Shown here piece after piece: positions 1-64,000 of a DNA stretch of 64,000 bases. This DNA is from Neovahlkampfia damariscottae (lineage: Eukaryota > Heterolobosea > Selenaionea > Neovahlkampfiida > Neovahlkampfiidae): the NCBI GenBank assembly GCA_016618085.1, contig JABLTG010000063.1, positions 34,024-98,023 of the forward strand, given 5' to 3'. How positions within the stretch are numbered: position 1 is the first letter of the stretch; every line of letters starts with the position of its first letter. The notes below the pieces were generated by a model. It saw only the letters and a list, made by a program, of their open reading frames with translations. It ran no database searches and was not told where the DNA came from. The translations under genes and the position numbers were made by a program.

Positions 1-21
1 ATTGTTTTTTGAACATTGCAG

Positions 22-326
22 GATTGCACTATTCCGAGAAGTATTGGGATCAACCATATGAATTCAATCCAAAGAGATGGGATAGTATTGATGAAAAAGC
101 AATCAAGTTTTGTTATCTACCTTTCAGTGTAGGTCCAAGAGATTGCGCTGGAAGAAATTTAGCTTTGGTTGAAGCTTATCTCATTGTGGCAATCACTTTG
201 AGAAGATATTTTGTTCAATTCCCAGAGAATTTCAAAGCACAAGATGTAAAAATGGATGCAAAATTCATATTGAAATTGAAAAATCTTCAAATTCAATTGA
301 AAAAAAGAGAAAAAATAAATGTTTAA
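22..326 (+). CDS. Cytochrome P450, last exon (5' partial)
   Basis: C-terminal part of a haem-thiolate monooxygenase. The haem-binding loop is visible as FSVGPRDCAGRNLA, matching FxxGxRxCxG with the cysteine ligand, and is preceded by the usual P450 segment around YEFNPKRW. An AG splice acceptor at 20-21 suggests that the visible sequence is the last exon and that the rest lies upstream of the window. A complete P450 gene lies at 8847-10364, so this is a paralogue about 9 kb away. Redox partner and substrate cannot be inferred. The reading frame is open to a TAA stop and there is no sign of decay in the visible part. Confidence 0.9.
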
Positions 327-366
327 TTTTAGAATAGAAAATAAGAGTTTCATTGGTGCATTTTTC

Positions 367-1907
367 ATGAATAAACAAGACGTTGAAACTTTGATTGAAC
401 TCTTTTTGGATGATTTTAAAAATGGTAAAACAAAGAATATGCAACTGAGACAATCAGATCTTTTCAAGTTTTTGTTTATCAATTTTTAACTGATTTTTCA
501 AGTTCTATGACTCAATTTATTTTATCGGATAACTCTGAAACTATAATTTATGATATATTTTGTTCAAAAATTCAAATTATGTTTCTTGATTTGTTTGATA
601 TTTTTCACTAACATTTTTCTAGAATTAAAATTAAAGAAACAGAGGAAGAACAATCACTACATTTCTTAAAGTTATTTGAACATACAAAAGAGTTGATTTC
701 AATGATTGAAAAAATATGCGTAATTAAAAAACCATACTGATTCAAAATAGTTTCAAATTCCATTCACAAACAGTCCAATGAATTTTTGTTTGGAAATATT
801 CATTCAATTGACACTGGAAGATGAAAAATTCATGGAAAAAATTGAAAGATATATAATAAAAGAAGTCGATAAAAAAGAAAATGCAAGAAGATTTCATCCA
901 CTTCCAAAGTTAGCAGAGAATTTATTCAAAGTAAAAAAAAACATTCAACTAAACTTCAAAAGACAATTGTTGAGTTGAAAAAAGATTCTATCAACTTTTC
1001 TGAAGAATTTCATAAAAAAACAAAACGTTATATTCAAAAATTCAAAGACGACAAAGAGACATTGGAAAGGAATGAAAAATTTTGGAAGAAAGTCAATCAA
1101 AGAACAGATCATAACATATTCAAACCAAGATACAATATAATATATCCAGAAGATGATGAAACAAATTTGAAAAATATTCAATTTTATCGTGGAAAAATTC
1201 AAAGTTCTCCAGATCAAGTTTTCATTTCAGATTTTCATGAAAAGTGGTTCGGAAGGTATGATAAATTAGAAATGGGACACGGATTCATTCAATGGTTATT
1301 TCCAATTCGTGAAGGAGGATTGAATTTTGATGCCCAATCATTAACCAAAAATGAATCTAAACAATTTCGAGAATCAAAAGAACTTCAAAGTATGATAATC
1401 AAATCATACAAATTAATGTTGAATTTTTATGGAATTAAATTAGAAAATGAAATATTAGGAACAATTAAAAGGGATGATTCTAATTGGAGACAAAGATATA
1501 ACTTCTTGAATGATTCATTTCACAATTATTTAAGAATAACAAGAATATTAAATTGTTTGGAATTGACTGGATTGGGTCATTATAAAATTCATTTGATAAA
1601 TCATTTCATTATTGAAATATTTCAAAATGGATACATCAAAAATGCTAAATCAAGTTTAATTGAATTTTGGATTCCAACTTTAAGAAAGAATTCTGAAATA
1701 AAATCAGTTGAAAAAATAATTTATAAACTGACTGGAAAAAGAATCAATAGAAAAGATTTTAAAGTTCCTTCTATTTCTTGGGCGTATCAATTTGAATTTG
1801 ATGAAAAGGATTCAAGTGAAGAAGAGACAGAACAGGAGGGTGATTATGGTTCACAACAAAAAAAAGAGTTTCGACCATTTCAAGGTAAAGGTCGCTCACT
1901 TGAGTAA
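367..1907 (+). CDS. OGFr-domain protein (opioid growth factor receptor conserved region)
   Basis: The region from about 1190 to 1600 carries the hallmark of the OGFr N-terminal domain: a FYRGK start, a FHEKWFG segment, then the HGFIQWLFPIREGGLNF signature. In vertebrates this domain occurs in a nuclear growth-regulating protein; its role in protists is unknown. Exons join in frame over introns at about 468-502, 593-622, 720-750 and 931-962 (30-35 nt), giving about 470 residues. The first intron is the weakest; a 33-nt alternative at 425-457 keeps the same frame. An ATG at 319 is also in frame but overlaps the P450 stop, so 367 was preferred. The C-terminus is Glu-rich. It may instead be spliced at 1885-1933 and end at about 2025. 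Confidence 0.75.
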
Positions 1908-2072
1908 TATTCATCAACTCACAATAAAAACAGTTTGTGGATGTAAATTTGTTGATTTAACTGGATCTTCATCATTATGCCCTTTAGTTTTGAATTATCA
2001 GATGTTGATTATCAAGACAAAATGAATCTCAAGTTAGATCTATTAGCTGAAGTTGAATTAATAAAAACTTTT

Positions 2073-3492
2073 TTAATTTTCATCTTTTTTATCATTTGAT
2101 AATTTATTCCAAATGAAATAAGACATACCAATTCCAATAGTAATTCCTAAACCATAAGTCATAACATTCCACATTGAGTTTGATGATGAATCAGAATTTT
2201 TCTTTTTCTTTTTAATTACTTCTTCAATTGGTGCTTTTTTCATTGGTGGTGAATTTGTATCTGAAGATGTTTCTAAATCTTTTTCGCTATTTTCTGTAAT
2301 TGGAGATGATAATTTTCTTTCACCAAAAACTGAATCCATTTCAGGTTTGTTTTCTTCAATTGGAGATGGAAATTCATTATCCAATTTCAAATCTTCTGGT
2401 TGATATTCTTCTACTAAAATAGGTGAAAGAGTTCCCAATTTTTTCGCTGAATTTTGTTCAATTTCTAACATTTTTTCATCAAATGATTCTAGACTTGAAT
2501 CCCATTTTTTAGCTTCCAAAATTAATTCATTTCCTAAATTTTCATTTTTTTCAATACCAAGTCCTTGTAAATAACATCCACCAACTTCTAAACAACTTGC
2601 ACCATGACCACGATTCATTCCACAAATAAACCAGATGAAAGCTTCACTGAACATTTCTTTTTCATAAAAATATGTTCCAACTTCTAACATTGCATGAGGA
2701 AATCCTTTTGATGCTGCTTTAATCAAAACTGGTAATTTTTCTCCTTCAGTTTCACTAATAGCACCCCATCCTGTCATTGCAACAACATCTTCATTCATTA
2801 ATGCAGCTAATTTAGTGTAATACATTGCTTCTTCTGCATTAACATCAAGGTTATAAAATTTTGCAGTTGATGCTGATGAGAATATGGATATTAATGTATT
2901 TTGTGCATTTAAATTTCCACTTTTTGCAGCTGATTTCATTTTTTCGATGAATTTTTCATTATTTTCTTTTTTTTCTTTTTCATCTTTTGATAACTTTCCA
3001 AGAGCAGCATACGCTTCATCAAGAGATTTATCACCTTTTTTTTGATCCATTGTTAAATCTTTTAAAAATTCTTCTTTGATTTTTGTAAATTCTTGTAAAT
3101 TTTTTTCATATTCAGTTGAAAATTCTTTTAATTCATTTGTTTTTATAGGTGTATAAAAACAAAACTTGTGATCAATAAATTTCAGTATTTGTTGTTTTGT
3201 TTCTGGTAAAAACTTTTTATCATATTCCAAAAAAATTTTGTTTCCTTGTTTTTCCCAATGATCTTCAACATTGACAGGATTAAAAAAATCATCCTTTTTA
3301 AAAATATATTAATTTTTTCTTTCTTAAATTTACATCAATTATTGGTTCTTGTTTTCCAACTTGAATTTGAAGGTGATTTGATGTTTGTTTGATTTTTATT
3401 TCTTTACTTTTGATTTTAGGTGATGGAAGGTATACAGTGATTTGGATTTTACTGTTTGTATCTTTCCATGAAAACTTCAAAATTCCTTCCAT
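2073..3492 (-). CDS. CS (NudC/p23-like) domain - Sel1 repeat tail-anchored protein
   Basis: Exon 1 (3334-3492) encodes a CS domain of NudC type: FSWKDTNSKIQITVYLP followed by the QEPIID strand. A 40-nt intron (3294-3333) joins it in frame to the rest of the CS fold (VEDHWEKQGNKIFLEY) and then to Sel1-like helical repeats (AAxxGxxxA patterns such as KSGNLNAQNTLISIF and KAASKGFPHAMLEVGTY). A Ser/Glu-rich linker leads to one C-terminal hydrophobic segment (YGLGITIGIGMSYFIW) with a short charged tail, typical of a tail anchor in the ER or outer mitochondrial membrane. Total is about 459 residues. CS domains bind HSP90 or client proteins and Sel1 repeats are protein-protein adaptors, so a membrane-bound chaperone adaptor is a reasonable inference. 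Confidence 0.75.
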
Positions 3493-3947
3493 TTTTTCTT
3501 CAAAATATTTTGATTGGACAAAAAAAACATCAATTTATTTTTAAAAAAGTGCTTTGAGGCGAAAAATTCATTTTCCTTGAAAATGGGCTGGAAATAAAAG
3601 CAAAAAACCTTTATGGAAGAAAAAAAAAGAACTGCACACCACAAGAAAGTTATCATTCAGATAAAATTGGTTTTGGTTTTGTTGGAGTGTGGTCAACAGT
3701 TCAAGTTAAATAGTTATTCAAACATAGATTTACAGATTTACAATTGTCATGATTATGGAGCAAATCTATTTACGTCACAATTCCAAGGAGTTAACTGCAC
3801 TATTTAATGTTAAATGATTTACTTTTGAAAAGATAGCTCGGTTTTTTCAGCAAAATCAAGTTTCTTTCAAAGATTTTACAAGAAAAAAAGATTTGAACAT
3901 CTGAACATTGTTTGGAAAGAGGATGTGATTGGTGAGTTTATTCACCA
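3493..3947. other. Intergenic region between divergent genes
   Basis: 455 bp between the start of the CS-Sel1 gene (minus strand) and the start of the GH31 gene (plus strand). It should hold both promoters. The small open frame at 3613-3807 has no recognisable features and I do not support it as a gene. I see no repeat or RNA gene here. Confidence 0.4.
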
Positions 3948-6571
3948 ATGAAGTTCGTCTTGCTCGTGTCAGTGCTTTTTGCAGCTGTTTTTTGTTTTGA
4001 ACAAAATCCAATTGAACCAGTTCCAATTTCAACATCAGCCACTCCAACATTACTCACTATCAAAGGTGGAGACTTCACGACTACCATAGCCCTTGACACT
4101 TGGAAGCTCATAACATTTGAAACTGACACTTCAAAAGTAATTCTTGAAGAAACAAGTTCAACAACAAGACTTTCAGTTACAGTATGGAAAGGAAGAGATT
4201 ATCCGATATACCTTGGTTATTTATTTCGAACAGGAAAAGTTCTTGAAAAATATGAAGCAACAAAAGTGGATTCCTGGAGACAAGTTGAAAATACAGTTGA
4301 ACTTGTTGTTTCAACAACATCACCAAACTTAAAAATTTCTGTCAAACTTTTTGATTTCAAAAGAAGACAATACTCATTTAAGGCGACAGTTCCTGGTAAA
4401 AATTCACCTTTAAAAGAACCAAGAATTTTCATGAGTCAAGGTTTTATGACACCAAAGAAAGAAGGTTTTTATGGTTTAGGAGAGAGATTTAACACAAATA
4501 ACCATCGTGGACATGTTATAGAAGCTTGGGTTGAAGGTAAAAACAACACAATTTTTCATTGATTATATTACCAGAAGGAGGATGGTCTACTGGATTTTTC
4601 TTACCAAGAAAAAGTAAAATTCGAGTACCTAGATATTACTCAACACATTTCCCAATTCCATTTTTCATTTCTAATCTTAAATATGGTTTTGAAGTTGATA
4701 CAAATTACACATCTGTTTTTGATTTTGCCAAAACCAAAAAAGATGAATTTAATGTTGAATCACAAAGCACAGATGTATCTTGGACTATTTATGGTGGCAA
4801 AAGTCCATTAGAAACTTTGAAAATGTACACAGAAAGAAGAGGAAGATCATTGATCCCGCCAAAATGGGCTTTTGGTCCTTGGAGTCAAGCTGGAGGTGAA
4901 TTTAATTTCACTAGAGATCCATATAGAGCTTCACAAGAATTCTTGAAGTTAGACTCTCCAATATCACATGTAGTTAATACACTTCACTTTTTACCTGCCA
5001 ATTCTGAAAGAGGAAGAGAAGCACAAGTTAAAAAATTAAGTTCAGATCTTTTAGGGATTGGTTTAAAACAAACAGCTTATTATAATCCATATGTACGTAA
5101 AGATGTCTCACCAGATTATGATCCTTGTGAAAAAGCAGGTTATTTCTTAAAACATCATAATACAACAGATTCTTATGTGTTTTGGTATTTTGGTGTAAAT
5201 TTTTATCAATGTTCAATGTTTGATTTTACAAATGAAGAAGCTGTGAAATATTTTAAAAAGATTCTTCAAAGATCAGTTGATTTAGGATTCAAAGGTTGGA
5301 TGCAAGATTATGCAGAATATGCACCATATTACTCAAAAGCACATGATGGAAGATTTGGTGATGAATTGCACAACCCATATCCTGTGTTATTTCAAAAAGC
5401 AACATTTGAATTTCTTCAACAATATGATGAAAATCCAAATGATAAATATGCTCCAGATTACATTCCATACTGTAGATCAGGATACACAGGAACATCAAAA
5501 TGGCAATGGGCAACTTGGAGTGGAGATCCTTCATCTGATTGGAGTTATGCTGCTGGATTACCTGCACAAGTAACTGCTTTATCAAATTTAGGATTATCAG
5601 GTGTTCCTTATTCAAGTTCGGATATTGGTGGATTCACTTGGTGGGTAACACCACCACCAGAAAATCAACTATGGTGCAGATGGGCTCAATTTTCTGTATT
5701 TACTTCTTTTATGCATACACAAACTGGTGGAAAAGGATTTGGAAAGAAAACAAAAATAATGGATACTCCAGAAGGTCGTTTCTGTTGGAGAAAATTCTCT
5801 AAATTACGTACTCAATTATTTCATTATATTTACAATGCTGCACATGATGCATATGATTCCGGTGTTCCTTTATTGAGACATCATCTTTTAGAATTTCCAG
5901 AAGATGAATATTCTCACAGTATTGCATATGATTTCACCTTTGGAAAAGATATGCTTGTTTCTCCTGTTGTCGATGAAGATCAAACTAAAAAATCAATTTA
6001 TCTTCCAAAAGGGGAAAATGAATGGTTTGATATGATGTCAAACATGATTTATGATGAAAAAGAAGGAAGATTTAGAATCAAATATTCTGAACCATTTAAA
6101 GGTGGACAAAATGTAACCGTTATATCTCCTGTATTTAGTCATATTCCAGTATTTATCAAATCTGGTACAATTCTTCCATTATTAGATCCTTCAGTTTGGA
6201 CATTGAATGATGCATCTAATGAAAATGTTGTTACTTATTCCAAAAGAGAACATTTACTTCATTTGATGATTTTTCAAAATTCAAAAGGTACTGCAAAGGG
6301 AAATGTTTGGGATGGAGCTGAATTTCTTTTTAGTGAAAATTCATTCATTGCACAAGATAAAAAAAATCGAATTTTGATACTTCAAATTCCAATTAAAGAG
6401 ATGAAATTTACAAGAATTATTGGAAATACAGGTCCTATTGATAAAGTTGATTCATATAAAAAATTATTATCTGTTGATAGAAATTCCAAATCGGGATGGG
6501 CTGTTGCAACTGACGAAAAAGTAATTTGGATAAGAATGCAACCAGAAGTTAGAAAAATTCAAATAATTTAA
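3948..6571 (+). CDS. Secreted GH31 family glycosidase, YihQ/SQase-like motif set
   Basis: Starts with a clear signal peptide (MKFVLLVSVLFAAVFC). One 38-nt intron at 4537-4574 restores WVEEGGWSTG across the junction; the total is about 861 residues. The GH31 nucleophile region reads GWMQDYAEYAP and the acid/base region GDPSSDWS, preceded by YCRSGYTGTSKW and followed by SSSDIGGFTWW. These match the D-(Y/F)-x-E-Y and DWS patterns of the bacterial sulfoquinovosidase YihQ branch better than the WxDMNE form of classical alpha-glucosidases. The enzyme should be exported or lysosomal and hydrolyse alpha-glycosides. Sulfoquinovose specificity cannot be decided by reading; the sulfonate-binding residues would need an alignment. 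Confidence 0.9.
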
Positions 6572-6665
6572 TAAAATTTATTGCCAGATTTTATTGAAAC
6601 ACTTTTGAGAATTTTGATTGATTTGACTTGTCAGTTCATATTGGCATCGCCTTTAATTTATTGTT

Positions 6666-7612
6666 CTATTTTGAGAAATTGCAGAATATAAAATTGATAT
6701 CTTTGAATATTTCAACTCTCTTCCTCAAATTAACTTGCATAATCTGCATTCCTTTGATTTGAGTTTTGATCCAGGATAGATATTGAAGGAGCTCTGGCAG
6801 AGTGATCCTTTCATCGAGATCAGATAATAAACATTTTTTAATAATTTCTATATATTTATCCCTGAAATATAATTCTTTTTTGATGGGTACTTGTTTGATA
6901 GTTTCTTGATAGTTTTTTGTGGAAAAATCTAGATGTCCATCTTTCATCATTTCAAATAGAATAATACCAAGAGACCAAATATCTGTAGAAAATGTATATT
7001 TTTTACCTAATTTCATTTCAATTGATTGAAAAATTGAATTTGATAGTTTTCCAGAAGTCAAATATTCTAAATTATGAACATATCAACATCTTACTTTTTT
7101 TTTTTTTCAATTCTTCAGCATCATCAAAACCTGTTAAAATTGATTTTAATTTCCCTAATTCTTGGTCAATTAATACATTTTTTAAATTCAATTTTCTGTG
7201 AACAATATTCTTTGAATGACATTTTCCAACTGTTTCAACAATTTGATAAAAGAGTTCAATTTTTTCTTGTTCATTCAATCCTTTTTTTAGTTTATCATCT
7301 AAATTTCCTTCAGGACTACAATAAATTGAATTTAAAATAATTTTTGTTTCACTAATAATCCATCTAGAATAATTAGTGCAAATTTGAAAAATATACCACT
7401 AATACATGATAATGACTATTTGAAAATCCTGATTTGACATGAATCACTTGAGAACTACGGAGTTTTAAGAGGATGTTCCTTTCCATTTCATGATCAGAAG
7501 AACAAGGTATTTTTTTCAAACAACACAAACTTCCTTTTTTATTTTTCGCTTTGTACAAATTTCCTGTTGTTCCTGAGCCAAGTTTTTCAAGAAAACAATA
7601 TTGCTGACTCAT
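6666..7612 (-). CDS. Protein pseudokinase with an 11-nt microexon
   Basis: Four exons: 7397-7612, 7353-7363, 7095-7315 and 6666-7066, giving about 282 residues. The Gly loop (LGSGTTGNLY) and the VAIK lysine (CCLKK, about K33) are present. The catalytic loop reads HRKLNLKN instead of HRDLKxxN and the DFG position reads GFDD, so both catalytic aspartates are missing. DIWSLGII and the C-lobe arginine (DERIT) are kept. The 11-nt microexon restores HVLVMDYYPEGNLDDKL, exactly the hinge consensus expected, which is good evidence that the join is right. It is most likely a catalytically dead, structurally intact kinase fold. The alternative is a gene at an early stage of decay. Confidence 0.8.
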
Positions 7613-7752
7613 GATGATTTTTTTTTATGGTGTGGTAGGTGATTGTACAGTCTGTCAGCAAATCAGCTGAGATTTTGAATTCATAAAAGAAAAATAAAAG
7701 AAACCCAAATTCAATTCTGTAAAATTAAAGTGATAAATATTCTTGTTGTGTT

Positions 7753-8600
7753 TCAGTTCAAATTAAAGGGTATTGTTTTGAAACTATAGCAAATGAAAAT
7801 AGACTTCCATAAATTGCTAGAAATAAAAATCAAATTTATTAATTTCTTACGTTTCATTTGCTAATATTAATTCATTTTCATTTTTTGAAGATAATAAACA
7901 ATCTTCAATTAATTGAGTCAAATAATCTAAATTTCCTGAATTCAATTGTTGAATCCAAATAAAAGATTCTGAAATTGAAGTAAATAAATTTGATTGATGT
8001 AATATTTTTGAAATCATAAATTTATATTCAAAATCAGTATTTTTCTTTTCAATAAAATTATTTAATGTATGTTTAAATATATTCATTTTCATCCATGAAT
8101 CAAAATTAATATTAATTTAAATTAAAAATTGAATAATTTCATTAATACTTAAAACATATGGATTTTGAATGATAATATCAACTAAATTTGAAATTGAAAC
8201 AGTTTATTTATTCAATATTGAATAATAAATGATTTCTTCAATAAAGCTTATACCACTGTTTTCTACTAGGTAGTCATCAAGGACAAACTCAACAAGAAAA
8301 TTATTTTGACTTCAGGTTCACCATTTCATGAAAAAACAAGAATCTATTAATAATAGAAATATCAAGTTTACTTCTCTTAATTTGTTCATATTGTATTCAA
8401 AGGCCGGAATTGGAGAGAGTTTTGTCAAGAAGATTGATGGATGTTATTCTCATGGTTTTATGGGATTTCCTTTACAAAATTAATGTAAAATTATTGGAAA
8501 TTTTTGATGATCAAAGAAGAATTCAATCAATCTGAAATATTGTTAGTTTTTTTTTCTCATCATTATTCCTTTCATTCATCCTGAATAGTTTTTTGTAATA
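7753..8600 (-). pseudogene. Decayed helical-repeat-like gene
   Basis: On the minus strand a helical, Ile/Leu-rich reading frame runs from about 8300 down to 7850 (segments such as LVDIIIQNPYVLSINEIIQFLI and SESFIWIQQLNSGNLDYL). It is broken by two in-frame TAA codons near 8210 and 8115 and by an apparent frameshift near 8305. An intact-looking 34-nt intron (GTAAG...CTAG, about 7815-7850) leads to a short last exon ending at 7753, and another intron remnant lies near 8340-8370. The surviving introns with broken frames suggest a former gene. I do not recognise the family with confidence; an armadillo/HEAT-like protein is a guess. Confidence 0.45.
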
Positions 8601-8846
8601 AATTGAAACATAAAACAAGATGAGAGGAGACATCTATTGTCCAAAAACGACAACAATGACCGAAAAGGGAATTAAATTTCCTTTTTTGATTCAAAGTTAC
8701 GTGTTGTGTATTAATGTCATTTCAAAGAAATCTCAATGTTTTATTGGCTTCTATTATGATGATTCCAAAACTATTCATTGGTCTATGATGTGGATTTTAT
8801 TTTAAAGTAAAATCATTGGCTGCTTTTTCTTGTAGTTAATTGGTCA

Positions 8847-10364
8847 ATGATCCTGGAAATACTCAGTTCAATTGTATTAATCATCACTCTTCTAATAATA
8901 TATCTATTTTATCTTGATTACTCAAACAGGATCAGAATTTACAATATTAAAACAGGAGAAACACTAAAAGGAAATTCAATTTTTTTTCTTCCTTGGTTTC
9001 TTCTAGCTAACAAAAAAGAATCAAATATTCAATATACTAGGAATTTAGATAAACACCTAAAAAGGCCAATGGTTAGTGCATGGGAATTCAACACAATGAT
9101 GGTGCGAGTTCTTGATCCAGTTCTATGTAGAGAAGTTTTGAAAGATACAGATACTTATATGCACACTTTTCTGAACGTAGTGAAATATTCAGATCGATTT
9201 CTTGGAAAAAATCACTTAGTTGCTGTAAATGATTTTCATTGGAAAAGGCAAAGAAAAATTCTTGACCCTGCATTCAAATCAATTGGAAATTATTTCAAAA
9301 TTTTTTCAACAAAAACAGCTGAAGTTATTCATCAAATGATCAAAAAAAATCGAGTTGTGGACAGCGTACATAAATTTACTCAAGCTATGGCTTTGGATAT
9401 TTTGGGTTTGGCCATTTTTGGTTACGATTTTAAGTCCATTTCATTGGATGACAATCAGAACCTGCATTCGTATGTTTATTTAACTGATTTATTTTCCAAC
9501 ATTAAAAAAGCGCTTCCTGCTTTAATTACACATAATTTCGATTCTTTAGAGTCAACAAAAGAAACAATCAAACAAATTGAGATTTGGGAAAAATTGAGAA
9601 GCTCATTGATCACAGAATCAAAAAAGAGGATTCAAGAAAAAATCATTGATAGTTCTAGTTTTTCAATGCTAGATATGATGGTAGAATCACTAATGGAGCA
9701 TGATGAAGATGAAAGAATGACAGAACAAGAAATAGCTGATAACATTGGGATCTTTTTCCTTGCAGGTCATGAAACGTAAATCAATCAAATTTTAACATTT
9801 CGAAGAACTGCAAGTGCGTTAGCATTTGGTGTTCAGGTGATTGCAAAATATCCAGAGATTCAATCAAAATTGAGAAAAGAAATGATCGAAACCATTGAAC
9901 ACATTGATCCACAATCAATTGAAAATTTACCATATCTTACAATGTTTATTAAAGAGGTGCTAAGAATGTATCCACCTATTGCTGCAACTCCACCTAAAGT
10001 TACTTCAAAAGATACTTATCTTGGTGATTATTTTATTCCAAAAGGTAGTTATGTCAGTGTATCAGTGATTGATGTTCACATGAACGAAGAAATTTATGAA
10101 AATCCTGAAGAATTCCGTCCTGAAAGATGGGAAAAAAATGCAAAGAAAAAAATTCCACATTACGCTTGGATTCCTTTCTCATCAGGACCTAGAATTTGTA
10201 TTGGTAATAATTTTTCTATGATGGAACAAAAAATATTCTTCACTGAATTATTGATGAAATATGAAATTACTTTAGTGGATCCTTCAGTATCTATTGAAGT
10301 GTCATCAAATTCAAGTATTCTTCAATCACCAAAATCTGTTTCAGTCAAGTTCTCCAAGGTATGA
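8847..10364 (+). CDS. Cytochrome P450 monooxygenase
   Basis: Complete P450 of about 495 residues, with one 30-nt intron (9776-9805) placed exactly inside the I-helix oxygen-binding motif so that AGHETTASA is restored. An N-terminal membrane anchor (ILSSIVLIITLLIIYLFY) suggests an ER microsomal enzyme. The K-helix ExxR is FIKEVLRMYPP, the PERF-like segment is EFRPERW, and the haem loop is FSSGPRICIGNNFS. The start sits immediately after a TTGGTCA motif (8837-8846). It should use a P450 reductase as redox partner; the substrate is unknown. Confidence 0.92.
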
Positions 10365-10411
10365 ACACAAAAAAAAAGAAAAATTGAGTACAAAATAAAA
10401 TTGATGTTTAT

Positions 10412-10676
10412 TTACAAAGTAGAGTGAAAACGTTTTGCTTTTGTGATATCTAAGAATTTGGAAATATGAGAAAATTTTTTGATTTCTAATTTTTGCAAAT
10501 GTAAAAGAATTATTTTATCTTCATTTTTGTCATAATAAAAAGAACCTCCAAAAAGTCTTGAGATAATTTTCTTTTCATGAACAAAAGTAACCAATTCAAG
10601 AAGTTGATTAAAAATTTTCAGCTTTTTTGGCATTTCGGTTTCAGAAAGATCCCGATTCATCCTTTCACTTATAATA
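10412..10676 (-). pseudogene. Truncated protein kinase fragment abutting the transposon
   Basis: The minus-strand frame reads IISERMNRDL followed by LELVTFVHEKKIIS, which resembles the region from the beta-5 strand/hinge through helix E of a Ser/Thr kinase. The catalytic loop is degenerate (SRLFGGSFYY in place of HRDLKPxN) and no DFG or APE follows before the stop. The upstream part, which would hold the N-lobe, is cut off by the transposon boundary at 10677; the first residues of the open frame (LSKSL) come from the transposon end itself. It is best read as a kinase relic. An N-lobe-only kinase fragment lies 5.5 kb away at 16189-16509, on the same strand. Confidence 0.55.
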
Positions 10677-10830
10677 AGACTCTTGGACAATTCATTTTGT
10701 TACTACAATAAACTTTAGTTTTCAACTTGGAGTTTGATGTTTCAGATAAACAAGTCACGGTTTTAATAATAAAATAATACAAGTAGTGTTATTCACAATA
10801 AGTATGTATTTAGGCAATAGGCAGTGTTTT
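10677..10830 (+). repeat. Left terminal inverted repeat of the transposon
   Basis: Begins AGACTCTTGGACAATT, continues through a TTTAGTTTTCAACTTGGAG stretch and a GATGTTTCAG block to the perfect 21-bp core at 10785-10805, and ends around AGGCAATAGGCAGTGTTTT. Each block has a reverse-complement counterpart in the same order at 13831-13957, with scattered substitutions and small indels. Confidence 0.85.
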
Positions 10831-10962
10831 CAAGCGATATGTGGTGCTATTTGCAATGAGTCATTCATTACATAAAAAGTCATGCTAATATAAATAACAA
10901 AACACTTCAGTTTGAAACATGACGCTTTTAATTAAAACATAGAGTTTGAAGGAAAAGAATAT

Positions 10963-12131
10963 TTATTCTTCGATTCTTTGCTTCTTTTGACTGGAATTTT
11001 TGTTTCTTTCTTGTTGTTTTCTTTTCTTCTCTAATTCCTCATCAGCATAACTCTTTAAGAGTACTTTATAATAGATACCATCTTCATTTCTCAGGGGATA
11101 TTTCATAATGTGATAATTAGTGAGAGCATCACAAACTTTAAAGACCATAGAATAAGAATCTTCATCCCATTTGTATTTCCCTTCCACAATCTTGAATAAT
11201 TTCTTCATTCTTCCATAAAAATTTTCACAAATAATTCTGTTCTTCGCAATTTTCTTATTTCTCACATTTTCTTCTCTGCTTAAATTTGTACCTTTACTTG
11301 GAAGAATGGTTCTGATCTTTTCACTTGCTCCTTGGTATCCCTTGTCAACAAGCAAAGCTCAATGCTTGGAGTTTATCTTTGAGCTCTCCTTAATCATTTA
11401 CATTCATGTTTGAACCTTTCGTTTCCAAGAATTTCTCATAAATTTCCAAATTGTCTTTAAAAATGGTAAAATCGTGAACAGAACCAGCATAAATATCACT
11501 GATAAAGACAGTTAATCCGTTTGGCAAGTGAGATACTTCAGTCTTGTAACCATAGGCATGATGATTTCCAGAAAAATAATATTGAGTATCTCTAAACAAC
11601 ATATTTGGTTTAGTTCTCAATTGAAAGGTGACATCCACGACAAGACCAACTTCTGGATAATCTTCCAATAGGACATTCTTCTTCACTTGTTCATCTTTGT
11701 AAACAATTTGAATTAATTCACTTGTCAACGGTTCTACAATTTTTTCCAAAGTTCTGTTGGTAGTAGAAATAATAGTAAACTTTTTTATTTTGTAAGTGAC
11801 ACTAAACTTGTCCCATGATTCATAATGCTTCAACATGACCAACGTAAAGAAAAAAGAATCTAACGGTCCTATTTCCGGTTTCTTTCCTCTTCCTCTTGTT
11901 TTTATTTCTTTTCCACCAAAGAATAAAGTTCCATAAATTCACTGATACTAAATCCTGTCATGACTTTGATGGCTTCACTTCCTTCCTTCACAAATTTTTC
12001 ATAATAAACGCTTTCTTCTTCTTCCATCTGAGAGTTTGAGGAAAATTCTTCCACCACTTTCTTAATCTTTCTTTTTTGTCTTTTTCTAGGGTTTTATAGT
12101 TCTCAAGTATGGACTTAGTGTTTTCTGACAT
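10963..12131 (-). pseudogene. DDE transposase (Harbinger/IS5-like), multiply frameshifted
   Basis: Reading from ATG at 12131, the family order is recognisable: MTGFSISEFMELY, KPEIGPLDSFFFTLVMLKHY (helix-turn-helix region), VGLVVDVTFQ with the first acidic residue, a GSVHDFTIF block, LLVDKGYQG, and CENFYGRMKKLF carrying the final glutamate. The frame must be shifted at about 12050, about 11895 and about 11385, and a TGA interrupts just before the DKGY block (near 11360). A single working protein is therefore not encoded. The C-terminal tail is Lys/Gln-rich. In PIF/Harbinger elements this enzyme normally works with a Myb-like partner; I see no such gene here. Confidence 0.75.
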
Positions 12132-12137
12132 GTTCAG

Positions 12138-12527
12138 TTGTGCAACATTTTGGAGGATTCTAAAAGGTCAGTGATTATTTACATACACTATGCTTATGAA
12201 AAAAAATCAATTCAAATAAATTCAATATTTTTAATTGAAAATTCAATGAATAATTACTCAGACGATCTTAAGTGTGTTGTTGTTGATTACACATTTGAAA
12301 GTCAAGGAAAGAATAGAATTGGAATGAGTTTCCCAGAAATGGAGACATTTAAAGATTTTCATGGTGCATTTAATTTCATAGCGAATCAACCACATAAAAG
12401 GAAAAAGAAATTTATTGAAATTTCAACACTTCTATGTGTTTTAGAATCTGGAATGCTATCTCACGAGAAAATTATTTTTTTTCGTTTAATGTTGACCATG
12501 AAAATGAAAATGAGAACGTTCGTTTAA
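12138..12527 (+). CDS. Unknown ORF carried by the transposon
   Basis: Open frame of up to 129 codons on the strand opposite the transposase, lying head-to-head with it. The first ATG is internal, since the frame opens with TTG. Recognisable compositional features are a DDLKCVVVDYTFES stretch and a basic PHKRKKKF patch. No family is recognised. It could be a cargo gene or the remnant of one, given that both neighbours are broken. Confidence 0.35.
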   Translation: MCNILEDSKRSVIIYIHYAYEKKSIQINSIFLIENSMNNYSDDLKCVVVDYTFESQGKNRIGMSFPEMETFKDFHGAFNFIANQPHKRKKKFIEISTLLCVLESGMLSHEKIIFFRLMLTMKMKMRTFV

Positions 12528-12742
12528 AAAATTTATTGTCATAAAAATTCGGATTATTCTTCTTTCATTCTATCAACGTCTTGAACAGAATCATAATGAA
12601 TACCATCAATGAAAAGGTGATGAAATATATAGACGAAGATTCTTTTGGAACTATTTTGATATTTTGTCCATTGAATTTTTCCGTTTTGCTGTCAATATTT
12701 TCTTTATAATCATCAAGATATTTAGATAATTGTTTTTCCGTG

Positions 12743-13783
12743 TTAAAACTTTATATTCTCTTGTTGATAAAAACACTGGTGTGTTATCACTTTTGCTATG
12801 AGTTCATCTTTTTCTCCATCCTTGGTTCTATCATATCTCAAAGCTCTCCCAACAAATTGATCAAAAGAAGGAATATTCTTTCCAATTTTTCTAGTAATTC
12901 CAAGAATAGACACTGGTGGATAATCATATCCTTCCAACAAGCTTTGAACTATTATCATTAATTGTACTTTTCCATTCTCGAATGTATTTTTTAAAATTCT
13001 TTGTTCATAATTCGGAAGTTTGGAATGATAGCAAATAGCATCTATTTCCAAATATTTTTTTGCAATTTCTTTTACTTTGCGTGCTGTTTCGATATTGATC
13101 ACAATCAACAGTGCAGCATGAACTCTTTTGGTTGGCAAAATAACATCTTTAATAGACCCAAGTTGCACTTTTATTTCTTTTAATATCATATAGCTTGCTA
13201 TTTCGAAGTCTTCAGTCAAATCTTTTGGGGATCTTTCTTTGTGTTTTCGGTTGGCAGGGAAATCCATTTAATATCACGAATTATTCCTATTCCTTTTTCA
13301 GTTTCCCTTGTCATGCTGAATATGATCAGTATTTTTTTTTTGTCACTTTTCTATCAAATTTTTTGTCTTGTTTGAATGGTGTGCCGGTTAAAAAAAGTAT
13401 ATATCCCTTTTTCCCAAAAAAATCAACAACAGAATTCCAATATCCAGCTGGATAATGATGAGCTTCATCAATAATGATCAGATCATACACATCCCTTCCT
13501 AAGTTTCTCCATTCTGGAGTTCCATTGTTTCAGAATATCTGTACATTGACTATGTTTATTTTTGACGTCATTGTGCCAGATTTGACACGCTTTAGTTCAG
13601 TTACAGGTGGTAGTTTTTTTGCTTCCTCTTTTGAAAGTATTCAAATTTGCGATATTTGGTTTCTTCAAGATCCACTCCATGCAAGTCTGTATATATCTGT
13701 TCACCAATGGTTTTTGATGGTGTCATTATCAAAACGCGCTCAATTTGCAAACAACTTAAAACAAATTCAAAATGAGTGACTTG
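12743..13783 (-). pseudogene. SF2 DEAD/DEAH-type helicase remnant inside the transposon
   Basis: Minus-strand segments contain a motif Ia-like RVLIMTPSKTIGEQIY, the DEAH box LIIIDEAHHYPA (about 13440-13480), a motif III-like LFLTGTPF, ICYHSKLPNYEQRI (motif IV region), VQSLLEGYDYPPVS (motif V) and FDQFVGRALRYDR (motif VI). These lie in at least three different frames, separated by shifts and stops near 13650-13550 and 13340-13270. The P-loop (motif I) is not found before the inverted repeat. The protein resembles ResIII-type restriction/repair helicases. It is a broken passenger within the transposon ends. Confidence 0.7.
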
Positions 13784-13830
13784 AACAAGAAGTGACCAAC
13801 CAAGAGTGACATAACTAATTATTTAAAAAC

Positions 13831-13957
13831 ATGGCTTATTGCCTGAAGATACTTATTGTGAATAACACTTCTTGTTGACAATAAATGTTGTTGCACCACT
13901 GAAACATCACATTTCAAGTTCAAAACTAAATTTTATTCGCAAATTGTCCAAGAGTCT
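13831..13957 (-). repeat. Right terminal inverted repeat of the transposon
   Basis: Reverse-complement partner of 10677-10830. It reads outward from ATGGCTTATTGCCTGAAG through the 21-bp core (13849-13869) and CTGAAACATCACATTTC to AATTGTCCAAGAGTCT, followed by TAATA. Confidence 0.85.
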
Positions 13958-14044
13958 TAATAATTTCTTAGTTTTATAATTTTATGGAAAAAAAATGGAA
14001 ACCAAGAAACCTTCAAAATAAATAACAATTGAAACATTAAAATT

Positions 14045-14686
14045 TTATTTTTCTTTTTCAATTAACTTTTCAATACTTTTAATTTTAATTTTACATTTGT
14101 CTACATCTCCCAAACCATTTTCATAAAATGTCTTCATCATGTACAAGGCATCTCTTTCCTTAGACTTTTTTAAAGCTCTTTTAAGATAACGGAAAGAACT
14201 CTTAAAATCTTTCATTTCAAATAATTCTTTTGAAATATAAAACAAAGAATCAAAATCATCTTCAAATAAAGCCAATTTTAAGTTTTCACAATCTAATGAT
14301 GCATAAAAATATTTTTTAACTGAATTTTCTTGAATTTTATTAACCCATTCATTTTTCCATGGTGTATTTATAAGTTTTTTAAATTCTTGAGATTTGAAAT
14401 CACAAATATAAAAATCAATTGATTCACATTTTTCAAATTCCACAAAAAGTTTTTTAATTTCTTCTCCTTTATTTCTTGGCAAACACAAAATTAATTCCGA
14501 AGAATTAGAAAATAAATCAATTGATAAATCTTGTAACTTAATATCAGGTGATATTTCTATCAAAAGATTATTTGATTTCATTCCTTTTAAATTATCTAGA
14601 TTGTCAATTAAAATGTGTTCGTAGGTATTGATTTTTTCAAAGAAAATCTTAAAATATTGAGTCTTCTTCAACTTTAACTTTATCAT
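14045..14686 (-). CDS. Hypothetical protein with C-terminal TPR/Sel1-like helices
   Basis: Intron-free frame of 213 codons from ATG at 14686. The C-terminal 60 residues (DDFDSLFYISKELFEMKDFKSS, then RYLKRALKKSKERDALYMM) look like paired helices of a TPR or Sel1 repeat. The N-terminal part is Lys/Ile/Leu-rich with no recognised motif. It lies in a run of minus-strand genes (14045-18276). It ends about 85 bp from the transposon's flanking TAATA, so the insertion does not interrupt it. Confidence 0.5.
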   Translation of the reverse strand: MIKLKLKKTQYFKIFFEKINTYEHILIDNLDNLKGMKSNNLLIEISPDIKLQDLSIDLFSNSSELILCLPRNKGEEIKKLFVEFEKCESIDFYICDFKSQEFKKLINTPWKNEWVNKIQENSVKKYFYASLDCENLKLALFEDDFDSLFYISKELFEMKDFKSSFRYLKRALKKSKERDALYMMKTFYENGLGDVDKCKIKIKSIEKLIEKEK

Positions 14687-14699
14687 TGTCTATTGTTGA

Positions 14700-14990
14700 T
14701 CAATCTTTTTTTTCTTTTTCTGTTATTGGGTCAAATTGTTTTGTCCAACTTTTTAGGGCCTTTGTAAGTTCTTTTTTTAGTGTTTTGTAATTTTCATGTT
14801 TAAAAGAAGCATAAAATTGTGACTTTCTATTTTTTATGTATTCAGATTTCATTGATAAAAGCTTAAAAAGAACAATTTTTCCTCCACGTTGTTTTCCTTT
14901 TTTCTGTTGATAAAATTCGACAAATTCTTCAAATATTTGTATAATATTTTCGAAACAGAAAGTGTGACCAATGTGTTCTTCTAAAAACAT
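14700..14990 (-). CDS. Hypothetical small protein
   Basis: About 96 residues from ATG at 14990. It is rich in Lys, Glu and Phe with an FEEFVEFYQQKKGKQRGG segment; no family is recognised. An upstream ATG at 15024 opens an acidic stretch (MEEDEDQKLFF) that would join this frame only after a one-base shift in a T-run, so the N-terminus is uncertain. It lies 13 bp upstream of the next minus-strand gene's start. Confidence 0.4.
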   Translation of the reverse strand: MFLEEHIGHTFCFENIIQIFEEFVEFYQQKKGKQRGGKIVLFKLLSMKSEYIKNRKSQFYASFKHENYKTLKKELTKALKSWTKQFDPITEKEKKD

Positions 14991-15087
14991 CAAAAAAAAG
15001 TTTTTGGTCTTCGTCTTCTTCCATCCGAAAAATTATTGAATGAAAAAAAATGTTGGCTAATAATTTGCGCAATCAAAATTCAAAAAT

Positions 15088-16118
15088 TTAATCGCACTGA
15101 GTTTGGATCAAACTAACTTGCCACTCTTTCACATTAAAGTCTTCTCCTTTGTATTCTTCCAATGATTTATATTCCTGATCTACAGTGTCATGAATTTTTC
15201 TTGAAATCACCTCCAAAATAAATGTTCCTTTTTTTGATGTAAAGTTGCGTATTTTATCTCTAAAAAATTCTCTCATCTGAATCATACTAAATTTACAAGA
15301 AAAAATTGTTGAAATAATGAACACTTGGATTTTTGAAAGTTTTTTAACGCTTTTTAATTCATCAAACAATGTTCTTAAATGATAAGTTAATGTTCTTTCT
15401 GAATGTTTAATCATATTATCTTCTTTATTATCCTTATCAAATTTAATGTGATGATCTTTAATGTCTTTAAAATTTGTTTACATTCTTCAACGTTTTGATA
15501 GTCACTTAGGAATTTTTTAAGAACATATTTTCCAGTATAACGTTTAAAGTAGTCTTCGATATTTTGTAAGGAATCACCCAATTTTTCAGAAATATCAGTG
15601 ATTTGTAATTTATCTTTTTCGCAACTACTTTTTTCATCATTATCTTGGGAAATTACACAATAATCAACATCATTCATAGGAATTTCCAAAGTGTATCCGC
15701 TTAAAAAAGCTAAAGGTCTCCCATCTTTCAAAATAACTCCATTTTTCTCTTGATTTGCTTGTGAAAATTTAGTTTCATGTTCTTTATTTTTTGACAATTT
15801 GGTAATATCTTGGTGTAATTTCTTTGTGATAAGAATTTCAGTTTCTTCTTCAGCAATTGTGATTTTCAAATAAGAAAAACAAATATTGTAACCACCAGAT
15901 GATTTTTTTATTTCAGCTTCAAAAACTGGTTTGTAAACTTTCAGATGTTCGTTCAATTTTAATTCTTTATCATAAAGAGATTGAACAATATTAGGATAAT
16001 CAGTATTAAATACTTCTTGGCTAATTTTTTTTTTCTCAGTCATACAAATGTCACCCTGAAGTTTTGTAACTTTTTTTTTCAAATCTTCTAGTTTTTTTTT
16101 CTTTTCATCGATTGACAT
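15088..16118 (-). CDS. Hypothetical protein with N-terminal coiled coil; contains a 26-nt intron
   Basis: ATG at 16118 was chosen because the longer open frame begins with TTG. Exons 15482-16118 and 15088-15455 join over a 26-nt intron (GTAAAC...TTAAAG) to give about 334 residues in one frame; without it the frame stops and restarts at the same place. Residues 1-35 form a Lys/Glu coiled coil (EKKKKLEDLKKKVTKLQG). The middle is beta-rich (GYNICFSYLKITIAEEE) and the C-terminal part is helical. No family is recognised. Confidence 0.5.
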
Positions 16119-16188
16119 GGTTTCAATTTTGTTCCTCCAATAAACCAACCAAAATTAATTTTTGGTCAAATTTATGAAATTAAACCCT

Positions 16189-16509
16189 TTATTCCATGAT
16201 TTTCGCAATTAGTAATTTAGTACAACATGTGCAAATATAGAAATCATTTTTCTTTGAAAAGAAATCAACTAATTCAATAACATTTGGATGCTTCAATTCT
16301 TTCAATATCAAAATTTCATTTTTCAAAATATTCTTCTCAAATCCATCAAAAACTATTTTTTTCATAACAAACTCTTTTTTCATTTTTTGGAGAATAGATT
16401 GAGGTGGATAACTATTTACAGAACTCATAGGTTCTTTAACAATGTAATTTTTTTGAATTTTCTGAAATTCTTCTTCGTCCACCTCACGACAATCAAAACC
16501 GTCAAACAT
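16189..16509 (-). pseudogene. Protein kinase N-lobe only
   Basis: About 106 residues from ATG at 16509. The frame contains the VAIK-type lysine (FVMKKIVF), helix C (NILKNEILILKELKHPNVIELVDFF) and the beta-4/5 strands (KKNDFYIC), then stops. No hinge, HRD, DFG or C-lobe follows; the next gene starts 71 bp further on. It is either a truncated kinase or a remnant. A kinase piece starting just after this point in the fold lies at 10412-10676. A CCAATCA motif lies about 20 bp upstream of the ATG, so it may still be transcribed. Confidence 0.5.
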
Positions 16510-16546
16510 CAAAAAAAGTAAAATTTGATTGGCAGCCGAAGAATTT

Positions 16547-18276
16547 TTATTTATAAATTGAGATACAATTGTCTTTTTGGTAACATTTACAATTCATATT
16601 ATATCCACTGGGATTGGACACAATTCTTGTTCCTTCTATTTTGATATCTTGAGGCCAATGAGTATGACCATACGCCCACAGTAAAATTGGATCTCCCATT
16701 AAATATCTTAAATCAGTACAAAATCCTTCATTCGTTCCACTTCCATAAAAAGTTGGTTCACTTGAACCTAAATCTTTCAAAGGAGCATGATGGGTTAAGA
16801 TGATACATTTTTGATCTGATTTTTTCGATTCTTCAATTTCTCTTTTAATAAATTCAAGTGATTCCTCATGCCATTTTATAGTTTCATCTACTGTTATTTT
16901 ATTTTCAGAGTTTGGTTCAATTTTGATGTGATTGTAGTCATTAATTCTTTTCACTGCTTCTTTATTTTCTTCTGAGCATTTACTCCAAAGAACGCATCCA
17001 ATTATCTTTATTTCATCAAGGATATAAATTGAATTTTCCAAATATACAATATTTTCTTTTTGTTTTGAAATTTCTTTCATCTCGGCTTCAATTTCAATTT
17101 TTGATGAATGATAGTACTTTTCAAAGTTAGATGAAAGAAAATGAGATTTACTTCATGATTTCCTGCAATTATGAATACTAATTTAAATTTTTCTGACATG
17201 TCAAATAAGAAATTCCTGTAATTTTTTTTTCTTATTGGTAAACCAATATCTCCCAACAATGCAAGGTAAGGAGCTGATGGTTTAATAATATGGTCTAATG
17301 ACTTTTCATCATCATAGACTTCTAAATGTAAATCAGATGCAACTTGAATTTGAAGATTTGGTTCTTTTAACTTGGTATCAATTTTAATTTCCTTAAAATG
17401 CTTTTCATTTTTTTTTGATATTTCTGAAAGCATTTTCAAATCATCTTGATCTAAACTTTGTGATAATAAAGGAATTAAATGTAAATTTTCATTTTCTATT
17501 GCCAATTGAAGTGGGGTTTTATGGTCACAATCTTTGCAATTTAATAACAATTTTCCATTGGTTGTTTCGAGTAATATTTTACAAATTTCTTCATCACCTA
17601 TGATGGATGCGAAATGTAATGCTGTTCTATTTTCATAATTTGTTGATATAACTTCTGAATATTTCAAGAACTCTTTTAACATATTAATTTGTCTATTTTC
17701 AACAAACATCATCAACGCACCATTTCCAGTAGTTTTATCAACAACATTGATGTTAACACTTTTTTTTTGAAGAACCATTTTGAATATATTTATCTTATCC
17801 GTTTCACAAATTTCAAGGAACAACAAAGTGTCTGAATTTTGTGGAATTGAAAAATCAAAAGGATTCATGAGAGAAATAATAATTTGAGCAAATTCATCTT
17901 CATAGTCATTGTTCATAATAAATTGCAATAAAGACTCTTTTTTTTCATTTTTTTCATGAAGACAAAACTCTCTTTGTTCAAGGATAAATTTCAACAACTC
18001 TTTATCCTTTTTCTTTAACGAATAAAAAGCAGGATTTGTTAAATTGATTCTTATTTTGTCCACAGATAGTAGTGTCCTTATAATTTCAAAATTTCTTATT
18101 TCCAGAGCTTTGTGAAGACAAGTTGTGTTTTGAATGAGAGAATTAATGTCCACTGATGGTTCCTGTTTATTTTTGATTTCATTTTTCAATTGTGATATGA
18201 TTTTATCAACTTTTTTTGCTTCACCTGTTGAACAGAAAAAGTGAAGTTGTTCGTTTTTGGAGTTTCCATTACCCAT
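16547..18276 (-). CDS. Ankyrin repeat - calcineurin-like phosphoesterase fusion, probably N-myristoylated
   Basis: Two exons (17152-18276 and 16547-17116) around a 35-nt intron give about 564 residues. The N-terminus MGNGNSK fits the N-myristoylation signal (Gly2, Ser6), suggesting membrane attachment. Residues of roughly 50-290 are ankyrin repeats (NRTALHFASIIGDEEICKILLE, HKTPLQLAIENENLHLIPLL). The C-terminal half has the full set of metallophosphoesterase motifs: ASDLHLE, LLGDIG, AGNHE (directly at the intron), LTHHAP and YGHTH. All metal ligands seem present, so it should be an active phosphoesterase; the substrate (nucleotide, phosphoprotein or lipid) is unknown. The start is 48 bp from the divergent PqaA-like gene. 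Confidence 0.85.
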
Positions 18277-18324
18277 AAAAAAAAATGATTGGAAGCAAAT
18301 TCATTGGGTAAAGTTTCTAACCAA

Positions 18325-19830
18325 ATGAAGACAAAAGTGCTGATTTTTGTACTTTTTGTTTTTCTCAACCATGTCAATTGTTCAGTTTTAGAGGAATATG
18401 TAAACAGAGCAGACCCAAGTTATTCTTACAAATTACATACAGAATTTGCCTACAGTAATTATTTTTTTGATTAAAAAAAAAAGTTGGCGGAACTGGATAC
18501 CTCTTAAATGTTACCAGTCAAACATGGTTATCAAAAGAAGAAATGTCGCATCCAACTATTAGACATTGGGTTGTGATTCTAAAACCAACTAAATTAGTAC
18601 ACACAAAAAAACCGTTGATGATCCTTGTTAATGGCCAAAGTAAAGAACAAGAACCTCCAACTGTTGTACCAAACTTATTTGCTCCAATAACAGCTTTAAC
18701 AAATTCAATTGTAGTTTTAGTTTTTCAAATTCCATTCCAAAGAGTTTCATTTCCAAATCATGGAGAACCAAAATTTAGACAAGAAGATGGTTCGAAAAAA
18801 AACTTTTTTTTAACATTTTCAACCAGATTTAATCGCTTATAGTTGGAAATTATTCATGAATACTGGTAAAACAGATTTTGTTCAACAGTTACCAATGGTA
18901 AAATCAACTGTCAAATGTATGGAAGCCTCAAAAGATTTTATCACAAAAAATTTGAATTTACCAGTTGAACAATTTGTTGTTGCAGGTGTTTCTAAGTTAG
19001 GATGGACAACATTATTGACAGCAGCCGTAAGACCAAAAGAAGTTGCTGCTATCATTCCAATTGTAATTCCTGTCTTAAACTTGACAGAAACATTTGATAG
19101 AATTCATAGCTCATATTGTAAATGGCCAAGAGCTCTTAAAGATTGTAAGTTATTCATAAATTAATTTTTTAAAAAGATGAAAGAGAAGGAATTCTTTCAA
19201 GATATCATACACCAGTTGGACAAAAATTATTTGACATTGTTGATCCATTAAACTTCAAACACATTTTAAATATGCCTAAATACTTCATTACGGCAACAGG
19301 TGATGAATTCTTCATTCCAGATTCAACTGAACATTTCTTCAAACAATTGCAAGGAGAATCATTGTTAAGAAATATTCCAAACGTAAATCATTAAAAAATA
19401 CTAATTTCTGAAGACTGGTCATATCATGAAAGATAGTGATTTTCTTTTAAATCTTGTTTCTTATTATCATTCATTTATCAATAATGTTAATAGACCAAAT
19501 ATAAAATGGGAAAATAAATTTGAAGAAACAAGAGGTGTATTAGAAGTTGTTGTTGATCAAAAACCTATGGCTGTCAGATTATGGGTTGCACATAACGAAA
19601 ACGCTCGTGATTTTAGTTTACCTACAATTGGTCAAACATGGAAAAGTACATTATTAAAAGAATCATCACCAGGTGTCTATAAAGCAGAATTAAGAAACCC
19701 TGTCAAAGGATATCTTTCATATTTGATTGAACTAAAATATCCTTCAAGAACAGTTTCAGCATTAACTTTTACAACTTCAGCATTCGTTATTCCAAATAAA
19801 TTTCCATGTGGACCACCAGCAAAAAAATAA
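18325..19830 (+). CDS. Secreted PqaA-type (PhoPQ-activated pathogenicity-related family) protein
   Basis: ATG at 18325 opens a signal peptide (MKTKVLIFVLFVFLNHVNC). Introns at about 18455-18483, 18790-18826, 19145-19176 and 19383-19413 (29-37 nt) give about 458 residues. The family pattern is clear: TSQTWLSKEEMSHPTIRHW near the N-terminus, and an alpha/beta-hydrolase-like elbow VAGVSKLGWTTLL with a GxSxxG serine. A RPKEVAAIIPIVI segment and a FITATGDEFF block with a likely catalytic aspartate follow. PqaA relatives are known from enterobacteria and from amoebae such as Dictyostelium. The introns show that this copy is nuclear and not bacterial contamination. Enzymatic activity is presumed to be hydrolase. 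Confidence 0.85.
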
Positions 19831-20218
19831 ACAACTTTTTCACTGAGCCAAGTCCAGTTTTTAAGAATTGATCTGATTGGCCAATTTTTCGATAAAAGTG
19901 GCTCATGTACGATGGTCAACCAAGACTGACTCAAAGAAAGTGAATGGAGAGCAAAAGGAAAGAAAAAAACAAAGTGATAAGAACCAAGGTCAACAAACTT
20001 TCATCAGCTTTTGTAGAACAAAAGAACCTCATGTTTGGAATAAAGGTTTGTGTTAAATTTATGGTTAATGTGGCACATTCTGGTTGGTCAAAGTGTGAAA
20101 ACAGAGTTATTAAATACAGCCAAATGATTGGTCAATTCAAATAATGGTGTGAATACAAGTTATTCTATACAGGATTTTCTCAAAACCAATCATTTATGTA
20201 TTTTCAAAAAAAAACAAG
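19831..20218. other. Intergenic region
   Basis: 388 bp without a convincing gene. Two divergent CCAAT-like motifs are present (TGATTGG near 19875 and again at 20124, plus CCAATCA near 20186). A 66-codon open frame (19944-20144) shows no recognisable feature and I do not support it. Confidence 0.35.
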
Positions 20219-20419
20219 ATGACAACACATAGTTTGATGAGCAACCTTTGGTTGATCCAGAAAACTTGTTATTATTATAAAACAAATAAAAAATGGTTTG
20301 ATGATATGATATTAAACATAAGTGGGTATTTTATGGATAATTTAGATTCCATGGAAGAAATTGTTGAAGAAATTAAACACTTTGAAAAACAAATTCGTAA
20401 AATATACTCGTCAACTTGA
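20219..20419 (+). CDS. Hypothetical small protein
   Basis: 66-codon frame from ATG at 20219, about 30 bp downstream of a CCAATCA motif. It is helical in appearance with a C-terminal acidic/basic heptad-like stretch (DSMEEIVEEIKHFEKQIRKI). The next frame continues with a similar-looking sequence (QLESVLFTSQTLKNL), so an unrecognised intron near the 3' end is possible. No family is recognised. Confidence 0.4.
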   Translation: MTTHSLMSNLWLIQKTCYYYKTNKKWFDDMILNISGYFMDNLDSMEEIVEEIKHFEKQIRKIYSST

Positions 20420-20588
20420 ATCAGTTCTTTTTACAAGTCAAACATTAAAGAATCTACATTTCCACTGGAAACATTAATTCAATTTTTAACGTTTTTTTTT
20501 CTTTTTCAATATGATTGGATAGAATAAACCAATCAAATATAATTATTTTTTCACTGACGCTTTTTGCTACTTTTCCACACTCCACGAT

Positions 20589-23558
20589 ATGAAAAGTTTA
20601 TTAGGAAAACTTAAAAAGGGTAAAAATACAACAAAAGTTCGTGATGAGTCATATCAAAAATCTTTGAGAGATGCTTATGAACAAAATATGGCTGTTGTTG
20701 AAGAATCAGAAAAAAAAGTACAAGAAGCGAAAAAGAAAGAGAACTCCTATTCAATTGAAGATCCTGAAGATGATGTTATACAACATGGTGATAATGAATA
20801 TTCTGATGAAAATTCTGAAGAAGACCGCTATGGTGATGTTGATAGCACAACTCAATTAAAAAAAAAGAAAAAAGTTATTCAAGTTGAAGATGATTCTGAT
20901 GATGATGAAGATGAAGTTGGTTTTGCTTCAGGAAGTTCAAAAAAAGAACATAAAAAAAAAAAAAAAAAACAACATAAAATTGGTGTTTCAGAAGAAACTG
21001 TAAAAACAGTTGTTGATAAATTTGATCATGTTATTGTAAAACCACCAAAAGAAAAAGGAAAGAAAGCTAGAGATGCGCCAATCACTAAATTAAATAATTT
21101 GAAAGACGAATTGAAGGATATCATTGAAGCTTTAAATGAAAAAGAAGTTACAGAAGTTCCTGATTATGAAACTATTTTCGCTGACGCTGGTGTAACACAA
21201 GGTATTGAAGTTTGGCGCATTGAAAAACTTGAACCTGTTCCTATTGACTCGGATGAATTCGGAAAATTTAATACAGGTGATTGTTATTTAGTTCTGTATG
21301 CTCATGATTCACAAGACTTAGATTCAAGACCAAAATCACTTTATTTATGGTTTGGTAAAAATGCTTCTGCTCTTAAAAGATGTATATGTTGTAACTTGGG
21401 TGATTACTTCAAAACTCAAATGGACAATGTAACTACATTTGTTGAAAACCAAGATGTTGAATCTCAAAATTTTATAAACCATTTTGACAACAAAGTTAAA
21501 TATATTGAATTTGGAACTGATGATAATATACTTAAAAAGAAAAAGCAAGTTGGAAAACAAACAAAACTTATTAGAATTGTTTGTCTTGAAAAAGAGATTG
21601 AAATCAAATTTGGAGAAAAAGTTAGAAAACATTTAGATAGAAAACTTGTTGGAAAAAGAGTTCCTTTAGGTACAGATTTATTAAAATCAGAAGATGTATT
21701 GATTCTTTTGACACCTGATGAAATGTTCATTTGGAATGGAAACAAAGCAAGTAGTGCTCAAAAAGTTAAAGCAGAAGATTTATTAGTTGGAATTAAACAT
21801 GAAGAAAAAAGAGGAAATCAAGAAATTCATTTCATTCAACAATCAAAAGAACCAGAAAAATTTTTAAAACAATTAAAAAAATTAACAAAAGAACAAGTTG
21901 AATATTATGAAAAGGATTCAGATGATGCAATTTTATACTCTGTTAAATTTGATGATAGTACTCAAGAAGTTAATTTTGATATTGAAACTACAAGACCATT
22001 GACAAGAAAAGTGTTAGATCCTCAAGCATCTTGGGTTATGTCAACTAAATATGAAACATATTCTTATTATGGTTATAATTCACTTGAAATTGAAAGAAAA
22101 TATGCTGATGCTTTTGCAGTCAAATTATCTGAAGTTACAGGTGCTCCATTTTATAGAATTTGGGAAAAGTTTGAAACTGTTCTTTTTAGAGAATGTTTTG
22201 ATACAGATTTTTATCCAATGGAAACACCTTATAGTTATGCTTTACGTAAACATAGATATTTATCAAAAGTCATGAAAGAAAAGAAGAAAAAGAATGTTGA
22301 AATCTTTTTTGAAAATTTCAAACCAAATTATGAAGAATCTTTATTAGACCCATGGCAAGAAGAAATTAAAAGTAAAGAATTTGAAGGAAAAGATTATGAT
22401 ATTAAAGAAGCAACTGAAGAAGCACTTCAAGTTTGGAGAGTAAAATCAGCTAAAAAAGGCATCAAATTAGAAGATGATTTAGTTGGACATTTTTGGTCAG
22501 AGGATTGTTATTTAGTTTACTATCAAGCTTATTTTGATCCTGAAGAAGAAGAAGAAGATGAAGATGAAGAAGAAGATAAAAAAGAATCTGAAGAAGAAGA
22601 AGAAGAAGAAGAAGATGATTATGAATCAGATGATGATTCTGAAAGAAAGAAACTTGAAATGATTAGTAAAATGAAAGGAGTAAAATATGATTCAGCTGAT
22701 TCAAGTGATGATTATACAGATGATGAAGATGAAGAAGAGGAAGAAGAAAAGAAATTTGAAATTGATGAACGTTTAGTTAAAGGAAAAAACAAAAATAACA
22801 AAATTCATCATTTAGACAGAAAAATCTTATTTTGTTGGGAAGGTATTGAAAGTGATAAAATTATACCACTTCACATGTTAAAGAATAATTTCATCAAACA
22901 AGTTGATGGTTATAATCCAACTGAAAAAGTTGTTCAAAAACAATACAGAGAAGGAAAAGATTTCTTAAGAATTTTCAAAAATGAAATGGTAATTCATCAA
23001 GGATCACATTCAAATTACACACCAGAAAATTATTCAAAAAAATCTCATTTATACAGAATTTACTGTCTTACACAATTAAATTCAAGAGCCGTTGAAGTTG
23101 ATTGTAAAAAACAAATGTTAAATTCAAATGATATCTTTATTCTTGTTGCTCCAAATTCAACTTATTTTTGGTCAGGTGCGCAATCAACTGATGGAAAGAA
23201 ACAAGTTGCAATCAAATTTGTGAAAATACTCAATCCAGAAGGAAATGAATTTAGTGCAATCACAGAAGGTTTTGAACCAGAAGAATTTTGGGAAGATTTT
23301 GATGATGAAAGTGGAAACTATGAAACTAAGAAATTAAAATATTCACAAGGTAATTGTTATGAATGTACTATTATGAATGATGGTAATTATCGTATAATGA
23401 ATATTGGTTTAATTGGTCAACAATATTTATCAGATGATCTATTTCAATCTCATTATACAATGATTTTTGAATTCCCAGAAGTTGTTTATATTTGGTATCC
23501 AAAAGAAAATATTTCAAAAAGAGAAATGAAGAATGCCATGTTGGCTGCTGAATCACTC

Positions 23559-23600
<42 letters not shown>

Positions 23601-24077
23601 TCAGAAGAAGAAAAGAAAGAAAAAGCGACAAAAAAAAAGAATATTCCAGTTCCAATTCTTGAAATTTTCAAAGGAAAAGAACCAAGACAATTTCGTCAAA
23701 CATTTCCTGAATGGAGTAAAAAAATTGAACATGTTGATAAATTTGATAAAATAAATGAAAGAAAAGAAAAGAAATTTAAATCTGCAGTCAAAGCATCATT
23801 ACCATTCTTAAAAGTTATCAGAAAAAGATATCGTAATTTATTGACAGATGATGAAAATATCAATGTTCATAATATGGTTACTTTATATAATACAGCAAAA
23901 AAAAAAAGAGATTGGAATTCTTTTAAAGATGCTATTTTTGAATTGGCAACTGATAATTTTGATTTTACTGAAGAATTTGCAGCTGAATTTTATAAATTTG
24001 TAATTCTATCAAAAGATAATAAACAACAACAATTAGAAGATGCAGAAGATGAAGAAGAAGATAAAATTGAAGATTAA
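20589..24077 (+). CDS. Villin/gelsolin-family actin-binding protein
   Basis: Single-exon gene of 1162 residues, the longest intron-free frame in the window. Gelsolin repeats are seen at about 200-270 (GIEVWRIEKLEPVPI...FNTGDCYLVLY), about 315-420 (LIRIVCLEKEIEIKF...ILLTPDEMFIWNG), about 610-650 (EEALQVWRVKSAKKGIKL...FWSEDCYLVYY), about 820-900 (LYRIYCLTQLNSRAVEVD...FILVAPNSTYFWSG) and about 910-990. A charged N-terminal region, two long Asp/Glu runs between repeats and a poly-Asp tract are unusual. No villin headpiece is apparent at the C-terminus, which ends in an acidic tail. The role is Ca-regulated severing, capping or bundling of actin. It ends 7 bp from the convergent CLK kinase stop. 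Confidence 0.9.
23562..23597 (+). repeat. (GAT)12 trinucleotide repeat coding for poly-Asp
   Basis: Twelve perfect GAT codons in the villin-like gene, flanked by further acidic codons. It is a pure repeat, so its length is likely to vary between strains. Confidence 0.95.
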
Positions 24078-24084
24078 ACCTTTT

Positions 24085-25339
24085 TTATTTAAAAAATGGA
24101 TGTGACATTGCTTCCTTAGCTGTTATTCTTTCATTTGGATCAATTTTCAAACATTTTTCACATAAATCGAAAAATTTTTCTTTTTCTTTGTCAAATGAGG
24201 TCACTTGTAGTATTTCTCTCAAGGATTTTAACTTATTTACAGCTTGTATTGATTTTGAATCTGTTGCAATTGTTGGCCAATTGAACTTTCCTTCTTCAGT
24301 AAAATATTTAGTTGTTGGGCTTTTATTTGTTAGCGTAGTTGGTAATTTTTCAAGTGTTTTTTCAATCATTGCTAAATGTTCTCTATTTTCATGGGTTTGA
24401 TATAATGCTTCACCTGTATATAATTCAACTAAAATACATCCAATAGACCAAACATCTGTTTTTATTTAAAGAGGAGTTTAAATGACTTACCTGCTGGAAA
24501 TGTCCATCCAATTTCTAACAAAACTTCAGGAGCTCTATAATGTCTTGTTGATATAATCGTTGTATGATGATCATCATCATAAGTTGCAGAACCAAAATCT
24601 ATAACTCGAATGGATGTTGATTTTGGAACTCTGTAGTCATCCTAAAAAAAAAATTAAAAAAAATTTTTAAAAATAAACTGAATAAATAAAATATTTTGAT
24701 GATTTTAACAATATATTTTCAGGTTTTAAATCTGTATGAATTAAATTCATGCTATGTATGACTAATAAAGAAAAGTGTGTTAAATTTTTTTTTTTTTTAC
24801 ATGAAATACACTTCATAATTTGAAAACCAATGTCTTTTATATCATTCAACATAAATCCTTTGTATTTATTTTTTTTTATGAAATCATAAAGTGAAAGTCC
24901 ATACTTTGGAAAAACTAAGCACATATGCTCTTTAAACATGAAAAAATTTATCATTTCAACACATCTACTTTCATGTCTCGGATCTTTTTTATGTATATCT
25001 CTGAGGATATCAATTTCTATTTCAGCTGCGTCTGTGTATTTGTCAACTGCTCTGACAATTTTTAAAGCCACAGGTTCTCTATGAACTCTATCCCATGCTT
25101 CAACAACTCTTGCAAATGTACCTTCTCCTACGAAACTTAAAATTTCATCTAAAAATATTTGTTATTTGTAAATTTGTAGAACATCTGTTGTTAATCATTT
25201 CTCCAATATTAAAGAGATAATGTCCATCTTTGTTATCACAATTTTCTTTTCTTTTTTTATATTGATAACTTGGACTATAAGAGTCTCTTTTCCTCTTATA
25301 ACTTGAATAATAGTTATTATTCTGCTCTACTGTTTTCAT
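24085..25339 (-). CDS. LAMMER/CLK-family dual-specificity protein kinase
   Basis: Five exons with introns at about 25149-25182, 24762-24800, 24642-24678 and 24456-24490 (34-39 nt), giving about 369 residues. The N-terminus is short and rich in Arg, Ser and Tyr, followed by [10 protein letters not shown]. The kinase core is complete: GEGTFARV Gly loop, VALKIVR lysine, [35 protein letters not shown]. The family signature EHLAMIEK corresponds to EHLAMMER. CLK kinases phosphorylate SR splicing factors, which is relevant in a genome with so many short introns. All catalytic residues are present. Confidence 0.93.
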
Positions 25340-25476
25340 CTTCAATAAAAACAGTTAGTGGATTTGATTGGTTGGTTTTTTAAAAAAAGGAAAATAAATA
25401 ATTCAGAAAAAAAATGAGCTATTAGAAAATAATTAGTTTTTTTTCATCCAATCAAAATACTTCACTTCTGGAGTTT

Positions 25477-26352
25477 ATGGACATACTGACTCTCAACGTT
25501 GGAGGTGAGATTTACACTACAACACTATCGACTTTAATTTCTAAAATACATGGACAAGAAACACTTTTTTCAGTCATGTTCAAAGAAAAATACGATAAAA
25601 TGGTTTCAAAAGATTTAACCGGTAATACATTCATTGATAGAGATGGAAAACATTTTGGAATAATTTTAAATTATTTAAGAAATCATGGTGATGAAGAAAA
25701 AACAGCTTTTCCATTTCAAAATTCATTCATTATTGATCAATTGATTTCCGAAGCTGAATATTTTCAGTTGTATCATTTAAAGGACTATTTAATGACCAGA
25801 GGTATTATTTTCAACAAAGGAATGAAAGCAAAAATGTTAAATAGTAAAGGATTTTTGGTAACAACGAAACCACAAATCAAACAAATGGATTATTTATCTG
25901 AAGAATCAGCAAAGAAATTATACTTTTGGGAATTAGATATTTCAACAAATTCATCAATTCCAGAAGGTTTATTGATTGGTGTATATCCACAATACAAAGA
26001 TTTATCTCAAGTTAATTGGAGTTCATCCAATTATTTGAAATCTTTGAATGATTGTTTTGTTTATAAAACAAGTACAAATACAAAGAGTTGTGGTGTTTAT
26101 GTAGATACAAAAAGATGTACCGTTAATTTTTATGAAGATAATATATTCAAGGACAGTATTCATGTTTCATTTTTAAAAAGATTTTATTGTGATGAATTGT
26201 TTAATTGTAATTCAGAATGGTTTCAATCTGTCAAATGGGGTTACTTTTGTGTTACTTGGTCATCTCCTGATAATATTCAATTGGATGTTAATTTGAAAGC
26301 GAAACATCCTGATTTACAGAATTTTGAAGGTGAAAACGAAAAACATGAATAA
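25477..26352 (+). CDS. BTB/POZ (K+ channel tetramerisation, KCTD-type) protein
   Basis: Intron-free gene of 291 residues. Residues 1-100 form the T1/BTB fold: LTLNVGGEIYTTTLSTL, FIDRDGKHFGIILNYLR and a SEAEYFQLYHLKDYL end. The rest (about 190 residues) has no channel segments and no recognised domain. KCTD proteins often act as cullin-3 substrate adaptors; that role is inferred only from the family. A CCAATCA motif lies 25-30 bp upstream. Confidence 0.88.
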   Translation: MDILTLNVGGEIYTTTLSTLISKIHGQETLFSVMFKEKYDKMVSKDLTGNTFIDRDGKHFGIILNYLRNHGDEEKTAFPFQNSFIIDQLISEAEYFQLYHLKDYLMTRGIIFNKGMKAKMLNSKGFLVTTKPQIKQMDYLSEESAKKLYFWELDISTNSSIPEGLLIGVYPQYKDLSQVNWSSSNYLKSLNDCFVYKTSTNTKSCGVYVDTKRCTVNFYEDNIFKDSIHVSFLKRFYCDELFNCNSEWFQSVKWGYFCVTWSSPDNIQLDVNLKAKHPDLQNFEGENEKHE

Positions 26353-26429
26353 AAAATAATGTTTTTTCACTATATTTTTTTTCAAACAAAACGTGATTGT
26401 TTATTGACCAATCATTTTTCTTCTTGTTG

Positions 26430-28741
26430 ATGTTAAGTAAAACGGACGTTGTTGATCCAACTTCATTTCAATTTGAAAAAAAATATCAAAAATTGATTAT
26501 CCAAGAATGGAGAGTAAGAAAATAATCATTAAAACTGCTCCAAAGACATATTATTTCAACTATAAAACTTGGAATATAAAAAAAAATTCACCACAAGAAA
26601 ACTTAGAGCAATACTTCATTAAAGAGATTGAAAGAATAAATGATTTCTATAAAAAAGTAAAAACAAAATAAAACTGAAAAAAAGATGGAAAAAAAATACA
26701 AAGAAAGACAAAATATTCTATTTGACCAAGTGGATGAGTTAAAACTAAAACATGATTTTTTCAAAAAGAATGATATTATATTAGCATTTCAGGAACATAT
26801 TAGAGCCTTAAATATGATAATTGATTTCAAGAAATTGAATCATGTCATCATGAAACACAGTTATCGTGAATGCTCAAATTTGAATAATATAAAATTTGAT
26901 AGAATCACAGAAAGAAGTTATTTTATTCATTCAAATGTCATAGAGTTTTTGATTAAATCAACAGAACAAAAATTTGTTGAAGATTTGTTTTATGGAAAAC
27001 AGGAATTAGGATTGGAAAAAGTAAAAAAAAAAAAAAAAATAACATTAAATTCATAGTTATATAACTTTAGAAATGATAAAGACCAAGAAACAGATGTATT
27101 TTCATCTGGTTTTCAATTTGGAATTTCTGTTTTTGCAACTTGTTTAATTATCTTTCTTTATTTATATGATTATCCAAAATTAGAGTAAGCTATGTTTTAC
27201 AATTGATAATTTATTATGCAGTGATACTTCTATATTTCTATTTAAGCTTACTTTGCTTCCGATAATGATGCTAATTGCTCAAGCATTCAATGTGTTAATT
27301 TGGACCAAAAAGAACATCAACTGGAGATACATTTTTGTATTAAACTCTGATAATATTCTGCAACCTTATCAGTTTATTAATGTAAAATGATCATTTAGAC
27401 TTATTTTTTTAAAATTAGTTCGCCTTGTTGGTTTACAGTACGTTTTTCCTTTCTAATCAATTTCCAAGATGTTTGGGTCTCATTTTTGATATTTTATATG
27501 GCTTTAAATATCTTTGAAACCAGAAATACCTTATTTATACACGGATATACATGGATAGTTCCAACAGTCAGTAAGAAATCCAATGAAATTCATTTTTCAA
27601 AGTGATTGGTTTATTTTTCCTCTGGTTATTTTTGCCTGCATTTCCAGGTTGGTTTTATTCATCACAAAGATTTTGGTTTCTTACTGCAATTGGAAGAATG
27701 TTAATATCACCAATTTTGAAAGTGGAATTTCGTGATTTTTGGATTGCAGATCAATTAACATCACTAAGTGATTTTTTTTTTGAAACACAATTTGTATTTT
27801 GTATGTTTCCAATTCAACATAGTATTTGTAAGTTAATTATTGAATTAAACCTGTTAAACATTGCAGATGAACAATTTTGTTCTTCATACATTACTTTAGG
27901 ATTACCAATTGTTAGTTTAATTCCATTTCATATCAGGTCTGCATTTCATCATTTTATTGATATTTTAGATTTTGGCAATGTATCAGAAGATTAGTTGAAA
28001 CAAGACAATGGTTTCCTCATTTGATCAATTCAATCAAATATTTCTTGTCAATGCTTTCAATAGTGTTGGTATTCGTTGATCTTCGTGTTATTTCATTTGG
28101 AAAACCATATTCATCCTGGAATGCGTTAACTATTGTTTGGATGACAGTACGTTCTTTTTCAAGTCTCTATTCCTTATGTTATGACTTTTATGTTGACTGG
28201 GGTTTGTTCAGAAATCGTTTGTTATTAAGAGAAGAAAAACTATTTTCTCCAGTTTTTGTAAGTCACTTTTTGTTTTTGACATTTTTAGTATTATGTTTGT
28301 ATGTGGATGAATGCTTGTTTGAGATTTGCTTGGATTCCATTCGTCATTGTTCATTATATTCTTCAAACTCGAAGTCTATTTTGGATGGATTTGGCAGTTG
28401 CTTGTCTTGAAATTTTCAGAAGATTTATGTGGAATAATATTAGAATTGAAAATGAATTTCTCAATAATATTGGTGAATATAGACCTGTAAGAGATCTTCC
28501 ATTGCCATTTGAAATTACTGAATTGACAGAAAAAAAGAAAACATTAAAAAAGGTTCGAAATCAAGTTAGAAACATATTTGCAAAATATGAATCAAGTTTA
28601 GATGATCCTTCATTGACTGAATTGATTGAAATTTCAAATGATAGAAATACAATTATTGATCAAATGTCTTCTATTATGGATCAAATGGATGATACAATTG
28701 AAATCAATTTGGATGAAACTCCAGTGAATGAAAAGAAATGA
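26430..28741 (+). CDS. SPX-EXS protein, XPR1/SYG1-type phosphate exporter
   Basis: Eleven exons joined over ten introns of 28-39 nt (26514-26545, 26657-26684, 27021-27056, 27185-27221, 27382-27418, 27438-27468, 27571-27602, 27828-27866, 27937-27968, 28258-28288) give about 658 residues. The N-terminal part is a reduced SPX domain (FEKKYQKLIIQEWRTYYFNY; NLNNIKFDRITERSYF). Several membrane helices follow, then the EXS domain with its hallmarks GRMLISPILKVEFRDFW, ADQLTSLSDFFFE, RFWQCIRRLVE and YDFYVDWGL. One exon is only 19 nt. XPR1 exports phosphate at the plasma membrane and SPX senses inositol pyrophosphates. Confidence 0.9.
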
Positions 28742-28932
28742 AACTTTTATTATAGATCTCAAATGAATTGTTAATCTCCAAAATGATTTGAAATGTTCAT
28801 TTCATCTTGAACTGAAGTTTTCTTGTGATCAAATAGACTTTTCTTTTGACATTGCTATAATTGTTTTTCCAAAAAAATTATTTTTTGCAGAATTATTTTT
28901 CTTCTTTGGGTTTTGTCCAATAAAATAACAGT

Positions 28933-30268
28933 ATGAAAACTCCGTGCAAACACTTTACAAACTTTACACAAAAGCATAAAAATCTGTCCAACAAAATAAA
29001 CGAAAAATTAAAAGAAAATAAAATAACGTGCAAAGTTTGTCACAAAAGTAGCGGTAGAATTGCCTTTTGTCTTCATTGTGATGAATTTTTTTGTATTGGA
29101 GAAAGAGGTCATTTGATTGATCATTTTTCAAAATCACCAAAACATCATATGGCATTTGATACTCAATTTAAACAATTATACTGTAATACATGCTCAGACT
29201 TTATCATTTTTGAAAATTCTTCAACAAAAAATTTACATGTGCCAAATCAAATCAGTTATGTTGGTAAAAAAAAAAAAAAAAATTTTTGAACTGTCCATTT
29301 CTTTATTAAGGTTTAAGAGGTTTGTATAATCTTGGAAATACTTGTTTTATGAATACTGTGATTCAAACTTTTGTGCATAATCCAATTTTTAAAGATTACT
29401 TGTTAAATTGTGATTTAAAGGACAATGAAGAATTAAACATTGGTGTTGAATTAAAATATATCATGAAGCAAATGCATAATGGTTCAAAAAAGCCATTCAA
29501 TCCACACAGGTTCTTATATTCAATTTGGAATCATGGTGGTTTTTTTTTCGGTTATTCACAACAAGATGCTCATGTAAATTTAATCATTTTTAAAAAATAT
29601 CAAAGGAATTCTATATGACTATTCTTAATTTTGATGAAATTCAAAACTTTTCTAAAGTAGTTTTTCAAGGTCAAATGCAAAGTGATATTGTTTGTACAAA
29701 GTGTAAATCAGTTTCAACAACTTATGATCCTTTTATTGATATTTCATTGAATATGAAATCACTTTCAAAAGAAGAAAGTAATTTAGAGGATTGTCTTCAA
29801 AAATATACAAAGTCTGAATCTATTGGTGAAACTGTCTATTGTAAATCATGTGAAGGAAAATATGGCTCAACTAAACAATTGAGTATTAAATCAATACCGG
29901 TTATACTCTGTTTTCACATGAAAGTAATTCAAAAATTAATTCAAATTCATTTCAAAAAATAGAGATTTAGACAAAGAAAAGATAAAACAAGTGTCAAGAA
30001 TGACAACCACATAAATTTCCCTTTTGAAGTTGATTTATATTCATATACATCAGATTCAAAAAAATCAAACAAAAAGGAAAAATGTTACTATTCATTATTT
30101 TCAGTGATTGAACATAGAGGTAATTTGGATTCAGGTCATTATGTATGTTTCATAAAACAAGATCAAAAGTGGTATTTATGTGATGATGAATACATTTATG
30201 AATCATCCATTGAATCTGTGATGAAATCAGAGGCTTATTTACTCTTTTATATTCGTAAGGAACTTTGA
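28933..30268 (+). CDS. Ubiquitin-specific protease with ZnF-UBP domain (USP22/Ubp8-like)
   Basis: Four exons, introns at 29264-29310, 29574-29605 and 29924-29962, about 405 residues. Residues 1-100 form a ZnF-UBP domain (CKVCHKSSGRIAFCLHC, HHMAFD, YCNTCSDFI). The catalytic Cys box is GLYNLGNTCFMN, QDAHEF is restored across the second intron, and the His box is HRGNLDSGHYVCF. Two CxxC pairs (CTKCKS, CKSCEG) form the finger. USP22/Ubp8 is the SAGA-complex deubiquitinase for histone H2B and the domain order fits, but other ZnF-USPs share it. Confidence 0.88.
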
Positions 30269-30587
30269 ATTGAAATAAATTTTTGGTGGTGAATTTTTGA
30301 ATTTTTTTAAAAGTCTACATTTTTTATTTTATTCATTTTTAATGGTATACAAGTGACTGAACGATTTTTGATGAGTCATTTTTTGTCTTTTTTTTTTTGA
30401 AAATTTGTTATAGAAAAGACTCTTTTATCTTTCATTATTTTCTGCTATAATTTTAGAAACCAAAATAAATCAAGAATTATTACCATAGAATTAAAAATTT
30501 TTTTCATCCTTTTTCTCTCCATGATTTTTTACAGAACAAAATTTGACCAATGATTTCACTTTCTGTTTTTCAACAACTTCACAAACA
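30269..30587. other. Intergenic region
   Basis: 319 bp of AT-rich sequence between the USP stop and the RPB4 start. It holds a TTGACCAATG motif about 40 bp before the RPB4 ATG. I see no gene, repeat or RNA here. Confidence 0.4.
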
Positions 30588-31038
30588 ATGGAAACAGAAG
30601 ACGCAAGTGAATTAATGTTTGGTGATGGTAAACTGAAAAATAATTCTTAAACTGTTCTCAGATTTTGATAATGTTCAATGTTTATCATTGGGTGAAGTCC
30701 AATCCATCTTGAAAGAAAAACAAGATGAAATGCAAGAAGAAGTATTCCATGATGTTTTTGAAAAAACACTTGTTTATGTAAATAGATTTTCAAAATTTGA
30801 AAATAAAGAAACTATGAAAGAAATTAAAAATTACCTTCAAAAACAAGGTTTACATGAATTCGAAATGGCTTCACTAACAAATCTTGTTCCACCAACTATT
30901 GAAGAAGCAAAAGGTAATTCAAAAAAAAAAAATTAATTCAATTTTTTTTCAGCTTTGATTCCTTCACTTTCTAAACTTAATGATGATCAACTTCAATCAA
31001 TTTTGGATGAATTAGAAAATTTCAGAAAATTCAATTAA
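30588..31038 (+). CDS. RPB4: RNA polymerase II subunit RPB4
   Basis: Three exons (introns 30628-30661 and 30914-30952) give about 125 residues. The pattern LSLGEVQSILKEKQ, a helical centre with YLQKQGLHEFEMASLTNLVP, and the closing EEAKALIPSLSKLNDDQLQSILDEL match the Rpb4/RpoF fold (tether and HRDC-like region). RPB4 pairs with RPB7 to form the polymerase stalk. The gene converges on the next minus-strand gene, with stops 11 bp apart. Confidence 0.85.
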
Positions 31039-31049
31039 ATTTTTTATTT

Positions 31050-32651
31050 TTAATGATCTCTTTCATAAATTGCTTTTTCTTGAATATCAACAACAATGTA
31101 TGAAGTGATATCATTGTATTCAATTAAGTTAACAACATAAAGTGCTAAAAAGACAGCAACTGCGATGATAACTCCTGCCCAAAGTGATGTTTGCCAATCA
31201 GCAATAGCTAATGTATTATCAGTTGTGTTTGTTGTTGTATTAGTTTGTAAAATTTCAGCAAAATTGAATAATTGTCTTTGTCCTTTAATTTGTTTTTTTT
31301 CATTTAAACAAGATACTTTGAATTCATTTTGAGCTATTTCTTTAACTTCTTGACATAATCTATCTTCTGTTTCTTTGTCAATTTTTTTTAAATAAACAAG
31401 TGGAAAAACAGATTTGAATTTGATGAGTAAATTTGAATCTAAAGCATTTTCGAGTTTTTCAACAACATTTTTGTTATCTTCAATTAAACTATTTTTCATA
31501 CCTCCTATTAAAGCAACTTCTGTTGTTGTTCTTGATTCAAATCTATCAGCGAATGTTGGAATTATTTCAGAAATGATTTTGTCAACTAAATAGACTGATG
31601 TTTCAAATTTCAATGATTTTCTTCCATATTTTGAATTGATTCCCTTCAAAGTTTATATTATTTTTTTTTTTACCTTCAAAGAAGCAAAAGTCAAAGTATA
31701 AAGTGAAGGTGAAGTTGAAGTAACTTTTGGAATTCTTTCAATGAGTGTTTTAAAAGCAATAATTTCAGCTAAAAGTGTTAAATCTTCTTGTTCTGTTAGT
31801 GAAAACTTGACTTGTTGTTGGTTGAATTTTACAGTAAAAACATCACCTTCTAATTGACCAAATGTAACTTTTGATAACTCTTCAAATAATTGTTTTTTAT
31901 TCATAAAACCTTCAAATTCATTCTTAAAGTTGGTTAATAAAGTTTTTTTTTTCTCACATTCTTCCAAAAAAGTGTTTTAAAATTTTTTGAAAAAGAGATT
32001 GAAGCAGTAGCTTTAGCTAACAATTCATCAGATGAAGCGGATACAACTGTTGGTTCTTTATAATTTTGAAGTAATTCATCAGCAAGGTTTGAAACTTCAG
32101 CATATGTTTTTTGTCTTGTAAATGCACCATAAGCTTGACCATTATCATGAATAATAAAAGGTGAATAAATTTTATGATCTAATGGACATTTACCAGTCAT
32201 CAAAGAAACTAATCTTGAAACTGAAGAACCATAAGATTCACACTTTTTTTCTTGTGAAACACCTGACAAAATGGCCAAATTTTCAAGTTTTGGATCTTTT
32301 TGTTAATGACTTATTTTAAGTTTACTTGGTAAAATGGATGAATCTAATCCATCAATATTGATGAGTAAATTTGCAAGTGGTTGACGAAAAACGTCTTTGA
32401 CAAATTTTCCTCTTTTTTGAATGTAAGTTTTTTTTATGATTTCATGAATTTGAGTTAATGTTGTAGTTTCTTTCAAATTGTTTTTTCCTTCAAATAAAAG
32501 TGCTCCTTGTACCTTACATTTATTTGTTTTTGAAAGTATTATATTTGGGTCAACTTTTTTAGCAACTGTGGTGAAAATTGATTAATTTTGAAATAATTTA
32601 ACCTGTAAAGCCTATAACTAAAATAAAAAGGAGTGTTGTAAAAATTTTCAT
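31050..32651 (-). CDS. Type I membrane protein with signal peptide, family not recognised
   Basis: Five exons (introns 32566-32602, 32296-32325, 31923-31957, 31644-31673) give about 489 residues. It starts with a signal peptide (MKIFTTLLFILVIGFT). A long, mostly non-cysteine luminal or extracellular part follows, then one membrane helix near the C-terminus (SLWAGVIIAVAVFLALYVVNL) and a 25-residue tail. The tail shape (YNDITSYIVVDIQEKAIYER) vaguely recalls V-ATPase accessory protein 2, but I would not assign it. It shares a short bidirectional promoter with the COMMD gene. Confidence 0.7.
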
Positions 32652-32693
32652 GCTCAAGTCAACGAACCAATCAGATGATTTGACCAATCGGAA
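32652..32693. promoter_or_regulatory. Very short bidirectional promoter with two CCAAT motifs
   Basis: Only 42 bp separate the divergent start codons of the type I membrane protein (32651, minus) and the COMMD gene (32694, plus). It contains AACCAATCAG and GACCAATCGG in tandem. This is the clearest example of the CCAAT-like motif seen upstream of many genes here. Confidence 0.55.
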
Positions 32694-33365
32694 ATGACCA
32701 GTTTTAAAACAAAAGAATTAGCATCAAAGTTGTCTATTCTCAAAGAATTAGATAATGATTGTTTGGACCTTTTTTTTGTTTAATTCTTATCTTTTAGTCC
32801 TTCCGCAGTTATGTGATTTATGTTTTGAATTCATTTTTGAAGAAGAAAATGAAAAAAAAGTTTCACATATTTCAAAGAAATTACAAATAGAATATGAAAG
32901 TCTTTCATCACTTATATCATCACTTTCTTTTCTTTTCATATCTGGAGTGAAGTAAAAAAAAAAAAAATTAACACAAAAAGACTTTCTTTGTCTCCAACAG
33001 ATTTTGATTTATATTTATTAAATTTCAATTTAGGACAAAAATCTATATATATTATTTCAAAAAAATATCAAGAACGTCATCAAACTTTAAAGAATATTTT
33101 AGTTAAAAAAAATGAAACTACTTTTGGAACTGAATTTATACCTCATTACAAATCTTTGGAATGGAGATTAGATGTAGAAGTAGAAAGAAGAAATATCCGT
33201 AAAATAATGAATCCAAAATTTTTAATGAAGTTGGAAACATCCCAAGATGAACTTTTAATGTCTGCAGATTATCAAGATTTAAAACATTGTTGTAGTGTTT
33301 TAGAAACTGCTTTAAAAGAGATTAAATCAAATAATGTAAGAAGAATCAAACAATATATCAAATAA
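32694..33365 (+). CDS. COMMD family protein
   Basis: Three exons (introns 32778-32808 and 32952-32980) give about 203 residues, the usual COMMD length. The COMM domain is at the C-terminus: YKSLEWRLDVEVERRNIRK, NPKFLMKLETSQDELLMS and LKHCCSVLETALKEIKS. The N-terminal HN domain is helical. COMMD proteins assemble in the Commander complex for endosomal cargo recycling. Which COMMD (1-10) this is cannot be told by eye. Confidence 0.85.
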
Positions 33366-33438
33366 AAACTTGTTGAAAAAAAATGTTTCAGATAAAAAAG
33401 CTTGACTGATGAATTGAAAGAAAAAACGAAAAATCAAA

Positions 33439-34478
33439 TTAATTAATTTTTACTCTTGTACCTGATTTTATAGTTAACCATTTTACTAAACTTGGAATTT
33501 GTCCATTTAGTTTTGTTGCAAGGTCTAATTGCCAAGGGTAAAAAACAGTACCAGTATCACCTTTTAAAATAGCATTAATTATTCCTTGAGCTGCTTTTTC
33601 AGGTGTAATTTTACCAAGTAATTTCCCAAAAGCAGGTACATGATCATGTGAACCAGGATTATTCACAAAATAATTTGATTCTGTTTCTGAAACACAAACT
33701 TCGCAAACTTTTATATTTGTATCATATAAGTCAGCTTCAATAGCTTCAAATAAACCATGTAATCCATATCTTGCTGAAATGTAAGTTGTAGCGTGTCCAA
33801 AAGAGGAAAAAGCAGCTGGAGATTGAACAAATATGACAGATCCTTCGTTTTTTTTTATCATAAATGGAAGAACAGCTTTAGTAACAAAAAGAGAAGCCAT
33901 CAATGGAGCTAATGAAGAAAAAATGTTAATTTTTTTTTTTTTTACCTTTGATGCAATTTTCAATATCTTCTTTGGTACTTTCATGCAAAAATTTCCAACT
34001 TCCTGCTCCTGCATTGTTGATTAATGCATAAGGGACACCAAGATTTTTGTTTTCAATAATTTCGTGAATACATTGGTCAACCGCCTCATAATCTGAACAA
34101 TCCACAGGATAATATTCAACAATAGCGTTTGGTTCTTCTTTTAAAATCTCTTCTTTGACAAGTTTTAATTTTCCTTCATTTCTAGCAAGTATTACAACTT
34201 TAGCTCCATTTTTTGCTGCTAATTTCGCAGATTCAGCACCAATACCTTGACTACCACCTGTTATTAAAACTAATTTATCTTTTAAATCATATTTTTTCCA
34301 GAAGAATAACTTGAGTTTCTGTGTTAATTTCTTTTTTAAAATTTACTTTTTTGATTGCATAAATACCAGTTAATGTAGCACCTAATGTTACAATTTGTTT
34401 GGTTTTATTCTCTGTGATGCTATCAGCTCGAAATAAATCATCAAAAAAATCCGTTACAATTTTCTTGAAACCAAACAT
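33439..34478 (-). CDS. Short-chain dehydrogenase, 3-ketodihydrosphingosine reductase-like
   Basis: Three exons (introns 34310-34346 and 33909-33945) from ATG at 34478 give about 321 residues. An N-terminal hydrophobic stretch (TLGATLTGIYAIKKLFFW) precedes the Rossmann motif TGGSQGIGAESAKLAA, followed by LARNEGKL (the NADP-type Arg) and INNAG. This layout, with a membrane segment before the fold, resembles KDSR/Tsc10 of sphingolipid synthesis. The active-site motif reads YISAR where YxxxK is expected, so the catalytic lysine is replaced by arginine. Activity is therefore uncertain. Confidence 0.78.
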
Positions 34479-34898
34479 CAAAGAAAACGAAACTAATTGA
34501 TTGGCTGAAAAAATTACCCTCAGGTCAACATGAGCAATATTGTGAACACTCAACTGTTGCAGAAGAAAATAATTCTTGTTCAAGCTTTTCAAACTTTTCT
34601 TCAGTGAAGAAAGTGAATTTGAATTTTGCAATTCCAATATTGATAAAGGTCTCTTGTTGGATTTGAATGAACAATGTAAAGAGGATGCAACAAAACGGGC
34701 AAATTTAAGCTTTTAGGACTAAAAACAAAAAATAGAACCTCAGTTATTTTGTATTTCAGATTTCTGGGAGTTTGTGAGGATTTTTCACCTTCAAAAGAGA
34801 AAAAATCCTCAAAGCTTTGTCAAATTTAACACAGGAAGAAGAAGAAACTTTTTTGGATTAGAACAAACATCCAATCAAAATCAACTTTTTAGTTTCGA
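34479..34898. other. Intergenic region between divergent genes
   Basis: 420 bp between the SDR start (minus) and the 7TM gene start (plus). A CCAATCA lies at about 34870, some 25 bp before the ATG at 34899. The minus-strand open frame in 34479-34637 is probably 5' leader of the SDR gene because it has no ATG. No other feature is seen. Confidence 0.4.
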
Positions 34899-36544
34899 AT
34901 GCAAAAGAGGAACAACTTTTTCTTGATAATAATTTTTTTGATAATACTGCAGAAAACATGTAGTTTTCAACTTGTTACACCATCTGAGATACCAGGAAGA
35001 TTTAAAAATATTTTTATGGCATACGAAGCATGGGATGAGTAAAATTATTTTTTCGGTTTACATTCTTGACAGATTTCCTTCGGAGTTATTTTCCTACTCA
35101 ATATTTATTGCTCCTGTCACAAGTTTCTTTGGAAAAAAAGATTCAGTTGATTTGTGTAAAGGCTTTGAAAGAATCAGCATAAAAAACACTTCAACTCCAT
35201 GTGAAGATTATTTTTGCTCGACACAACAACCTTTTCACTTGGCACAATGGCATAACAAGAACTTAACATTGGAACAAAGACAAAAAGGTTTTGTTGCTCA
35301 TAACGCAATGCACAGATATTGCACAAAATGCTCAATAACTTATGAAAATTTCACAAGAACTAATTGTATATATTTTAACAATAAAACATGTCATTCAGGA
35401 AGATGTGAACCAGGAACAGTTTGTATAGAATTCAATAAACATGAAGTGATGCATAAACGACCATTTGACACTTTAGATTCAGTATGTTATGATTTTGGAG
35501 ATAACAGATTTTATAATCATGCTGATTTTACACACAAATATTATTTTTGGTATTACTACAGATATGGTACTTTAATAGCACTTGTTTTTCAAATTATTGC
35601 TTTCTTTGTTTCAACAGTCACTATTTTAATCCCTGAGATTGGTCATTTACTCAATCGAATATTTTTAAAGAGGCCAAGACAAACAATTTATGATTCTATA
35701 CAAGATATTTTCACATTGCGGAATATTTCATTCGGAATCATGTACTTGACACTGTTAATTGATATGTTATTAATATTCATTGATCAATGGGGTTTAATGA
35801 TTTTAAGATTATCCACTGTATTTGTAGCTGTTCTTGCTTTTGGATCATTTTTCAGTTTTGCATTATTAGCAATACTATGGCAACATATATTAACACTGAA
35901 AGGATCTGGAAGATCTCGTTTTGCTTGGTACATCTGGTATTACTCTATTTACAAACTAAATTCTTTAAGGGCTCAATTAATCTTATTGATTCTATTCAAT
36001 ATTGTGATGATAACAGGATCTGTAGGTTCATATTTAGGAGCATATAATATTGATAAACAAAGAAGAGGATTTTTCATTTATGCTCTTGGGTTCTTTGAAT
36101 TGATCACTTCATTTGTTTATCTTGGTGTAATCATTGTTCTTTCATTTCTTTCAGCATTGATGTTTTATAAAATTCATAAATACGCTTCTTATGAAGAAAA
36201 AGCTGCAAATGTTTTTAAAGAAAGGGTAATTGAATTGTAATTAGTTCTAAATCAATCTAGTATACAATTTTTGTCATGTTATGTTTACCTATGGTTTCTG
36301 TATTGTGTGTGAGTGTAATTGTCATTGCAGCTCAAAATATCATTGGAAAGGATATGATATCACTGCAGTTATATCTTTTCATTGCTTCTTTTTATTCGTT
36401 TTATTTTGTGGTGATTTTTGTTGTGTAAGCAAAATTTTATTTTTTTCATTTTTGAAAAGTCTTTGTTTTGGTATTTTTCATTTTCCATCTTTCAAGAAAT
36501 GTTATAGATGTAAAAACTTAAAAAGTATTTCAGGAGATGAATGA
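34899..36544 (+). CDS. Secretory-pathway seven-transmembrane protein with Cys-rich ectodomain
   Basis: Four exons (introns 35039-35072, 36226-36260, 36425-36459) give about 513 residues. An ideal signal peptide (MQKRNNFFLIIIFLIILQKTCS) appears only when the frame is traced upstream of the first intron. The ectodomain of about 190 residues has around 12 cysteines and several NxS/T sites. Seven hydrophobic helices then follow, beginning with YGTLIALVFQIIAFFVSTVTILI and ending with LYLFIASFYSFYFVVIFVV, plus a short cysteine-containing tail. The topology is GPCR-like, but the helices do not match a family I recognise. Confidence 0.75.
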
Positions 36545-36658
36545 AAATAAAATTTGTCTTCTTCAAAGTGTTTAATGGGACAAACAAGCATTAAACTCTC
36601 TGAAAACACAACTCTTCTTTTGTTTGGTTTTTTTTTTCCCTGAATATTCAACGAAGCA

Positions 36659-37708
36659 TCAATAATACAATGCAGCTTTTTCAAGAAAAAGAAAATGAAC
36701 ATCACAAATTTTTGATTTTTTCAAAAACTCTAAATTTTCGTTGGTATCATTAAATTCATATTTTTCTTCCTCTGTAACATCTAATGAATATAATTCATTG
36801 TAATATTTTGGCAAGAATCCATAGTTCCCATTATCAAATCCTCCAAAACAATAAATAATAAATTTTGATTCAAGATGAACCAAACATGATGAAGAGAGCA
36901 CTAATTTGGTATATTTGTAATCACCACTATCAAATTTTTCAATAATTCTCTTTTCTATATCGTATCTGTAAATTTTTGAATCTTTGTTAAGTGCCCCAAT
37001 GAAATAGATGAATTTTCCAATGGCAAACATTGAATTACATCTTTTCAAGAAGGAATTATCAGAACTTATTAATTTCCAATTATAATTTATAATATTAAAT
37101 TCATAAAATCCAGTTTCACCTGCCAAAAATATCCTTTTATTTTTGGTTACAATGATTTTATGATGATGTGTACTCTTTGGAGGAATATCACCATAAGTTG
37201 TGATTTTTTTCCATTCATAGGTGGTTAAATTATAATAATAAGTATAAAACTCTTTGTTTTCGTTTTCACCTTCGCCCATTCCACCAAAAACAAACATTTT
37301 ATCTTCATAAACAAAAGAATCATGAAATCTTGTTCCAAATGGAGCATGTTTTGCAAAGAAATAATTACTATGTACAGAGTAATGGTATACTGTTTTATCA
37401 AATCCACCAAAATATATTATTTGTTCTCTGTATTTCACTATGGTAAAACCAGTTCTTGATGGTGGATTGTTTGATGAAATTTTTGTCCATTTGAAGGTTT
37501 TTAAATCCATCACGTGTATCATATCACGAGCGTACTCATTTCCTGTGTATCCACCAAAAAGAAAAATCGTATTGCGGACTTGAATCATTTTTTGGCCGAC
37601 TCTTGGAGTAGGTGGCGTAATCTGTTTGATTTTTGTTAAAGTTCTCTCTAATTTTTTTGTTTCTTTCATTTCATACAGAGAAACTTGATTTGTTTGAGTG
37701 TTGCCCAT
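36659..37708 (-). CDS. Kelch-repeat protein
   Basis: 349 residues, intron-free as annotated. Kelch blades are visible at IFLFGGYTGNEYARDM, IIYFGGFDKTVYHY, MFVFGGMGEGENEN, RIFLAGETGFYEF and IIYCFGGFDNGNYG, which suggests a six-bladed beta-propeller. The N-terminus MGNTQTNQ could be an N-myristoylation site. The frame could extend by splicing toward 36502, but that would overlap the coding end of the 7TM gene, so I end it at 36659. The function is unknown; Kelch propellers are mostly protein-binding. Confidence 0.85.
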   Translation of the reverse strand: MGNTQTNQVSLYEMKETKKLERTLTKIKQITPPTPRVGQKMIQVRNTIFLFGGYTGNEYARDMIHVMDLKTFKWTKISSNNPPSRTGFTIVKYREQIIYFGGFDKTVYHYSVHSNYFFAKHAPFGTRFHDSFVYEDKMFVFGGMGEGENENKEFYTYYYNLTTYEWKKITTYGDIPPKSTHHHKIIVTKNKRIFLAGETGFYEFNIINYNWKLISSDNSFLKRCNSMFAIGKFIYFIGALNKDSKIYRYDIEKRIIEKFDSGDYKYTKLVLSSSCLVHLESKFIIYCFGGFDNGNYGFLPKYYNELYSLDVTEEEKYEFNDTNENLEFLKKSKICDVHFLFLEKAALYY

Positions 37709-37951
37709 TTTTCTTCTTGGAAACTACATTGACCATGATTGGTTGTTGTAAACTTTTGGAAGAAAGAAAATCAACAACTTCAGGATCAAAGATGAAATCT
37801 TTTTCATAATTCCATTTAAATTAATTTCAGGAATCTTTTAAATTTTTCTCTTTCTCCAAGGTTTGGAAATTGATGCGGAAAAACTTAACCAATGAATAAA
37901 CTCCAAATCTATATTCTCCGTTCTAAAAATAATACAAAACTTTATTGACTG

Positions 37952-38407
37952 TCATCTTTCGCTTTTCCCTTGTAAGGATGAAATATCGTCTTTTGATAAA
38001 GACAAATCGTAATTTAATGTAAAAATTGAAACTTCAACCCATTTTTCGAACTCTTCCATTGGAATGTAATGTACAAATAAATTGAATGAACTATATAACT
38101 GCTCCAAAGTTATTACATTGTCAAAAATTTGTAAATAAGCAAAGTATATGGAGCCAAAAAACAAACATTTGAAGACCTTGTCGCAAACTTTGTAACTCAA
38201 CAATTTGAGAATTTTCCTGAGGTATATCATGGCTAAGTTTATTATTTTTTCGTTTAAAATATCGGATTCGAGAGTTGATTTGAACAAATAGACAGTTCTT
38301 TTCTGTATATTTTTTTCGTTGAGGTGTGATTCTCCTATGTATGCGTATTCATTGAATAAGAATTTCAGATTGTTCATTTGTTTTTTCTTTATGTTCTCTG
38401 TTGACAT
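37952..38407 (-). CDS. Hypothetical helical protein, possibly cyclin-like
   Basis: 151 residues from ATG at 38407, intron-free. It is almost entirely alpha-helical in appearance, with a stretch (INLAMIYLRKILKLL, then CLFFGSIYFAYLQIF) that recalls the helix spacing of PHO80-type cyclin boxes. The similarity is weak and I do not assign a function. Confidence 0.45.
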   Translation of the reverse strand: MSTENIKKKQMNNLKFLFNEYAYIGESHLNEKNIQKRTVYLFKSTLESDILNEKIINLAMIYLRKILKLLSYKVCDKVFKCLFFGSIYFAYLQIFDNVITLEQLYSSFNLFVHYIPMEEFEKWVEVSIFTLNYDLSLSKDDISSLQGKSER

Positions 38408-38661
38408 TACTCCGTTGTGCTGTCAAAAAAAATGAAAGAGATGAAAAACACTCCGATTGGCCTTCCCTATTTGAATAGGACCAAATTTGATCAAATCCAT
38501 CACTACTTATTTCTTAAAATAGAAACCAAATTTCTTAAATGAGATAAAATTATTCCTATGCTGAATTTGAATCCAGTTCTGTTCTGATATGGCCAAATCA
38601 ACTTTGAAACTTTCATTTTAAGATAAAACATTATCAACTGTGACGAAATGTGAGATAAAAT

Positions 38662-39616
38662 TCAAAGTTTCGTTTTATTGTTGAAATTCTCTAATCTTCG
38701 TTTGATGTCCTGATAAACTTCTTTGTTTTTAATTCTTTCATGATGCTCACCATCAAGATTATCAACAGTTTTATGAATATGTTTCATCATATAGTAAATA
38801 GAAGTTGGCATAAAATAATTAATCAACCAATTTGGTACATAATCCAATTGAGGATTTCCATTTCCCATGATACATATTTTTGTCTCATTTTCTGAGATGT
38901 ATTGAATGAAGAAACCAGCATAAGTCAAGTTTATGTGAACATTTTTATCATCAATCAATTTTTCGATCATTTCTTTTGGTGGTTCATGAATTAACACTAA
39001 AACAGATGCATCTTCTTCCAGCATGTCCACACTATAACCTAAAGTGAACATGTCTCGTTTGGTAAAAGGCCAAGGTAAATCATATTCTGAGGAAAAAAAA
39101 TTATGAATAAAAACTCGAACCAAAATAACTTAAAAACTTGTAGTTTGTGTATTTAGTAATAATTTGACCTGATTTCATGTAAGGACACCCTTTTGAATTT
39201 TATGTTAAAAATGATGTTTCTTTATTGTCGAATTACAGCCTGGATATAAGTCTATTTCATGAAAAACAGAGAGTATATGCAATATAGGTTGATGTATTAT
39301 GCTTTCCATTTTAATTGAATACAACGGAGAGTCTTGTTTGTATGAAGTTTTTATATTATTTGAATTTGCTACATTTATCCAATTTTTTGATTCAAACATT
39401 TCATAAAGAATTTCTTTTGCATCTTTTACTTGTTTGTTTATTTTTTCAATCATTTTTTTTTTCTCTTCGTCCTTTGGTAAATCTAACTTTTGTATGAGGT
39501 CAAAAGCCTGAAGAAGTAATTTTAAAAAGTTTTTTAGGTACCTTGAATAATTTTTCATCATCATAGAGTTTTATTATTTCATCATAGAGGTCAGTTTCAC
39601 TTTCTTGTTGCGACAT
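38662..39616 (-). CDS. START-like lipid-binding domain protein
   Basis: Four exons from ATG at 39616 (introns 39508-39541, 39190-39236, 39087-39120) give about 279 residues. Joining restores EIDLYPGWCPYMKSG and then YFEYDLPWPFTKRDMFTLGY, which follow the START-domain pattern (DLYPxW...; PxPFxxRD...). The C-terminal half contains SVLVLIHEPP-like and NWLINYFMPTSIYYMM segments, the latter matching the START C-terminal helix. It lacks a signal peptide, so it is probably a cytosolic lipid carrier or sensor. The gene is divergent from a small ORF at 39653. Confidence 0.78.
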
Positions 39617-39652
39617 GCTTCAAGAAAAACCGACCAATCATTTTTCAATAAA

Positions 39653-39799
39653 ATGAAAAAACTTAAATTGAAGAGTTTTTTGGATGTGAATTTACACCCT
39701 TTGGGAAAGATTAATCTTATGCTTCAAAAAAACTATGTCATTGATGATCTAGCTCCAAAAAATTCACAGTGTATTTTCAAGTTAGAAGGTGAAGAATAA
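39653..39799 (+). CDS. Hypothetical 48-residue ORF
   Basis: Starts 12 bp after a CCAATCA motif, in the short intergenic region shared with the START gene. The encoded peptide is basic at the start and acidic at the end (CIFKLEGEE). It may be a first exon of a longer gene whose next exon I could not find. No family is recognised. Confidence 0.35.
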   Translation: MKKLKLKSFLDVNLHPLGKINLMLQKNYVIDDLAPKNSQCIFKLEGEE

Positions 39800-40440
39800 A
39801 TCAAAAATAAATTTGTTTTCATTGAATCACCACATGAATCAAAAAATATATAAAAATTTCCAATCGATTATTCTTGTCTAGATGAGTGAACATACTATCT
39901 TTTCAAAAGTTTAATTCTTTCTGAAGTTATGAATTCATTTGTTGCTTAAACAAAATCAACTTTTTCATTCAAAGTTTGCTTTCAACTTTTTTTCTTCCAA
40001 TGAAATTTCTCCATTTTTTCGGAATTTGATAAACCAATCAACAACTTGGCGAAAACAAAAAATCTGTTTTCCAAAAGAGCAAGTCCATCGACGAAAACGA
40101 AAATAATACAATAATTTTCAAATCAGTTGAAGAATTCTTGAATTTCAAATTTGATATTCGCAGAATTAAAACCTTCAAAAAAAGCGCTTGAAAATAATTC
40201 GTAAATTTTCTTTCAAAAATCGATTTTAACCCATAAAAGTTCACATAAGATCCATGGGAATTCAAAAAAGGATGTTCTTTTAAAGTTCCATCAAATCAGT
40301 ACCACTTTTGAAGCAAAAGTCAAAAATGGAGAAATTTACGACTTTAAAAAGATTGATCTAATTATTATAGGAAAATATAAAAAGATCCTTCATCACAAAC
40401 CACCAAAAAAACTTGACTTTTATCTGTTTTAACAAGTATT
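39800..40440. other. AT-rich stretch with one possible orphan exon
   Basis: No complete gene. A plus-strand open segment at about 40269-40431 looks coding (NGEIYDFKKIDLIIIGKYKK followed by HHKPPKK and a TAA stop) and is preceded by an AG, so it may be the last exon of a gene whose 5' part I could not assemble. A CCAATCA motif at about 40032 lacks a nearby ATG. Confidence 0.3.
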
Positions 40441-40640
40441 TCTAGGTTTTAAATCTATAATTTTCAAACCTGTAAAATTTTTTTTTCGTGTAAATAGCTC
40501 ATTGCTGAACTTATTTGAATAGCATAGTCAATAAAATCATCATAATTAATATCTTTGTTTTAATAAACACCTTTCAACTCCTTCTTCATATAAATCCATT
40601 GTAGTTGTAGTCTCCAATATTTTTCATTGGACAAACCTTT
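40441..40640 (-). pseudogene. Protein kinase remnant
   Basis: The minus strand reads QISSAMSYLHEKKIL and, after a short intron-like gap, DLKPRNT, the typical helix E plus catalytic-loop sequence of a kinase. The histidine and arginine of HRD are missing at the gap and the frame stops right after. The 5' side also opens with no N-lobe. It is a short relic only. Confidence 0.45.
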
Positions 40641-40671
40641 TTGATCCAACAAAAACACAGCAAACTCTCAG

Positions 40672-43600
40672 ATGAACATTTTTGAGAATTTTATTTCTCT
40701 TTTCCAAACGAAACCACCAGTTGAAATAAGAATACTTGAAGTCAGTTGGTTGCTTTCTGAAGCTGTAAATAACGAAAATTCAATTCAATTTTTGAAACAA
40801 AAAAAAATTACAGCACCATTTGAATTCCATGAAATCAAAGTGTCTAAAGAAAATAAAAAAACGAAATTTATGATCTGTATAAACAAAAAAGAAAAGAAAA
40901 TCTTCATTAGTTTCAAAGGAAATTTGACAATTGCTGAATTACTAAAAGACATCAATTATTTCAATACTGCGAATGAAACATTTGGTTCAATACATGCAGG
41001 TATTTTAGAATTATCAAGTGAATATCCGTTAAGATATTTTCAACTACTTTTGGATGATGAATATGATTTATATTTCACTGGATATTCTTTAGGTGCTTCC
41101 ATCGCTTGTTTATGTTGTTCTAAACTTTTTTTTCTCAAAAACATGACAAAAGAAAAACAAAAAAGATTGTACTTTCTTGGTTTTGGAGCTCCATTATTTG
41201 TTGATGAACAATTTAGTAAATTAATGAAAGAGAAAATTTCTGATTCACAATTCTATTTTTTTCAAAATGAAGGTGATATTATACCATACATAATTTCATA
41301 TTTAAATTATTATCAACATGAAAATGAACAAATTGATGATAAATTCTTGGAACTTCATTACTCTTCGTTTTATTTTCAACAGATTGAAGATGATAAAATA
41401 AAAAAAGAGTTTAATGAAATTTTGGAATATGTTCAAGTTTTTCTTGTGAAAAATTGGTCAAATTGTATCATAGATTCAACATTTCCACATTATGGAACTT
41501 TTGGAAAATATTATTTCATTAGTGAATCTGAAATAATGATGAAGTAAATTTTCAAAAAAATTTTAAAATTTTTCAAAAGACCAATTGAAAAATTACCATC
41601 AAAAAATGAAATAGATTGGGGATTTGATTTAAAACATTCATTGAATAACTATTCTCGAGCTGTTGATAAACAAATCAACCCAATGAAAAAACCTAAAGAA
41701 TTCAATTTCAAAATTGAAGAATCTGGAAAGGTTTTGATACCTATTTCATTGGAAAAAGGTTTATTATTTGGAAAGGATATCATTTGTCAATCTATTCATT
41801 TTGATAATGAAATTAAAATAATTTTGAAATTGAAACCGAAACCAGCATTGTATTTCAAGAGCTTAGAAGTAAAAAATTGTAAAATTATAGATGAATTTGT
41901 AGAGAATCAAATAGATACTTTTGATGAAATTGCATGTCAGTTTAAGTTTTCTATTGATGTTTTGAAGGATGATTTAGAGGTTCTTTTTGAAGGTGCTTTT
42001 TCACAAGTCTTTATGAAAATCCCAAAGAAAGAAATTATTGAATATGAAGAATTACTTGGAAGAAGAAGGAAAATAGCAGAATTGACGTTGCCTGATTTAC
42101 ACTTGTATTCATTTTCTTATTCGTTGTTTAATGAGAAATACAACTTTGGAAAAGAGAGTTCTTCAAGAAGAACGGTTTGCTTAGACACTTTATCTCAGAT
42201 TGCAGAGTTTTATAGCATCAAAGAGAATGAAATATTACCTCAAGATTTGGTTGAACGTGTCAATCAGATGAACAAAGAATTAAATATTCAAGAAGGAAAA
42301 TACAACAGTAATTCACAATTGATAGTGAAAGATTTAAAAAAGATTTATCAAAATTTTCAATCAAAAAAACAGTATTCTTATTATCAAGCAATCAAGGATT
42401 CATTTCCAACACTAGCACTATTTGAATTGAAAGCAGGAAAAGAAGAAATCAAATTGGATTATAATTCATTTGAAAAAGGATTGATTGCATTGAGTATAAC
42501 AGGAACTCTTTTAATTTTAACAATCAGTCCAATTGCTTTGATTGCAGGTGGAATTGCCTCATTGACACTTTTCAGTGGAGCAATAGGTATGGGATCACTT
42601 TCCTTGCTTTCAAATGTGATTTTAACTTATAAATTGAAAACAACTATTGATAATGAATATTTCAATAGGTTACAATTAATTGCTCTCGGATTAGGAATAG
42701 AAACAAAACCGATGACTTGCATGTATGAAAAAGAAATATCAATTTATTACAATAATAATTTAAGAACTGAAAAGGAAGATGATATTATCAAAAACTGGGG
42801 GAAATTCTTCAACAAAGAACCTTTATCTTTGACTTTAGATAAGAGTTCAAAAAAGTATGTGCTGAATTGTATCAAACATATTGATCAGAATAATCAATTG
42901 AGAGAAAATTTGATACAAGATTTTTCAATTGGAATCATTGGATCCGGTAAAACTGGAAAATCTACATTGGCAAAAAGGATGTATCCAGATTATAATACAA
43001 ATCCATCACAAAACAACAGAACAACAGATTTAGATATTTTCCCATTTCCAATTTCCGAAAATGCATCATTGGTTGATTTTCCTCACTTAACAAGTTTGGA
43101 TAAAAATTACATTGCTTCATTTTATGCATATTATAAAATGTTAGATGCTGTTGTTCTTATATTTAGATCAGATCAAAATTTGGATTCAGAAGATGATTAC
43201 AATATCATCAAATACGTATTACAAATATATCAACTTGATGTCTTGAATGATAAGTTACCAATAGATTTTTTGATATGTTTGAATAAATTTGATGAACAAA
43301 TCAATTCATGCTTCAAAGAACAACACCAAAAATTCGAGTACAACAATGAAGAAGAAATTAAAAAATTGATTTCATTGGCTGATAATCATCGTATCAAATC
43401 ATTAAATACTCTGCTCAAAAAATTAAGAAAGGATAATTTCCCAATATCAAAAAAATTGATTCAAAAGTTGAGAAGTAATATTTGGTTGACTAGTTTTGAA
43501 ATTCAAAATGATTTACCTTTCTGCAAACAATTCAAAAAAGTTGATGATATGTTTTTAGAAATACCAGGTTCTGGTAAAAAAAGTACAATCATAGAATATC

Positions 43601-43674
43601 AAAAGATTGGTGTACAGTCAGTGGATGATGTGAAGAATTGGATTGATTCATTCATTTCAAAAAATAATTTTTGA
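40672..43674 (+). CDS. Class 3 lipase - membrane hairpin - P-loop GTPase fusion
   Basis: ATG at 40672. A 36-nt intron (41544-41579) removes an in-frame TAA and joins two frames into about 988 residues. Residues 1-285 form an alpha/beta-hydrolase of lipase_3 type: IFISFKGN, the nucleophile elbow GYSLGAS (Ser139), NEGDIIPY (Asp about 202) and FPHYGTFGKYYF (His about 273). A helical middle region follows, then a strongly hydrophobic hairpin (about 590-635, ITGTLLILTISPIALIAGG). A GTPase-like domain has Walker A GIIGSGKTGKST (about 741-752), a DFP switch-like motif and LICLNKFDEQ resembling the NKxD motif. I know of no named family with this order; a membrane-remodelling or immunity-type GTPase coupled to lipid hydrolysis is inference. 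Confidence 0.8.
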
Positions 43675-43742
43675 ATTTCAAAACACTTTTTCTTGAAACT
43701 TGTGAATAAAATTTATTTTCTTTCGTGACACCAACCAATCAG

Positions 43743-45027
43743 ATGATAGTTATGAAGTTGTTTTATTTGCTGTTTGTTGTATCATTGATCACAGGAATAA
43801 TTACCACAGAAAATGTACAAGTTGTAAAACCTGGTATTGATGGAGATATTTCTGTTCTTTACAACGAAGTAAGAAAAAAACGTATAAAATCTAAAAAAAA
43901 TGTGAAAGAAAATTGGAGTTATAACCAATCCAACAGGTGTCAATTTTGAATTAAAAAACAGTATTGATTTATTATTTAAGAATCCAAAAATACAATTAAC
44001 TTCTTTATTTGCACCTGAACATGGTATTCGTGGAGATATTGAACCAGGAAAAAGATTTGAAAATTATATTGATCCACAAACAAGATTACCTGTATATTCA
44101 TTGTACTCAAAAACAGTAACTGGTTATCCAGAACCATATATGTTGAAAAATATCACCACTTTAGTTTTTGATATACAAGATGTTGGAGCAAGATGCTACA
44201 CATACATTTCAACATTAGTAGCATGTTTAAAAAGCGCAAAAGCAAATGGTGTCAAGAAAGTAGTTGTATTAGATCGTCCAAATCCTATTGGAGGCGATGT
44301 TCAAGGAAATATCTTGGAAATGAAACATACTTCTTTTATTGGAATTTGGAAATTACCAATGAAGCATGGAATGACAATGGGAGAGTTACTTTTACTTTTC
44401 AACAAGGAAATGAAAATAAATCATAATAATGTACATGTGGTTAAAAATCAATTTTATGATAGAAAACCTGTCAGTCAATATAAGAAATATGGTTGGATTT
44501 TACCTTCTCCAAATTTACCAAATTTCGAAACTACTTTGTTATATCCAGGTACAGTAATATTTGAATCAGCTTGGAATGTTTCTTTAGGAAGAGGCACAAC
44601 CATTCCATTTTCTGTATTCGGAGCACCTTACGTTGATGCTTATGCTCTCTTAAATCGAGTTGATTTCTATCAAGAAAAAAAAGAATATAAGAAATATTTC
44701 AAAGGAATTAAGATTATTCCAACTTATTTTACACCATCCTCTTCATATCATAAAGGATCTCAATGCTCAGGTGTTGCAATCATCATTACAGAAAAAGAAA
44801 AAATTACTCATCCAATAGAACTTGGATATACTCTTTTCAAAGCATTTATGGACTTATACAAAAATAGAATGGATATAAAAGAAAGGTCTTTTAAAATTCT
44901 CACAGGAACAGATAAAATATTTGATCTTCTTCCAATTGCTGAAGTTCCAGATATTGAAAAGTTGTATCAAAAAGATATTGAAGATTTCAAGAAAAGAAGA
45001 AGAGAATTCTTATTGTATCAAGAATAA
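43743..45027 (+). CDS. Secreted NamZ-like exo-beta-N-acetylmuramidase (DUF1343 family)
   Basis: ATG at 43743, two bases after a CCAATCA motif; a second ATG at 43752 is possible. A signal peptide (MKLFYLLFVVSLITGI) and a 40-nt intron (43869-43908) give about 414 residues. The family motifs are all present: KIGVITNPTGV, LFAPEHGIRGD, DIQDVGARCYTYISTL, VLDRPNPIGG and SLGRGTTIPFSVFGAP. NamZ removes N-acetylmuramic acid from peptidoglycan fragments in Bacteroidetes. In a bacterivorous protist it would digest bacterial walls in the phagosome. The intron shows that the gene is resident in the nuclear genome. Confidence 0.9.
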
Positions 45028-45032
45028 ATTGA

Positions 45033-46070
45033 TTATTGATATTCAATTGTAGTCATTAATCCAAAATGATTGGATGGAAAAATGTTCACATTTTTATCTT
45101 TCATAAAAGGAGAATCTCCAATTAATTTGATTGATTTTGGGTTCCATTTCTTTGATTTTATGTACATTCTATCATTTCTACTTTGTAAAATTTTGTTTGG
45201 TTTCAACAATACGTTTCTTTTCGAGTCTAAAGTAAAACCAGGTTCTTTACTCAATTGAGACCAAATGTCCTGATAATTCGACAATGTACTCTTTAAAGCA
45301 TCATTTTCAGAACTATAAATACCAGAATTTTTTGATTCTTTTTCATAAACTGCAAAATCTCCCATCATCAAAGATGTTGATTTTTTGTTCAACAGAACTG
45401 TCAGTTTCTTCACTTGTTCAAGAGTTTTCCCGTCTTCAAATTCTGTATCTCTTGAAATATTTGATATAACTATCTAATTCAAACTGAAGTGGATTCAATG
45501 AAAATTTACCTCTTCGTCGTTGATGTTCAAATGAGCAATCAAACTTTTTTGATTCATTGTTTTCAATAATGAAAACTTTTGAATTGGTATTTTGGATAAA
45601 ATAAATACTCCATGTGTATTTATAGTGTCTCCATTGATATCACTTAATTCATATTTGTTTTGTATTTTATAAAAGGTTTGTAAATATTGAACCATTTCTT
45701 TTGTCACATCTTGAAGGCAGATAATATCAGCATCTTTGGATAATTTAAATACTTGATTGATACGTTCTTTTTTAAAGTATTGTGATGACCAAATATTAAA
45801 ACTGATGATTGTCAATTTGTTAATTTTTGTGGTTGTAGATTTTTCAATTGTTTTTTGTTTCCATGAAGAATTCACTTTATCATATTTAAAAGCTCCAAAA
45901 ATCTTTGGATTTTCACTTTCTGATGAAGTTTCTAATTGAACATTTTTGCTATGAAATTTAATAGCTTGTTGTACGTTTGAACTGACATGTAAAAATAAAA
46001 AAAACGAAGATAAAACTAAAGAAACAAATAATACAGAAACTATAAATTTTTTGTTTACTTCAAGTTGCAT
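45033..46070 (-). CDS. Membrane-anchored endonuclease/exonuclease/phosphatase (EEP) protein
   Basis: ATG at 46070; a 36-nt intron (45474-45509) gives about 333 residues. A signal anchor near the N-terminus (FIVSVLFVSLVLSSFFLFL) suggests a type II membrane protein. EEP motifs: TIISFNIWSSQ, DADIICLQDV, MGDFAV and the closing SNHFGLM (usually SDHxxL). MGDFAV stands where GDFN is usual, and the final Asp of SDH is Asn. The fold is clear; substrate (nucleic acid, phosphoinositide or sphingomyelin) and activity are open. Confidence 0.8.
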
Positions 46071-46232
46071 AGGTTGTTTGTAATTGAAGCTCAAAAAATT
46101 GACCAATGAAAAATCCGATCCATACAACTGATTTATCCACAACATCGAATTCAAAAAAGCTCAAAATTACCATTGAAGAATATATTACCTTATATTATCT
46201 GTATTCAATTGTAAACAATAAAAATTCAATTT

Positions 46233-46976
46233 TTATTCATGTAAATGACTACTATCATTTAAACCTTGAACAAACACATTGGAATAATGAAATTTTTCAT
46301 CTTTTTTTTGATATTTCAAACCAATTGTAGTCAACGCAGTATTATCAAGATGAACAGGCATCCATTGATTTTCACCTAAAATTAATTCACCAAACAAACC
46401 AGTTAAGAATAATCCATGAGAAACAACAACCACATGAAAAGGATTTTTTGGATGGAAATGATCTGAATTATCATCAATATGATTATGAATTGAATCCAAA
46501 ATGAATTGAATTGCTTCTTTTGTTCTTTTATTCACTTGATGTTCTGATTCAATAGTTTCATCAGTTTTTGAAACTTCATTAAGAATATAATGTGGTTGAG
46601 GATATGGAAATTCATAATGGTTCATATTTTTTTCTTTCAAATTTTCATAAATCTTTCTGTATGGTTCACCTTCTAATTTTCCTAAAATTCTTTCACCTAA
46701 TACTACATTTTCTGTAAATTTGATTTCTTCTTTTTGAACATCATTTAACTCTTTATGAAGTTCTTTTGCTGTCATAAGTGCTCTTTCAAAATTTGAGCAT
46801 AGTACTAATTTAACATTGTGTTTTGAATTTTTTGCAAATTTTTTGGCTAGTTTTTGAGCTTGTTGAATTCCTGTATCATTTAATTTTTCTTCTGAACTTT
46901 GAAAGACTTCCTTTTTGTTCAATGCTGTTTCTCCATGTCTCACGAATGAGATTTGAACATGAATTGGTTTTTCCAT
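46233..46976 (-). CDS. Histidine phosphatase (phosphoglycerate mutase-like) superfamily protein
   Basis: Intron-free, 247 residues. The RHG motif is SFVRHGETALN with the catalytic His, LCSNFERALMTAKEL carries the second Arg, and the late His is VVSHGLFLTGL. The insertion and length resemble the TIGAR/fructose-2,6-bisphosphatase and PhoE branches more than glycolytic mutase. Cytosolic (no signal). All catalytic residues are present. The exact substrate is not decided by the sequence. Confidence 0.85.
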   Translation of the reverse strand: MEKPIHVQISFVRHGETALNKKEVFQSSEEKLNDTGIQQAQKLAKKFAKNSKHNVKLVLCSNFERALMTAKELHKELNDVQKEEIKFTENVVLGERILGKLEGEPYRKIYENLKEKNMNHYEFPYPQPHYILNEVSKTDETIESEHQVNKRTKEAIQFILDSIHNHIDDNSDHFHPKNPFHVVVVSHGLFLTGLFGELILGENQWMPVHLDNTALTTIGLKYQKKDEKFHYSNVFVQGLNDSSHLHE

Positions 46977-47084
46977 TTTTGAAATTATTCTGGTTGGCGG
47001 AATGGAAAAATATTTCAGCCAATAAAGAAACTGAAAAATCAGAATAATACTATTGTTAAAATTAATGTTTTATCAGTATTGTAA

Positions 47085-47899
47085 TTATTTCACTGATTCC
47101 AGTGCACGTAAAATTTTGGGTAAAATTTCTCCGCTTTTTCCTTGAACACATAAAATTGAATTTTTTCCAATCGGTTCAATATTGATTTCAATGATTGGTA
47201 TTTTTCTTGAAATAGCTGAATCTACAATTCTTGATGGTAGTGTTGTCAATAAAGTAGTTCCAACAAACAACAAAGCATCACAATTTGAAGATACTTTCAA
47301 AGCAGATTCATATTTATAAAGTTCTTCAGTATAATATTCATCAAACCATAATATATGAGGTCTTGCCAAATCATTGGTGTTTGGTATTCTTCTGAGTCCA
47401 TCAGAATCCAAATTTGAGTTTTCTGAAATTGGAAATGTCTTGTCTTCTTCAGTTTCTGAGTTTCTCATGTAGTTTATATTACCATGAATTTCAAATGTTA
47501 ACTCTGGGTCTTGTCCTGCACGTAAATTTAAACCATCAACATTTTGTGTCACAATGTGAATTTCTTTTTTCAATTTTTTGAATATTTTTTCCAGTTTTAC
47601 AAGTGAATAATGACCTTCGTTAGGTTGTGAGGCTAAACACTTTTTTCGTCGGTATTCATACCCTGTTTGATTTAAGTTTGTTTTTTTGATTTACATTCCC
47701 AGCAAGATTTTGGATTTTCATAAAAAAAAGAGTTTGTAGCCAACGTTTCAGGGTGGTAGTTTTTTGAACCAACTTTCCAGTATCCATCTTGACCTCTGAA
47801 GGTAGGAATTCCACTTTCTGAAGATAACCCAGCACCAATCAGAACACAAAGGTTGTTACTACGAGAAATAATGTTTGTTGCTTCAATGATACTTTTCAT
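47085..47899 (-). CDS. Sirtuin (SIR2 family) without the zinc-binding cysteine tetrad
   Basis: Two exons around a 32-nt intron (47663-47694), about 260 residues. NAD-binding motifs are intact: LIGAGLSSESGIPTFRG, TQNVDGL, and catalytic His in FEIHGNINYMR. ARPHILWFDE and a VGTTLLTTLPSRIVD segment close the fold. Between the His and the RPHILWF strand the usual two CxxC pairs are absent; that stretch is acidic and contains no cysteine. The fold most resembles the SIRT5/class III branch by layout. It is an NAD-dependent deacylase, provided the small domain folds without zinc. Confidence 0.85.
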
Positions 47900-47963
47900 C
47901 TTTTTGAAGTTTGAATAATACTTGTTGATGATTGGTGAATGGGAATATTAATTAATCCCATTT

Positions 47964-47973
47964 AAAAAAAAAA
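47964..47973 (-). terminator. RNA polymerase III T-run terminator of tRNA-Ala
   Basis: Ten consecutive A on the plus strand, i.e. T10 on the minus strand, 5 bp downstream of the tRNA 3' end. This is the expected Pol III termination signal. Confidence 0.75.
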
Positions 47974-47978
47974 TTCAG

Positions 47979-48051
47979 TGGACCACTAGGGAATCGAACC
48001 CTAGACCTCCTGCTTGCAAAGCAGGCGCTCTACCAACTGAGCTAGAAGCCC
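47979..48051 (-). tRNA. tRNA-Ala (anticodon TGC)
   Basis: The minus strand folds as a full cloverleaf of 73 nt including discriminator A73. D-arm GCTCAGTTGGTAGAGC, anticodon arm CCTGC-TTTGCAA-GCAGG with TGC at the loop centre, and T-arm TAGGG-TTCGATT-CCCTA. The acceptor stem has the G3:U70 wobble that defines alanine identity, plus one U:U mismatch at 6-67. No intron. It is the only tRNA I found. Confidence 0.95.
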
Positions 48052-48287
48052 TTGTTATTGATGTATGAAAAATGAAGCTTTTAATTCTTTGAAAAAGTAA
48101 AAATTATTTTGGAGGTAAATTTCCATGTGATCAGTATTGACAATCATGAGATCATGAAGGTGGATTATCATTACAATTGACAGTTTATATGATGATATCT
48201 TCACTTTTAGAAAACCAAAGTTCTCTTCTGCTTTCAGCCCAAAACAATTTTGGTTTCAATAAGAAATTACATCATTGGCCAAATAAA

Positions 48288-49103
48288 ATGACTTCAGTTT
48301 TGCTACTTGGTTCCACTGGAGGAACTGGAAAAAATATACTTCGTCTCTTAGTTCAAAATTCAAACTATAAAATTAAACTCCTAGTCAGAGACTTAAACAA
48401 AGCACAAAAAACATTAACATCAGATTATTCATCCATTTCAGAAGAAGCTTTAAAAAAAGTTGAATTAATTGAAGGCTCAATCACAGAAATAAATCAATTG
48501 AATTCAGATTTATTTGATGTTGATTTCATTCTTCACACAGCTGCTTCAAATTCCAACTCGAAACAAACAGAACAATTCATTGGATTTGAAGGTATGAAGA
48601 ATATCATTCAATTCGCAAAGAAATCAAAAAAATTGAAAAAAATAATCTATGTAACTTCTGGAAAAGTAACAAGACCATTTCATCCAATTTCCATTTTATT
48701 GAATTCTTTCACCAAATCAGCTTTAAAATGGAAATTGGAAGCAGAGAATTTATTAAGAGAAAGTGGATTGCCTTATGTTATTTGTAGACCATCAGGAGGT
48801 TTAACAAATGATACAAACAATTCTCCGATTGAATTTGGAGTTGGTGATTTTATTGGTTCAAGTTCTGTCTCCAGAGCGTCTGTTGGTGAATGTGTCATGA
48901 AATGTATGGAATTAGATATTGACACTGTAACCTTTGAAATGATCAACAGTTCAACAAAAACTGTAACTAATTGGAAAGAAATGACCTCACTTCCAAAAGA
49001 TTCATTCACAACCATAAAAAGAAATCATGATATACCATTTTACATCATTTATTCAATCACTTTTGGGGTATTGGCATTTGCTGCAAAGAAGTACTTTTTC
49101 TAA
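48288..49103 (+). CDS. NAD(P)-binding Rossmann protein (atypical SDR/NmrA-like), tail-anchored
   Basis: ATG at 48288 places the glycine-rich motif LLLGSTGGTGKNIL at residues 4-17, as is usual for atypical SDRs; earlier in-frame ATGs at 48189 and 48192 would add an unconserved leader. LLVRDLNKA, LHTAASNS, KKIIYVTSG and VICRPSGGL follow the family order. There is no YxxxK. A C-terminal hydrophobic segment (FYIIYSITFGVLAFAAKKYFF) makes a tail anchor. About 271 residues. Likely an NADP-binding sensor or reductase at a membrane; substrate unknown. Confidence 0.8.
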   Translation: MTSVLLLGSTGGTGKNILRLLVQNSNYKIKLLVRDLNKAQKTLTSDYSSISEEALKKVELIEGSITEINQLNSDLFDVDFILHTAASNSNSKQTEQFIGFEGMKNIIQFAKKSKKLKKIIYVTSGKVTRPFHPISILLNSFTKSALKWKLEAENLLRESGLPYVICRPSGGLTNDTNNSPIEFGVGDFIGSSSVSRASVGECVMKCMELDIDTVTFEMINSSTKTVTNWKEMTSLPKDSFTTIKRNHDIPFYIIYSITFGVLAFAAKKYFF

Positions 49104-49253
49104 TAAAGATTTTATGATTTTAATGAGTTTTCTGGAATCTTTCGGTTTCACTGTTTCACGAAATTGACAGCATTTTTATTGAACATTAATTTGTACATGA
49201 TCAACATATCAACTGAAGGTAATTGGTAGTTTCATTTTTTTCCGAGGTTGTTG

Positions 49254-50555
49254 ATGAACTACAGTGAAACCAATTCCTTTTGGAATGGTGAAAATGATAA
49301 ATCTGCAAGAAGTATTACTTTTCAAAAACTGATTTATGATGGAGAAGAAGAACAAATAATTTATTCCACTTTTTTTTTTCATCCAAAATTAAAGACTATC
49401 TCTTTCTTGCAAAAATTTATTGAAATTTTAGAAACAATACCAAATGATAAAAAAGAAAAATATGAAGCTAAAATAATCACATTTTTTAGAAATTGGTTGA
49501 CAAAGTTTTTTCCAATTGATGATTGGGATTCAGAGTGGACACAAGAGTTGAATAATTTTTTAAAAAGACAAAATGGAAATAAATCGGTTGAAATGTTATT
49601 AAATATTACATTTCCAATAAAAAAAATTGAAAAACAATTCGAAAAAGTGCTGGAATTTGAATGACAGTTGATGATTTTCTGTTGTTTTCGGATTCACAAA
49701 TAGCCATTGAATTGGCATTGTTGACAGAAAGTATATTTAAAAATTAATATTCAATGGTTTTGCACGTATAAGTGAGTGGAATTATTGTCAAAGCATTGTG
49801 GATCATAGAAAGTTTTTTGAAGGAATTTCGATGTGGGTCACTGAATTCATTATTTTTCAAAATGATATTGAGTAAGTAAATAATGAATTATTAAAGATTA
49901 TTAAAGTAAAAAGGTCGAAATTTATTCAAAATTTGTTAAAATAGCTCAAAAATTACTTCAATTGAAAAATTATGATGGAGTGATGGCAATTATGTTCGGA
50001 TTTCAATCAACACCGATAAGTCGGTTAAAAAAGATAAAACCTCTATTGTCACAGCAGATATTGGATATTTATCATAATATTGAACACATATTCTCTGATA
50101 AAAATCATTATGAAAATTTAAGGAATCTTCAAGCATTGAATTCTTCGACATGTATACCTTCAATGTAACCATTCAAATACACTGATTTAAATTTGATGTA
50201 GAGCATTTGCATTTTATTCAATTTCATATCTGTATGAAACACAACCATTTAAAGATGTTGTTTACAGTTGGACATGTTTAAAAAACATTTATCAATGTAT
50301 ATATCACATAATGAGTTGTCACACAGATGAATATGAATTACAATCAGGTAAAAAATTTCATGAAAATAACAGTTACTCTTAGATCCTAAATTGCACACTA
50401 AGATAAAAACTTTCATTGAGTTGAAACACATACCGATTTCAAAAGCCTTTGAATGGTCACTCTGTGAAGAACCAAGAGAAGTTTCCAAGAAAATCAACAA
50501 TAATCAACTGAGAAAAAAACTACTGGATGAAATACATGCTCCCAAGAGAAATTGA
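49254..50555 (+). CDS. RasGEF (RasGEF_N + CDC25 domain), two unresolved junctions
   Basis: The N-terminal exon (49254-49664) matches RasGEF_N (TFFFHPKLKTISFLQKFIEI...). The CDC25 domain is recognisable from FSDSQIAIELALLTES through WNYCQSIVDHRKFFEGISMW, KFVKIAQKLLQLKNYDGVMAIM and ISRLKK to KAFEWSLCEEPRE and the final KR near 50550. Introns at about 49874-49908, 50166-50202 and 50347-50382 restore the frame. Around 49664 and 49745 the frame changes without a clean GT-AG intron, so either I missed an odd intron or the gene carries frameshifts. It would activate Ras proteins by GDP release. Confidence 0.75.
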
Positions 50556-50683
50556 TCAAGAAGATTGACTATATCACTATTGTTCTGATTATTAAGGAAA
50601 GAAAAAAACAGAATCTGTTTCCATTTGTCATTTAGAAGGAGGATTGTCCAATGAAATTGAATTTTTTGAAAGGTAGTTGACAA

Positions 50684-51548
50684 ATGTCAACTCAACAACA
50701 GATGATCAAAGAAGAACAAACCAAAAACAAGTCACAACAAGAAGTAAAAGAAAGTGACATAACTTTTGATGATTTATCAGATGATGAACTGTTTTATATT
50801 TTGAGTTTTTTAGATTTACATTCAATTTGTACAATTGATTGTGTTTCAAAATATTGGAAATTTTCGAAGTTGTCCTGTGATAACTCCATTTGGAAATCAC
50901 GTGCTATTCCATTTTTAAAAATGATTGAAACTGAATACAACACATCCATTAAAATTGACAGAAAAGAATCAACGGGTTTTAAAGATGCCATTAAAAAGTC
51001 TTATTGGAATCCAATATCACTTCAAAATATTGAAAAATATGATCCAATTTCAACCAAACAAAAATATTATGGAGCATCTTTACTATCATTTGGATTGTCA
51101 AATATCAAACTTCCTCCTCCACAAACACCAAGATCGAATTATTTAAAAATATCCATAGTAGGACATAATTCAGCTGGTAAAACAGGTAATTGTTTAATTT
51201 TTTTCATTCAATTTTGCAGCACTCAAAGAACAGTTGTCTCTTCCAATGATATCAGATGGTGATAAATCTTTCAAGATTGAAATGTAAGTGATGAAGAAAT
51301 CTTAATTTTTATTCAGATTTGAGATCTATATTGACCAAAGAATGCATGTTCTTCAGGAAAAATTTGGAGAATATTGGGGAACAGGTTGTTTTATCTTGTG
51401 TTTTGATTTAAATAATATTCGAAGTTACAAGAATTTGGATCATCAAGTGATCAAGTATCGTGCTCGTTTTGAAAAAACACCAATTTTGTCAGAGCATATT
51501 TTAATACTAACATTTTTTGAAGATTGGTTGGGACCAAATCAGATTTAA
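50684..51548 (+). CDS. F-box - small GTPase-like fusion, interrupted by an in-frame TAA
   Basis: Exons 50684-51185, 51220-51283 and 51317-51548 (introns 34 and 33 nt) give about 265 residues. Residues 25-75 form an F-box (LSDDELFYILSFLDLHSIC). Residues from about 150 begin a Ras-like fold: KISIVGHNSAGKT (P-loop, joined across an intron) and CFILCFDLNNIRSYKN. A single TAA at 51546-51548 stops the frame; the same frame continues to 51737 with SYAKKIGCVGYLETSAITGKNV, the G5 ETSA box and final helix. The G4 NKxD is not recognisable (ILTFFEDW). It is either a recent pseudogene or depends on readthrough or an unusual intron. Confidence 0.65.
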
Positions 51549-51958
51549 GAAAAAAAAAATGAACAAAATGAGGATGATCTCAGTGAATCTGAGATGATAA
51601 GTTATGCTAAAAAAATAGGATGTGTTGGATATCTTGAAACATCTGCCATTACTGGAAAGAATGTTGACAAAATGATAAAAGCTGCAATCACTGCAAGTTG
51701 TTATCAAAATTCAAAATCAAATTGCAGCATCCAATGAAATCAAAAAATGATCAAAGTTGGAAGAATTCTAAAATAAAAAAGTTTAGTTGTTGGTTAGAAT
51801 TTTTTTGATGGAAAATAAACATCAAAGGTTGTGTAGTGTTCTTTTTTTTGATAGTTCATCAATGCAAGAGATAACCATAATCAAATAGGGAAACCCAAAA
51901 AAACAAAACTGTTTAAAATTTAAAATCTGAAAGCTGAAGATGGAATTAAATTAGGATA

Positions 51959-52204
51959 TTATTGTGTATATTCAGTATATTTTTTTGATAGTTTATCCAT
52001 TTTTCGAAGTTTTTGATGCATTTTCTTCAATTTTTTTAATAATTTTAACGAAATTATTTTGTTTTGTTTTATTTCGGATTCCAATTGTTTTGAGTCTTCT
52101 TCATTGAGCACATGTTTATATTTTTTGAATAATTTTACAACTTCTGAAAACAAAAGTTGGTCTTCTTCATCCAATTCAACAACAGAATTTGATTGGTTTT
52201 CCAT
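51959..52204 (-). CDS. Small coiled-coil protein
   Basis: 81 residues from ATG at 52204, which lies shortly after a CCAATCA on the minus strand. An acidic N-terminus (ELDEEDQLLFSEVVKLF) is followed by a Lys/Leu-rich heptad region (LKLLKKLKKMHQKLRKM). No signal or membrane segment. The longer open frame to 52318 lacks support because it would read through the promoter-like motif. Function unknown. Confidence 0.45.
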   Translation of the reverse strand: MENQSNSVVELDEEDQLLFSEVVKLFKKYKHVLNEEDSKQLESEIKQNKIISLKLLKKLKKMHQKLRKMDKLSKKYTEYTQ

Positions 52205-52411
52205 CAAATACCAATCAAAATGTTTTCGTTTTTTAGTGCACAAAGTTCGATTAAAAAAACAGAATGAATGATGACTCAAAAAAAACGAAAGTATTTTTAA
52301 ATTGTGCTGAATTTTCAAAATACCACAATAAACATTCTCAATATCTTTGGTATTTGTTCAAAAAATTAAATTTGAATTTTCGCAAAAAGTCGTTGCTATT
52401 CAGACAACGAA

Positions 52412-53290
52412 GTGATTATTGAAAACACCAAGAACCCTCAAGATACAAAATCAGTTATTTTTAAAGATTGTATGGTTCATGCGAAATTTATTGCTTCAGA
52501 AAATTCAATTTTTTTAATTTTAAGCGATAACAAAAAATTATACATAACTTTCATGAACTCAACTTCAAAATTCTTTGATCATACATCAAAGGTTAAACTT
52601 CAAAATCAATCATTCATTCAAAATTTTGATGGAATTATTCTTGGCTCAAAATCTGATTCAGATCAAATTTTAATCATAATTGGACATTATGATGGGTTAT
52701 ACTCTTTTATTCAAAGAACCTTAGATCATGAATTCGTGGAAACAAAATTGAAAATTGAAAATTACTCAAATATTGTTCCATATAAACATTCAGCTGTTTT
52801 ACAAGTGTTTATTGATGAATCAAATGTCAATCAACCAAAATTATGTATATCACATGCAAATGGATTCATTCTTGTTTTTAGTTTAATTTCTGAACAATTT
52901 AAAGCTCATTTAAAACTTGAACATTCAATTGTAACTAATATTCTCCCTTTAGATATTTTCCTCTATGATAAAACTTTGATTATTGGAACAAAGGGTTCAA
53001 TTCAAGTTTTTGGAGGACCAGATTTTTCAATAATGAAAAGTTACACAACATTTTCTCAATCAATCATTTGTTCTTTATTGATTTTGAAAGATAAATTTAC
53101 TGGTTTTTGTGTGTATTTTGGTGATGAAAAAGGAAGAATTTATGAAATGTCACAAAAAGAAAAATCAAAGCATGAAGTTATTGAAATCATTGGAGAATTG
53201 AATTCATTCATTGTAGGTTGTGGAATTGATCGTTCAAATGGTAAAATTATTTTTTATGATCGTTTGAATTCTTGTATTCACTTTGAATAA
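52412..53290 (+). CDS. Hypothetical beta-propeller-like protein, 5' end unresolved
   Basis: An open frame of about 292 codons beginning at GTG; no ATG is nearby, so an upstream exon is expected. A plausible one lies at about 52255-52365 (frame with FLNCAEFSKYHNKHSQYL), but my attempted joins gave a stop. The protein has repeated short beta stretches of WD/propeller flavour (IILGSKSDSDQILIIIGHYD, CISHANGFILVFSL, LIIGTKGSIQVFGG, CVYFGDEKGRIYEM). No named family recognised. Confidence 0.55.
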   Translation: MIIENTKNPQDTKSVIFKDCMVHAKFIASENSIFLILSDNKKLYITFMNSTSKFFDHTSKVKLQNQSFIQNFDGIILGSKSDSDQILIIIGHYDGLYSFIQRTLDHEFVETKLKIENYSNIVPYKHSAVLQVFIDESNVNQPKLCISHANGFILVFSLISEQFKAHLKLEHSIVTNILPLDIFLYDKTLIIGTKGSIQVFGGPDFSIMKSYTTFSQSIICSLLILKDKFTGFCVYFGDEKGRIYEMSQKEKSKHEVIEIIGELNSFIVGCGIDRSNGKIIFYDRLNSCIHFE

Positions 53291-53341
53291 ATGTTCTTTT
53301 CCAGTGATCAAAATGATTGGTCATTTTTAATTATCGAATCA

Positions 53342-53485
53342 ATGGATTCTTCTAGTGAAGAGAATATTGATAAAAAATTGATAATTCTTCAACGATTAAA
53401 AGATTTGTAAATTTCAAATTGTTTTAAAACAAAAAAAAGAAACAAAAAAGAAAATGAATTGATTGAGAAAAGTTTGAAAGAGTAA
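53342..53485 (+). CDS. Very small helical protein
   Basis: Two exons (53342-53406 and 53440-53485) around a 33-nt GT-AG intron give 36 residues: acidic start, then an amphipathic helix (KKLIILQRLKDL). A TGATTGGTCA motif lies about 20 bp before the ATG, which is the reason I retain it despite its size. It could instead be leader sequence of the next gene, 27 bp downstream. Confidence 0.3.
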
Positions 53486-53512
53486 TAAACAAAAAAAATA
53501 ACAAAAAAAAGT

Positions 53513-54326
53513 ATGTTGCCAGATGTGAAAATTACAGAAACTACTCTTCCTTTTTATTCAGTTTTATCATTTATATACTCAATTTCTGATTTTTTTTCAA
53601 ATTTAAATTTTTTTAAAAGTGCAACATCTTCAGTTTCAAAATACGAAAATAAATTCTCATCAACTTTATCTAATTTCTTGACTCCAATTCAAGATTTTTT
53701 TACATACTTTTATGAACGTAAATCAAAATTAAAATTAACCTTGTCAAAGTATTTTATGGAGGTAATTATTTAAGTTTCAATGATTTGTACATTACAAAAT
53801 TTTATATGTAAGTATTAATTTCTTTTTTCTCACATAAAAAAGATATATGAAAGATTTTATCAGCTCAACTTGGGAGAATACTCAAAATAGAATCAACATT
53901 GGTTTTGGATCAAATGTGAAATTTTGGATCCTTGGAATTTTAATTTTCTACTGGAAATTAACATCACTCAAAGGTAAAAAAATTAGACCAGGTAGTCAAC
54001 AATTAAATATGTTTGTGTATCCTTCATCAATAAACGAATACAGAGAAAACAAAAGAAGAGTTGAAAATCAAAGAAAAGTTCATGATAAAAACTTTTTCAG
54101 TTATTTCTCAAAGAGAGATCAATCTTATGATAATAGTTATAATTATGATAATAGTAGTTATTATGGCCAGAATAGTTCAAATTATAACATGAATTATTAT
54201 AGCCAGAATCAATCAAATTTCAACATTCAATCAAATGATAGTTACCAAATGAATCAATATGAAAGTGATACAAATATAGGAATGGAAGATTATTCACAAA
54301 ATTTATATCAAAAATCAAGTTTTTAA
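53513..54326 (+). CDS. Hypothetical protein with Asn/Gln/Tyr/Ser-rich tail; contains a 33-nt exon
   Basis: Three exons (53513-53748, 53775-53807, 53843-54326) give about 250 residues; the first intron is only 26 nt. The N-terminal half is hydrophobic and Ser/Phe-rich. A membrane-like segment (VKFWILGILIFYWKL) lies in the middle. The last 70 residues are a low-complexity tail dominated by Asn, Tyr, Ser, Gln and Asp, of prion-like composition. No domain recognised. Confidence 0.6.
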
Positions 54327-54339
54327 GGCAAAATTTTAT

Positions 54340-55078
54340 CTAAAATTTGACAACAATTGTTACCATAAGAACAAACAATACGATTGCAATGATAATTAAA
54401 ATAACAATAGTACATAATAAACAACCAATACCACTTGCTTTTAACACACCATCAAGTCTTTTTTGTTGTCTTTGTAAATTCTAAAAAAAAAAATTAAATT
54501 TCCAAAAATTTCAAACTCCTTTTGTTCGTCCAACACCATCTTCTAAATCACCTAAAAGTCTTTGATGTTCATTTAATTCATCACCAATAGCCACACCAAT
54601 ATTTTTAGTTCTATCTAAAGCATCTGATAAAACGTCTAAACTATCATCTTGTTCTAAGAAAATTAAAAATAAATTATCAATTTCAAACGCTTAATCATAT
54701 GTTTTTGAGAGTCTAAAAGTTGTTGATTAGACATATCACGTGTATATTCATCATCTTTAACATTACTATAATCTGTGTTTTTATTTGATCTATTTGTGGT
54801 TAAATTTGATTTTTTTTTTACTTTTTCACTGATGTTCCTTGATTAAATGATTCTAATAATTTATTTTTGTGGTTGATTAATCTGTCTAAATCATCTTTTC
54901 TTCTTGCCTTTTCTTTGTTTGTAATATCTTTGAGTTTTTTGAGTCCATTTTTTAAAAGAACTAAATCTCGGTCTTCTCTTTGGAATTTTCTTCTGATTTC
55001 AGCTGATAGTTTTACGGCTTCATTTGAGTTTGGTAAGGCTTCTTGTTTTTTTTGAATTAGATCTTTCAAATTCATCAT
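54340..55078 (-). CDS. Qc-SNARE (syntaxin-8/SYP5-like)
   Basis: Four exons (introns 54790-54821, 54654-54688, 54481-54516) give about 211 residues. An N-terminal helical region (MMNLKDLIQKKQEALPNS; LINHKNKLLESF) precedes the SNARE helix (QQDDSLDVLSDALDRTKNIG, then GDELNEHQRLLGDLEDGVGR) whose central Q layer follows the Qc pattern. A C-terminal membrane anchor (IVILIIIAIVLFVLMVTIVV) completes it. Qc-SNAREs of this group act in endosomal and vacuolar fusion. Confidence 0.88.
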
Positions 55079-55325
55079 TGATTCTCTAATTATTAGTTGA
55101 TATAGGTTTGTTTACTCTTTATCTTCAAAGAATAATAACCATTCTTCACTCACCTCAACATCGTACTTCGACATCAACTCTACAAAAAAATTCTCCAATA
55201 GAAATCACTCAAAACATTCCAAAAATAAAAAAAAATTTTTGTAAACTATTTTCATGTTTTAGAATGAAAAGCAGAAGAATTTATAACTGCCAAACTTTCA
55301 TTGGTTCAATTCAATTTACCTTCTA

Positions 55326-56357
55326 ATGACTTCAGTTGTGAGTGTGGACCTGGTATTGGCAAATATTGCCCATTCATTGAATGTACTGGGTTCTATATTC
55401 ATAACAATAAATCTTGTAATTCTTCAATTCATAAAAAAGAAAGAAATACGGTAACAAAATTAAAATTAAAATCTTTCAAAAAGTTGGAGTCTACATTATC
55501 ACCACTTGTTCATGGTTTCGGTTTCATACTTGGCATTATCAATAGGTGGTTTAATTTTGTCAAATACACCACATCCATTTTTATCATTTCTTTGTCGATT
55601 TCAAGGAATTTGGGTGAACTATTGGAATTTAAGTTCAATGTTTTGGTCTTCATTTCTCTGTCTAAACATGTAAAATGTGGAAAAATTTATTTTAATAATT
55701 CAAAGATATATGTCTATAGCGACTACATTTTATGAGAAATTGACTCCAAAAAAGTATATTTTTTCTTTAGTTCTTTCACATTTAATTTCATGGGGTTTTC
55801 CAATGTTAACAGTCATGATTTTAAGCGGTTATCATGCAAAAATTTTTAAAGATCTTGGCACAGGATTTTGTTGGATTCATTCAGATTTCTATGGTTTAAG
55901 ATTTTTTCTATTTTATTTATGGATTGGTTGCTGCTGGCTTTTCAATCTTGTCATGTTCATTTTAGTCACTTACAAAATTTTGAAATTTCGATTTTCAAAA
56001 ATCAAATTATTTACAAGTATATCTGTCAGAGTAGCACTATATGGATTGGTTTTTGTTCTCTGTTGGATCATCGGTTTTATTGTAAGGACTGTTGAAGTTT
56101 TTGACAGAAGTTTTCATGCTGGTTTCTTCAATTCTATTCATTTATTTTTAATCAATTCAACATGTTTTTATCTTGCATTGATATTCATCTATTGTGAAAA
56201 CATATTGAAGGAATACACAATTTGTTGTCATTTTAAACCTGACAGACATCTAAATGTTGTTCAAGTATCAAGTTACAATTTTTTTGCAGTTCAATATGAT
56301 GAAGATGATTGGGAAGAGAAAATGATGTTATTTCCTCGAAAACTGAGCAAAATATGA
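55326..56357 (+). CDS. cAMP-receptor-like (class E) seven-transmembrane GPCR
   Basis: Three exons (introns 55451-55483 and 55670-55705) give about 320 residues. The correct N-terminal frame (MTSVVSVDLVLANIAHSLNV) differs from the longest open frame; the splice joins recover TM1 (GSIFITINLVILQF), TM2 (HHLFMVSVSYLALSIGGLIL), and the conserved CRFQGIWVNYWNLSSMFW start of TM3. TM4-TM7 follow (SHLISWGFPMLTVMIL, FLYLWIGCCWLFNLVMFILV, YGLVFVLCWIIGFIV, FLINSTCFYLALIFIY). This is the layout of Dictyostelium cAR/GCR-type receptors. The ligand is unknown. Confidence 0.8.
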
Positions 56358-56552
56358 TATCAACAGTCCATGATTTCTGAAATCAAATTTTCTAGCTCTT
56401 GTGAATTTTACTCATCAGTTTTTCAATATAATTGTATTTTTAAGAAATAAAATGAAAAATTAACGAAATATTATTCAATTCTTTGTTTTAACAATTCTCT
56501 TTTTTCCACAAAATAATTATGATTTGATTGGTTGTTTGTTTGCTTTTTTTTG

Positions 56553-57639
56553 ATGAACTTTGACAAAGGTATACCGACAATACCAAAATCACGAGTGGTT
56601 GCTTGGTCAAGCAATTTCAACCATCCAAAGTCAGCACACAATAGAGTCATAACAGATCACTATTTTAATTCATCCATTGAAATTTTCATTCCATTCCAAA
56701 AAACCGAAAAAAAATTAGAAATCTTTGAACAACAAATTCAAACTCTGGAAAAGAACCACTTCTTTTACATCAGTAAAATGATAAAATTATCAGAATTAGT
56801 TGATTTGACTCATGATTTATTTTCAAAAGGCTACACAGTTTATGCTACTTCAATTTCTGTTCATTCTGATGGTTCAAACGTTTTTTCAATCTTGCCAACA
56901 GGTGATATTATACTAAGTCTAGATAAAGATACATATCAATCCTTTGGAATTAACGGAACCAAATCAAAATTTAGTCATCAACATTTGATTGAAATTAATT
57001 TTTCAAAACTCACAAAAGAAAAACCTCTTTATCAAAAATTAATGAAAGGTTTAGAAAAAACTTTACCTGTTAGTTGTTTAATATCTGCTTATGATGGTAA
57101 AAAAGAATTTTTTTTTGTGTTAAAAAAATTTAGGCGACAATTGTGTAGAGCTGAAAGGATTTCAAAAAATTTTAGGATTCGGAAAAGAATATCTTTTCAC
57201 TCATAATTCAAAAATTAATCTTCCAAAATTGTCAAAAAGTTCAATTAATGAAGAAGGAATGAAGTTATTAGATTTTTTAGGAAGTGCATCTCTTGGATTG
57301 GATTGTAAAATACCTGACAATTTTAAGTCAAATAAAGAGAGTTCAGGTGTTTATTTGAAGAAGTATCAAGGTTTTATACCACCTCATATGGTCAAAAAAA
57401 TAGTAGATTTGGTTTTGTAAGATGTTAAAAGTTCTAAACTTTTTTCTTTCAGGAAAATGAAAATGGAGAGTGAATGGATGTGTTTATCTGTCAATGGGTT
57501 TGAAGATAATGTTATATCATGGAAAAATTATGAACATGGGCGTGGAATCAGTGGAGAAAATGATTACAAATATGTAATATTTAATGATGATCACTATTGG
57601 TTGTTTCAGATTCTAGGACAAGATGATATTTACTCTTGA
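56553..57639 (+). CDS. RPP40: RNase P/MRP subunit RPP40
   Basis: ATG at 56553. Introns at 57097-57133 and 57417-57452 give about 337 residues. The family core is PTGDIILSLDKDTYQSFGIN (residues about 115-135), followed by KGFQKILGFGKEYLF and the C-terminal SVNGFEDNVISWKNYEHG block with a FNDDHYWLFQILGQDD end. RPP40/Pop-type proteins are structural subunits of RNase P and RNase MRP, which process tRNA 5' ends and pre-rRNA. A TTGATTGG motif precedes the gene by about 25 bp. Confidence 0.82.
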
Positions 57640-57662
57640 ATAAATATTAAGTTAAACATGTT

Positions 57663-60025
57663 TTATTCATCAATTTCAGCAACTCTATATTCTGAAGCTT
57701 CAATTTCCACTTCCTGCAGTCCATCATTTTCATTTGAAATGTTTCTCATTTCTCTGTCGTTAGCAGGTTGAGGTTGATAATAAGTTGGTTGAATTCCAAT
57801 AATATTGTTGACTTCATCATGTTGTGGGATTTTTCTATCTTCAATTTCTTCCATATTTCCGCTATATCGAAGATATGAGAACATGTTCATTCTGTAAGCC
57901 AAATAAATCACAGGAAGGAACAATAGGAATGAAATGAAACAAGCAAACAATGAAACAGAAGGAGCTCCAACTGCCAATACTATCAATGCTGCATCTGATA
58001 AACCAAAATAATTCAGGTTGTAATATTGACATTCCAAACCTCTGCCAGTGTAACAATAGCAAAAATCAGATGAAATACATTCACCTCTTCCTGAACAAAC
58101 TGATGAATTTTTGGAATTGACTCCAAAGCATTTGAATTCCTGACAAGTTTCTCCAAAATACCCAGAATTGCAACTGCAATTATTTGGAGACAAACATTTG
58201 CCACGAGAAGAACAAACACTAAAGTCAGATGCACTCACTCCATAACATAATGCATTTTCACAAAGAGCTCCTGTATAATTCTGTCCACATACACATTTAT
58301 TAGGAGCAATACACTTTCCTTGTGAAGAACAAACATTAGTTTCATTGAAGTGAATATTCCCACACGAATGAACTTCACAGTTATTCCCAGCGTATCCAAC
58401 TGTACACTCACATTTATCTGGTGAAATGCAATCACCTCTTCCAAGACAAACATCATATTGAGTTGCATTTATTCCAGCACAAACTGGAGTTTCACATGTT
58501 TCACCAACATATCCAGGATCACAGACACAAGTTGAATTCATACAATATCCAAAATCAGAACAATAAACAGGAGGACCAGGAAAAGGGCATGCTTTTACAT
58601 TGCAGAATTTTCCAGAATAACCATCTTTGCATGTACATTTTTCTGGAGTTTCAGGTGAGCAATATCCATGATCTGAACATTTTTCATTGCATGTTAAGAA
58701 ATAACTTCTTCCTGCTTTTCCAACACCCACTTTAAAACTCTTTGGTGTTTTCAATTTTGATAAAGAGTATCTATCTATTAAATCATCTAAACCAAGTTGA
58801 CCCCACTAGTTGTTAATTTAAAATAGACTTACTCCATTAAATCCAGATCCAAAAACTGTTCCATTTTGATCAATAACTAAAAGATGATATCTTTCAACAT
58901 GAGCAATAGAGATATTTGAAAAACCAACAATTCTAGTTGGAACATTCTTTGATATTCTATCTCCATGACCTAAAGTTCCATACTTAAGAATTAGTGATAA
59001 ATCTATCTTACAGTTCCTAGTCCAAAAGTATAAATATCTGAATTCATGATCACTGCTGATGAAGCAGCACCTGCAGAAATGGAAGATACATTTCCAATTG
59101 AAACAAGCTGTATAAAGAGATTTCTACTATACACATCTCCAGACCCCAATTGACCTTGCTAAAAATGATAAAACTAAATTGTATTTCTTACTGCGTTGTA
59201 TCCAGCAACAAGAAGATTTCCAGATTGATCAAGCAAAATGCTATGAAATCCTCCCGCAGATATTTCTTTAATCTTGTTCGAAATTGGAACTTTTGTTGGT
59301 GTTGAAACTCCAGTATCAGAAAATAATCCAATTCCAAGTTGACCATCCTTTTGGAAATAAATAAGAATTTTTTTTTGATTTTTATACAATTGTATCACCA
59401 AATGAGTATATTTGATGGTTTTCTGTCAGCAGTAAAGAATGAAATGAACCAGCTGAAATTTTTGTGATGACTTCTTCAGTTCCATTCTCATTGACCACTG
59501 ATATTTTATTTGGAACGTATTTGTTAATATTATCTTTGAGGCCTAATTGTCCATATCTATTCGATCCAAATGAAAAAGTATCATTGTTGGTTGTTAAAAC
59601 TAAGTTATGATGTGAACCAGCAGAAATTTTTGAATTTCCTGCGAATGTAGGAATACAAATCATATAATGCTCTGTAGTTTGAACATTTTCACGACCTAAT
59701 TTCCCGTACTTTTTGGATTTTAAAAAATAATGAATAAAACTAACTGTGCCTTCACCAAATGTACAAACAGATCCATTGTTTAATAGAGCCATAGTATGTG
59801 AATATCCACTTGAAATATCAATTACATTTGAAAGTAAAAGTTCTTTTGGTGTTGTTAAATCCGTGAATGCGCCTATTCCATCACCAGTCAATGCGTTAAA
59901 CTTTTAAATTTTTTTAAATTTTTTTTCTTTACCCAGTTGTCTCCGGTTCCATATATTTTTGATGTTTGACCATTGACAGTGAAGAAATATTTACAAAAAA
60001 AAATAATGAAAACCAACTTCCACAT
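57663..60025 (-). CDS. RCC1-repeat and EGF-repeat single-pass membrane protein
   Basis: Seven exons with six introns of 27-40 nt (59901-59932, 59709-59744, 59348-59387, 59159-59191, 58983-59011, 58806-58832), all phase 0, give about 721 residues. It starts with a signal peptide (MWKLVFIIFFCKYFF). The first half has about seven RCC1 blades (SSGYSHTMALLNNGSVCTFG, SAGSHHNLVLTTNN, SAGGFHSILLDQSG), forming a propeller. Then come about six tenascin-like EGF repeats (CSSQGKCIAPNKCVC, CSSRGKCLSPNNCSC). A membrane helix (APSVSLFACFISFLLFLPVIYLA) and a cytoplasmic tail of about 85 residues with Tyr and Pro follow. Likely a cell-surface adhesion or recognition receptor. Confidence 0.88.
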
Positions 60026-60545
60026 GTTGATGTCTTTGTGAAAAATTAACGTTGATTTTTGTCCAATCAGATTGAAATCAATTCACCTGACCAAAAAGAG
60101 TTTGGAAAAATACAAAACTAAAATTCAATTGAAAAATATCAACTTTAATGCTAAATCAAATACCAACCTTTGTGAATTCAATGAAAATGTACATTTAAAA
60201 TTCACATGAAGAATTTTGTAAGTTATGAAGTTCATTCAATGATACTTGCCAGATTTGCAGAAAAAAAATTGTCAAATTTGTAGTTGATTTTTGAAATATC
60301 AAAATAGCATTTAAATTTAGAGTAGATTAAATACCTCTCACATCAATTCTTTTTTTATTATTCACAAAAGAATAGCCCACTGAGTCATCAAATTTACTCA
60401 ATTTCATCTCAGAACTATTCAATCGGAGAAAGAATTTTTTGATTGAATAAGATTTTGATTGCTGTTGACTTATTTCTCGATATGGCATACTTCTGAAAAG
60501 CTGAAAAGCAAGATCAAACGAATTTGATTGGAAGTTAAAAAACAA
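60026..60545. other. Intergenic region
   Basis: 520 bp between the divergent RCC1-EGF gene and the first small tandem gene. CCAATCA lies near 60064, about 40 bp from the RCC1-EGF start, and GATTGG near 60525, about 20 bp before the ATG at 60546. I see no gene here. Confidence 0.4.
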
Positions 60546-60821
60546 ATGAACAAATTCATCCAGTACAGAAATTTCTTCACTGCTTCAAGACAAATTCCAT
60601 TGTCAAATGGAAAGAACATAAATCCTTCAAAATTTGTTGTCATTAGATTAGAACCAGATACCACTTCGACAACAATAGGAGAATATTCAAATGAATCAGA
60701 AGCTGTTGCCAAATGTTCTTCTCTTGCTTGCCATGCTGAAAAGTATTCACTTGGAACTCAATTTTATATTAAGCATGAAGATGTAAAATCTGTTGCATAT
60801 CGTAAATCATGGGAAAAATAA
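60546..60821 (+). CDS. Tandem small-protein family, copy 1
   Basis: 91 residues from ATG at 60546, about 20 bp after a GATTGG motif. The shared core is PSKFVVIRLEPDTTSTTIGE followed by YSNESEAVAKCSSL, a HAEKYSLGTQFYIK strand and a short variable tail. The pattern strand - (D/E)PDT - IGEY - ESEA helix - HxEK - FYIK repeats in the next three genes, so all four are paralogues. The predicted look is a small beta-alpha-beta fold. No signal peptide, no membrane segment, no known family that I recognise. Confidence 0.65.
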   Translation: MNKFIQYRNFFTASRQIPLSNGKNINPSKFVVIRLEPDTTSTTIGEYSNESEAVAKCSSLACHAEKYSLGTQFYIKHEDVKSVAYRKSWEK

Positions 60822-61062
60822 ATAAAAATTTATTTTCTTTGTCCATGTATACATCGACCAGATTCAATGAGAAATATAATCCTCAAAGACAGAAAATGAA
60901 ACCAATATCGTAAAGTTCTGAGAATTTTTGGTTTGTATTTATCAAGAAATGGAATTGACAGTAATTGATTTGACAGTGTTCGATAGAAATGTCCAAAGTT
61001 GGCATTCCGAAAAAGTGATAAATCCAGATCAAAGAAAACGATTGGTCCACAAAACAAAAAAA

Positions 61063-61305
61063 ATGAATACCAAACAACTCACAAGAATGTTAAAGACAAC
61101 ACAACAAATGAGATTTTCAAAATACGTTGTCGTCAGATCAGATCCAGAGACGATGACATCAGAGATAGGAGAGTATCTCGATGAATTTGAAGCCTTTGAA
61201 AAACTTGCTTCACTTAATTTACATTCTGAAAAACGTGGAATTCCAGCTCGATTTTTCATAAAGATTGAAGATCAACAACCACAATCTACTTATTCGTTCA
61301 ATTAA
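61063..61305 (+). CDS. Tandem small-protein family, copy 2
   Basis: 80 residues from ATG at 61063, about 22 bp after CGATTGGTCC. Core: FSKYVVVRSDPETMTSEIGE, YLDEFEAFEKLASL, HSEKRGIPARFFIK. This is the copy closest to the family consensus and lacks copy 1's basic tail, ending QPQSTYSFN. The longer open frame upstream contains the promoter motif, so I use the internal ATG. Confidence 0.65.
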   Translation: MNTKQLTRMLKTTQQMRFSKYVVVRSDPETMTSEIGEYLDEFEAFEKLASLNLHSEKRGIPARFFIKIEDQQPQSTYSFN

Positions 61306-61513
61306 CCAAGAAATTAAATAAAACTTTTGTGGAACTATTTCATCTCTTTTCGATCAACGAAGCACTTCAAACCAGAGAATTCTGAAATTGTTTATTCAAC
61401 AAAAAAAAGTATTTTCGTTCCAAAATCTGTTCTCTATTCAGAAATGAACATTTACATTTTTGGCTCTTGGGATCAATGAAATATCATTGGTTTTCATTGA
61501 TCAACCGATTTTC

Positions 61514-61774
61514 ATGAATATTTTTAGGCAAAAAAGAAGTTATTTCAAAACTCCAAAAAAAATTCCATTGTCAAAATTCATTAAATTTTCAGTTGTCCGT
61601 TATGATTTGGATACTACTGTTGCAACATTTCCAGAGTACGTTGACGAATTTGAATCTTTTGAAAAATCATCTTTTATGATAATTCATATGGAAAAAATCT
61701 CAGTTGGAGCTAAATTTTACCTCAAAAGGGAATTCAAACAACTTCTATTCAAAGATTGCTCTCTATTTCATTAA
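61514..61774 (+). CDS. Tandem small-protein family, copy 3
   Basis: 86 residues from ATG at 61514, about 25 bp after CATTGGTTTTC. Core: FIKFSVVRYDLDTTVATFPE, YVDEFESFEKSSFM, HMEKISVGAKFYLK. The PLSKF lead-in and the IPLSK segment are shared with copies 1 and 4. The IGEY of other copies is FPEY here. Tail basic then hydrophobic (LLFKDCSLFH). Confidence 0.6.
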   Translation: MNIFRQKRSYFKTPKKIPLSKFIKFSVVRYDLDTTVATFPEYVDEFESFEKSSFMIIHMEKISVGAKFYLKREFKQLLFKDCSLFH

Positions 61775-62059
61775 AAATAGAAAAATTACTTATTTAATTG
61801 ATCGAAATTTATTGTTGTATCAGAATTTACAATTAGGAATGAATGTATTCCTTTTCCAAAACGATCTTTAAACTCCAGAACGGATTTTGAGAGTAAAATG
61901 ATTCAGACGCAATATTTTTCAGTTTTTTTGGAACCATATCGATTTAAACTGAAAATTTACTGTAAATATTCATCAATTTTCAATAGAAACTTGGTCTTTT
62001 TTCATTTCCAAATTTGAAATTTTTGTGATCAAAAGCAGTTGATTGGACAATCTAAATTA

Positions 62060-62347
62060 ATGAAGAGAAAATACTTCCAAATCCGTAAAATTTACAGTCC
62101 GCCCAGGAAAATACCATGGTGCTGCCCATATGAAAATAGAGAACCTTTATCAAAGTTCATAATTATCAGACATGATGCAGAAACCTGTTTGGATCATATC
62201 ATTGGAGAATTCACAAATGAATCCGAAGCTTTGAAAAAAATTGCACTATTGACTGAAAAGTCAAGGAGTAATTCATTTAGCACTTCATTTTCAATCAAAA
62301 AAAAATTTCAACCATTTTCATGTGCAAATTGTCCTCTTAACAAATAA
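62060..62347 (+). CDS. Tandem small-protein family, copy 4
   Basis: 95 residues from ATG at 62060, about 18 bp after TTGATTGGACA. Core: LSKFIIIRHDAETCLDHIIG, EFTNESEALKKIALL, then a diverged FSTSFSIKKKF. It has four extra cysteines (PWCCPY and SCANCPL) not seen in the other copies. The most divergent member; it lies about 1.2 kb from the TnpB-like gene. Confidence 0.6.
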   Translation: MKRKYFQIRKIYSPPRKIPWCCPYENREPLSKFIIIRHDAETCLDHIIGEFTNESEALKKIALLTEKSRSNSFSTSFSIKKKFQPFSCANCPLNK

Positions 62348-62394
62348 ACCATTTTTAGCGATAAGTTTCATTGTTAACGACCCTCTTGTCATTC

Positions 62395-62900
62395 TTAGTA
62401 CCATCTGGAATTCAAAATATGTCTTATACAAATCTTTAAGATGTATATTGAATAAATAATAGTGAAAATCAAACTCGGAAAATAACAAAACAAATAAAGA
62501 AATGCTCCAATCATCAAACTACGACATTCTCCATAATTTAAGTAATCATAAAAACTTTTTTTTTGACCCTTTCAAAATATTTTTAAATTTACTTTTTGTC
62601 AAACGTTGAAAGAAGGATCAGCTGGATTTCTTAAATTTTGATCTTTTTCTAACGGATACCATGATTCTTCAGGTACGTAAGGAATCAAGCAAACAAAAAT
62701 TATCGGTGGAAAAATACAAATAGTAATGCAGAATAAAAACAAAATACAAAAAAGAAGTAGCAGACCTAAAACTAGAATCTCACAACAACAGAAAATAGAG
62801 CAAGCATAAATGGTAATATAATAACAACCATAAGCTATTTTGAATAATACATCAGCACATTTCCTTTAACTTGGTGAATTTCTTTTGATGCTTACGCCAT
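62395..62900 (-). CDS. Small multi-pass membrane protein; possible 5-nt first coding exon
   Basis: Exons 62896-62900, 62605-62863 and 62395-62568 (introns 32 and 36 nt) give about 145 residues. Membrane segments: YITIYACSIFCCCEILVL, LLLLFCILFLFCITICIFPP and MIGAFLYLFCYFPSLIFTII. A conserved-looking loop (PYVPEESWYPLEKDQNLR) lies between them, and the tail is basic (RHILNSRWY). The start is weak because only ATGGC precedes the first intron, so a further upstream exon is possible. No family recognised. Confidence 0.55.
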
Positions 62901-63565
62901 GAAGTAAATTTATTTGTCCAATTAAAATTTAGTTTGTAAAATGAGCAACTTAACAACAATTGTAACAAAACCGAAAATGTAAATACTTTATTCGTTAATT
63001 ATATTAGAAAACAAAAACCTTTGTCTTTGTACTGGTGGTTTCGCGGAAAATATATGTCTGATGTTGATGAGAATTTTAGACCAACTTCTGACGATATTCT
63101 GGAGGTAAAATAGATCTGTATATTGAAAATCTTAGAAATTAGCATGGTCTTCTATAAAATATAATCATTTAGGTGGCCCAAATACGGATGGTGTTCTTTT
63201 AACAGTTTTTGAAAAAAAAATCTCAAAATTTTAAATAGTATTTGAACGGAAAGTTGAGAAATCCAAACAACATTTGGAAAATGAATGAATCTTCAATGAT
63301 GAATCGAATTTTTCAATTTGAAAATTTGTTACATTTTTTAACATTAATTTTTCACATTTTTGTATTACTACCTTCAACATCAAACTACCTTTTGATAACT
63401 TCAAAGATAAAAAGCACATTAAAAAAACTGATCAAATTTTAAAATAAACTTTATTCTAACATCAACATTGGAAAAAATTACATTTTGATTCAAAATCACC
63501 CAAAAATTGTCAATGCATCATTCAAATATTCTTTTTTTTCTGAATAAACACAGATCACCGCTATC
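62901..63565. other. Non-coding or unresolved region downstream of the TnpB-like gene
   Basis: An ATG at 63054 opens a short acidic peptide (MSDVDENFRPTSDDILE) that runs into a GTAAAA splice-donor-like site at 63112. It may be a first exon, but no continuation is convincing. The part next to the TnpB-like stop (about 63430-63565) is where a guide RNA overlapping the 3' end would be expected for such genes; I see no decisive structure by eye. A GAACGGAAAGT at 63243 has a near-complementary ACTTTTCCGTTC at about 63572. Confidence 0.3.
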
Positions 63566-64000
63566 TTAAAACTGACTTTTCCGTTCATTCTGATTAATCA
63601 GACCAGACATTAAAATCAAGGTTTCTTTCGGGATAGGACCGTCGCCAGCAGTACTGGCAGTTTTTGGATTTCCAATAAAATTTTGTATATTCATCAGAAA
63701 TATATTTCTTGCTCCATTATAATCTCTTGGAAGAGAAAAATTACAATATTTACAATTGAAATAATCTTTTTTTCCAAGTTTCCAATCTATTTTTCCACAT
63801 AATCCACATGTACAACTGGTATAATGTTCTGAAACTTCATGTACTTGAACAGAATCTTTTTGAGCAAGATGTTTTAGTGTTTGACAAAATTGAAAATGAG
63901 ACCAATGAAGCATTTTTCTCACTGTTGTACTATGAATTTTTCTTTCCCATTTTTTAATCATTCCTTTGACTGGAAATTTTGAAATCAAAATTTCATCATT
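63566..64000 (-). CDS. TnpB-like RNA-guided nuclease, probable Fanzor (C-terminal part; runs off the window)
   Basis: The frame is open from the window edge to a stop at 63566, about 144 codons. It contains the TnpB/Fanzor C-terminal half in order: a helix with MLHWSHFQFCQTLKHLAQK, then HEVSEHYTSCTCGLCGK with the RuvC-II glutamate and first CxxC, FNCKYCNF with the second CxxC, and PRDYNGARNIF with the RuvC-III aspartate. No frameshift or stop lies in the visible part. RuvC-I and the wedge/REC region lie outside the window. In an intron-bearing nuclear region the simplest call is Fanzor, the eukaryotic TnpB homologue. The short tail after RuvC-III is Pro/Thr/Gly-rich. Confidence 0.85.
   Translation of the reverse strand, partial: NDEILISKFPVKGMIKKWERKIHSTTVRKMLHWSHFQFCQTLKHLAQKDSVQVHEVSEHYTSCTCGLCGKIDWKLGKKDYFNCKYCNFSLPRDYNGARNIFLMNIQNFIGNPKTASTAGDGPIPKETLILMSGLINQNERKSQF

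Follow-up and report, generated by a model that had tools for sequence, protein, structure and literature searches.

The window analysed here, a stretch of DNA 64,000 nucleotides long, probably encodes at its right-hand edge the C-terminal part of a Fanzor2-type protein belonging to the genome of an AT-rich eukaryote, likely a protist. The visible part (hereafter the query), which may make up between a quarter and a third of the full protein, keeps its catalytic and zinc-binding residues in an intact frame of 144 codons. Fanzors are known eukaryotic RNA-guided DNA nucleases of use in genome editing; existing knowledge of the family is unchanged by the query, and a further Fanzor2 from an AT-rich protist would add to a thinly sampled branch and offer a candidate short guide RNA.

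By analogy with the family, the full protein would bind an omega RNA produced from the 3' end of the same gene, with the guide portion of this RNA coming from the DNA that flanks the element, and a RuvC triad (a RuvC-I Asp predicted beyond the window, Glu58 and Asp93) would cut matching DNA beside a short motif. With TnpB, breakage of the empty site prompts copy-back and so helps the transposon to persist.

Table 1. Features of the window discussed in the text
Feature	Position	Strand	Basis
C-terminal 144 codons + TAA of a Fanzor2-like RNA-guided nuclease	63566..64000	-	frame, domain and fold matches; 5' part beyond the window
Ser7 codon, canonical RuvC-II glutamate column	63980..63982	-	Sulfolobus TnpB has E there
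Glu58 codon, putative alternative RuvC-II glutamate (E-alt), separated from the zinc finger as in Fanzors (six residues ahead of it)	63827..63829	-	alignment; definition from PMC10711439 (in part)
C4 zinc finger, Cys65/Cys68 ... Cys83/Cys86; extra Cys63 (TSCTC) just upstream	63743..63808	-	alignment
Asp93 codon of PRDYNGA, RuvC-III aspartate	63722..63724	-	alignment
Candidate 5' part of guide (omega/re) RNA within the C-terminal codons	63629..63675	-	hairpins; overlaps GC peak
Hairpin 1	63664-63675	-	folding
Hairpin 2	63643-63659	-	folding
Weak hairpin 3	63629-63641	-	folding
32-nt GT-AG intron, RCC1-repeat gene	59901..59932	-	inferred from reading frame
30-nt GT-AG intron, cytochrome P450 gene	9776..9805	+	inferred
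38-nt GT-AG intron, glycosyl hydrolase 31 (GH31) gene	4537..4574	+	inferred

Homology of the reading frame

The query occupies a single open frame on the minus strand that ends in TAA and is still open at the window edge. The initial annotation had placed three motifs, SEHYTSCTCGLCG, CKYC and PRDYNGARN, in one frame, and all of them indeed lie in it, with no interruption over the 144 codons. The translation matches the Pfam domain Cas12f1-like_TNB (the Cas12f/TnpB zinc-ribbon domain; E 6.6e-15), the NCBIfam family guided_TnpB (E 3.7e-17; 62.7 bits, which is under the whole-protein cut-off of 100, as a fragment would be expected to be) and a transposase family of PHROGs (E 7.3e-18). The best solved relative by sequence is the mimivirus TnpB-like protein L79 (PDB 9b0l, an entry titled mimivirus Fanzor2 ternary complex), found at E 4.3e-13 in a single-sequence search; the E-value of 1e-43 obtained for the same entry with a profile is circular, since the profile already contained an L79 fragment. 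Judged by these sequence matches, homology to the TnpB/Fanzor family is far beyond chance, and the family membership proposed earlier is upheld by the Pfam, guided_TnpB and single-sequence 9b0l results.

When 56 relatives of at least 450 aa were used as queries against the window, all 56 hit this known site and no further TnpB/Fanzor traces were found, every match elsewhere in the window having an E-value of 0.043 or worse. No near kin of the query was confirmed in IMG/VR, where pattern candidates numbered 5 with the protein alone, 21 with the mimivirus fragment and 76 with both.

Catalytic and zinc-binding residues

Two fingerprints of Fanzors have been described, a DPG motif in RuvC-I and a RuvC-II glutamate shifted to six residues before the zinc finger, the canonical RuvC-II glutamate, about 50 residues upstream of the alternative one, being lost (PMC10711439, in part). 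The same source also reports E-alt in some bacterial TnpBs and in a clade whose RuvC-I motifs differ, and E-alt by itself does not define a Fanzor. The glutamate half of the fingerprint is readable in the query; RuvC-I would fall beyond base 64000. In an alignment with an archaeal TnpB serving as the column reference, whose residues at the canonical and alternative columns are E and P, the query shows Ser7 and Glu58, respectively. The query therefore carries E-alt and lacks the canonical glutamate, as in the Fanzor lineage, and does not have the residue expected of a canonical TnpB. The relocated RuvC-II glutamate, as read from the alignment, is half of the Fanzor fingerprint.

The glutamate of SEHYTS, which had been assigned to RuvC-II at the outset, is a catalytic candidate because the lineage moved its RuvC-II glutamate there; the assignment holds in this relocated sense only, the glutamate of canonical TnpBs being situated about 50 residues upstream (PMC10711439, in part). 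According to a structural study, the catalytic glutamate sits in the loop preceding the TNB domain (PMC11423790, in part), and Glu58 of the query lies there. The proposed RuvC-III element is borne out by Asp93 in PRDYNGA. The family motif is given as D-X(125,275)-[TS][TS]-x-x-[C4 zinc finger]-x(5,50)-RD (PMC3627910, in part), and its visible part is present in the query as TSCT, C65/C68/C83/C86 and RD, while the leading D would be outside the window.

The zinc finger was likewise correctly recognised, as the four cysteines align with those of mimivirus L79; at each zinc position, 33-36 of the 116 E-alt relatives surveyed below have no Cys or are unaligned. Two residues had been singled out as departures from the usual pattern, and both are real. 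The first, Cys63 of TSCTC, is unique, with Cys in none of the 154 relatives aligned there (Lys in 98, Gln in 39 and Val, Arg, Thr, Ser, Ile or Leu in the rest). The second, Pro before RD, is ordinary in the E-alt lineage, since 30 of 116 E-alt relatives carry it (as do 3 of 38 others). As a separate observation, zinc-finger cysteines are lost in many E-alt relatives from viral contigs (L007-L021, L023) and in several from Thiotrichales, e.g. TSKTVSWTGEI, and these relatives still keep E-alt and RuvC-III.

Most transposon copies decay, and the query could be part of a dead remnant whose upstream part is lost or broken, a reading compatible with its being a Fanzor2. The uniqueness of Cys63 among 154 relatives and the failure to find a second copy in the window are in keeping with decay, whereas the retention of the visible catalytic and zinc residues in a frame open over 144 codons speaks against it; we regard a dead copy as less likely than not.

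Genomic context and host

The GC content of the window is 25-33% in 2-kb steps. The P450, GH31 and RCC1 genes read through once GT-AG stretches of 30, 38 and 32 nt, respectively, are removed (Table 1); the distance between the predicted RCC1 intron and the Fanzor-like ORF is about 3.6 kb, and the RCC1-repeat gene may hold a second intron. EGF and gelsolin proteins encoded in the window also fit a eukaryote. The contig, as judged from its sequence, is eukaryotic because GT-AG introns can be inferred in three conserved genes, one of them 3.6 kb from the ORF, and the earlier proposal of a eukaryotic source thereby holds. The same predicted introns argue that the DNA adjoining the ORF inside the window is not bacterial, a finding that would have told against that proposal, and that the protein is encoded in a eukaryote or its virus. 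The host is probably an AT-rich protist. GT-AG introns of 30-38 nt are of unusual length for most eukaryotes, and may help name the organism.

Survey of relatives

A total of 155 relatives (80 viral, 71 genomic and 4 from phages or plasmids) were compared for the key residues. E-alt without the canonical glutamate was observed in 116 of the 155 and both glutamates together in none. The canonical column could be aligned in 83 of the 116 E-alt relatives and is occupied by P in 80, and by F, A and G in one each. Of the 39 non-E-alt relatives, 15 carry the canonical E. The alignment covers the alternative column in 38 of the 39, with Pro in 28 and E in 0.

The relatives scoring at least 55 bits are almost uniformly of the E-alt type (82 of 83), the remaining one (L112) having a stop in the E-alt column. 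RuvC-I of these 82 reads DPG in 57, gives no pattern match in 18 and has another reading in 7, namely L003, a pattern error (AFDPG), L002, truly DQG, and five Arthrospira sequences with DRG (ORFs of 222-253 aa), which is probably not RuvC-I. DLG or DVG in place of DPG was found in 25 E-alt loci (L050 and others), all below 50 bits, and E-alt relatives with DLG score 42 bits or less. Thus, on these readings, the best-scoring relatives of the query are of the DPG kind. DPG is also present in 48 of 55 E-alt ORFs of at least 450 aa, a length rule that omits the shorter DLG proteins.

The genome scan yielded 71 loci, 54 of them with cyanobacterial titles, the remainder including 15 from gammaproteobacteria, for the most part Thiotrichales; as its patterns were derived from the query and two cyanobacterial-type rows, the scan favours cyanobacteria.

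Phylogenetic position and origin

Two phylogenetic trees were inferred, both of them shallow (112 and 115 columns) and with L79 as the single Fanzor2 reference from a virus of eukaryotes. The first comprised 63 rows, after removal of rows more than 95% alike, rows shorter than 95 aa and all but 10 of the rows labelled 'can'; L005, L010, L020 and L121 among the latter are actually E-alt, likewise L050, which leaves a true canonical set of 5 rows. In this tree, the query falls outside all prokaryote and phage E-alt rows at a weak fork (81/52), and is nearer to those rows than L79 is (99/88). The second comprised 84 rows of all kinds with corrected labels, after removal of rows more than 85% alike, and places the query within a set (97/99) whose E-alt rows comprise 25 with DPG, 6 unread and 3 others and which L79 adjoins (98/89), the DLG/E-alt and canonical rows being placed elsewhere. 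Within this set, the query, whose branch measures 1.50, is paired with the cyanobacterial L096 (89/78) inside a cyanobacterial group (92/85). The branch of the query is long in both trees (1.3-1.5) and its position differs between them. Membership of the query in the DPG/E-alt clade of Fanzors and cyanobacterial pro-Fanzors is well supported by these alignments; with 112 and 115 columns and one Fanzor2 reference, the trees cannot say whether it would lie on the Fanzor or the pro-Fanzor side.

A different origin has to be weighed, in which the query is a pro-Fanzor TnpB of the cyanobacterial IS607 type, acquired through a bacterial transfer separate from the known Fanzor2s, or is bacterial DNA misjoined to the contig. 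The nearest sequences found are bacterial, being cyanobacterial pro-Fanzors together with a Microcoleus phage (46%), identities in the genome scan reaching at best 49% (99 residues) and 51% (75 residues); a (P/S)RDxNG block is common to the query and the cyanobacterial pro-Fanzors, and the second tree sets the query beside L096. However, no prokaryote closer than about 50% was found, the scan that supplied these identities was itself seeded with the two cyanobacterial-type rows, and the placement on so long a branch is unstable. Base composition likewise fits a eukaryote, as does the RCC1 gene with its predicted intron at a distance of 3.6 kb. A fold search of BFVD, a library of viral models only, prefers giant-virus proteins: ranks 1-36, led by Pandoravirus, Yasminevirus, Klosneuvirus, Hokovirus and other viruses of eukaryotes, include 25 entries with a printed organism, all of them viruses of eukaryotes and mostly giant viruses, and 11 with no organism given, the first phage appearing at rank 37. 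A separate or bacterial origin is accordingly considered unlikely.

With regard to mobility, a Fanzor2 would be expected on an IS607-type element with a serine recombinase (TnpA) or on some other transposon of eukaryotes. A set of 50 ORFs of 150-280 aa upstream of the relatives gave no match to the window at 0.01; a recombinase motif was present in 0 of the 50, and the comparison therefore says nothing about TnpA. No element ends were recognised in the window, as would be expected of a host gene domesticated from a Fanzor2 and no longer mobile; such domestication, compatible with the Fanzor2 reading, seems improbable to us.

Candidate guide RNA

At a scale of 25-40 nt, GC content in the window peaks mainly at about 63619-63661, within the 3' part of the ORF, and at the tRNA-Ala gene (62095 and 37593 are also listed); at 60 nt, the top 12 peaks include the tRNA and not 63619-63661. 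Among all 33-nt stretches, a fraction of 3.1e-5 attain the value of the query peak. Two hairpins are predicted for the query codons that match the hairpin site of the relatives, namely TTGG-AAAT-CCAA and one of seven pairs, two of them G-U. In a test designed after seeing the query, this two-hairpin layout was present in the query, in 12 of 34 relatives, in 12 of 1000 shuffles and in 119 of 7994 window 61-mers (2 of them as stable). The fold z-score is -0.6 for 63440-63670 and -1.0, -1.6 and -2.0 for shorter pieces.

A pseudoknot has been described in reRNAs (PMC10711439, in part), and the tails of the relatives agree with it in having a hairpin-1 loop (GATAC, GATTC, GATAG) with its complement at the right end before NG; since the loop complement served as a selection rule, this agreement is no independent test of the pseudoknot. 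The tails were selected by RD-x-N-G, E by regex, a length of at least 250 bases and removal of duplicates, which kept 72 of 155 (L005, L006 and L010 being wrongly left out by the regex); 9 of the 72 have no recognised 5' strand, 11 have no exact partner and 52 have a partner. Removal of near-copies left 34 tails, of which alignment A4 used 21 and A5 14. A downstream partner for the hairpin-1 loop of the query (GATTT) was considered and dropped, as by eye it occurs more than once in the AT-rich DNA of the window.

A covariance model (R1) built from 14 prokaryotic reRNA tails recovered 8 of 14 other loci at E<0.01 in the expected tails, some of these being close kin of the training rows; L085 (0.24) and L008 (0.34) were found at the right place and L003, L018, L020 and L021 were missed. 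RNAalifold gave three pairs on the R1 alignment. R1 found nothing at the candidate RNA of the query, its best match in 62800-64000 being one of 7.3 bits (E 0.45) at 63185-63254. In Rfam, nothing was found near the gene other than a sub-threshold SNORD91-like match.

An omega RNA at the 3' end of the gene is likely by analogy with the family, the sequence itself giving only hints of it. The stretch at about 63629-63675 may plausibly form a structured RNA, and a guide RNA starting near 63675, which would overlap roughly the last 36 codons, is weakly supported. A more far-reaching and tentative suggestion is that a eukaryote with ultra-short introns harbours a Fanzor2 that is intact and mobile, its compact guide RNA lying in the last ~36 codons and retaining the two-hairpin start seen in reRNAs of cyanobacterial pro-Fanzors; this Fanzor2 possibly arrived by a transfer other than that of the known ones. 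If true, the RNA architecture as well as the nuclease would have persisted in the passage from bacteria to a eukaryote.

Predicted structure and comparison with known systems

The AlphaFold2 model of the fragment has a mean pLDDT of 76.6, with block means of 79-93 for residues 21-100, and a pTM of 0.48. In a Foldseek search against the PDB, the mimivirus Fanzor2 9b0l ranked first (E 2.6e-5), followed by Cas12f. When normalised by the query, TM-scores do not exceed 0.50. The Fanzor1 structures among the matches listed, 9cey (0.22), 9cf0 (0.47), 9cf1 (0.85) and 8gkh (0.91), are weak matches for a query fragment that does not include RuvC-I, and none of the four appears among the 45 sequence matches with E-values no greater than 1. 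The model is thus closer to the one solved Fanzor2 (2.6e-5) than to Fanzor1 (0.22 or worse), and we conclude that the fragment is Fanzor2-like. Fanzor1 also occurs in protists (PMC10432273, in part), but its poor structural matches (0.22-0.91 vs 2.6e-5) and absence from the sequence matches make it a very unlikely identity for the query.

Mimivirus Fanzor2 (Acanthamoeba polyphaga mimivirus L79), the solved structure that matches best in both sequence and fold, shares with the query E-alt, the absence of the canonical E, the C4 zinc finger and RD-x-N-x-A, at 35% identity over 105 columns; it differs in being virus-borne and in having TTKTC and DRD where the query has TSCTC and PRD. The cyanobacterial pro-Fanzors (IS607 TnpBs with DPG and E-alt) share up to 49% identity over 99 residues, the residue pattern and the clade, and their reRNA overlaps the 3' codons, as proposed for the candidate RNA of the query. 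They differ in being bacterial, whereas the query sits on a long branch and has no match to the prokaryotic reRNA model. Canonical IS605/IS607 TnpB and Cas12f have RuvC and a zinc ribbon in common with the query, but their glutamate lies upstream and Pro is found at the E-alt column in 28 of the 38 aligned non-E-alt relatives.

NlovFz2 of Naegleria lovaniensis (Percolozoa), likened here by description and not by sequence, is likewise a Fanzor2 in a free-living protist and is active in human cells (PMC10432273, in part); Acanthamoeba also carries Fanzor2s (PMC3627910, in part). A literature search on Fanzor/TnpB in eukaryotes, in Naegleria and on IS607 in protists returned known papers, and the gene could still stand in a supplement. 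The query is a believable further member of the known Fanzor/pro-Fanzor family, most likely a Fanzor2.

Other features of the window

Four ORFs of about 97-127 aa on the plus strand, at 60528-60821, 60922-61305, 61448-61774 and 62018-62347, appear by eye to be tandem paralogues; three of the four, when scanned, gave no Pfam match at 0.01. The SNORD91-like Rfam match mentioned above (62148-62239, plus strand; 27.5 bits against a cut-off of 51) lies inside one of them and is probably due to chance. A DDE_Tnp_4 transposase, presumably of the PIF/Harbinger type, is split across two ORFs at 10963-11842 on the minus strand.
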